The notes under the pieces were generated by a model. That model was not told where the DNA came from. It did not search any database and was given only the letters and a program-made list of their open reading frames with translations. A DNA stretch of 35,444 bases from Chloroflexota bacterium (GTDB taxonomy: Bacteria > Chloroflexota > Dormibacteria > CF-121), in assembly GCA_005881715.1 (NCBI GenBank), contig VBEE01000063.1:1-35444 (forward strand), read 5' to 3'. Below are positions 1 through 35,444 of the stretch, one piece after another; position 1 is the first letter of the stretch; each line of letters starts with the position of its first letter. Position numbers and translations under genes: made by a program.

Positions 1-201
1 GGCGCGGTGCAGGCCTATCTAAGCCAGACTGCGGATCCGCAGCCGTGCCCATCCGCGCTGCCGCCGGGCTATGCTGCATTTGTCAGCGTCAGCAACGGTG
101 CGCCGCAGGTCTGCACCGGCGGCACGGGCCACAACTCGTGGTACGGCGCCGGTCAGGTCGATGCCCTAAACGCAGTCACGCATACGACATCGTCGAAGTA
201 G
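1..201 (+). CDS. C-terminal end of a probable subtilisin-family (S8) serine protease, partial
   Basis: The reading frame is open from the first base of the window, so the listed ATG at 7 is internal and the gene begins upstream. The 66 visible residues end in a segment of the form WYGAGQVDALNAV, which resembles the last conserved helix of subtilases, where a Gly-x-Gly-x-Val-Asp-Ala motif closes the catalytic domain. Two cysteines (PQPCP, QVCTGG) could form a disulfide in a secreted protein. The catalytic Asp, His and Ser are outside the window, so the family call rests on this tail alone. A strong intrinsic terminator follows the stop codon. Sure that it is coding; moderately sure of the family. 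Confidence 0.6.
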   Translation, partial: GAVQAYLSQTADPQPCPSALPPGYAAFVSVSNGAPQVCTGGTGHNSWYGAGQVDALNAVTHTTSSK

Positions 202-213
202 GCGACTCGCGAG

Positions 214-247
214 AACGGCCGGGCCCGCGCCCGGCCGTTTCTTTTTC
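214..247 (+). terminator. Rho-independent terminator of the protease-like gene
   Basis: A perfect 11-bp stem (AACGGCCGGGC / GCCCGGCCGTT) with a 4-nt CCGC loop is followed by TCTTTTTCT. It begins 13 nt after the stop codon of the upstream plus-strand gene. The T-rich tract lies only on the plus side, so it serves the plus-strand transcript and not the convergent response-regulator gene. Confidence 0.9.
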
Positions 248-639
248 TAGGCGATCTTTGCCTGCGGTTCAGCCGGTCCGACGTAGTGGTCGGCCACGGC
301 GATCAGCTCGTCGAGCTCGTAGGGCTTGGTGAGGCACTCGGCGCAGCCGGCGGCGATCGCCGTCTCTCGATCCCCGACCATCGCGTGGGCGGTGATGGCA
401 ACCACCGGGATCTGCGCCAGCGCGGGGTCGGCTTTGAGCGCTCGAGTGGCCTCCCAGCCGTTCATCTCCGGCAGCGAAAGATCCATCAGGATCAAGCCCG
501 GCTTGAGCGCGGCAGCCATCGCTACCGCGGCTCGGCCGTTTGGCGCGGACTCACAGATAAAGCCGCGTGAGCGCAGGATTTTGAGCGCCATCTTTTGCAT
601 CGTCGGGTCGTCTTCAACCACGAGGATCAGTTGACTCAT
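247..639 (-). CDS. Stand-alone response regulator receiver protein (CheY/DivK-like)
   Basis: A 130-residue protein made of one receiver domain. The acidic pocket (VVEDD, residues 8-11), phospho-acceptor Asp53 (LILMDLSLPEMNG), the Thr/Ala switch segment (AITAHAM) and Lys105 (TKPY) are all present, so it should be phosphorylatable. It has no output domain and probably acts by protein contacts or as a phosphorelay shuttle. Its ATG overlaps the stop of the hybrid kinase gene (ATGA), so the two are co-transcribed and translationally coupled, and the kinase is the likely phosphodonor. The C-terminal 15 residues are a short tail without a recognised domain. Confidence 0.93.
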   Translation of the reverse strand: MSQLILVVEDDPTMQKMALKILRSRGFICESAPNGRAAVAMAAALKPGLILMDLSLPEMNGWEATRALKADPALAQIPVVAITAHAMVGDRETAIAAGCAECLTKPYELDELIAVADHYVGPAEPQAKIA

Positions 640-3347
640 GCGGCAGCTCCTTGCGTTTTACTCTGACCAAGCAGCTGGCGAACCGCATTGGTCAGGCCCT
701 CCGGTTCGATCGATCCCTTCGCCACGAATCGTTGAATGTGACCATTCAGCGTCAGCACGTCTTCCGCGGTCAGCTCTTTTGCGCTGACGATCATCACCGG
801 GATGTTGGTCGCTGCCGGCAGGGCCCGCATCCGCGCCACCATCTCGAAGCCACTCATCCCGGGCATCATCAAGTCGAGCAGCACGAGATCGGGCGGTGAT
901 TGGGTGACCAGAGCCATCGCCTCATCACCGCTCGCCGCAGGAACGACGGTGGCGTGCTCCTCTTTGAGGATCTTGGTCAGCATGGCGCGGGCCTCGGGAT
1001 CATCGTCGACGACCAGCACCCGCTTGCCATCGAGCTGGGGCAGCAGCCGGTGGATCTTGGCGATCAAGGCGCCGCGGTCGTAGGGCTTGCCCAGGTAGTC
1101 GGACGCGCCGAGCGCAAAGACCAGCCGCTGATCCTCCACGATGGTGACCACCAGCACCGGGATGCCCGCCGTCTCCGGATCTTCCTTCAACTTCTCGAGC
1201 ACCCACCAGCCGGAGGCGTCCGGCATCATGATGTCCAGCGTGATCAACATCGGCCGGCTTTCACGCGCCAGTTGCAATGCATCGGTGGCGTTGGAGGCTT
1301 GCACCGTCTTCCAGCCCTCCTGTTCCAGGTGCCGGGAAATCAGCTGCCGGACGCTCGGGTCGTCGTCCACCACCAGGATCGCGGTGCCCGGCAGGCCCTG
1401 ATTGGGACGGCGGAGCGGCCGGCGCTGAAGCGAGGTCACGGCGCCCTGGCCGGTGGCCCAGGCTGGCACGGTGAAGGTGAAGATACTGCCCTTGCCTGGT
1501 TCGCTGCTGACCGTGATCGCGCCACCGTGCATCTCGACCAGCTTGCGGACGATGCTCAGGCCCAGCCCGGTGCCGCCGTGCCGTCGGGTGCTGCTCCCGT
1601 CTCCCTGGACGAACTCTTCGAAGATCACCCGCTGCGAATCAGCCGAGATCCCGATGCCGGTGTCCTTGACGGCGATCCGGACCATGCGGCCCGATGGCTG
1701 AGCGATGACTTCGATGTGACCGCGCTCCGTGAATTTGACGGCGTTGGACAGCAGGTTGATCAGGACCTGCTTGAGGCGGGCGGCATCGCCCTCGACCGCC
1801 GGCAAGCCGGGCGCGAATCGGGTTTCGATGCGAAGCCCCTTTTCCTGGGCGAGCGGGCTGATGCTCTCCAGGATCGACGTGATCAGCCCCGGCAGCTCGA
1901 CGCGCTCCAGCGTCAGCTCCATCTTGCCGGCCTCGATCTTGCTCAGATCGAGAATCTGGTTGATCAGCGCGAGGAGCGACTGTCCGCTCTTGTTCACTTG
2001 CAAAATATCCTGCTGCTGTTCCTCGCTCATTTGCCCGTCGATCCCGTCGAGAAGGATCTGCGAGAAGCCGATGATGGCGGACAGCGGGGTGCGGAGCTCG
2101 TGCGAGACGTTGGCCAGGAACTCCGACTTCAGCTTGTTGGCTCGGGCAAGTTCCTGGTTGGCTGCCTGCAGTTCGGACGTTCGTTGGGAGACCTTGTCCT
2201 CGAGCGTCAGATAGGCGCCACTGAGCTGGCGGACCATCTGATTGAACGTGTGCGCTAGCGCCCGCAACTCCTTGGCGGCGAAGCGCTCGCGAACCGTGAC
2301 CGGCGTGACGAAATCACCCTGGGCGATGCGGCCCGCGGCACGGGTCAGCTCGTCCACCGGCCGGGTGATCCAGGCGGCCGCCAGGAAGCCCAACACCAGG
2401 GCCAGGACGATCGCTACCAGCAGCCACTCGACGGTACTCACGATCAACGGCGTCAACTCCGTTCGCAGCTCGGCAACAGGCTGCGAGACCCAGACCTTCC
2501 ATGCGACCACTGGCACCGTGGCATACCCGGCGGCTCGCGGGACGTTGCCATCGAGGTCGGTGTACCAACTGACGCCGGTTTCCTGCCCGAGCGACTGCTG
2601 AAAGATCGCGGAGGACGATAGGTCTTTTGCCTCCACTCGCCAGTCCTCGCGGGGATGAGCGATGACGCGACCGCGTCGGTCGACCACGACAGCCTGGCCG
2701 GATGCACCAATCCGGCTGTAGTTGGACAGGCGCTGGACTTCGGAGAGGTCCACCGTTCCAGCGAGAAACCCGATGAGGTTGCGCTGGGCGTCGAGGATTG
2801 GAACCGCGATCACGACGGCGGCGACGCTGGCGTCGCCGCGAGAACGAATCACGTCCGAGTATTTGGGTCCGATTCGCCGGGTGTTGAGCACGTCTTTGAC
2901 GTAGTTCCAGACGCTGTAATCGACCCCGACGCCGGCTGGCGGCGCCGCGGCCACCGCACGCCCGGCCAGGTTGCCGACGTAGAGCTGCAGCATCGCCGGC
3001 TGAGCAGAGTGCGCGGCGGCGAGCTCCTGGTTCAGGTGCGTCGCGTTGAAGCCGGCGTCGTTCAGGCGGGCGATACTGGAGTCGTTATCCGACGCGATTT
3101 GCGAAGCTGTGCTCTGCAAGGCCGAGGTCTGATCCAGGAGATAGCCATAGATCGCCTGGGCGAGACTTTCCGCCATGGGCTCGTGCTTCTGCTGGATGCT
3201 CTCGTTCTGGGTGCCGAACAGCGCGGAGAGGCGCTGGGCGCCAAAGAAGATCAGGGGGCCGACCCCGACCATCAGGAAACCGACACTGATATACCAGCGC
3301 AGGCTGTGGATCGAGGCGCGGCCGCCATTGGTCGAAGGCGAGCCCAC
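636..3347 (-). CDS. Membrane hybrid sensor histidine kinase with Cache-like sensor, HAMP and two receiver domains
   Basis: A 903-residue sensor kinase. It has a transmembrane helix at about 17-37, an extracellular double-Cache-like sensor at about 50-300 (ending in the dCache-type PVVAWKVWVSQP), a second helix at about 301-328, HAMP at about 329-380 and a coiled coil. The HisKA domain carries phospho-acceptor His416 (NVSHELRTP), and the HATPase has N box NLLSNAVKF, DTGIGIS and GGTGLGLS. Two receiver domains follow, with Asp705 and Asp825. Both receivers keep an acidic DDD pocket; the first has Lys in GKPY, the second in AKGS. The start is GTG at 3347, with no in-frame ATG that keeps the first helix. 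It should autophosphorylate and relay to its own receivers and probably to the coupled receiver protein. The ligand cannot be told from sequence. Confidence 0.95.
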   Translation of the reverse strand: MGSPSTNGGRASIHSLRWYISVGFLMVGVGPLIFFGAQRLSALFGTQNESIQQKHEPMAESLAQAIYGYLLDQTSALQSTASQIASDNDSSIARLNDAGFNATHLNQELAAAHSAQPAMLQLYVGNLAGRAVAAAPPAGVGVDYSVWNYVKDVLNTRRIGPKYSDVIRSRGDASVAAVVIAVPILDAQRNLIGFLAGTVDLSEVQRLSNYSRIGASGQAVVVDRRGRVIAHPREDWRVEAKDLSSSAIFQQSLGQETGVSWYTDLDGNVPRAAGYATVPVVAWKVWVSQPVAELRTELTPLIVSTVEWLLVAIVLALVLGFLAAAWITRPVDELTRAAGRIAQGDFVTPVTVRERFAAKELRALAHTFNQMVRQLSGAYLTLEDKVSQRTSELQAANQELARANKLKSEFLANVSHELRTPLSAIIGFSQILLDGIDGQMSEEQQQDILQVNKSGQSLLALINQILDLSKIEAGKMELTLERVELPGLITSILESISPLAQEKGLRIETRFAPGLPAVEGDAARLKQVLINLLSNAVKFTERGHIEVIAQPSGRMVRIAVKDTGIGISADSQRVIFEEFVQGDGSSTRRHGGTGLGLSIVRKLVEMHGGAITVSSEPGKGSIFTFTVPAWATGQGAVTSLQRRPLRRPNQGLPGTAILVVDDDPSVRQLISRHLEQEGWKTVQASNATDALQLARESRPMLITLDIMMPDASGWWVLEKLKEDPETAGIPVLVVTIVEDQRLVFALGASDYLGKPYDRGALIAKIHRLLPQLDGKRVLVVDDDPEARAMLTKILKEEHATVVPAASGDEAMALVTQSPPDLVLLDLMMPGMSGFEMVARMRALPAATNIPVMIVSAKELTAEDVLTLNGHIQRFVAKGSIEPEGLTNAVRQLLGQSKTQGAAA

Positions 3348-3403
3348 ATCGCAGTAACGGGTCGATCACTCCAACTTTGCGCCGCCCTTCGTTACCCGAC
3401 CGT

Positions 3404-3409
3404 TACGCT
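3404..3409 (+). promoter_or_regulatory. Candidate leaderless -10 box for nth
   Basis: TACGCT fits TANNNT and ends 8 nt before ATG 3418. There is no Shine-Dalgarno sequence, so the ATG may be at or next to the 5' end of the mRNA. This favours ATG 3418 over the track's TTG 3409, which would overlap the box. Confidence 0.45.
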
Positions 3410-3417
3410 TGAGCCTT

Positions 3418-4158
3418 ATGGCAGGGCTAAGAGCCAAAGACCGCGCGCGCCTCGCTGTCGACCGGCTGAAGGCCATCTACCCGGCCGCCTCCGAGCTCGA
3501 ACACCGCAACGCGTTCCAGATGCTGATCGCGACCATCCTGTCGGCGCAGACCACCGATCGATCGGTCAATTCCGTGACGCCGGCGTTATTCGCCAGGTAT
3601 CCCGATGCCGCCGCGCTGGCGCATGCCAATCCCCAGGCGGTGGAGGCCATGATCAAGCCCACCGGGTTTTTCCACGTCAAGGCAAAAACCATCATCGCCT
3701 GCAGTGCGGCCCTGGTGGAGAAGTTTGGCGGTGAGGTGCCGCCCCGGATCGAGGATCTGGTCACCTTGCCCGGCGTCGGCAGGAAGACCGCCAACGTTGT
3801 GCTTGGTGTGGCGTTCGGCATCCCGGGATTCGCCGTCGACACCCACGTCACCCGGCTCACCCGGCGGCTTCGCCTGACCAAGAGCACAGATCCCGTCAGG
3901 ATTGAAGCGGACGTGACCAAGCTGATCCCGGCTTCCGAGTGGACCGGCTTCAGCCTGCGGCTGATCCTGCACGGCCGCCGGGTCTGCGTCGCCCGGGCAC
4001 CCCGCTGCCCGGAATGCGTCATGAACGATTTCTGTCCGTCGTCGACAGTGCGAGCCAAACGGTCGCGCCCATTGACGGCGCCGGTAGCGGGCGTAAAGTT
4101 GGGGCATGGCCGAGGGACTGCCGCCAAGCGCCCCGGTCGCGCAGGCGCCCGCCGCTAG
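3418..4158 (+). CDS. nth: Endonuclease III (DNA glycosylase/AP lyase)
   Basis: A 246-residue protein counted from ATG 3418. It excises oxidised pyrimidines and cleaves the abasic site in base-excision repair. The helix-hairpin-helix LPGVGRKTANV carries the catalytic lysine (residue 123). The catalytic aspartate is in VDTHVTR (about residue 141); both sit 3 residues beyond the E. coli positions. A C-x6-C-x2-C-x5-C cluster motif near the C-terminus binds [4Fe-4S]. About 35 extra basic residues follow the last cysteine, giving a longer tail than usual. The 3' end overlaps the start of the next gene by 53 nt in another frame, so either the tail or the overlap is unusual. The function is certain. 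Confidence 0.96.
   Translation: MAGLRAKDRARLAVDRLKAIYPAASELEHRNAFQMLIATILSAQTTDRSVNSVTPALFARYPDAAALAHANPQAVEAMIKPTGFFHVKAKTIIACSAALVEKFGGEVPPRIEDLVTLPGVGRKTANVVLGVAFGIPGFAVDTHVTRLTRRLRLTKSTDPVRIEADVTKLIPASEWTGFSLRLILHGRRVCVARAPRCPECVMNDFCPSSTVRAKRSRPLTAPVAGVKLGHGRGTAAKRPGRAGARR
4094..4099 (+). promoter_or_regulatory. Candidate leaderless -10 box for the 4106 membrane protein gene
   Basis: TAAAGT fits TANNNT and ends exactly 6 nt before ATG 4106, with no Shine-Dalgarno. It lies inside the 3' end of nth. Confidence 0.5.
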
Positions 4159-4714
4159 TCAGACGCCGGTTCGGCCACGGCGTCAGTCGACCATTCTTGG
4201 CGGGTTGCTGGTCCTGATCGGGGCGATCCTGCTGATCGGCCAGTTCGTTCGGATCGACATCGGCCACTACGGCTGGCCCTTCTTTGTGATCGCCCCTGGC
4301 GTGCTGCTCATCGTCGTGGGGCTGGCAGCCCGCGGCGCCGTGAGCGAGGGGCTGGCGATCACCGGCAGCATCATCGCGGTGTCAGGGCTGATCCTCCTCT
4401 ACCAGAACTCGACGGACCACTTTGAAAGCTGGGCCTACGCCTGGGCCCTGGTGTTCCCCGGGGCGATCGGTGTTGGCATGATCCTCTACGGCCTGACCGC
4501 CGGTCGGCCGGGCAACCTCCGCGCCGGGACCCGCCTGGTGGGGATCGCGGGGGTCCTCTTCCTGCTGGGCGCCGCGTTCTTCGAAGGGGTGATCGGCATC
4601 GGCGGCTACCAGTTCAACCAGACCGCGGGGATGGCCGTCGGCGCCCTGATCGTTGTGCTGGGCGGCCTCATGCTCATTCTGAATCTGACCTCGGGTCGCC
4701 GGGATTCGCACTGA
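4106..4714 (+). CDS. Small multi-pass membrane protein of unknown function
   Basis: A 202-residue protein. A cytoplasmic Pro/Ala-rich N-terminus of about 28 residues precedes roughly six hydrophobic segments (for example ILGGLLVLIGAILLIG, FFVIAPGVLLIVVGL and GALIVVLGGLMLIL), arranged as repeated helix pairs. No catalytic motif is visible. It resembles small DUF-type membrane proteins often found in Actinobacteria and Chloroflexota, sometimes near cell-envelope genes, but I cannot name a family. ATG 4106 is supported by the TANNNT box 6 nt upstream. It sits between nth and the phosphofructokinase gene on the same strand, with 21 nt to the next start. Confidence 0.85.
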   Translation: MAEGLPPSAPVAQAPAASQTPVRPRRQSTILGGLLVLIGAILLIGQFVRIDIGHYGWPFFVIAPGVLLIVVGLAARGAVSEGLAITGSIIAVSGLILLYQNSTDHFESWAYAWALVFPGAIGVGMILYGLTAGRPGNLRAGTRLVGIAGVLFLLGAAFFEGVIGIGGYQFNQTAGMAVGALIVVLGGLMLILNLTSGRRDSH

Positions 4715-4722
4715 GCGGGTCT

Positions 4723-4728
4723 TAAACT
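4723..4728 (+). promoter_or_regulatory. Candidate leaderless -10 box for the phosphofructokinase gene
   Basis: TAAACT fits TANNNT and ends 7 nt before GTG 4736. No Shine-Dalgarno is present between the box and the start codon. Confidence 0.5.
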
Positions 4729-4735
4729 AAGCGTC

Positions 4736-5779
4736 GTGCGCATCGGCGTTCTGACTGGTGGGGGAGACGCGCCCGGCCTCAATGCCGCCATTCGCGGCGT
4801 GGCCCGTCGCGCCTTTCAACGCGGGTTCCAGGTCACCGGGATCAAGAACGGATGGGCCGGCGTGCAGGGCGCTGGTGACCTCGAAGAGCTGACCACTGCC
4901 TCGGTTCGCGGCATCCTTCCCCTGGGGGGAACGATCCTGGGCACCTCCCGCACCAATCCCCTCAAGGATCCCGGCGGCATCGATCAGGCGATCAGGCTGC
5001 TTCGGGCCAGTCAGGTGGATGGTCTGGTGGCGATCGGCGGCGACGACACGCTGTCGGTTGCGGCCGCGATGAGCGATGCCGGCTATCCGGTCGTTGGGGT
5101 GCCGAAGACGATCGACAACGACCTCTCGGCGACCCAGTTCTGCATCGGCTTCGATACCGCGGTTGGCGTCGTGGTGGAGGCTCTCGATCGATTGCACACC
5201 ACCGCTTCGGCCCATCACCGCGTCATGGTCGTTGAAGTGATGGGCCGGGACACGGGCTGGGTGGCGATGGTCGGTGGCCTGGCGGGCGGTGCCGACATGA
5301 TCATCATTCCGGAGTTCGAGACGAAGCTTGAGGCGGTGGTCGCGCACCTGCACCGGCGGCGCGCCGAGGGGAAAGACTTCAGCATCATCGTGGTGGCGGA
5401 GGGGGTGCGGATGGGTGCGCTCGAGCCGGCGATGGCGGTGGCGGCCACCGCGGAGAAGCGCGACGCGTTCGGTCACGTACGGCTGGCGAAACAAGGGGTG
5501 GGCGACGCGCTGAGCAACCGGATCGAGGAGGCGACTGGCTTCGAGACACGGGTGACCGTCCTGGGGCACCTGCAGCGTGGTGGGTCGCCGTCGCCGGTCG
5601 ATCGGATCTGGGCCACGCGTCTGGGCGTGGCCGCCACGGATCTCTTGGCCGACAAAGAGGCCGGGGTGATTCCGATTCGGCAGGATGGGCAGATCTCCGT
5701 GGTCCCGCTTCGCGACGTCATCGCCGAAACCCGAAAGGTCCCTCGCGAGCTTTACGACCTGCAGCAGGTCTTCGGGTAG
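4736..5779 (+). CDS. pfp: 6-phosphofructokinase, pyrophosphate-dependent type by its signature residues
   Basis: A 347-residue enzyme of the PfkA superfamily that phosphorylates fructose 6-phosphate to fructose 1,6-bisphosphate. Family motifs seen are GVLTGGGDAPGLNA (N-terminus), LGTSR (71), the catalytic TIDND (Asp127) and MGRDTGW. The donor site is diagnostic: residues 101-105 read GGDDT (Asp at 104) and PKTIDND has Lys at 124. In ATP enzymes such as E. coli PfkA both positions are Gly. Asp104 plus Lys124 is the classical signature of the PPi-using form, which can run reversibly in glycolysis and gluconeogenesis. The donor is inferred, not shown. Start GTG 4736 is fixed by MRIGVLTGGG at the expected N-terminus and the TANNNT box. 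It ends 3 bp from the convergent GGDEF gene. Confidence 0.93.
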   Translation: MRIGVLTGGGDAPGLNAAIRGVARRAFQRGFQVTGIKNGWAGVQGAGDLEELTTASVRGILPLGGTILGTSRTNPLKDPGGIDQAIRLLRASQVDGLVAIGGDDTLSVAAAMSDAGYPVVGVPKTIDNDLSATQFCIGFDTAVGVVVEALDRLHTTASAHHRVMVVEVMGRDTGWVAMVGGLAGGADMIIIPEFETKLEAVVAHLHRRRAEGKDFSIIVVAEGVRMGALEPAMAVAATAEKRDAFGHVRLAKQGVGDALSNRIEEATGFETRVTVLGHLQRGGSPSPVDRIWATRLGVAATDLLADKEAGVIPIRQDGQISVVPLRDVIAETRKVPRELYDLQQVFG

Positions 5780-5782
5780 GGC

Positions 5783-8173
5783 TTAACCGGCCTTTCGCTT
5801 TTCCTGGTAGAGCGTGGCGTCGGCCGAAGCTAGCAGCTCCTCGGCGGTGGCGCCGTCGCGGGGAAACGTGGCGACCCCGAGGCTGACGCCGGGGATCTGC
5901 AGCAGCTCGCGGCCGGCCATGAAGCGGTGCCGTGCGATGCCATCCGAGATACGCTGGGGCAGGAGAACAACGAATTCATCGCCGCCGTAGCGGGCCACGA
6001 CGTCCTCGCCGCGAACCGCGTCCATCAGGGCATTGGATACCTCGCGAAGGAGGGCGTCGCCCGCCAGGTGACCGTAAGTGTCGTTGATTCGCTTGAGCTC
6101 GTTGACATCGAGGAAGACAATCGAAAAGCTCTCATCTGCCCCACCCGCGCGAATCACCTCCTGCTGGATCCGCTCCAGGAAAAGCCGCCGGTTATTGAGC
6201 CGCGTCAGCGGATCGTGGCTCGCTTCGCGTTTCAGCGTGTCGTGTAACTGCGCCACCTCGAGGTACGAGGCGAGCTGTGACCCAACCGCCGACATCAACC
6301 CGACATCCGCCTCGGAGAAGGCGTCGACGTGCTGGCTCTCCGCGTTGAGCACGCCGACGACGCGACCGCGGCTGATCAGTGGGAAGGCCAGTTCCGAGTA
6401 AACCTTCTCATCGAGTCCGATGTACCGCGGCTCGGTCTTCACGTCGGCGATGATCTGGGGAACGCCATGCGTGAAGACCCAGCCCGTGATGCCCTGCGCG
6501 GTGGGAATCGTCAGCCCGGTGATGTCAATCGAATAGCCGCTGTGCGCCCCGACGCGGAGCTCATCCCTCTTGTTCCCGGGCAGGAGGATCGACACCATGT
6601 AATAGCCCATCACGTCGCGGATGATATTCACGATTCGGGTCAGCAGGGTATCGAGGTCGAGCACCGCGTTGGTCTCCTGCGCGATGCGATAGATGATGCG
6701 CAGCTCGCGCGAATCGGCGACGCTGAGGATGTCTCTTGGGCCAGCCGGCACGCTGGGCGGTTGGGACCTCATAAGCGAGTCGAGCATCCGCTGATACCAG
6801 GGCGCCTTACTGGAGGCCGCCTCGCGGCACATCGCCGTAAATGACTCGGTGAGCGCCGGGTCGAGGTTGATGCCCGCAAATCGGGTGAGCTCTTGCAAGC
6901 CTTCGTCCACCGTGGTTTCCGTTTTGATCGGGAGATCGTAGGTGACGTTGAAGAAAGCATTGACGATCGAGATGATCCGGGTCTCCGCCGAAATCGCCTC
7001 GCCCTTGAGCCCGTCGGGGTATCCTTCACCGTTGAACCATTCGTGGTGCGCTCGCACCAACGGCGCCAGGTCGGCGAGTGGGGCGAATCGTCCGAGCAGG
7101 TCCGCCGCGACGCCCGGATGCGTCATCATCAGCGCCCGCTCCTCGGAGTCGAGGCGGCCCCGCTTCTTGATGATGCTGTCCGGCAAACTCAACTTGCCCA
7201 GGTCCTGCAGGAGCGCCGCGTAGCGCACTCGTCGCCGGCGCGTCGGGTCGAGCCCGAGGTGCTCGGCGAACCGCTCAGCCAGCTCCGCGTGTTCTCCGGC
7301 GCGGCTATGCAGGGCGTCGCGCAGCTCGATAGCCCCGGCAAGGGCCAGCACGGCGGCCTCCTCCGTCTTGCGCGACTCGTCGAGGAGCCGCGCGGCCTCG
7401 AGCGCCGCGGCCGTCTGGTTGGCGAAGGCCATGACGGCCGGCAGATCGGCCTGGCGCAATCGAGGGCCGACGACCACGATGGCGCCGATCGCCCTGTCGC
7501 CAACCACCAACGGGGCCGCAATCATCGTGCTCATGTGGAGCAGCTCGCTCACCCGACGGGCGTTGGCCGCGACCGTGGGGATCGCCACAGCCATGCGACC
7601 GACCAGCTCGTCAGCGTCAGCGATGTAGTGCGGCCGGAGCGAGGTACAGACGCCCTGGAGGACAGGGGCCCGGTCGAAGGGGATGATCGTGCCGACGGCT
7701 GGCTGTCCCGCCACCTTTTCGAAATCGGTGTCGGGCTCCGTGACCCGTCGAAATGCGCAGCGCAATCCCCTATCGTCCGCAAGCAAAAAGACAAATGTCG
7801 AGAATCCGGCGTCCGCCAGACGCCGGCCGACAACTTCGAAGATCGCGTCCTGCTCGGGGCGCCGGAGCGCCTCGAGTCCGGCTTCTCCCAAGGCGCGTAC
7901 CAGGCTTTCTGTCGGCGAATCCGTCGCCGGTGTGGCGGGAGCCTCGCTTGGCGTCATCGTGGGCAGAAACTGGGTGAACCCCGCCTCGGCCAGCCGCTCC
8001 GGGCGAAAGAACCACACCCGGCCGATCTTCTCGGCCGGCAGCCGGCCGCTCCGCGCCTGGCGCCGAACTACCTCCGGGTGCCTGCGGATGGCCGCCGCCA
8101 CCTCTTCCACCGACAGGAGATGAGGCAGCTTCAGGGCGAGCGGCACCGACGGTTGTGTGACGCGACGTTTCAC
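5783..8173 (-). CDS. HTH - GAF - degenerate HD - GAF - GGDEF protein, probable diguanylate cyclase
   Basis: The ORF track runs to 8725, but its first 184 residues are antisense to the next gene; the best start is GTG 8173, giving 796 residues. Domains: MerR/excisionase-type HTH (about 17-63), GAF-like (about 90-265), HD-type helical domain (about 280-450), GAF (about 485-645) and GGDEF (about 650-796). The GGDEF active site (RYGGDEF, 730-734) is intact and an inhibitory I-site RGED (721-724) lies five residues before it, so it should make c-di-GMP under product inhibition. The HD domain is damaged: HD is QD at 323-324 (LLQDLGK), and the late Asp of the usual DAF motif is Asn (VNAFF). It still keeps HHEWFNGEGYP, suggesting a sensory or binding role. 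It has no membrane segment. It is divergent from a working HD-GYP gene. Confidence 0.9.
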   Translation of the reverse strand: MKRRVTQPSVPLALKLPHLLSVEEVAAAIRRHPEVVRRQARSGRLPAEKIGRVWFFRPERLAEAGFTQFLPTMTPSEAPATPATDSPTESLVRALGEAGLEALRRPEQDAIFEVVGRRLADAGFSTFVFLLADDRGLRCAFRRVTEPDTDFEKVAGQPAVGTIIPFDRAPVLQGVCTSLRPHYIADADELVGRMAVAIPTVAANARRVSELLHMSTMIAAPLVVGDRAIGAIVVVGPRLRQADLPAVMAFANQTAAALEAARLLDESRKTEEAAVLALAGAIELRDALHSRAGEHAELAERFAEHLGLDPTRRRRVRYAALLQDLGKLSLPDSIIKKRGRLDSEERALMMTHPGVAADLLGRFAPLADLAPLVRAHHEWFNGEGYPDGLKGEAISAETRIISIVNAFFNVTYDLPIKTETTVDEGLQELTRFAGINLDPALTESFTAMCREAASSKAPWYQRMLDSLMRSQPPSVPAGPRDILSVADSRELRIIYRIAQETNAVLDLDTLLTRIVNIIRDVMGYYMVSILLPGNKRDELRVGAHSGYSIDITGLTIPTAQGITGWVFTHGVPQIIADVKTEPRYIGLDEKVYSELAFPLISRGRVVGVLNAESQHVDAFSEADVGLMSAVGSQLASYLEVAQLHDTLKREASHDPLTRLNNRRLFLERIQQEVIRAGGADESFSIVFLDVNELKRINDTYGHLAGDALLREVSNALMDAVRGEDVVARYGGDEFVVLLPQRISDGIARHRFMAGRELLQIPGVSLGVATFPRDGATAEELLASADATLYQEKRKAG

Positions 8174-8219
8174 TGCACCCTGCAACGAAGGAAGGTCTTG
8201 CTTCCTACGTCTTATAGCC

Positions 8220-9230
8220 GTGGACGCCCCGCCCTCCGGACCGATGCCGGAACGCCGGACCATCCTGGTCACGGATGACAGCGGTGCGAACCGCGACCTG
8301 CTCTGTGGCCAGCTCTCGACGCTCGGCTTCTGGACGGAGGCCGCCACCAATGGTGAGGAGGCCGTCCGCGCGGCCCGGCGGCTCATGCCGGACCTGATCT
8401 TGATGGACGTCGAGATGCCGGTCATGAACGGGCACGACGCCTGCAAACAGCTGAAGGCCGACCCGGCGACCGCCGAGATCCCGGTGCTGATGATGACCGG
8501 CTTCGATCCTCGACCTGAGCGCTCGAAGATGGTGGAAGCAGGCGGCGATGACCTGATCGTGAAGCCGATCCCGATGCGTGATCTCCAGGTGCGCGTGCGC
8601 GCGCTGCTGCGGCTCAAGGAACTGCGGCGCGACCTCCGCAGCACGCAGGAGAGCCTGCGCGAACTGGTCAAGCGGGAGAACCCGACCGAGTCCAAGGCGC
8701 CCTTCGACGACAGCGTCGCGCTCACGGCGCAGGCGCTGGCGCGGCTGATCGGCCTCGACGCCGAGGACCAGGAGGTCGCCTTTCACGCCGGTTTGCTCCA
8801 TGACATCGGCCAGATCGGGTTGTCCGAGGAGCTGCTGAACAAGCAGGGCGGCCTGACACCCGAGGAGTTTGCGCAGATCAAGCAGCACACCATCCTGGGC
8901 GCGGAAATCGCCGGCCCCTTCCGGCCCGCCTCCGTGCTGGCGCCGGCCATCCGGCATCACCACGAACGCTGGGACGGCACCGGTTACCCCGATAAGCTGC
9001 AGGGCCCCGCGATCCCGATGATGGCCCGCATCGTCGCCGTCGCCGACGCCTTCCACGCGATGATCACCGACCGGCCCTACCGGCCGAGACACACCGTTGC
9101 CAGGGCGCTCGAGATCCTGGCTGCCGGTTCCGGCGCCCAGTGGGACCCGCGGCTCACCGCCGCTTTCGCCACTTCCTCTCTGCCGCAGCGGATCGCCGGC
9201 ACCCAGGGCGAAGAAGCGAAGATCGCCTAA
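8220..9230 (+). CDS. Response regulator with HD-GYP c-di-GMP phosphodiesterase output
   Basis: 336 residues from GTG 8220; ATG 8244 is an alternative start, and the track's start at 8157 would overlap the divergent gene. Receiver domain (about 13-130): acidic pocket TDD, phospho-acceptor Asp63 (LILMDVEMP) and Lys115 (VKPIP). After a helical linker comes an HD-GYP domain (about 160-330) with HD at 194-195 (LLHDIGQ), HHERWDGTGYPD at about 247-258 and VADAFHAM. All metal ligands expected for c-di-GMP hydrolysis are present; the usual HDIGK is HDIGQ, which does not remove a ligand. Its partner kinase is not adjacent. It shares a 46-bp intergenic region with the diguanylate cyclase, so synthesis and breakdown may be controlled together. 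Confidence 0.94.
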   Translation: MDAPPSGPMPERRTILVTDDSGANRDLLCGQLSTLGFWTEAATNGEEAVRAARRLMPDLILMDVEMPVMNGHDACKQLKADPATAEIPVLMMTGFDPRPERSKMVEAGGDDLIVKPIPMRDLQVRVRALLRLKELRRDLRSTQESLRELVKRENPTESKAPFDDSVALTAQALARLIGLDAEDQEVAFHAGLLHDIGQIGLSEELLNKQGGLTPEEFAQIKQHTILGAEIAGPFRPASVLAPAIRHHHERWDGTGYPDKLQGPAIPMMARIVAVADAFHAMITDRPYRPRHTVARALEILAAGSGAQWDPRLTAAFATSSLPQRIAGTQGEEAKIA

Positions 9231-9235
9231 ACAGT

Positions 9236-9259
9236 TCGGCCGGCCCGAAGGCCGGCCGA
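9236..9259. terminator. Palindromic hairpin between convergent genes, probable terminator
   Basis: A perfect 10-bp stem (TCGGCCGGCC / GGCCGGCCGA) with a CGAA tetraloop sits between the HD-GYP stop and the pilin stop. The pilin-side transcript continues with ACTGTTTAGG, a weak U-tract; the other side has none. It is most likely the end of the pilus transcript and perhaps bidirectional. Confidence 0.55.
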
Positions 9260-9283
9260 GCCATTGGATGAATCAGCGGACGG

Positions 9284-9754
9284 CTAGTTGTAGATGCAGG
9301 TTGCGTTGCCCTGGATCGTGCCGTGCACGGTTCCCTGCGGCGGAGCGGCCTTGTAGGTAAAGAGCTCGGTGCCGGTCGGAATCGGAGCCGCGGCGTTCCA
9401 GTTGTTGGTCGAGCTGTGCAACAGGTTGGCCATCAGCAGCTCCTGCTGGTTGATCGTGGTGGCCGCGGCCGGGCTGGCCACGTCGCTGGCGCCTGGCAAG
9501 CTGGCTGGCGTCACGGTGCCAACCGGGTAGACGCCGTAGGTATTCCAGTACAGGTCGGCGGCGCCCTGAATGGTCGCGCCATCGGTCTTCATCCCGTTGC
9601 ACGCCGCATTGGCGTTGACACCCGAGATGTTGAAGAGAACGATCGCTGCCAGGATGCCGAGGATCGCGATGACCACGAGCAGCTCGACAAGGGTGAAGCC
9701 TTCCTGGCCGCGATGCGAGCGGCGGCGCGCATCTTTGAGTATGGAGAGAAGCAT
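9284..9754 (-). CDS. pilA: Major type IV pilin-like prepilin
   Basis: A 156-residue class III-signal prepilin. A basic 19-residue leader ends in QEG, followed by FTLVELLVVIAILGILAAIVLF: cleavage after Gly19, methylated Phe and the conserved Glu at mature position 5. The hydrophobic helix is about 20-42. The globular part has one early and one late cysteine (AACNG, ATCIYN) that could close a D-region loop. ATG 9754 is fixed by the best Shine-Dalgarno in the window (TAAGGAGGT, 12 nt upstream), unlike the leaderless genes around it, which suggests high translation. Last gene of the pil cluster. Major-pilin status is inferred from its ribosome site and complete pilin features. Confidence 0.93.
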   Translation of the reverse strand: MLLSILKDARRRSHRGQEGFTLVELLVVIAILGILAAIVLFNISGVNANAACNGMKTDGATIQGAADLYWNTYGVYPVGTVTPASLPGASDVASPAAATTINQQELLMANLLHSSTNNWNAAAPIPTGTELFTYKAAPPQGTVHGTIQGNATCIYN

Positions 9755-9766
9755 GATTGTCGTATT

Positions 9767-9775
9767 ACCTCCTTA
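9767..9775 (-). promoter_or_regulatory. Full-length Shine-Dalgarno of the major pilin
   Basis: TAAGGAGGT on the minus strand is a full match to the 16S anti-SD core, 12 nt before ATG 9754. Upstream, TAATCT (complement of 9786-9791) could be a -10 box of a pilin-specific promoter, but no clear -35 is visible. Confidence 0.7.
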
Positions 9776-9825
9776 GTCTCCGTCGAGATTACGGCCCCTT
9801 TCTTGCGAGATTCGTGAAAGTTCGC

Positions 9826-9975
9826 TCAGCGGAGTAGCAGTTGGGAAACGGCGACCGTCACAGCCCCCAGGCTCAGGACGGTGAGCACGAGCGCCACCAG
9901 GGGCCGAGTGCGGCCTGGCCGACGTGGTGGCGCGAAGTCGACAGCGACGCGAGGGGCGTGATCAGGCCGCGACAC
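9826..9975 (-). CDS. 49-aa single-pass membrane protein, micro-PilN candidate (absent from the ORF track)
   Basis: GTG 9975 to TGA 9826, 49 residues. It has a Shine-Dalgarno GGAGGTGA 5 nt before the start, and the start overlaps the end of pilM by 14 nt. The protein has a basic cytoplasmic N-terminus of about 28 residues (RVAVDFAPPRRPGR), one transmembrane helix (about 28-46, LVALVLTVLSLGAVTVAV) and almost nothing outside. PilN normally follows pilM, starts with a short PilM-binding peptide (INLLP-like) and one helix, and then has a periplasmic domain. This ORF has the peptide-plus-helix layout at the pilN position without the domain. Coding is well supported by the SD and context; PilN identity is an inference. 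Confidence 0.7.
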   Translation of the reverse strand: MSRPDHAPRVAVDFAPPRRPGRTRPLVALVLTVLSLGAVTVAVSQLLLR

Positions 9976-10886
9976 GGATGTCACCTCCCTGCGACGGACT
10001 GAGCCGGCTCTGCCACTGGTTCTGCTGGATCAGCCCGATCCCGGCAATGTGGGCCTGCCAGGGAAAACCGGGCGGCACGCTGAACCGCGGCGCCGGCTGG
10101 CTAACCCTGAACTCGAAGCGCTCCTCGGCGCGCTGGGGTCCGTCGGGGAGGAAGCTGAAACGCCCGGCGAGAAAGAGGGGCGTCGCCGGCGTGATCGGAA
10201 CGTCTGAGGCGGTCCCCCGCATGAACTTGACGAGCGCGTTCAGGGAAAGCGCCAGCTCGTCAAGCTGAGCGTCAATGTCGTCGGCCGGGGCGTCGAGGAG
10301 GAAGGTGCGAAAGAATCGCGGTCGACCCTCGCGGTCGACCCTGCACCACGAGCACCAGGGTGGCCTCCGCCGCCCCCCACTCGAGCACGAGGCCGTCGGA
10401 GACGCCGATCCCGCGCGCCAGCGCCAGCGGTTTCAAGTCCATGTGCTCGACCTGCAGCCCGGCCGCGCCAATCGCCGCAACCAGGGCGTCGATCATCTCT
10501 CGCCTCGCGGCCACCAGATACACGGCATAGCCATTCGGATCACGAACCGCGTGCCAGGCGAAGTAGACGTCGGCGGCGGCCATCGGCACCTGCCGGCGGC
10601 CTTCGAACACGACCGCACGGCTGAGCTCGCTCTGACGAAGGGCGGGCAATCGGAAATCGCGGAAGGCGGTCCCGGTTTCTCCAATCGCCACCCGGGCACG
10701 GGTCGAGGTGAAGGTCCCAGCTTCCAGCGCGCCCCGCACGGCCGCTGTCAATAGTCGAGTCGGCATCCCATCCGCCAGGGCACCTTCCGGGAGCAGGACC
10801 TCAGCATGATTGATGAGGCGGCGGCCGTCGACCTCCAGCAGCTTCAGTTCCCGAGCGCCGAGGTCGATCGCGCAGAGACGAGTCAC
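9962..10886 (-). pseudogene. pilM: pilM-like pilus assembly ATPase gene, split by a 13-bp tandem duplication
   Basis: The first ORF (10272-10886) starts as PilM does (CAIDLGARELKLLEV, actin-like phosphate-1 motif). It runs about 191 residues in family, then shifts into RPRGSTAILSHL and stops. The second piece (ORF 9962-10222, with its frame open further upstream) continues in another frame (FFRTFLLDAP... to DIRVAA). Between them, bases 10316-10341 are two perfect copies of TCGCGGTCGACCC. Removing one copy joins VVQGRPR to FFRTFLLD in one frame and gives a 303-residue protein, close to PilM length. GTG 10886 overlaps the preceding stop (GTGA). PilM binds PilN and links the motor to the pilus. 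The copy here should make only a truncated N-terminal protein unless slippage or frameshifting repairs it. Confidence 0.82.
10316..10341. repeat. Perfect 13-bp tandem duplication inside pilM
   Basis: TCGCGGTCGACCC occurs twice head to tail (10316-10328 and 10329-10341). The unit contains the palindrome GGTCGACC. Thirteen is not a multiple of three, so copy number 1 is in frame and copy number 2 is out of frame. Confidence 0.97.
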
Positions 10887-11308
10887 TGGATGCTTTCCCA
10901 GGTGACGACAGATGACGGACCAACCTGGGTGACCAGTGCCGTTAACGTGCGGCTGGTACCGGTCGCGGTGATGGTCACGTTCCAGGTGGCCCCATTGCCG
11001 TGGCAGGGGTTGCCCTTCTGGATCCCTACGTTGACGGTAATCGCGCCGCTCGGGTAGTTCAGTGTGAGCCCGCTGGTCTTGGGGGCGTTGCAGCCGTTGC
11101 CATTCTTCTCGTCGATGACCTGCATGGCGTAAGCCAGCCCGGCATCGAGGGCATATGTCGATCGCGTGTCTGCGTTTACGGTTCCCAAGCCGAGGAAGGC
11201 GCTGCTGGCCAGCGTCAGGCCTGCCCAGAGGATGAGCAGGAAGGCGGCGACAAACGCCAACACGATGAGAAGCGCCTGTCCGCGCTGGCGATGGCGATGC
11301 CCGAACAT
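10883..11308 (-). CDS. PilX-like pilus assembly protein with N-terminal membrane helix
   Basis: The track's start at 11560 is antisense-type filler; ATG 11308 gives 141 residues and overlaps the previous stop (TGATG). The N-terminus is basic and then RGQALLIVLAFVAAFLLILWAGL, matching the PilX/TadE-like pattern of an uncleaved or atypical pilin helix without the Glu5 of true prepilins. The rest is a beta-rich exported domain with two cysteines (NGCNAP, NPCHG). It is the third minor-component gene in the order PilV-like, PilW-like, PilX-like. It probably primes pilus assembly. The start of pilM overlaps its stop. Confidence 0.82.
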   Translation of the reverse strand: MFGHRHRQRGQALLIVLAFVAAFLLILWAGLTLASSAFLGLGTVNADTRSTYALDAGLAYAMQVIDEKNGNGCNAPKTSGLTLNYPSGAITVNVGIQKGNPCHGNGATWNVTITATGTSRTLTALVTQVGPSSVVTWESIQ

Positions 11309-11775
11309 CAGATGCACCCGCCCGGGCGGTTGCTCACGTTGAGCACCACGGCCGACGCTCCTGTGGCGGATGGCTGGATGGTGACGGTGCCGTAGCAGCC
11401 GGCCCAGCTGACGGTCACGCTCGTCATGCCGCGGGCGACGACCTGCGGACTCCCATTGACGGTTCGGATCAAGTTCCGGCCGGCATCCACGATGTACACA
11501 ACCGTCACAGGCGGGACCCCGTAGGTCAGCGTCATTGGCCCACCCACCTGAATCGTGCACGGGCAGCCGGCGGTTGACGTCGCGCTGTTGAGGTCTCGAG
11601 TCAGCCAGATGCTGGCGCCGCTAACGGCGGTATCGGCGGCGATCACTCGCGCCTCGTTGCTGATCGCCCGATAGCCCACGAGGAACGTGCCGGCCATCGC
11701 CAGCGTGAGCACGGTAAAGATGGCCACGCCAACCATGGCCTCGACCAGCGTGAAACCACGCTGCCGGCGCTTCAT
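11308..11775 (-). CDS. Minor prepilin, PilW/GspJ-like
   Basis: 155 residues: a very short leader MKRRQRG, then FTLVEAMVGVAIFTVLTLAMAGTFLVGY, with the processing Gly7 and the mature Glu5. The C-terminal domain has four cysteines (GCPC, AGCYG, GGCI) and beta-strand periodicity. The position between the PilV-like and PilX-like genes and the length fit a PilW/GspJ-type minor pilin at the pilus tip. ATG 11775 overlaps the upstream TGA (ATGA), so translation is coupled. Confidence 0.88.
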   Translation of the reverse strand: MKRRQRGFTLVEAMVGVAIFTVLTLAMAGTFLVGYRAISNEARVIAADTAVSGASIWLTRDLNSATSTAGCPCTIQVGGPMTLTYGVPPVTVVYIVDAGRNLIRTVNGSPQVVARGMTSVTVSWAGCYGTVTIQPSATGASAVVLNVSNRPGGCI

Positions 11776-12152
11776 GGCAACTCCTTGAGGAAATCGAGTT
11801 GCTCCCGAATGCCATTTGGCCCGCTGACCGTCAGGATGATTTCCTGCAAGCCCGTGTCGGCATTGCCCGCGGCGAAGTTCGGGTTCAAGTTCTTGTTGTA
11901 GTGCAGGACCTGCGTGCTGAATGAATAGCCGCCCAGGGAGAGATGCGCGTAGTTGGCTGCCGCCAGGTAGGGCTGGCTCTTGATGTACTCGGCATCGGAG
12001 CGGGTCATGCGGTCGAGCGTGGTCTCCTGCTGATGGCGGGTCGCGGCCAGTGTGGTTGCCGAGAACCCGCCGAGCACGGTGACGACAATAACGGCCAGGA
12101 GCGCCATGGCAACCGTGGTTTCGATCAAGCTGAAGCCGCGCTTGACGGTCAT
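11772..12152 (-). CDS. Minor prepilin, PilV/GspI-like
   Basis: 126 residues with leader MTVKRG followed by FSLIETTVAMALLAVIVVTVLGGF: cleavage after Gly6 and the conserved Glu5. The short globular part has no cysteine. It is the first of the three minor pilin genes directly after pilC and overlaps pilC by 4 nt (ATGA). PilV/GspI assignment is by position, size and the SLIE form of the helix. Confidence 0.87.
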   Translation of the reverse strand: MTVKRGFSLIETTVAMALLAVIVVTVLGGFSATTLAATRHQQETTLDRMTRSDAEYIKSQPYLAAANYAHLSLGGYSFSTQVLHYNKNLNPNFAAGNADTGLQEIILTVSGPNGIREQLDFLKELP

Positions 12153-13360
12153 TTCAGGGCTCCCACCAGGCCGTACATCGCCGAGATCAGCGAGACGGCG
12201 ATGAAGCCGACGATGACGCCGACCGCCACGGTCATCACGGGCTCGATCAGCGACGTCATCGCCCGGATTCGATACTCCAGCTCCTCCTCGTAGAACTCGG
12301 CGGCTTGTTCCAGGTAGGTATCCAGCGTTCCCGTCTCCTCGCCGACGCGAACCATCTGGGTCAGCATGGGCGGAAACAGGCGCGTCCGAATCAGCGGTCC
12401 GGCAAACCCCTCACCACTCGTCATCTGCTCCTTCACGGTGGCCAGTCCTTTCTGGAAGACCCTGTTGCCGGTGCTGGCGATGACGGCCTCGAAGGTCTGT
12501 CCCAACGGCACGCCGGCCTTCAACACCATCGCCAGTGTCCGGGCAAAGCGATTGAGCACGGCCGACAGGACGATCGGCCCCAGGATCGGCGCCTTGATCG
12601 AGAGCTGGTCTTTGGCGTAGATCCCGCGTGACGTTCGCAGCGCGAGGACCATGGCGCCCGCGATCGTGATGATCACCGCGGCGATGATCAGTGCCCACTG
12701 GCGGGTGAAATTGACAATGCCGATCAGGATCCGGGTTGATAACGGCAGCTCCACCCGGAACTCCGCGAAGATCCGAACAAAAGCGGGTAGCGCGAAGAAA
12801 ACAAGAATGATGACAACCCCGGTCGCGACCACCAGGATGACGGCGGGGTAGATCATGGCGGCTTGAACCCGGCGCGCCGTGTTCAGGTCCCGCCGCAGAT
12901 ATCCCGCCAGCTCGGTCAGCGTCGCCTCGAGGTTACCGGTGAGCTCCGCCACGCGTACCAGGTCGATGTAGAGGGCGGGGAACACCTTGGGGTGCTTGGC
13001 CAGCGCCTCCGAAAGATTCTGGCCACGCTCGAGGTCGTCGAGCACCGCCAGGATCACCCGCTTGAACAGGGGTGACGCCGTTTCCTGCGCGATGGTTCCG
13101 AGTGCCCGACTCATCGGCACCCCGGCGCCGACAAAGGTCGCCAGCTGGCGCGTGAAGAGAATGATGTCCGCGCGGGAGATCTGATAGAGGGATGGAAAGT
13201 AATCCGCCATCGTTTTCTTCGGCGGCGCCGGGTTGAGTTCGACGATCTTGAGGCCCTCCAGCCACAGAGCCTGCTCGGCGGCCGAACTGCCTTCGGCCTC
13301 GATTCGTCCGTCGCGCCGCTGCCCGGCTTCCGTGTAAGCCCGGTACGCGTAGCTAGGCAT
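12149..13360 (-). CDS. pilC: Type IV pilus inner-membrane platform protein
   Basis: 403 residues with the two-fold GspF/T2SSF layout. After an N-terminal segment (MPSYAYRAYTEAG) come a first cytoplasmic F domain (about 67-165), membrane helices at about 168-195 and 218-238, a second F domain (about 265-370, with NRFARTLAMVLKAGVPL) and a final helix at about 372-398. PilC anchors the assembly ATPase PilB and the retraction ATPase PilT and passes rotation or piston movement to the pilin. ATG 13360 overlaps pilB by 8 nt. The length is normal for the family. Confidence 0.96.
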   Translation of the reverse strand: MPSYAYRAYTEAGQRRDGRIEAEGSSAAEQALWLEGLKIVELNPAPPKKTMADYFPSLYQISRADIILFTRQLATFVGAGVPMSRALGTIAQETASPLFKRVILAVLDDLERGQNLSEALAKHPKVFPALYIDLVRVAELTGNLEATLTELAGYLRRDLNTARRVQAAMIYPAVILVVATGVVIILVFFALPAFVRIFAEFRVELPLSTRILIGIVNFTRQWALIIAAVIITIAGAMVLALRTSRGIYAKDQLSIKAPILGPIVLSAVLNRFARTLAMVLKAGVPLGQTFEAVIASTGNRVFQKGLATVKEQMTSGEGFAGPLIRTRLFPPMLTQMVRVGEETGTLDTYLEQAAEFYEEELEYRIRAMTSLIEPVMTVAVGVIVGFIAVSLISAMYGLVGALK

Positions 13361-15080
13361 CGTCGGCCTCGCTCAGGTGCACGGAACGCATCACCTCGGC
13401 GATCGTGGTCAGGCCCTCATCGATCTTCGCCAGGCCCGAGGAGCGCAGCGTCGTCATGCCTTCGGCGATCGCGCGCTCGCGCAACGCCTCGGGTGGCGCA
13501 TCACGCACCAGTTCCCGCTTGATGGTGTCGCTCATGCGGAGAACCTCGAAAACGCCGATGCGACCGTGGAAGCCGGTGTGCGCGCAAAAGGCGCAGCCGT
13601 TTCCGCGGTGGAAGATCTGGCCCGCGCCGCCCATCGCTCGGTAGAACTCCAGCTCCTCGGTTGGAGGCTCGTACAACACGCTGCACTCGGGGCAGATCCG
13701 CCGGACCAGGCGCTGCGCCAGGACGCCAGTTACCGCCGAGGTCACCATGAACGATTCGATGCCCATCTCCAGGAATCGGTAGATCGCACCGACCGCATCG
13801 GTCGCGTGCAGCGATGACAGGACCAGGTGCCCGGTGAGCGCCGACTGCACCGAGATCTCGGCCGTCTCTTTATCCCGGATTTCGCCGACGAGGATGGCGT
13901 CCGGGTCCTGGCGAAGGATGGCGCGAAGCCCATTCGCGAACGTGATCCCCGCCAGGCGGTTGATCTGGATCTGGTTCACGCCCTCGAATGTGTACTCGAC
14001 CGGATCCTCGATGGTCATGATGTTCTGTTCCATCCGATTGAGCTCGTTGAGGGCCGCGTAGAGCGTGGTCGTCTTTCCGCTCCCCGTCGGGCCGGTGACC
14101 AGGATCATGCCGTAGGGCGATCGGACCAGCGCGCGGAAGGTCAGCAACGACGCCCGTGAAAAGCCCAGCGTGTCGAGACCAAGGATGGAGCGCGACCGCT
14201 CCAGGAGGCGCAGCACGACCTTTTCGCCCCAGATGGTCTCGATGGTTCCCACGCGGATATCGAGCGGCCGGCCGTCGACCGTCGTCTGAATCTGTCCGTC
14301 CTGGCTGTGGCGCCGGTCGACGATGTCGAGGTTGGCCAGCAGCTTCACGCGCGAGGCGATCGGCGCGGCCAGGGTCGCCGGCAGCCGGGTCGCATCGTGC
14401 AGCACGCCGTCAATCCGAAAGCGCACTCGCAGGTGATCCTGCTGCGGCTCGATGTGAATGTCCGATGCTCGCTCCTCCGCGCCCTGGGCGATGATCAAGT
14501 CGACGATTTGCACCACCGGCGCGTCTTGCTTGACCTCCGCCAGCCGTCGGGTCGCCACGGTGGGCCGGCGTGTCTCCTCGAAGGAGCGGACGTTGCGGTC
14601 GACCCCGGTTCGAAGTTTGTAAGCCTGGGTGATCGCGTGCTCGATCTGCGATCGCACGCCCAGCACGGGCTTGATGCGCTTCCGGGTCAGCACCTTCAGC
14701 TCGGCGAACAGTGCCAGGTCACCCGGGTCGACCGTTGCGAGTTCAAGCTCGTCCTTGTCCACCCGAATGGGCAGGATGATGTGTTCGCGGGCGTACGACT
14801 CGGAGATCAGCGCGAGCGCCTGGCTCTCGATCCGCGTCCGGCTGAAATCGACTTGCGGGACATTGAAATGCAGGCTGAGCACACCGGCCAGCGCCTTTTC
14901 GTCGACGAGCCCCTGCGCGAGCAGGATCTGTCCCAATGGGCGGCGCTGTCGCTTTTGCTCAGCCAGGGCCGCCTCCAGCTGTTCCGCGGTCAGCAGCCCG
15001 CTCTCAAGCAGGAGCTCACCAAGGCGCTTTTCCTGGCGAAGCCCAAACCGTCCGGCGGGCTGGCGCTCCACGGCGCTCAC
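13353..15080 (-). CDS. pilB: Type IV pilus assembly ATPase with N-terminal MshEN c-di-GMP-binding-type domain
   Basis: 575 residues. The N-terminus has the two MshEN half-motifs, RLGELLLESGLLTAEQLEAA (19-38) and PLGQILLAQGLVDEKALA (48-65). In MshE and related PilB proteins this fold binds c-di-GMP. The ATPase core has Walker A GPTGSGKT (330-337), Asp box EDPVEY, Walker B ILVGEIRD (397-404) and His box GHLVLSSLH. The zinc site has Cys463/Cys466 (CPEC) and Cys496/Cys499 (CAFC). It drives pilus extension on the cytoplasmic side of PilC. GTG 15080 overlaps the HTH gene stop (GTGA). Four c-di-GMP enzymes in the same window make direct allosteric control plausible. Confidence 0.96.
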   Translation of the reverse strand: MSAVERQPAGRFGLRQEKRLGELLLESGLLTAEQLEAALAEQKRQRRPLGQILLAQGLVDEKALAGVLSLHFNVPQVDFSRTRIESQALALISESYAREHIILPIRVDKDELELATVDPGDLALFAELKVLTRKRIKPVLGVRSQIEHAITQAYKLRTGVDRNVRSFEETRRPTVATRRLAEVKQDAPVVQIVDLIIAQGAEERASDIHIEPQQDHLRVRFRIDGVLHDATRLPATLAAPIASRVKLLANLDIVDRRHSQDGQIQTTVDGRPLDIRVGTIETIWGEKVVLRLLERSRSILGLDTLGFSRASLLTFRALVRSPYGMILVTGPTGSGKTTTLYAALNELNRMEQNIMTIEDPVEYTFEGVNQIQINRLAGITFANGLRAILRQDPDAILVGEIRDKETAEISVQSALTGHLVLSSLHATDAVGAIYRFLEMGIESFMVTSAVTGVLAQRLVRRICPECSVLYEPPTEELEFYRAMGGAGQIFHRGNGCAFCAHTGFHGRIGVFEVLRMSDTIKRELVRDAPPEALRERAIAEGMTTLRSSGLAKIDEGLTTIAEVMRSVHLSEADDA

Positions 15081-15271
15081 GCGACCGCCTCGCGGACCGG
15101 CCCTTCCAGCCGGCGGCGGATCTCGGTGAGCGCCTCCGGGGTGAAGCGCAGATGCCGGCCGGGAGTGCGGAACGCGGGCTGAATGTCACCCCGGTTCACC
15201 GCGCGGATCAGCGTCGACTTACTGATCCCCAGCCAGCGTGCCGCCTCGCTCGTCGACAGCGCCGGCTTCAT
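15077..15271 (-). CDS. Small excisionase/MerR-type HTH DNA-binding protein
   Basis: 64 residues, a single HTH_17-type winged helix: LSTSEAARWLGISKSTLIRAVNRG is the HTH, followed by the wing (RTPGRHLRFTPEAL). Such proteins bind DNA as excisionases or as small regulators. No integrase or phage gene is nearby, so regulation of the pil cluster is more likely. It is placed between pilT and pilB and translationally coupled to pilB (GTGA). Two copies of GCAAAC, 18 bp apart, lie just upstream of its start and could be its site. The name of the family is safe; its target is a guess. Confidence 0.88.
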   Translation of the reverse strand: MKPALSTSEAARWLGISKSTLIRAVNRGDIQPAFRTPGRHLRFTPEALTEIRRRLEGPVREAVA

Positions 15272-15286
15272 GGGTGTCCAACCGGA

Positions 15287-15310
15287 GCAAACGCGTCAAG
15301 CGGGGCAAAC
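15287..15310. repeat. GCAAAC direct repeat upstream of the HTH gene
   Basis: GCAAAC occurs at 15287-15292 and 15305-15310, 18 bp apart, in the 45-bp gap between the pilT stop and the HTH start. The spacing is near two helical turns. It is a possible operator; chance is not excluded. Confidence 0.3.
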
Positions 15311-15316
15311 CTGCGG

Positions 15317-16342
15317 CTAAGCGGCGAGGCGACGCAACTCCTCTGGGTGCTGTGCCCGGGCGGCGGCCGCGCCAAAATCCACGAGGCCGGCTTTGACCAG
15401 TTCGCCCAGGCTTCGCTCCATCGTGTTCATGCCGTCCTTGACCCCCGTCTCGAGCACATTGCGCAGCTGGCGCGTCTTGCCTTCCTTGATCAGGTTCTGG
15501 ACGGCGATGGTGTTGAGCAGCACCTCGAAGGCGGCGACTCGGCCGGGGCCGTCACGGCGGGGCAGTAATTGCTGGTAGATGACGGCCGTCAGCGTGTTCG
15601 AAAGCTGGACCCGGACCTGCTGCTGCTGCTCGGCGGGGAAGACGTCCACCACGCGGTCGACGGCCTGGGCCGTGTCATTGGTATGCAGGGTAGCCAGTAC
15701 CAGGTGACCGGTTTCGGCGATCGTGATCGCCGCCGAGATGGTCTCGAGGTCCCGCATCTCGCCGATGAGGAGCACGTCGGGCGTCTGGCGAAGGGCCGCC
15801 CTCAAGCCGTCCGCGAAGGAGGCGACATCCGCGCCGACCTCACGTTGCTCGACAATACTGCGCTGGTGCCGGTAGACGTACTCGATCGGGTCCTCGATGG
15901 TGATCACGTGGCACGGCCTGGTCGCCACGATGTCGTTCACCATCGCCGCCAGGGTGGAGGACTTGCCCGAGCCGGTCGGACCGGTCACCAGGATCAGACC
16001 CTGGCCCAGCCGGGTCAGGCCGCGCACCACCATGGGCACGCCGAGCTGGTCGAAGTTCGGAATCTGGTAGGGAATCAGCCGCAACGCCAGGCCAACGGAT
16101 CCGCGCTGCCTGAAGGCGTTGATCCGGAAGCGCGCCTGCCCTTTCCAGTTGAAGGAGAAGTCGAGATCGCCCTGTCCCTGGAAGCGGGCCCACCGCTCGG
16201 GCGACGCCACTTCCCGGGCCATCTCCTCGATCTGGTCAGGGCGAAGTGGATCGCGGGCGATTGGGACCAGGGCACCGTCCTTGCGCATGGTCGGCGGCGC
16301 GCCGGCCGACAGGATGAGGTCGGACGCTGCCTGCTCCAGCAA
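15317..16342 (-). CDS. pilT: Type IV pilus retraction ATPase
   Basis: 341 residues from TTG 16342. Motifs: ASDLILSAGAPP (N-terminal PilT domain), Walker A GPTGSGKSST, Asp box IEDPIEY, Walker B LLIGEMRD, His box GHLVLATLHTND, and the C-terminal NLIKEGKT that corresponds to the AIRNLIRE retraction motif and separates PilT from PilB. It depolymerises pili for twitching and DNA uptake. The start is uncertain: the frame stays open upstream and encodes IDAYLQVL, which looks like the normal first helix, but no ATG, GTG or TTG exists there. Divergent from the PilD-like gene; 45 bp before the HTH gene, so probably the head of the pil transcript. Confidence 0.94.
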   Translation of the reverse strand: MLEQAASDLILSAGAPPTMRKDGALVPIARDPLRPDQIEEMAREVASPERWARFQGQGDLDFSFNWKGQARFRINAFRQRGSVGLALRLIPYQIPNFDQLGVPMVVRGLTRLGQGLILVTGPTGSGKSSTLAAMVNDIVATRPCHVITIEDPIEYVYRHQRSIVEQREVGADVASFADGLRAALRQTPDVLLIGEMRDLETISAAITIAETGHLVLATLHTNDTAQAVDRVVDVFPAEQQQQVRVQLSNTLTAVIYQQLLPRRDGPGRVAAFEVLLNTIAVQNLIKEGKTRQLRNVLETGVKDGMNTMERSLGELVKAGLVDFGAAAARAQHPEELRRLAA

Positions 16343-16394
16343 GACCTGGAGGTAGGCATCGATGATCAGAGGGTGCGAGTCGGCCGGCTGGCCC

Positions 16395-16399
16395 GGAGG
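16395..16399 (+). promoter_or_regulatory. Shine-Dalgarno fixing the TTG start of the PilD-like gene
   Basis: GGAGG lies 9 nt before TTG 16409. An in-frame TGA stands immediately before that TTG, so the start cannot lie further upstream. Confidence 0.65.
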
Positions 16400-16408
16400 C
16401 GTGATTGA

Positions 16409-16822
16409 TTGCTTGACATCCTGTGCAACCTGCTGGGTGCGGCCTTCTTGCTTCCGCTCGGGGCCGCCCTGGGCAGCTTTACCGAGGTCGTTTACGATCG
16501 CCTCCCCCGGGGAGAGTCACTGCTCTGGCCGCCTTCGCACTGCCGCACCTGCGGCCACCGGCTGAGCGCCGACGAGCTCGTCCCGGTGATCAGCTACCTG
16601 GCCCAGCGGGGCCGTTGCCGTGCCTGCGATATTCCGATCGGGCGGGGCGTGCCGATCCGCGAAGCCCTGAGCGGGCTGGCCCTGGCGCTCCCCTGGGCGG
16701 TCACGGGCTGCGCGCATCCGGTGGCCGCCCTGGTGATCGGCGTCGCTCTGCTGGTGGCGGTCTGGGTGGTGCGCGGCGCGCTTGTTGGCCGGGCCTCGAG
16801 CCCAGGCCGCGGAAGCAATTAA
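16409..16822 (+). CDS. Prepilin-peptidase N-terminal domain only (four-cysteine DiS_P_DiS domain), no protease domain
   Basis: 137 residues from TTG 16409. It begins with a membrane helix (LLGAAFLLPLGAALGSF), then TEVVYDRLPRGESL, the PilD motif, and two CxxC pairs at Cys45/Cys48 and Cys70/Cys73 (HCRTCGH, RCRACD). It ends with GRGVPIREALSG and one more helix (about 103-124). This matches the N-terminal cytoplasmic zinc/methylase part of PilD. The A24 aspartyl protease region with its two catalytic Asp residues (GxGD) is missing, and neither the 29 bp after the stop nor the next gene supplies it. It is a split enzyme half, a remnant, or a separate accessory. A true peptidase must be elsewhere. 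Confidence 0.85.
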   Translation: MLDILCNLLGAAFLLPLGAALGSFTEVVYDRLPRGESLLWPPSHCRTCGHRLSADELVPVISYLAQRGRCRACDIPIGRGVPIREALSGLALALPWAVTGCAHPVAALVIGVALLVAVWVVRGALVGRASSPGRGSN

Positions 16823-16851
16823 GGCCGCAACCGCGCGTTACCTAGGCAGCC

Positions 16852-17709
16852 TTGAAGCTGACGCGGCCCCTGTTCCCGAAAGAAACGCTCGGAATCCGCC
16901 GGATCCTCGGCCTGGCCGTCATGATGGCGGCGGTGGCGGCGGTCGCCTACCTTGAGCGATTTCTTGGCCATGACCTTGACCTGCGACTCCTGTACTTCCT
17001 GATCGTTCTGTGCGGCGCCATTCTGCTGCCGCGCTTGCTGGCCCTGGCGGTGGCCACCAGCGTTGCGATCGTGAGCGTGGGCGTCAGCGGCATCGAGGGG
17101 AGCAACCTCGTCATCAATGGAATCACCCATCTCTTGATGTACGGCTACGCCGCCCTGCTGACCAACAACTGGGAACAGGAACGCCGGCGGCTGATGCGGA
17201 TGAGCCGCGTCGACGAGCTGACCGGTCTGCACAACCTGCGAGCGCTTCACGAGCAGCTCCCCACCTGGCTGGGACCGGCCGCCCGAACCGGCCGGCGGAT
17301 GGCGCTGATGATGATGGACGTGGACGGCTTCAAAGCCGTCAACGATCGGCTCGGGCACGGCGTCGGCAACGAGTTGCTCAAGGAGGTGGCAAACCTGCTT
17401 CGCTTTGCTGTGCGCGTCGGCGACGAGCCGTTCCGATTCGGTGGCGACGAATTCGTCCTGCTGCTGTCGGATGCAGACGGTGCCGGCGCGCTGATCGTTG
17501 CGCAGCGGATCCAGGACATCTACCGGTCGATGGGTCAGACCCTGCGTGGCACGGACGTCGAGGTGTCCTTCAGCATCGGGGTCGCGGTCTTCCCCGAGGA
17601 TGGGTCAACCCCGCAGACCTTGCTGGAGCGGGCCGACGAGGCGCTCCTGATCGCCAAGCGCACCGGACCGGCCAACGTCGTCCGCTACGTCGAGCGCGCC
17701 GTAGCCTAG
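16852..17709 (+). CDS. Membrane-anchored diguanylate cyclase (GGDEF)
   Basis: 285 residues from TTG 16852. About three to four hydrophobic N-terminal segments (about 17-105: [46 protein letters not shown]) lead into a GGDEF domain (about 113-280). The active site RFGGDEF (197-201) and the I-site RVGD (188-191) are intact, so it should make c-di-GMP with feedback inhibition. It lies 29 bp after the PilD-like gene on the same strand and is probably co-transcribed, so its output may act locally on PilB. Its TAG stop overlaps the convergent gene's stop through one CTAG. Confidence 0.92.
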
Positions 17710-18818
17710 GTCCGGCAGGTCCAGGACTGCGGCGTGACCGCGAAGCCCGGGATCGTAAAGACCAGCTGTTCGGTGCCGGCTGAGGCAGGTGTCCAGCTAT
17801 CGGTCACGACGCTGTGGGCCGCGGTGTCGCCCGCCGCGATGACGATGCTGTAGGTCACGCTGACAGCCGTCCCGTTGAGGTCCTTGCGGGTCCAGTGGTA
17901 CTGCACGGTGCCGCCGGGTCCACCAGCCTGCATCCGGAAGGTCCCCGTTGCGGTGACCGTGCCGAGCTTGCACTTCGTTGAGTTGTTGACGTTGATGGTC
18001 ACGTTCTCGGTCGGCGTCGGCGCGAATGCGAAGGGCGCGGGCGGGGGCGTGGGCGTCGGGGTAGGGGTCGGGGTCGGCGTCGGCGTCGGCGTGGGCGTCG
18101 GGGTTGGCGTGGGCGTGGGCGTCGGCGTAGGAGTCGGGGTCGCTGTCGGCGTTGGGCTTGCTGTGGGGGACGTCGAGGGCGAAGGGCTCGGGCTTCCCGA
18201 CGGTGATGCGCTGGCCGACGGCGAGGGGGTTCCGCTCGGCGAGGCGGTGGGGGTGGCGGTGCCGGACGGCGATGGCGTTGCGGTCGCGGTCGGCCCAAGG
18301 GCGACGGGCTGCGAAGACGGCTTCGGTCGCGCCGCAAAGAACCGTGGCGGAAGGTTGAACGTTGGGACCAGCAGCCAGAAGGGAGCGTGCGGATCATCCG
18401 CGAAGTACAGGCTCGCTTCCGGATCGCCGGCGCTGCCGCTGGCGTCGATCCGGAACGGACCGATTTCCCAGTCAGCGGGAATGGCGCGCACCATGAAGAA
18501 AACCGCGATCAACCCGGCGAAGAAGAGCAGAAAGCCGGCCTTCCGGCGCCGGCGACGATTCCGTTCGCTGGTCGCGGTGTCACCATCATCGCCGCGCTTC
18601 TGCGACTTTACGGGGAGCGCGACGGCATCCAGCACGACGCCCACCTCGGCTGGTTTGCCAGGGTCGGGCACGATGGCCTCCACCGCCGGGGCGGGCACAG
18701 GCGTGGCTCCAGCGACTGGGCCACCAACGAGCTTGGCCAGCCGTTCCTCCAGCCTCTCTTTATCGAGGCCGGAGTTCGCATCCTTCGGCCGCCGGGCACG
18801 CCAGGGTGTAAGGCGCAT
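17706..18818 (-). CDS. Single-pass membrane protein with long Ser/Thr/Pro-rich stalk and Thr-Pro repeat
   Basis: 370 residues: a charged cytoplasmic N-terminus (1-93), one membrane helix (about 94-112, [17 protein letters not shown]), and a short outer region. A Ser/Thr/Pro-rich stalk (about 167-268) contains roughly eighteen Thr-Pro pairs (222-258), and a C-terminal beta-sandwich-like domain (about 268-370) has two cysteines (TKCKLG, SWTCRT). The layout suits a type II surface protein whose stalk crosses a cell wall and may be O-glycosylated. The last domain resembles immunoglobulin-like bacterial modules; no enzyme motif is seen. ATG 18818 has TAGGGT 8 nt upstream (leaderless style). Its link to the pilus is by position only. 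Confidence 0.85.
18045..18158. repeat. Hexanucleotide minisatellite encoding Thr-Pro pairs
   Basis: About nineteen degenerate 6-bp units of the form GGNGTN on the plus strand (Pro-Thr on the minus strand). The third-base positions vary, so it is not a pure slippage tract, but all units are 6 bp and length changes would keep frame. Confidence 0.9.
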
Positions 18819-18955
18819 CTGCGCCCACCCTATCGCCCGCCGATTACGGCGCCTGTTTCACGCGTGGCTGTTCAGCCATGCCGCTGTGACGGGCTTGCCA
18901 CGGAGGGTTTACGACCGCGTTGCAGCCGTCTACGCCGCTCGGGCGGTGAAGGAGT
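18819..18955. other. Intergenic region of 137 bp, largest in the window
   Basis: It lies between the HIT gene and the Thr-Pro repeat gene, both minus strand. The only signal I see is TAGGGT (complement of 18827-18832), 8 nt before ATG 18818, a candidate leaderless -10 box. No terminator with a T-tract and no RNA gene is evident. Confidence 0.5.
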
Positions 18956-19303
18956 TTACCCGGGAGGCCAGGCCATGGCGCGCCCGCCGAGGAGATGGAG
19001 GTGGAGGTGATAGACGCTCTGGCCGGCCTGCGGTCCCTTGTTGAAGACGAGTCGATAGCCATCGCGATCCACTTTGCGCTCGTCGGCGATGCGGTTCGCC
19101 ACCTCCATCATCCGCGCCAGCATCGGGGCCTGGTCGCGGGTGAGATCGTGGATGGAGGGAATGTGCACTTTCGGGATGACGAGCACGTGGGTTGGCGCCA
19201 CCGGCCGGATGTCCTCGAAGGCGACGATGTCGTCCTCGCGGAAGACTTCTTTCGCGGGAATCTCCCGCGCGAAGATCTTGCAGAACAGGCAGTCCTCAGC
19301 CAC
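18956..19303 (-). CDS. HIT-family nucleotide hydrolase (HINT type)
   Basis: 115 residues from GTG 19303. CLFCKIFAREIP at the start carries the CxxC zinc pair of HINT proteins. The histidine triad QSVYHLHLHLLGGR is followed by the family ending MAWPPG. It would hydrolyse nucleoside phosphoramidates or similar adenylated substrates. The track starts at GTG 19309; I prefer 19303 because the protein then begins MAEDCLFCK, as is usual, and TAAGCT ends exactly 6 nt before it. It lies directly after the methylthiotransferase gene, whose stop overlaps that box. Confidence 0.93.
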   Translation of the reverse strand: MAEDCLFCKIFAREIPAKEVFREDDIVAFEDIRPVAPTHVLVIPKVHIPSIHDLTRDQAPMLARMMEVANRIADERKVDRDGYRLVFNKGPQAGQSVYHLHLHLLGGRAMAWPPG

Positions 19304-19309
19304 CGGCAC

Positions 19310-19315
19310 AGCTTA
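19310..19315 (-). promoter_or_regulatory. Candidate leaderless -10 box for the HIT gene
   Basis: TAAGCT on the minus strand overlaps the TAA stop of the upstream gene and ends 6 nt before GTG 19303. Read-through from the upstream gene is an alternative. Confidence 0.35.
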
Positions 19316-20542
19316 CGCGCCGAGGAGACCGTCCCCGCAGCTGGCCACCGGTCGGATGGTTGCGAGCGCGCCCAGCGTCTGACCGCGCGCGGGCGCGTAC
19401 ACCGTGATGTAGTTGTCACTCAGGCCACGCATCCGGGTCGGATAGCGCCGGTCCCAGATCACTTCCAGTTCCCGGTCGACGAAGCGCGCCTCGTACGCCC
19501 GGCGCTGGGCCTCAGCCTGCGTCTGCAGCCGGTGGCTGCGTTCTTTGCTGACCGGGTCGTCCACGGGCAGGCCGAGCCGGGGGGCGGCCGTTCCCGCTCT
19601 CGGTGAGTAGCGAAAGACGTGCATGCCGCTGAGGCCGGCCTCCGCCGCGATATTCTCGGTATCCGCAAAATCGGCATCGGTTTCCCCTGGGAAGCCGACG
19701 ATCACGTCGGCGGTCACCGCCAGCTCGGGGGATTGGCTGCGCAACGCGGCCACCAGGTTCAGATAATCGCGCCTGCGGTAGAGGCGGCCCATCCGCTTCA
19801 GCACCCGGTCGCTGCCGGATTGGAGCGGAATGTGGAGATGACGGCAAAAACGTGGGGCGCCGGCGAGCTCCACCAGCTCCGGCGTGAAGTCATTCGCATT
19901 GATCGAACTGAGCCGCAGTCGGGCGGGAGCGATCGCCTCGAGCAGTCGCCGCAGGAACGACGCCAGCGACTCCCCCCGCTCGCGCCCAAAGGCGCCGAGA
20001 TCGACCCCGGTGAGCACGATCTCCCCATATCCATCGAAGACCGCCCGGCGCGCGCGCTCGATGAGGCTAGTTTCCGCCTCGCTGCGCGAGGCCCCACGGG
20101 TGCGCCACACGATGCAGTAGGTGCAGCGATGGTTGCAGCCATCCTGCACCTTGAGGAAGAAGCGGGAGCGGGCGAACGTCGTCGAGCCATGAGCCGCCAC
20201 CGGGGCGAAGTTTGCCGAAATGTAGTCGAAGATCTCATTCTTTCGTGCGTTGGGAAAAGCCACGTCCACGCTGGGCACGGCCGAAACGCGCGGATGCGGA
20301 TTGTCAACGTGACAGCCGGTCAGGATGAGATGGGCCTGCGGATGACGACGGCGCAGTCCGTGCACCAGGGTGCGGAGCTTGCGGTCCGCCTGGGCGGTGA
20401 CGGTGCAACTATTGATCACGCAGACGTCGGGGTTGTCGGCTGAGTCCGTTACCGAGAAGCCAGCCCGCGCCAGCCCGTCGCCGAGCTCGGCCATCTCGGC
20501 AAAATTCACCTTGCATCCCAGCGTTTCGATCGACACGTTCAT
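19313..20542 (-). CDS. mtaB: MtaB-type tRNA t6A37 methylthiotransferase (radical SAM)
   Basis: 409 residues. The N-terminal methylthiotransferase domain has three cluster cysteines (LGCKVN, NSCTVT, LTGCHVD). The radical-SAM core has CNHRCTYC (C-x3-C-x2-C), and a C-terminal TRAM-like region follows from about 340. The LGCKVNFAE start and VQDGCNHRCTYC place it in the MtaB/YqeV branch rather than MiaB or RimO. It adds a methylthio group to N6-threonylcarbamoyladenosine at position 37 of tRNAs reading ANN codons. ATG 20542 overlaps rsmE by 4 nt, so these RNA-modification genes form one operon with the HIT gene. Confidence 0.94.
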   Translation of the reverse strand: MNVSIETLGCKVNFAEMAELGDGLARAGFSVTDSADNPDVCVINSCTVTAQADRKLRTLVHGLRRRHPQAHLILTGCHVDNPHPRVSAVPSVDVAFPNARKNEIFDYISANFAPVAAHGSTTFARSRFFLKVQDGCNHRCTYCIVWRTRGASRSEAETSLIERARRAVFDGYGEIVLTGVDLGAFGRERGESLASFLRRLLEAIAPARLRLSSINANDFTPELVELAGAPRFCRHLHIPLQSGSDRVLKRMGRLYRRRDYLNLVAALRSQSPELAVTADVIVGFPGETDADFADTENIAAEAGLSGMHVFRYSPRAGTAAPRLGLPVDDPVSKERSHRLQTQAEAQRRAYEARFVDRELEVIWDRRYPTRMRGLSDNYITVYAPARGQTLGALATIRPVASCGDGLLGA

Positions 20543-21237
20543 CGCTGTTGGACGAGGATAGCAGCGGCCACGATCGGCGCCAGTCGGGCCCGCAGGATCC
20601 GCGGGCCGAGGTTGACGGCGACGCCACCGTGCTCACGCAATGCCGACAGTTCATCGTCGGTCCATCCCCCTTCGGGCCCGACCGCCATCGCGTAGGCAAG
20701 CGAGCCGTCGAGCGCATCGAGCAACGGCATGGTTGCCGTGGGCTCGAGCACCACGAGCCGGGTCCCGGCCACCTGTTCGAGGGCGTCCGGCAGCGACATC
20801 GGTCCGATAACGTCCGGCACCTCGCCGCGACGGCTCTGCTCGGCGGCCGATCTGGCGATCGCCTGCCAGCGCGTCAGGCGGGCTGCCGGCGGGCGGCCGA
20901 CCGAGCGCGCGGCCCGCACGGCGACGAAGCGGCGGATCCCCACGGCGGTCCCACCTTCGACGACGGCATCGAAGTCGGGGTTCGGCAATACCGCCTGCAG
21001 CAGCGCGACCGACGTGCGCGCCTCTCCTTGAACGGGCCGGTCGCCGACGATCCGGCCGACGACCCGACCGCCTTCGACCTCAACCAGCTCGAGCTCATAT
21101 TGCCGGCCGCCCGCAACCGCGACCCCGCGCTCGCCGCGACGGAGGCGCAGGACCCGCGCAAGGTGATGACCCTGCGGCCCCCGGATGGTGACCTGCCCAT
21201 CGGCCACCTGGGACTCATCCACGAACGTCCAGAACAT
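20539..21237 (-). CDS. rsmE: 16S rRNA m3U1498 methyltransferase
   Basis: The track's ORF starts at 21510, but its first 91 residues are antisense to the neighbouring gene; ATG 21237 gives 232 residues with the usual RsmE start (MFWTFV...GHHLARVLRLRRG). A PUA-like N-terminal domain is followed by the SPOUT knot: VGPEGGWTDDEL and LGPRILRARLAP. The last motif is commonly LGxRILRTETA, so the Thr-Glu part is altered here (ARL). It methylates uridine 1498 of 16S rRNA with SAM. The box TACGAT (complement of 21247-21252) lies 9 nt before the ATG with no Shine-Dalgarno. Confidence 0.9.
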   Translation of the reverse strand: MFWTFVDESQVADGQVTIRGPQGHHLARVLRLRRGERGVAVAGGRQYELELVEVEGGRVVGRIVGDRPVQGEARTSVALLQAVLPNPDFDAVVEGGTAVGIRRFVAVRAARSVGRPPAARLTRWQAIARSAAEQSRRGEVPDVIGPMSLPDALEQVAGTRLVVLEPTATMPLLDALDGSLAYAMAVGPEGGWTDDELSALREHGGVAVNLGPRILRARLAPIVAAAILVQQR

Positions 21238-21246
21238 GCCGGCCCC

Positions 21247-21252
21247 ATCGTA
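21247..21252 (-). promoter_or_regulatory. Candidate -10 box for the rsmE-mtaB operon
   Basis: TACGAT on the minus strand, 9 nt before ATG 21237, in the 72-bp divergent gap to the HD-GYP/GGDEF gene. Confidence 0.35.
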
Positions 21253-21309
21253 TCGGGGGCCCGGAACCCGACGACGGAAGGCCGTCGAGCTCGCGTTGTA
21301 TTCGCCAGC

Positions 21310-23454
21310 ATGCCACCCGCGCAGGTCCCGCTGCCGTTGCATCGTGCGACGCTCAGGGTCGCCGCCATCTCCTTCTGGGGACTGGCCAGCATCGTGATGG
21401 CCACCGACTTCATCGGAAACGACCTGCACGTGAACTTCACCACGGAGTGGGTCGTGACCGGCCTTGCATACCTCGCCGGGGTCCTCTGCTGGTTCCTGCC
21501 CTGGGGGCAAGTCCGGGGAAGGCGTTTCATTCCCGTCGTTTTCGGCAGCATCGGCATGCTGACGGTCGGTCTCTTTGCGACAGGCGGGACGCGCTCACAC
21601 CTCTCCGTGCTATTCCTCGTCATCGTCGTGTTCGTTGCCGCGATTCTCGAGTTCCGCATCGCCGCCGGGACCCTGGTGGCCTGCGTTTTCGCGGCCGGGC
21701 TGCCGCTCGTGCTACAGGGGTGGGATGGCCTCTATGCGCGCTCCTTCGTGTTGCTGGCGGTGTCCATGGTGATTTGTGCCTACATTCCGGCCATCGGTCG
21801 CAGGGCGCTGAGCAAAGAAAATCAGCTCGCCGAGCGGCGGCGCATGGAGCTCGAAAACAGCTATCTGTCCACCATCGAGGCGCTGGCGGCGGCGCTGGAC
21901 GCGAAGGATCGCCACACCGAGGCGCACTCGCGAGAGACCGCCGCGCTGGCCCGGGCGGTGGGCCACCGCCTGGGGCTGGAGGATGAAGCCCTGCGCTTCC
22001 TCGAGTACGGAGCGCTGCTGCACGACATCGGGAAGATCGGGATCCCGGGCTACGTTCTCAACAAGCCGGGCGCGCTCGACGAGGAGGAGACGGCCATTAT
22101 GCGGGAGCACCCGGTGATCGGCGAGCGCATCGTCGCCTCAGTGCCCTTCCTCAGCCGCATCCGCCCGATCGTCCGCGCGGAGCACGAGCGATGGGACGGC
22201 CACGGCTATCCGGATGGGCTCAAGGCCGACCAGATCCCGATCGAGGCTCGCATCATCCATGCCTGCGATGCCTTTCAGGCGATGTCGAGCGACCGGCCGT
22301 ACCGGCGTGCCAGGCCGCGCGACTGGATCCTCAACGAAATTGCCGCGCAGGCCGGCCAGCAATTCGACCCGCGGGTGGCGGAGGCGCTGCTCGCGGTGAT
22401 CGCGTCCGGGGAGGCCACCGTCAGCGGCACCGCCCACAGTGCCGCCCACGAGGACAAGCGACTGCCGGAGGCCCACTCCTGGACCCAGCATCTCGACGCC
22501 ATCCAGCAGCTCGGCGCGCGCCTCGCCAATATCGGCAGCGTTCCGGAGATCTCCGAGACCATCGGCCAGGCGATCACGACCCTGCTGCCCTACGACCAGT
22601 GCCGCATCTACCTGCTCGAAGACGACGGGCAAACGCTGAGGCCGGTTTATTTCAGCGATACCCGGCGGTCGGAGTACGACGGTGTCACCGCCGAAACGCT
22701 AGCCATCGAGGTCGGCCAGGGAATCACCGGCTGGGTAGCCGAAACCAAACAGGGGGCGCTGGTTGGCGACACGGAGCGCCATCCGAAGGCGGTCCACATC
22801 CCGAGCACCACCGAAACCGACGAGTCCATGCTCGCCGTCCCGGTCATCTTCGAGGACCACCTGATCGGGGTCATCGTCAACGTCAAGGTCGGCCTGCATC
22901 AGTACAACGGCGATCACCTGCGGTTGCTGACCATCCTGGCGAACCAGGCTGCCGTCTCGATCTCCAACGCGCGGCTGATCGAGCGCCTGGCCGCCACGGC
23001 CCGGACCGACCCACTGACCGGGCTTTCGAATCGACGCGCCTTCGAACAGGCGCTCGAAGTCCGGCTGGGTGCCGCACTCCCCGAGCCGTTCTCCGTGATC
23101 ATGCTCGACGTTGATGGGCTCAAGCAGGTGAATGACGCCCGCGGTCACGCGGCCGGCGACGCCGTGCTGAAGCGCGTGGCGTCGGTCCTTACCGCTCACC
23201 TGCGCGAAACGGACGTCGTCACCCGGTGGGGCGGCGATGAGTTCGTCCTCCTGATGCCGGGAATGGATCAGGTAGGCGCGGTGTCGCTCGCGCGCCGGGT
23301 TGGTGGCACGCTGCGCGATGCGGACGACCCGGCCGGCGCTATCTCGGTATCGATCGGCACGGCCTCGTTTCCCGCGGATGCCACCACCGCAGACGGATTG
23401 CTGGCGGCTGCCGACCGCTCGATGTACGTCGACAAGCGACAGCGGGTCGCGTGA
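21310..23454 (+). CDS. Membrane HD-GYP - GAF - GGDEF protein, bifunctional c-di-GMP enzyme
   Basis: The track ORF begins at 20548; the part before ATG 21310 is antisense to rsmE. The real protein has 714 residues. About five to six membrane helices (about 15-165) lead to an HD-GYP domain (about 185-365) with HD at 238-239 (LLHDIGK), EHERWDGHGYPDG (291-303) and CDAFQAM. A GAF domain follows (about 395-560), then GGDEF (about 562-712) with RWGGDEF (641-645) and I-site RETD (632-635). Both catalytic sites look intact, so it may make and break c-di-GMP, the balance set by the membrane or GAF input. The first residue of the usual HHE is Glu. It is divergent from the rsmE operon. Confidence 0.92.
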   Translation: MPPAQVPLPLHRATLRVAAISFWGLASIVMATDFIGNDLHVNFTTEWVVTGLAYLAGVLCWFLPWGQVRGRRFIPVVFGSIGMLTVGLFATGGTRSHLSVLFLVIVVFVAAILEFRIAAGTLVACVFAAGLPLVLQGWDGLYARSFVLLAVSMVICAYIPAIGRRALSKENQLAERRRMELENSYLSTIEALAAALDAKDRHTEAHSRETAALARAVGHRLGLEDEALRFLEYGALLHDIGKIGIPGYVLNKPGALDEEETAIMREHPVIGERIVASVPFLSRIRPIVRAEHERWDGHGYPDGLKADQIPIEARIIHACDAFQAMSSDRPYRRARPRDWILNEIAAQAGQQFDPRVAEALLAVIASGEATVSGTAHSAAHEDKRLPEAHSWTQHLDAIQQLGARLANIGSVPEISETIGQAITTLLPYDQCRIYLLEDDGQTLRPVYFSDTRRSEYDGVTAETLAIEVGQGITGWVAETKQGALVGDTERHPKAVHIPSTTETDESMLAVPVIFEDHLIGVIVNVKVGLHQYNGDHLRLLTILANQAAVSISNARLIERLAATARTDPLTGLSNRRAFEQALEVRLGAALPEPFSVIMLDVDGLKQVNDARGHAAGDAVLKRVASVLTAHLRETDVVTRWGGDEFVLLMPGMDQVGAVSLARRVGGTLRDADDPAGAISVSIGTASFPADATTADGLLAAADRSMYVDKRQRVA

Positions 23455-23472
23455 TCGCCCGGTGGCGCTTTC

Positions 23473-23880
23473 CTAGCTCGCCGCCATCCGGGCCCAGTCG
23501 TCGATGTTCCAGGTCAAACCACTTGGACCGGGGTCGGCTCGCACCACGTAATCCATCACATCAGCCTTGAAGCCGCGACCGGCCATCTCGTTCACCGCAC
23601 GGCTCGACAGGATGATCACCGGAAGATTCCGAGTACCGTCTGTGGCGCGAATGCGTTGCAACGTGGCAAAGCCGAGCTCTTCACCCAACCGCAGGTCGAG
23701 GAAGATCATGTCCGGCCGAAGCGCAGCCGCCTCCTGCATCACCTGGTCGTCGTTCGAGACCACCTTCACCTGATAGCCATCGAGTTCAAGCTTGAGCTTG
23801 TACATCTCGGCAACCGCCGGATCGTCCTCGATGAACAAAACCCGGATCGTATCTTCGACGGGATGCTTGATCGTGGCCAT
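23473..23880 (-). CDS. Stand-alone receiver-domain protein with substituted switch lysine
   Basis: 135 residues from ATG 23880, chosen over GTG 23895 because AAGGGG lies 6 nt before it. One receiver domain: acidic pocket FIEDD (17-20), phospho-acceptor Asp62 (MIFLDLRLG), Ser92 or Ser93 at the switch. The conserved Lys-Pro near the C-terminus is replaced by VVRADPGPSG, with Arg at or near the Lys position. Phosphorylation is possible but the switch chemistry is probably changed. It has its own strong promoter and no partner kinase beside it. It converges with the HD-GYP/GGDEF gene, 18 bp apart. Confidence 0.9.
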   Translation of the reverse strand: MATIKHPVEDTIRVLFIEDDPAVAEMYKLKLELDGYQVKVVSNDDQVMQEAAALRPDMIFLDLRLGEELGFATLQRIRATDGTRNLPVIILSSRAVNEMAGRGFKADVMDYVVRADPGPSGLTWNIDDWARMAAS

Positions 23881-23924
23881 GTGGGTCCCCTTCACGGATG
23901 AACGATGCCGCCTACCTGCCGTTC

Positions 23925-23953
23925 ACACTAGAGATGTCGCGGACGGCTGTCAA
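23925..23953 (-). promoter_or_regulatory. Strong sigma70-type promoter of the receiver protein
   Basis: Minus strand: -35 TTGACA (23948-23953), a 17-bp spacer and -10 TAGTGT (23925-23930). The expected transcript start is near 23918, giving a leader of about 38 nt with AAGGGG 6 nt before the ATG. Confidence 0.8.
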
Positions 23954-23967
23954 TAACGGGTTAGGTT

Positions 23968-24738
23968 CTAGTCCCGCTGGTACGGCTGGCGAACCTCCTC
24001 CGGTAACTCGTACCAGCTGATCCGGTCGCCGATCCTCGCCCGCAACTTCCACTTGAGTGACTTCGGCTGCATCTCGATCCGCTCCCACAGCTGATCAAGG
24101 CGTTGATTGACGCGGCCGGCGTCCACGGCGAGCTCGGTGGCGGCACCGCGGACGCGCTCGATGTTGATCTGCAGCGTTCGGTACAGACCCCAGTCTTCAG
24201 AGGTGAGTCGGGCGAGATAGGCCGCGTTCATCGCGTCGTCGTCGTGGTCGGCGATGGGATGATCGAGCAGCAGCGCGATGGTATCGACGAGGTCCTTCAT
24301 GTTGACCTCGTAGACCTGCAGCTTACTGAGCAAAAGATCGGCCGGGGTGAGCGTCGGACCGTCGTGGCTGAGACGGCCTCCCAGTTCGATGACATGACAC
24401 ATCTTCATCCGGTCGATGAAGATGTCGATCTGTCGACCGTTCAGACTGTCGAGATAGAGCAGTCGCTGGTGCCCGTTGAGGGTGTTGAATCGGCGGTCGC
24501 CCTGGTAGCCAAGCGACTCGAACAGCCGCTGCACGGATGGCTGCTGTTTCGAAGCCGCGACGAAGTCGAGGTCCCCATATCGGCGCTTCAGTGGCGGTTG
24601 TCGGGCGCTGGGCGAATGCAGGTTGACGGCCGCGCCGCCCACCAGCTTGACCGGAACGTTGGCCTGTTGCGCGGCCGCCGCAATCCGCTGCGCCTCGGCG
24701 ATGACGTCGCTGACGGGGACGTTGACGTTAGCCGCCAG
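23968..24738 (-). CDS. Nucleotidyltransferase-fold protein, probable CTG start
   Basis: 256 residues if started at CTG 24738; the track's GTG 24642 cuts the fold at its first strand. With the CTG start the protein has a first helix (VSDVIAEAQRIAAAAQQ), then VKLVGGAAVNLHSP and GDLDFV, the Gly-Gly and Asp-x-Asp pattern of minimal nucleotidyltransferases. A third strand with RQIDIFID follows, then a helical C-terminus. AGGAGG ends 6 nt before the CTG, and the CTG lies 1 nt after the aldehyde dehydrogenase stop; no ATG, GTG or TTG exists between. It resembles DUF-type NTases and the AbiEii/MNT group, but no antitoxin partner is seen. Last gene of the catabolic operon; substrate unknown. Confidence 0.75.
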   Translation of the reverse strand: MAANVNVPVSDVIAEAQRIAAAAQQANVPVKLVGGAAVNLHSPSARQPPLKRRYGDLDFVAASKQQPSVQRLFESLGYQGDRRFNTLNGHQRLLYLDSLNGRQIDIFIDRMKMCHVIELGGRLSHDGPTLTPADLLLSKLQVYEVNMKDLVDTIALLLDHPIADHDDDAMNAAYLARLTSEDWGLYRTLQINIERVRGAATELAVDAGRVNQRLDQLWERIEMQPKSLKWKLRARIGDRISWYELPEEVRQPYQRD

Positions 24739-24739
24739 C

Positions 24740-26206
24740 TCAGGCCTCCTGCACGTCGACGATGATGGTCTTCAGATCCGTCATCTGCTCGATCGCCCGG
24801 TGGCCGCCCACCCGGCCGATCCCGCTCTCCTTGCCCGCGCGGCCGCCGAAGGGGATGTGCGCCTCCCAGTAGTTGGATGACTCGTTCACGTTGACCCAGC
24901 CGGTCTCGAGCCGCTGGGCGAAGCGCAGCGCGCGATCGATATCCCGGGTGTAGACGGAGCCCAGCAGGCCGTAGGGTGAGTCATTCGCGATGGCAAGGGC
25001 GTCCGTCTCGTCAGCGAACGGAATCAAGGGAGCGATCGGGCCAAACGTCTCCTCGCGGCTGACCCGCATCGCCGGCGACACGTTGCGCAGCACCGTGGCT
25101 TCGTAATAAAGGCGGGTTGGATATCCATCGGCCCGCCGCCCGCCCTGGACCACGGTCGCGCCGCGGTCGACCGCGTCTCGCACATGCTCGTCCATCTTCT
25201 GGGCGACGCCTTCGTTGTTGAGCGGACCCATCGTGGTGCCGTCGTCGAACGGATCGCCCAGCCTGATCGTGGTCATTGCCGCCGTCAGTCGCGCCAGGAA
25301 CGCGTCCTGAATCCCGCGCTGAACCAGGATGCGCTCCCCAGCCGTGCAACTCTGCCCGGCGCACAGGAAGCAGCCGGTGATCGTTCCTTCCGCGGCCCGG
25401 CCGAGGTCCGCATCATCGAAGATCACGATGGGGCCGTTGCCGCCCAGCTCCAGCATCACATGCTTGCCGGCAGCCCGCCGGGCGACCGATCGGCCGGTTT
25501 CGGTCGAGCCGACGAAGCCCACGCCGGCGACCAGCGGATGGCCGGCGATCTCATCGCCCACCACCGAGCCGGGGCCTGTGACCAGATTCAGGGCGCCCGC
25601 CGGGAGGTCCGCCTCCGTCAGGCACTCCATCAACTTCACGCTGATGGCCGACGTCGAGGTGGCCGGTGCCCAGACCACGCTATTGCCACCGGCGAGTGCC
25701 GGGGCGATGAGCTCCGTGGCCATCGTCAGCGGCCAGTTCCAGGGGGTGATCACACCGTACACGCCGCGGGGAACCCTCAGCGTAAACACGAGCTTGTTGC
25801 GCGCCATCGACGGGATGACATTGGTCTCCAGTCGTTTGATGTCTTCGGCGGCGATCCGGAAATACTCGACGGCTTCCCCGACTTCTCCCAGCGCTTCCGC
25901 CTTGTACGGCTTCCCCTGATCGAGGCTCAGCCATCGGGCCAGCTCCTCGCGCCGCCGGTCCATGACGTCGGCCACCCGGTGCAGCAGGGCCGCCCGCTCG
26001 AAGGCGCCGAGCCCGGCCATGGCCGCCCGCCCCCGATGCGCCGCCTCGACGGCGAGCGCCGCATCAGCCCGGGTGCCTTTCGGCAGCGTGGCGATCACCT
26101 CGCCGGTCGCGGGGCTTACCGCTTCGAAGGTGGCCTGGCTCTCGGAGTCGACCCAGCGGCCACCCACGAACATCTTCAGCGCCGGGGTTTTTTCGACAAC
26201 CTTCAT
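24740..26206 (-). CDS. NAD(P)-dependent aldehyde dehydrogenase
   Basis: 488 residues, full length. It has Asn157 (TPWNWP), general base Glu253 (LELGGNGP), nucleophile Cys287 (GQSCTAGER), and the ETFGP and PFGG motifs. It oxidises an aldehyde to an acid with NAD(P). The strand that usually reads VVxKPA before the cofactor helix is VVWAPATST, so the Lys that contacts the adenosine ribose is Ala here; this changes cofactor binding but is compatible with the fold. It overlaps the FAD-GcvT gene by 4 nt (ATGA). In this operon a product aldehyde of demethylation (betaine aldehyde, formaldehyde or similar) is the likely substrate. Confidence 0.94.
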   Translation of the reverse strand: MKVVEKTPALKMFVGGRWVDSESQATFEAVSPATGEVIATLPKGTRADAALAVEAAHRGRAAMAGLGAFERAALLHRVADVMDRRREELARWLSLDQGKPYKAEALGEVGEAVEYFRIAAEDIKRLETNVIPSMARNKLVFTLRVPRGVYGVITPWNWPLTMATELIAPALAGGNSVVWAPATSTSAISVKLMECLTEADLPAGALNLVTGPGSVVGDEIAGHPLVAGVGFVGSTETGRSVARRAAGKHVMLELGGNGPIVIFDDADLGRAAEGTITGCFLCAGQSCTAGERILVQRGIQDAFLARLTAAMTTIRLGDPFDDGTTMGPLNNEGVAQKMDEHVRDAVDRGATVVQGGRRADGYPTRLYYEATVLRNVSPAMRVSREETFGPIAPLIPFADETDALAIANDSPYGLLGSVYTRDIDRALRFAQRLETGWVNVNESSNYWEAHIPFGGRAGKESGIGRVGGHRAIEQMTDLKTIIVDVQEA

Positions 26207-28797
26207 CGTGCTCCTCCCGAGCCTGCCAGCACCGGCAGCTCTTTGAGCCTTGTCATCTGCGCGTCGTACAACGGCTCCTTGACGACGCTGGCCGGGTAGC
26301 GCCGGCCGAAGTACTGGACCTCGACGCTCGACCCCTCCTCGGCGCCGTCCAGTGGCAGGTAACCATAGATGATGCTCTTTCCCACCGTGTAACCGAAATT
26401 CGCGCTGGTCACGTAACCAAGCACGCCTCCACCGTGTCCTCCCCCAGCGGGGGAGGGTGACTGGAAGATTGGTTCTTTTCCGAGCACCGCGACCGCCGGG
26501 TCATCGAACGTCATGCATGCCAGCTTCCGAGTGATGCCCTGTTCCTTGATCCGCAGCAGCGCGTCACGACCGATGAAGGCGCCTTTGTTGAGACGGACGG
26601 CAAAGCCCAGGCCTGCCTCATAGGGGTTGTGCTCGCTGTGGATGTCGGCGCCCCATAACCGATATCCCTTCTCCAGCCGGAGCGAGTCGAAGGCCCCACC
26701 CCCGAGCGCTGCCACCCCGAGCGCCTCACCCGCCTTCCACAGGATGTCCCAGAGACGCAACCCGTATTCCGTCGGCGTATAGAGCTCCCAGCCCAGCTCA
26801 CCGACATATGAAATCCGAATCGCATAGGTGGGAACGCTGCCAATCGTTAGCGAGCGGGCGGTGAGATAGGGAAACGCCGCGTTCGAAACGTCCTCCTGGC
26901 TCAACGGCTGCACGAGATCGCGTGCCCGGGGGCCCCAGACGCCGATGCAGCACCAGCCCGAGGTCAGGTCTTTCAGGTGGACACTGGAATCGTCGGGCAG
27001 GTGGCGACGCATCCAGGCGAGGTCGTGCATCCCAACGCCGCCCCCGGTGACGACCCAGAACCGGTCGTCGTCCACGCGGGTGACTGTCAGGTCGGTCATG
27101 ATGCCGCCGCGCTCGTTGAGCATCGCGGTGTACGTCACCTTGCCGGCCGGGTGGTCCATCTGGTTTGCCGCCATCCGCTGCAGATAGGTAAGCGCCCCCG
27201 GCCCCGACACCTCGATCTTCTTAAAGGGCGTCGCGTCGAAGAGCACGACGCGCTCGCGCGCCGCTCGATGCTCGGCAGCCTGGATCGGTGACCAGAACCG
27301 GGCCGCCCATTCGGAACGGCCTGGGATAGCCCTCGCCGAATCTCCCTCCCCCCTTGTGGGGAAGTTCGGTACGAAATCTCCCTCCCCCCTTGTGGGGGAG
27401 GGTCGGGGTGGGGGGCTATTGCCCTCATACCACTGGGGCCGCTCCCAGCCTGCCCCCTCGAGGAACATCGCGCCCAGCGCCTGCTCCCGCTCGTAAAAGG
27501 GCGTCAGGCGGAGTTTGCGCGGCGTTTCCATCGGCTGCAACGGGTGGATGATGTCGTACACCTCGCGATAGTTCTGGGCTCCACGGGCGCGCAGATACGA
27601 GCGGGTGAACGCATGTGGGTAGAACCGGTTGAGATCTTCTTCGCGAAGGTCGAGATCCGGGACACCCTCCACCATCAACTCGGCCACGGCGCGGGCCGCC
27701 CCCACGCCGTGGGTGATCCAGACGGCCTCGCAAGCCCAGAAGCCGCGCACATCGAGCGACTCGCCGATCAGGGAATGCCCGTCCGGCGTGAACGAGAACA
27801 TGCCGTTGATCTTCTCCACCAGCTCCGCCGACTCGAGCGGGGGGTAGAGCTCCGACGCATAAGCCATCGAGGGGGCGAAGAGGTCGTCGCGGAACGGCGC
27901 GCAGGACGGCATCAGGCCGTCGTCCCAGCTCGAGCGAAGCTCCTGAGGATCAACCAGGACGGGTTCGTGCCGGTAAGCACCGATCACGTAGCGGCGGTAA
28001 TCCTGGCGGAAATACATCGAGTGATCCTGATGGCGAACGATGGGCATGGATTGCCAGCCGGTCTCGCCCGACAGCTCGGGCAGGGGATCGGTGATGCCGA
28101 CCAGGTGCTGCAGTGGCTGAAGGGGGATTGGCACGCCGGCCATGCGGCCGATGACCGGGCCCCAGATGCCGGCGGCGCTGAGGACGTGCTCCGTTACGAT
28201 GCGGCCCCGATCCGTCTCCACGGCGGTGACGCGCCCCTGCTTGACGTCGATGCCGGTCAGGCGCGTGCGGGCAAGAAATCGAGCTCCCGCCTCCTCAGCC
28301 ACACGGGCCAGGGCTTCCGATGCCTGGACCGCCCTCACGGTCCCATCGCTCGGTACATGAATCGCGCCGTGCAGGTGATCGGTGCGCATGATCGGCACCA
28401 GGCGGCTGATTTCATCGGGGCCGATCAGACGGGTCTTGAGCCCCCAGGAGGTCGCGTGGCCATGCTTGCGTTTGAGCTCCTCCCACCGTTCCGGAGTTGC
28501 GGCCACCTCGAGGCTGCCCACCTCCCAGTAGACGGGCTCGCCGTCGAGCTGGAGGTTGCGGTAGGTCTCCACCGTGTCGATCGCGAACCGGCAGGTGGTG
28601 CGCGCGACATTGTTCTGAAACACCAGCCCCGGCGCGTGCGAGGTCGAACCCCCCGCGCGGAACAGCGGTCCCTGGTCGATCACGACGACATCGCGCCAGC
28701 CGAGCCGGGTGAGGTGATAGGCCGCGCTACAGCCGACGATCCCGGCGCCGATGATGACCACCCGGGCCTGGTCCGGCAGGCGTTCAGACCCGGGCAT
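26203..28797 (-). CDS. FAD oxidase - GcvT fusion (dimethylglycine/sarcosine dehydrogenase type) carrying in-frame repeat insertions
   Basis: The track's first 95 residues are antisense filler; ATG 28797 gives 864 residues. N-terminal DAO domain (about 10-380): FAD fold GAGIVGCSAAYHL and His54 in GGSTSHAPGL, the position of covalent FAD attachment in dimethylglycine dehydrogenase. C-terminal GcvT/aminomethyltransferase domains (about 480-864, with YVGELGWELYTP and SLRLEKGYRLWGAD) take the methyl group to tetrahydrofolate. Two low-complexity stretches are not family sequence: SPPPRPSPTRGEGD plus PTRGEGD in the linker, and SPSPAGGGHGGG near the C-terminus, both coded by palindromic repeats. The gene overlaps mttB-like by 14 nt and aldehyde dehydrogenase by 4 nt. 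Substrate is a guess. Confidence 0.9.
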   Translation of the reverse strand: MPGSERLPDQARVVIIGAGIVGCSAAYHLTRLGWRDVVVIDQGPLFRAGGSTSHAPGLVFQNNVARTTCRFAIDTVETYRNLQLDGEPVYWEVGSLEVAATPERWEELKRKHGHATSWGLKTRLIGPDEISRLVPIMRTDHLHGAIHVPSDGTVRAVQASEALARVAEEAGARFLARTRLTGIDVKQGRVTAVETDRGRIVTEHVLSAAGIWGPVIGRMAGVPIPLQPLQHLVGITDPLPELSGETGWQSMPIVRHQDHSMYFRQDYRRYVIGAYRHEPVLVDPQELRSSWDDGLMPSCAPFRDDLFAPSMAYASELYPPLESAELVEKINGMFSFTPDGHSLIGESLDVRGFWACEAVWITHGVGAARAVAELMVEGVPDLDLREEDLNRFYPHAFTRSYLRARGAQNYREVYDIIHPLQPMETPRKLRLTPFYEREQALGAMFLEGAGWERPQWYEGNSPPPRPSPTRGEGDFVPNFPTRGEGDSARAIPGRSEWAARFWSPIQAAEHRAARERVVLFDATPFKKIEVSGPGALTYLQRMAANQMDHPAGKVTYTAMLNERGGIMTDLTVTRVDDDRFWVVTGGGVGMHDLAWMRRHLPDDSSVHLKDLTSGWCCIGVWGPRARDLVQPLSQEDVSNAAFPYLTARSLTIGSVPTYAIRISYVGELGWELYTPTEYGLRLWDILWKAGEALGVAALGGGAFDSLRLEKGYRLWGADIHSEHNPYEAGLGFAVRLNKGAFIGRDALLRIKEQGITRKLACMTFDDPAVAVLGKEPIFQSPSPAGGGHGGGVLGYVTSANFGYTVGKSIIYGYLPLDGAEEGSSVEVQYFGRRYPASVVKEPLYDAQMTRLKELPVLAGSGGAR
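26425..26460 (-). repeat. Palindromic GC-rich repeat element, third copy, inverted, in frame
   Basis: The core CCTCCCCC AGC GGGGGAGG (26438-26456) is an 8-bp stem with a 3-nt loop. Flanks on the minus strand follow the same pattern as the copies at 27339-27410, so it is the same family in opposite orientation. It encodes SPSPAGGGHGGG within the FAD-GcvT protein. Confidence 0.75.
27339..27410 (+). repeat. Two tandem copies of a 36-bp palindromic GC-rich element, in frame
   Basis: AATCTCCCTCCCCCCTTGTG begins at 27339 and again at 27375, exactly 36 bp (12 codons) apart; 23 bases are identical in both. The second copy forms a 9-bp stem CCCTCCCCC / GGGGGAGGG (27380-27388 / 27394-27402). It codes for the Pro-rich PTRGEGD repeats of the enzyme linker. 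Confidence 0.85.
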
Positions 28798-30238
28798 GCA
28801 GGATGGCGTCCTTGCGGACCTCGATGAACGCCTGGAGCTGTTCATCCACCCCCGAATCGATGCCGGGGTCGGCGTAGTCCTTGAGCAGCTGCTTCCATTT
28901 CTCATTCGCCACCCGATCGGCGGTCCGCGAGCCGTTCCGCTGCCAGCGGTCGAAGTTCTCGGTGGAGGAGATCCAGGGTCGGTAGAAGCCGGTCCGGTAG
29001 TGCCGCATGGTGTGCTCGGAGCCGAGATGATGCCCACCCGGGCCGACCTCGCGGATGCCGTCCATGGCGAACCCTTCGTCATCGAAGGGGATGCCCCGAC
29101 TCAGGATCCACTCGAACATCCGGAGCGCCTCAACATCGATGATGAATTTTTCGTACGAGGCCAGTAGCGCGGATTCCAGCCAGCCGGCTGCGTGCAGGAC
29201 AAAGTGCACGCCGCCGAGTACCGTCGGCCACATGCACATCAGCGATTCGTAGGCCGCCTGCGCGTCCGGGCCCTTCGACGAGGTCAGCGCCCCTCCGCCC
29301 CGGAATGGCAGCTTGTAATGCCTGGCCATCTGGGCGCTGGCCAGGATGCCCATCGCTGACTCCGGGGTGCCGAAGGCAGGACTGCCGGACTGCATGTCGA
29401 TGTTCGTCAGGAACGACCCGTAGATGCACGGTGCTCCGGCGCGGACGAGCTGGATGAGCGCGATGCCGGCCAGCGCCTCGGCGGTTTGCTGGGCCAGGGT
29501 GCCGGCCAGGCCCATGGGCGACATCGCGCCGGCCATCAGAAATGGGGTCGCGATCACGGGCTGATTGGCGGCCGCGTACTCGAGCAGAGCGCCGAGCATC
29601 CGGTCGTCATATCGCAGCGGACTGTTGACATTGACCAGGGCGAGCAGGGCGGGCGTCTTCTCGATGTTCTCCCGGCCGCCGAACAGGATCGACGACATCT
29701 CGATGGAGTCGCGCGCGCCCTCCTCTGAGATGACGCTGCCCATGTAGGGCATGTCGGTCCAGCGGATGTGCGAGTAGACCATGTCCAGGTGGCGGGTTTC
29801 CAGCGGAAGATCCTCCGGTTCGACGATGGTGCCGCCGGCACAGTGGATCTGCGGCGTCGCCTGCGCCATCTTGTCGAAGTTCGTGAAGTCCTCGATGGTG
29901 GCGCCCCGCCGGCCGCGATCCAGGTCGGTGATGAAGGGCGGGCCGTAGACGGGCGCGTTGACCATGTGGTTGCCGCCGATGACGACTGAATTTTTCGGGT
30001 TCCGCGCCTGCACCTCGAAGGTCGCCGGGACTTTCCTGATCTGTTCCTCGATGAAGGCGCGTTCGAAGCGAACCCGATTCTCTTCGATCTTCAATCCGGC
30101 GCCCCGGAAGAGGTCGAGGGCTCTGGGGTGCAAGAAGTCGACGCCGATCTCCTGCAGGATCAGCATGGCGTGGTCGTCGATCTGCTGAACCTGCTCGGCA
30201 GAGAGGATGTCGTACGGCTTGAGCGTGTTGGTCCACAT
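28784..30238 (-). CDS. MttB-superfamily (trimethylamine/betaine-type) methyltransferase without pyrrolysine
   Basis: 484 residues from ATG 30238; the track's 31 residues upstream are inside the alcohol dehydrogenase gene. The TIM-barrel pattern of the family is seen (IGVDFLHPRALDLF, GGTIVEPEDLPLETRH, FGTPESAMG, PGGHHLGSEHTMRHYRTGFY). Archaeal MttB demethylates trimethylamine using an in-frame amber codon for pyrrolysine; this frame has none, so it belongs to the non-pyrrolysine group that includes glycine betaine and other quaternary-amine methyltransferases. Those pass the methyl group to a corrinoid protein, which is not in the window. It starts 4 nt after the alcohol dehydrogenase stop and overlaps the FAD-GcvT start by 14 nt. 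Confidence 0.92.
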   Translation of the reverse strand: MWTNTLKPYDILSAEQVQQIDDHAMLILQEIGVDFLHPRALDLFRGAGLKIEENRVRFERAFIEEQIRKVPATFEVQARNPKNSVVIGGNHMVNAPVYGPPFITDLDRGRRGATIEDFTNFDKMAQATPQIHCAGGTIVEPEDLPLETRHLDMVYSHIRWTDMPYMGSVISEEGARDSIEMSSILFGGRENIEKTPALLALVNVNSPLRYDDRMLGALLEYAAANQPVIATPFLMAGAMSPMGLAGTLAQQTAEALAGIALIQLVRAGAPCIYGSFLTNIDMQSGSPAFGTPESAMGILASAQMARHYKLPFRGGGALTSSKGPDAQAAYESLMCMWPTVLGGVHFVLHAAGWLESALLASYEKFIIDVEALRMFEWILSRGIPFDDEGFAMDGIREVGPGGHHLGSEHTMRHYRTGFYRPWISSTENFDRWQRNGSRTADRVANEKWKQLLKDYADPGIDSGVDEQLQAFIEVRKDAILHARV

Positions 30239-30242
30239 ACCG

Positions 30243-31460
30243 TCAGCCGGCGTGGGCCAGCGCCCGGGCGACCTTGCGGTGGCGGCCCGCCTCGAAGGCG
30301 CGGGCGTAGATCCTCTCGTAATTCTTGGCATCGACGTCCCGCGGATTGCCGATGCTTTGCGAGTCGGCCGCGGCCTTCTCGGCGAGCATGGGAATCTCCT
30401 CCTCGGAAAAGCCGAGCTGGTTGAGCGAGGGGATATCGAGGTCCTCGGTTAGCTGGTAGACGTATTCGACCCCGACCTCGGCCGCCTTCCAGACCGGTTT
30501 GTTGGCGACCTCGAGCCCCAGCGCCTGGCCGATCCGGGCGAAGCGCTCGGGCTCGCCGGCGTAGTTGTACTCCATCACCGGGGCGAGCAGACGGCCAGTC
30601 AGCGCCCCATGCGGCGCGTCGTGCACGCCGCCCGCGGTCTGGCTCATCGCATGGGCCGCGCCGGCGGAATCCGTGCCATAGGCGAGGCCGGCCAGCATCG
30701 CCCCCATGCTCATGTGGTACCGCGCCTCGAGGTTGTGGCCCTGCGCGTATGCGACCCGCAGGTAGCGGCCACAGTACTCCATCGCCAGCAGCGCCACCGC
30801 ATCGGTGAAGGGCTGGTGATAGGCCATGGTGTAACACTCGATCGCGTGGGTCAGCGCGTCCATGCCGGTTCCGGCCGTGACGCCGGCCGGGAGATTGACG
30901 CTGAGCGCGGGATCGACCAGCGCCACCCAGGACGCGATGTTGGGCGTGCCGCCGACATTGAATTTCACCTTTCGGTCAGGGTCCGTGATCACCGCCCAGA
31001 GCGTGACTTCGCTGCCGGTGCCGGCGGTGGTGGGGACCGCCACCAGTGGTGGGATGCGGGAGTGGATCGGGTCTTTGCCCCATTCGTACTGCGCGATGCT
31101 GCCGCCATGGACGACGACCACGCCGATCCCCTTCGCGGCGTCAATCGAGCTGCCGCCGCCGATCGCCACCAGGCCGTCACAGCGTTCCGACTGGTAGTAG
31201 CGGGCGCCGGCGTCGACGAGCGCGATGCCGGGGTTGGCGCGCACCTGGTCGTAGGAGACCGGGTCGAGACCAGCGGCGCGCAGCGGCTTGAGCGCCTCGT
31301 CGAGCAGCCCGGCTTTCACGATTCCCTGGTCGGTGACGACCAGCGGGCGCTTGATGTTCAATGCTGCGGCCTCCTGGCCAAGGGCGGAGAGCGCCCCGAT
31401 GGCATGCACCATGCGGGTCGGCGACTGATACGCCTTCAGGACACTGTCAAGCACGGCCAA
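30243..31460 (-). CDS. Iron-containing alcohol dehydrogenase
   Basis: 405 residues from TTG 31460, with AAGGAGG 10 nt upstream. Group III (FucO-like) fold: NAD site GGGSSIDAAK, PTTAGTGSEVT, metal ligands Asp and His in TGMDALTHAIE, a third His in AAHAMSQ, and the fourth in HDAPHG. The His that follows four residues after the third ligand in FucO (a catalytic relay position) is Gln here (HAMSQ). The metal site is complete. It would interconvert an alcohol and an aldehyde next to the aldehyde dehydrogenase. The 77-bp gap before it contains TTGACA (complement of 31536-31541) without a convincing -10. Confidence 0.93.
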   Translation of the reverse strand: MAVLDSVLKAYQSPTRMVHAIGALSALGQEAAALNIKRPLVVTDQGIVKAGLLDEALKPLRAAGLDPVSYDQVRANPGIALVDAGARYYQSERCDGLVAIGGGSSIDAAKGIGVVVVHGGSIAQYEWGKDPIHSRIPPLVAVPTTAGTGSEVTLWAVITDPDRKVKFNVGGTPNIASWVALVDPALSVNLPAGVTAGTGMDALTHAIECYTMAYHQPFTDAVALLAMEYCGRYLRVAYAQGHNLEARYHMSMGAMLAGLAYGTDSAGAAHAMSQTAGGVHDAPHGALTGRLLAPVMEYNYAGEPERFARIGQALGLEVANKPVWKAAEVGVEYVYQLTEDLDIPSLNQLGFSEEEIPMLAEKAAADSQSIGNPRDVDAKNYERIYARAFEAGRHRKVARALAHAG

Positions 31461-31537
31461 CGAATCTCATCCTCCTTCCACAGTTGAGCGGCGCCGTTTG
31501 GTATACGCCGAAAGTCTCTTCTGAGATACGAACTCTG
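31461..31537 (-). promoter_or_regulatory. Gap before the alcohol dehydrogenase gene: SD and possible internal promoter
   Basis: AAGGAGG (complement of 31471-31477) serves TTG 31460. TTGACA overlaps the end of the upstream gene, and TATACC occurs nearer the start, but the two are 31 bp apart and cannot pair as -35/-10. This is the longest gap inside the catabolic operon, so a second promoter is possible but unproven. Confidence 0.35.
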
Positions 31538-32458
31538 TCAAGGGCCCGCACCTCGCGCCTCCCGCAACCAGGCTGCAACGCGATCCGACTCCATGACCGT
31601 AAGCGCCCGATTCCATCGCGTCGTGTAGTAGTCAGTGAAATCGAAATCCAGCGTCGAGATCTTGGCCTGGATGGCTCCCCAGAGCGTCCAGCCGACGTCG
31701 GACATGAGGGCAAAGAGGTTCATCCGGGCGAGTTGCTGCCGGTCCAGCCGGCCAAAGTACGCCTCGCACAGGACCGCTCGCAACTCATCGTCGAGGCTCG
31801 CCTCCTGCGCCGTGTTGCCCAGGTCGAAGCACGCATCATTGTTCCCGCTGAGCTCGTAATCGACGATCCGCAAGCACTGCCCGTCGTCGATGAAGTTCTC
31901 GCAGAGCAGGTCATTGTGACAGGACACGTTGGGGAGCGCCCCAACCCGGACCGCCCGCTCGATTTCCGCCAGCAGGGGCAGCCGCTGCCGGTAATCGGCG
32001 GGGATCCGGACCTGGTGCTCCTCGACGATCTGGAGGTAGGCCTCGATCAGCCGGAACATGTCGAACGCCTTCAGGAAGGGAGACGCGGCGTGCAGGCGCT
32101 TGAACGACTCGGCCATTCGCCGCACCATCCGCTCCGACTGCAGGGTCTCGGCCGACATCGTCGGACCGGGGATGAACTCGAGAACCATGACGTCAAGCTG
32201 CGGGACATGCTCCAGAACGGCCGGTCCGATGCCGGTGCTGGCCGCCGCCCTGGCGTTATAGACCTCATTGACCCGGTCGATCGACAGCAATTCCGTCGAC
32301 GTCCCGGGGATCCGCATCACGTACCGCTCGCGGCCGGCTTCGACCAGGTAGTTCTCGTTGGTCAACCCGCCCGACAGCGGAGAGATCTTGACGTCCTTGC
32401 CTCGCCACAGCGAGACGCGTCCGGCCGCGGCCTCAGCTCGCGACAGGCTTTGCGTCAT
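31538..32458 (-). CDS. Choline/ethanolamine kinase-like phosphotransferase (APH fold)
   Basis: 306 residues. N-lobe LSGGLTNENYLVEAG...YVMRIPG matches the LicA/choline-kinase glycine loop and Lys/Arg strand. The C-lobe catalytic site is SCHNDLLCENF (catalytic Asp in HND) and metal-binding Asp in IVDYELSGNND, with CFDLGN after it. It would phosphorylate a small amino alcohol such as choline or ethanolamine, or an aminoglycoside-like molecule; the NDACFDLGN form favours the choline-kinase group. ATG 32458 overlaps the FAD-GcvT gene upstream by 26 nt. In this operon a quaternary or amino alcohol substrate makes sense, but it is an inference. Confidence 0.88.
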   Translation of the reverse strand: MTQSLSRAEAAAGRVSLWRGKDVKISPLSGGLTNENYLVEAGRERYVMRIPGTSTELLSIDRVNEVYNARAAASTGIGPAVLEHVPQLDVMVLEFIPGPTMSAETLQSERMVRRMAESFKRLHAASPFLKAFDMFRLIEAYLQIVEEHQVRIPADYRQRLPLLAEIERAVRVGALPNVSCHNDLLCENFIDDGQCLRIVDYELSGNNDACFDLGNTAQEASLDDELRAVLCEAYFGRLDRQQLARMNLFALMSDVGWTLWGAIQAKISTLDFDFTDYYTTRWNRALTVMESDRVAAWLREARGAGP

Positions 32459-34883
32459 GGCCGACCAGTTGCTCGCGCTTCAGCACGGCGTCAGTGCTGA
32501 CCTCGGCCGGCACGCGCCGGCCGAATAACTCCACCTCGACCTGCGCTCCGGGCCCCAGTCCGACCGGCAGATAGCTGTATGCGATGTTGCGCCGGACGGT
32601 GAATCCATACGCGCAGCTGCGGACCCGGCCGACGATCGAACCATCGGCATAGACCGCCTCTCCGCCATAGATGGTCGCGTACTCGTGGTCGCCGACCAGC
32701 AGGGTGCGCAAACGCCGCGTGATGCCAGCAGCCTTCGCCGCCAGGAGCGCCTCCCGTCCATTGAATTCGCCCTTGTCGAACCGGACGCAGAACCCGAGCC
32801 CGGCCTCCAGCGGATTGTCGAGGAGGGTGAGGTCGGAGCCGTAGTACCGGTAACCCTTCTCCATCCGAAGCGAGTCCAGCGCTCGGTAGCCACCCGGCCG
32901 AATGCCAAACGTTTCCCCGGCGGCCATCAAGCGATCCCACACCTGCACCGCGACGCGGGGATCGAGATAGAACTCCCACCCCAGCTCGCCGACGTAGGTC
33001 ACGCGCTGGGCGAAGACAGCGAATCCCGCGATCCGGATGTCGCGTGCCTGCATGAACGGGAAACCTCCCTCCGACACGTCGTCGTCGGTGACGCCCTCCA
33101 GCACCGCACGGGCATGCGGGCCCCAGATTCCGACGACGCATAGATCCTCCGTTGTCTCGCGCAAATCAACCCGCCCATCCTCCTCGCGTTGCTCCAGGCG
33201 CAGCCACCCCAGGTCGCTGTTCACATATCCGGCACCGGTGATCAGCCTGAAGCGATGCGGGCCGAGCCGGGTGATCGTGACGTCCCCCGCGATTCCGCCG
33301 CGGCGGTCGAGCAGCTGGGTGTAGACGACACTCCCAACCGGCCTGGCGATCAGGTTGCCCGTGACACGTTCGAGCAGCGGGAGCGCGCCCGGACCGTCTA
33401 GCTCGACCTTCCCGAACGATGTCATGTCGATGATCCCGACCCGTTCGCGGAACGCGCGATGCTCCTCTGCCTGCAGCTCGAACCATGGCGGACGGGTCCA
33501 GCCGAAGCGCCGCTGGTCTGCGCCTGCCCGCCGCCAGGGCCTGTCCGGCTCGAAGTGCTCGGGCCGTTCCCAGCCATGTTTTTGTCCGAAGACCGCGCCC
33601 AGGTCCTGGACCCGGTGGTGCAGGGCGCTCGTCCGGCGCGGCCGGCCCCACTCGTCGGCGTCGTACGGATAGCGGAGGAAGTAGTAATAGCGGTACGCCT
33701 CTCTCGCCAGCTCGGCCACATAACGATGGTCGCGATGGACCGGGCCGAAGCGCCAGGGCCGGTAGGCATAGAGGTCGAGCTCGCTGTCTCCCGCGGTGAT
33801 CAGCTCAGCCAGCGATTTCCCGATTCCGCCGGCGCCGCCAAACCCGTTCAACGACAGCCCGGCCGCCATGAAGAGCCCACGTACGCCCGGCACCGGACCC
33901 AGCAGGGGATTCGCGTCGGGGGTCATGGCGTCCGGATGACAGACGAGCTTCACGATCCCGGCCTCGCTGATGAAGGGAAACCGCCGCGCCGCCCCCGCGA
34001 GCAGGGGCTCGAACCGATGCTGGTCAGGCGGCAGAGAAGTTCCGGCGTGCTCCCAGGGAACGCCGTCGATCCATCGCGCGTTTGGGTCCAGCTCGTAGCC
34101 GCCCAGCACCACGCCGCCCGCCTCGGCCTTCCCATAGATGAGGTTGTCTGGGTCGCGGAAGCAGGGCATCTCTGGCGGCAGCTCGGCGCCCTCGACCGCC
34201 TGCAGCGCGGCGTGCTGGTGATCGACCGGGGTGGAGACGACGAATGCTCCGGCCATCGCCGCCACCTGCGGGGCCCAGATGCCACATGCGATCACCACCA
34301 CCTCGGCCTCGATCCGCCCGGTCTCCGTCCGGACCGCCCGGACGGCGCCGGCCGAGGACAGCTCGATCCCGGTCACCCGCGTCCCGGTCAGCACCTTGAC
34401 TCCGAGGTCGCGGGCGGCCTTCGCCAGGGCGAAGGTGGCCGTATGCGGATCGATGGCCCCGTCCCCCGGCACCCAGACCGCACCAAACAACGAGTCTTTA
34501 CTGATCGCCGGCATCAGCCGCGCGGCTTGCTCAGGCGAAACGACTTCGACGTCGAGCCCTATCGCTCGGGCGCGGCTCACGCCACGCTGCTGCTCCAACA
34601 GTTGCTCGCGACTGGAGGCAAAGCGAAGGCTACCGACGGTCTCAAAGATGCCCAGCCGGCGATAGAGCTCGATGCTGTAACGACGGAACCGCATCATGGT
34701 GGGTGAGGGGTTGAACTGGGTGACCAGCCCGGCCGCATGACAGGTCGAGCCGCTGGTCAGCTCGGCTTTCTCCAGCAGCACCGTATCTCGCCAGCCGGCC
34801 TGCGCCAGATGGTAGGCGACGCTGGTGCCGGTAATTCCGCCGCCGATCACGATGGCGCGCGCACGGCTCGGTAGTTGAGTCAT
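32433..34883 (-). CDS. FAD oxidase - GcvT fusion, second paralogue (dimethylglycine/sarcosine dehydrogenase type)
   Basis: 816 residues. DAO domain (about 8-380): FAD motif IGGGITGTSVAYHL and His49 in SGSTCHAAGLVTQF, closer than its paralogue to the covalent-FAD motif of dimethylglycine dehydrogenase. An FAO_M-like linker follows, then GcvT domains (about 430-816) with YVGELGWEFYLDP, SLRMEKGYRYYGSD and the C-terminal barrel. It oxidatively removes an N-methyl group and loads the one-carbon unit on tetrahydrofolate; without folate it would release formaldehyde. It lacks the Pro-rich repeat insertions seen in the paralogue at 26203-28797. It lies 32 nt after the permease gene and overlaps the kinase gene. 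Confidence 0.93.
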   Translation of the reverse strand: MTQLPSRARAIVIGGGITGTSVAYHLAQAGWRDTVLLEKAELTSGSTCHAAGLVTQFNPSPTMMRFRRYSIELYRRLGIFETVGSLRFASSREQLLEQQRGVSRARAIGLDVEVVSPEQAARLMPAISKDSLFGAVWVPGDGAIDPHTATFALAKAARDLGVKVLTGTRVTGIELSSAGAVRAVRTETGRIEAEVVVIACGIWAPQVAAMAGAFVVSTPVDHQHAALQAVEGAELPPEMPCFRDPDNLIYGKAEAGGVVLGGYELDPNARWIDGVPWEHAGTSLPPDQHRFEPLLAGAARRFPFISEAGIVKLVCHPDAMTPDANPLLGPVPGVRGLFMAAGLSLNGFGGAGGIGKSLAELITAGDSELDLYAYRPWRFGPVHRDHRYVAELAREAYRYYYFLRYPYDADEWGRPRRTSALHHRVQDLGAVFGQKHGWERPEHFEPDRPWRRAGADQRRFGWTRPPWFELQAEEHRAFRERVGIIDMTSFGKVELDGPGALPLLERVTGNLIARPVGSVVYTQLLDRRGGIAGDVTITRLGPHRFRLITGAGYVNSDLGWLRLEQREEDGRVDLRETTEDLCVVGIWGPHARAVLEGVTDDDVSEGGFPFMQARDIRIAGFAVFAQRVTYVGELGWEFYLDPRVAVQVWDRLMAAGETFGIRPGGYRALDSLRMEKGYRYYGSDLTLLDNPLEAGLGFCVRFDKGEFNGREALLAAKAAGITRRLRTLLVGDHEYATIYGGEAVYADGSIVGRVRSCAYGFTVRRNIAYSYLPVGLGPGAQVEVELFGRRVPAEVSTDAVLKREQLVGHDAKPVAS

Positions 34884-34915
34884 GCGCGCGCCGCTCCGCT
34901 CAGAACGTCGAAGAA

Positions 34916-35444
34916 CTACTCAACCGGGATCTCTCGGTGAATCCGGGCCAGGTCGATGCCCTGATTCTTGCGGATCACTCGCGCAGCTACATAGATGGCG
35001 ATCGCCAAGAGGTAGGTGCCTGCGAAATAAACGAGTGTGGACGGGTTGGATATGTGAACCTTGGACCCGGTCACGTCAACTAGCTGGGTACCGTAGATGG
35101 CACTGAAGGACCACTCGGCCAGCATAAAGAGCAGGAAGGCCGCGCTGACCAGACCTGTGATGGTGATGACCGGGACGCCGACGATCTTGTAACGAGCGAT
35201 CGGCGAGTTCTGGAAGATGTCAGGGCGCCGCCAGGGCAGGATAGCCCCGGCGATCGAAGTCCCCAGGAAGGTGATCGCGATCACGCCAGTCGCCCAGAGA
35301 AACCAGGTCTGGATGCTTGGTGCAAAGGACCAGGCGAGACTTATCAGAATCGCCGGCACGATCATGAGGAGCAGTGCACCGTACGGCACTCGGCGCTTCG
35401 AGGAGATGTTCGCTGCGAACTCGGGCAGCACCCGGTCGAAGGCG
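34916..35444 (-). CDS. APC-superfamily amino acid/amine permease, C-terminal part
   Basis: The frame is open to the window edge; the track's start at 35431 is internal. The visible 175 residues begin AFDRVLPEFAA, the conserved cytoplasmic loop of APC permeases, then hold about four membrane helices (LLLMIVPAILISLAWSF, WFLWATGVIAITFLGTSIAGAI, VPVITITGLVSAAFLLFMLAEWSF, LVYFAGTYLLAIAIYVAARVI) and a basic cytoplasmic tail ending REIPVE. Family members carry amino acids and amines by proton or sodium symport or exchange. As the first visible gene of the catabolic operon it probably imports the methylated substrate. The ligand-binding helices lie outside the window. Confidence 0.85.
   Translation of the reverse strand, partial: AFDRVLPEFAANISSKRRVPYGALLLMIVPAILISLAWSFAPSIQTWFLWATGVIAITFLGTSIAGAILPWRRPDIFQNSPIARYKIVGVPVITITGLVSAAFLLFMLAEWSFSAIYGTQLVDVTGSKVHISNPSTLVYFAGTYLLAIAIYVAARVIRKNQGIDLARIHREIPVE

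Follow-up and report, generated by a model that had tools for sequence, protein, structure and literature searches.

The window, that is, the whole stretch of 35,444 nucleotides analysed here, carries a gene coding for an FAD-dependent oxidoreductase fused to GcvT domains (FAD-GcvT; Table 1). The mechanical open reading frame of this gene covers 26203-29082 of the minus strand, and comparison with homologues suggests that translation probably starts at 28797 instead of 29082. The mechanical frame is longer at its 5' end by about 95 codons (window 28798-29082). The FAD-GcvT gene is under purifying selection, with a dN/dS of 0.13 against the relatives G002 and G014. Using a repeat finder, we identified within this gene a 26-nt direct repeat, AATCTCCCTCCCCCCTTGTGGGG(A/G)AG, at 27339-27364 and 27375-27400, with a spacing of 36 bp and 25 of 26 positions identical. 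Both units keep the FAD-GcvT reading frame and encode the peptides PPPRPSPTRGEGDF and FPTRGEGDS. The repeat pair lies in the linker at approximately residues 461-492, between the oxidase and FAO_M domains (12-431) and the bulk of GCV_T, and the Pfam envelope of GCV_T spans the insertion.

Table 1. Position and anatomy of the host gene, the element copies and related features.
Feature	Position	Strand	Description
FAD-GcvT host gene	26206..28797	-	FAD-dependent oxidoreductase (DAO + FAO_M) fused to GCV_T + GCV_T_C; 864 aa, probable start
Pfam domains of FAD-GcvT (864 aa)	residues 12-374, 377-431, 434-733, 757-845		DAO, FAO_M, GCV_T and GCV_T_C, respectively
Complete element	27373..27417	+	Profile match E=3.3e-16, the best of the genome
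Leader of complete element			TCT
Pyrimidine arm	27380-27388
Loop			CTTGT
Purine arm	27394-27402
Spacer			TCG
Third G-rich arm	27406-27414
Truncated tandem unit	27338..27362	+	Left arm, loop and start of right arm; profile positions 3-27, E=1.4e-5
Third, divergent copy	26425..26460	-	Opposite orientation; 3-nt loop; encodes SPSPAGGGHGGG in a GCV_T_C loop
Paralogue of host gene	32433..34883	-	No element
CysS (outside the window)	L011:1460-1545		Two near-identical tandem units, 39 nt = 13 codons, between catalytic and DALR domains

The two units of the pair differ in completeness. A perfect 9-bp stem and the third G-rich arm are found in the second unit only, and the first unit ends after 26 nt and retains just a 4-bp stem. 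By chance, a shuffled window would contain 0.08 such hairpins. The complete copy (L004) keeps 9/9 of the base triads described below, and its DNA hairpin has a folding energy of -11.5 kcal/mol (z -2.3). The third copy falls below the profile threshold used and was identified from its hairpin, its anatomy and its position. In the AlphaFold model of FAD-GcvT (mean pLDDT 83), internal pLDDT values drop below 50 at residues 465-492 and 785-788 only, and these two segments are the two insertion sites. A first-pass annotation of this DNA had described two equal 36-bp units, each with a 9-bp stem. The tandem pair set 36 bp apart stands, but the units are unequal, and 36 bp is the tandem spacing and not the length of the element, which is about 38-39 bp. 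Both copies noted at that time were recovered; the divergent third one had been overlooked. The same annotation was right in placing the element in frame between the oxidase and GcvT halves, as ORF reading and Pfam agree, and in noting that the paralogue has no such sequence.

In the 72-bp feature, a truncated and a full copy of a non-coding DNA repeat stand side by side; this repeat is dispersed and was recently active. We found 25 occurrences of its 23-nt core, allowing up to 3 mismatches, in the 2.42-Mb draft genome (89% complete), and the reversed pattern used as a control gave zero matches. A sequence profile retrieved many further copies from the source genome, in accordance with the first-pass expectation: 73 at E<=6e-4 and 91 at E<=0.1. 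The element is laid out as TCTCCCTCCCCC-CTTGY-GGGGGAGGG-TCG-GGGTGGGGGG, and the consensus of 24 copies is TCTCCCTCCCCCCTTGYGGGGGAGGGTCGGGGTGGGGGG. Searches of Rfam returned sub-threshold matches only and thus no known RNA family.

The anatomy of the element goes beyond a hairpin. A third G-rich arm is a mirror image of the purine arm in which T stands opposite A, and at least 8 of 9 class II triads (C-G-G, T-A-T) are kept in 18 of the 24 copies. As read from the sequence, the three arms (C-rich, complementary G-rich and mirror G-rich) would in principle allow several folds, namely a hairpin, an intrastrand triplex and, from the four G runs, a G-quadruplex. The closest comparison for the element is the family of intrastrand-triplex and G4-hairpin motifs, which is a better one than REP/RAYT. 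The TM_ECO/PIT motif, CCCTCNCCC N3-6 GGGNGAGGG N3 GGGNGAGGG (Holder et al., 2015; PMC4666352), shares with our element a 9-nt C-rich arm, a loop of 3-6 nt, a complementary 9-nt G-rich arm, a spacer of 2-4 nt and a third mirror arm. Both are multicopy and unstable between close strains, and for neither has an association with a transposase been reported. In E. coli, TM_ECO is reported to be always intergenic, to have no association with mobile elements and to be tied to local instability, and the same authors detected no in vivo footprint (PMC4666352). In contrast, the element described here is found in Chloroflexota and not in Proteobacteria, has many in-frame genic copies (about 15 events) and a consensus open in all six frames. 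Its third arm reads GGGTGGGGG and departs from the exact TM_ECO consensus by one base; the likeness is one of layout and is not claimed as common descent. A related G4-hairpin-duplex switch is attributed to Kaplan et al. (2016) in PMC8044849. The recurrent PQS repeats of archaea also place G-rich runs beside a C-rich tract, with hairpin, triplex or quadruplex folds possible, but there the C tract is on the 3' side and the copies are reported as all intergenic (PMC8044849).

All 18 genomes of the source family carry the motif, with 7-116 copies each. Within the class it also occurs in several genomes of a second family, and it is absent from the two other families. Among the 301 Chloroflexota genomes, 32 carry it. 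Elsewhere, high copy numbers were seen mainly in G239 and G294, from another Chloroflexota family, with approximately 40-60 copies and their own loop, AGC. Loops vary by lineage: CTTGY, GCTTGC and TCT in the source genome (G000), TCGAC/TTGAC in G016, and GCTTGC/GCTCGC in G011. The element pattern is matched exactly in five IMG/VR contigs (L252-L256), which may hold it in host flanks or as viral copies. Among named records, the closest are Chloroflexi MAGs whose depth-labelled sample names suggest an origin in soil.

The first-pass annotation had likened the unit to elements that invade coding regions. This description applies to about 15 independent events with coding signal on both sides, and not to most of the 73 copies, which lie at gene edges or between genes; these calls come from a simple codon model trained on the sequence around the copies, and some of the weaker matches may be chance. 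According to translation and Pfam, the hosts of in-frame elements include FAD-GcvT (at two sites), IolB, IspE, DUF1015, ArgG, CarB, AroA, a pyridine-nucleotide-disulphide oxidoreductase, a CPBP protease and a fusion of a luciferase-like monooxygenase to UbiA (LLM-UbiA). In AcpS-NnrD the element occupies the linker joining the two domains, in AroE it sits just ahead of the NAD domain, in TilS it lies between the two substrate domains, and CysS holds a tandem pair (Table 1). The tolerated genic copies are found mostly in interdomain linkers or loops. Their presence in several species makes assembly artefacts an unlikely source of the genic copies. Eleven of the 15 genic events are on the coding strand, a bias that is weak by itself (P=0.06). 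Ten of the 15 use one of the six frames, which yields a linker-like PSP...GEGRGGG peptide (P=2.2e-5 for that named frame); the favoured frame was picked post hoc, and multiplying P by six still gives about 1e-4. The CTTGT, CTTGC, GCTTGC and TCT forms of the element are stop-free in all six frames, and TM_ECO-like sequences composed for illustration, with TGAGGG in the third arm, contain at least one stop codon. This openness is necessary but not remarkable, because about 20% of the 42-mers of the window are equally stop-free. We propose that insertions would be roughly random, and that selection at the protein level would remove all but those that are stop-free, frame-preserving and linker-like, the outcome in the host protein being a near-neutral added linker. 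The frame, AlphaFold and dN/dS data fit a selection that retains only linker-like, frame-preserving insertions.

Alignment of homologues, proposed in the first-pass annotation as a way to find the insertion boundary, revealed element-free alleles in close relatives. Site 1 of FAD-GcvT is filled in G000, G002 and G008 and empty in G014, G011, G015 and G017. The truncated tandem unit is limited to the source species (G000), as G002 and G008 have a single unit at the same site. Site 2 is filled in G000 alone, where the gene exceeds that of the empty relatives by 27 nt, and G002 has a different 18-nt excess. CysS follows the pattern of site 1, its relatives having one unit or none and the second unit being found in G000 only. 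Element-free relatives also exist for IspE, CPBP, DUF1015 and IolB, and the intergenic copies vary between species as the genic ones do. No target-site duplication is visible at L019 compared with G011, the one clean empty site. By alignment count, the net gain at filled sites is often smaller than the element (approximately 5-16 codons, commonly 9), and therefore part of the host linker was seemingly lost or replaced at insertion. Simple transposition does not predict such a loss.

The same places have been hit repeatedly. In another species of the genus (G012), a 44%-identical FAD-GcvT paralogue (L033) carries independent elements at both of the same protein positions, with other loop types and, at site 1, in the opposite orientation. 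The LLM-UbiA linker contains differing element remnants in G000, G008, G011 and G003. These linkers are permissive, or preferred, places of insertion. The LLM-UbiA fusion itself is genus-wide (L263:329-2488; L297-L301). We considered the element as the maker of this fusion and rejected the idea, since all five relatives have the fused gene and in two of them, G014 and G002, no clear element lies there. In aroE (L023, L225-L228), the element lies at about one position in 5/5 species compared, with the loops CTTGC, CTTGT, CACCC and GCTCGC, a variety that may stem either from repeated insertion or from gene conversion between copies.

Altogether, the whole is best explained by a dispersed repeat of triplex anatomy whose in-frame copies would be near-neutral linkers spared by selection; we give this reading a probability of about 0.78. 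The peptide could in turn be regarded as a Pro/Gly-rich linker shaped by selection on the protein, with the DNA palindrome as a by-product. Its location in linkers and loops and its flexible composition would agree with such an origin, but the same DNA is found for the most part outside genes, its copies take both orientations and several frames, and the reversed-pattern control gave zero. The intergenic copies rule this reading out, and we regard it as having practically no chance of being correct. Conservation of the Pro-rich peptide in distant homologues, named in the first-pass annotation as evidence against an inserted element, was not found; the element is absent from them. A similar scrutiny applies to the REP/RAYT system also proposed there, that is, a true REP or REPIN mobilised by a RAYT (Y1 tyrosine transposase), with genic copies like those of the GTAG and CGTC REPs (Di Nocera et al., 2013). 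The two are alike in size, in being palindromic, in forming tandem pairs and in having genic copies in repair and metabolic genes. However, the Y1_Tnp domain (PF01797) was matched neither in the source genome nor in the 34 genomes that bear the element, among 61 searched, and the only three genomes with matches (G018, G021 and G060) are all without the element. A chance loss of RAYT shared by the carriers is not credible, because 18 family genomes are at 75-95% completeness. Moreover, no GTAG or CGTC tag lies by the palindrome (consensus TCTCCCTCC...GGGGGG), and a third G-rich arm is present in addition, a feature that descriptions of REPs and RPEs do not include. A RAYT-driven origin is accordingly very improbable.

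For the dispersed triplex-anatomy repeat, the copies would most likely be made by some other factor, or by template switching during replication or repair at the folded structure. One candidate is a MITE-like element mobilised in trans by a non-Y1 transposase. Sister species do differ in presence or absence at many sites, and subfamilies are defined by loop type, but the clean empty site L019 lacks a target-site duplication, the net gain is often smaller than the element, and the motif anatomy recurs in distant phyla; we consider this route somewhat less likely than not. Alternatively, no dedicated enzyme would be needed if copies arose through template switching in replication or repair, or through gene conversion, at a stalled triplex, G4 or hairpin. 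The tandem partial units in the window gene, cysS, iolB and aroE, the replacement-like net lengths and the published instability at TM motifs (PMC4666352) speak for this route, but copying to unlinked sites by such means is without direct evidence; we consider its chances to be not far short of even. An extended version, in which a transposase-free repeat spreads by template switching at its own triplex or quadruplex and acts as a recurrent linker donor, independently filling the same interdomain positions across paralogues and species, appears rather unlikely.

In-frame palindromic insertion is already known as a kind of event, with the RPEs and the intragenic GTAG/CGTC REPs (PMC3733652) as precedents. 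The likening to RPEs made in the first-pass annotation was apt: the genome holds many copies, some of them in-frame insertions in conserved genes, and sister species have element-free orthologues. As with RPEs, the host proteins are presumably working ones; in Rickettsia, the product of an RPE-bearing gmk is translated and active (PMC2229807). Unlike the first-described RPEs, which are 105-146 bp long with long stems and were found in 19 genes in the first report (PMC2229807), our element measures about 38 bp, has a different sequence and resides in a soil lineage. Shorter RPE-4 and RPE-6 elements exist, and the distinction from these is made by description and not by alignment. The GTAG/CGTC REPs and RAYT/REPINs are likewise palindromes of 20-40 bp with tandem pairs, mostly intergenic near gene ends and some intragenic (PMC3733652), but our element differs in having no tag, no Y1 transposase and an extra third arm. 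In our searches of the open-licence literature, we found no report of in-frame insertion for the triplex-motif class or for the source lineage.

With our results, in-frame invasion of the RPE type, for which Rickettsia is the best-known case, reaches a Chloroflexota lineage from soil where RAYT was not found. Until now, work on triplex and G4-hairpin repeats has treated them as oddities of intergenic DNA, with no known means of spread. A genus with abundant, species-polymorphic repeats inside essential enzymes offers natural experiments: empty and filled alleles can be used to infer the mechanism of insertion, and the cost of the linker can be measured by comparing enzymes that have it with enzymes that lack it.
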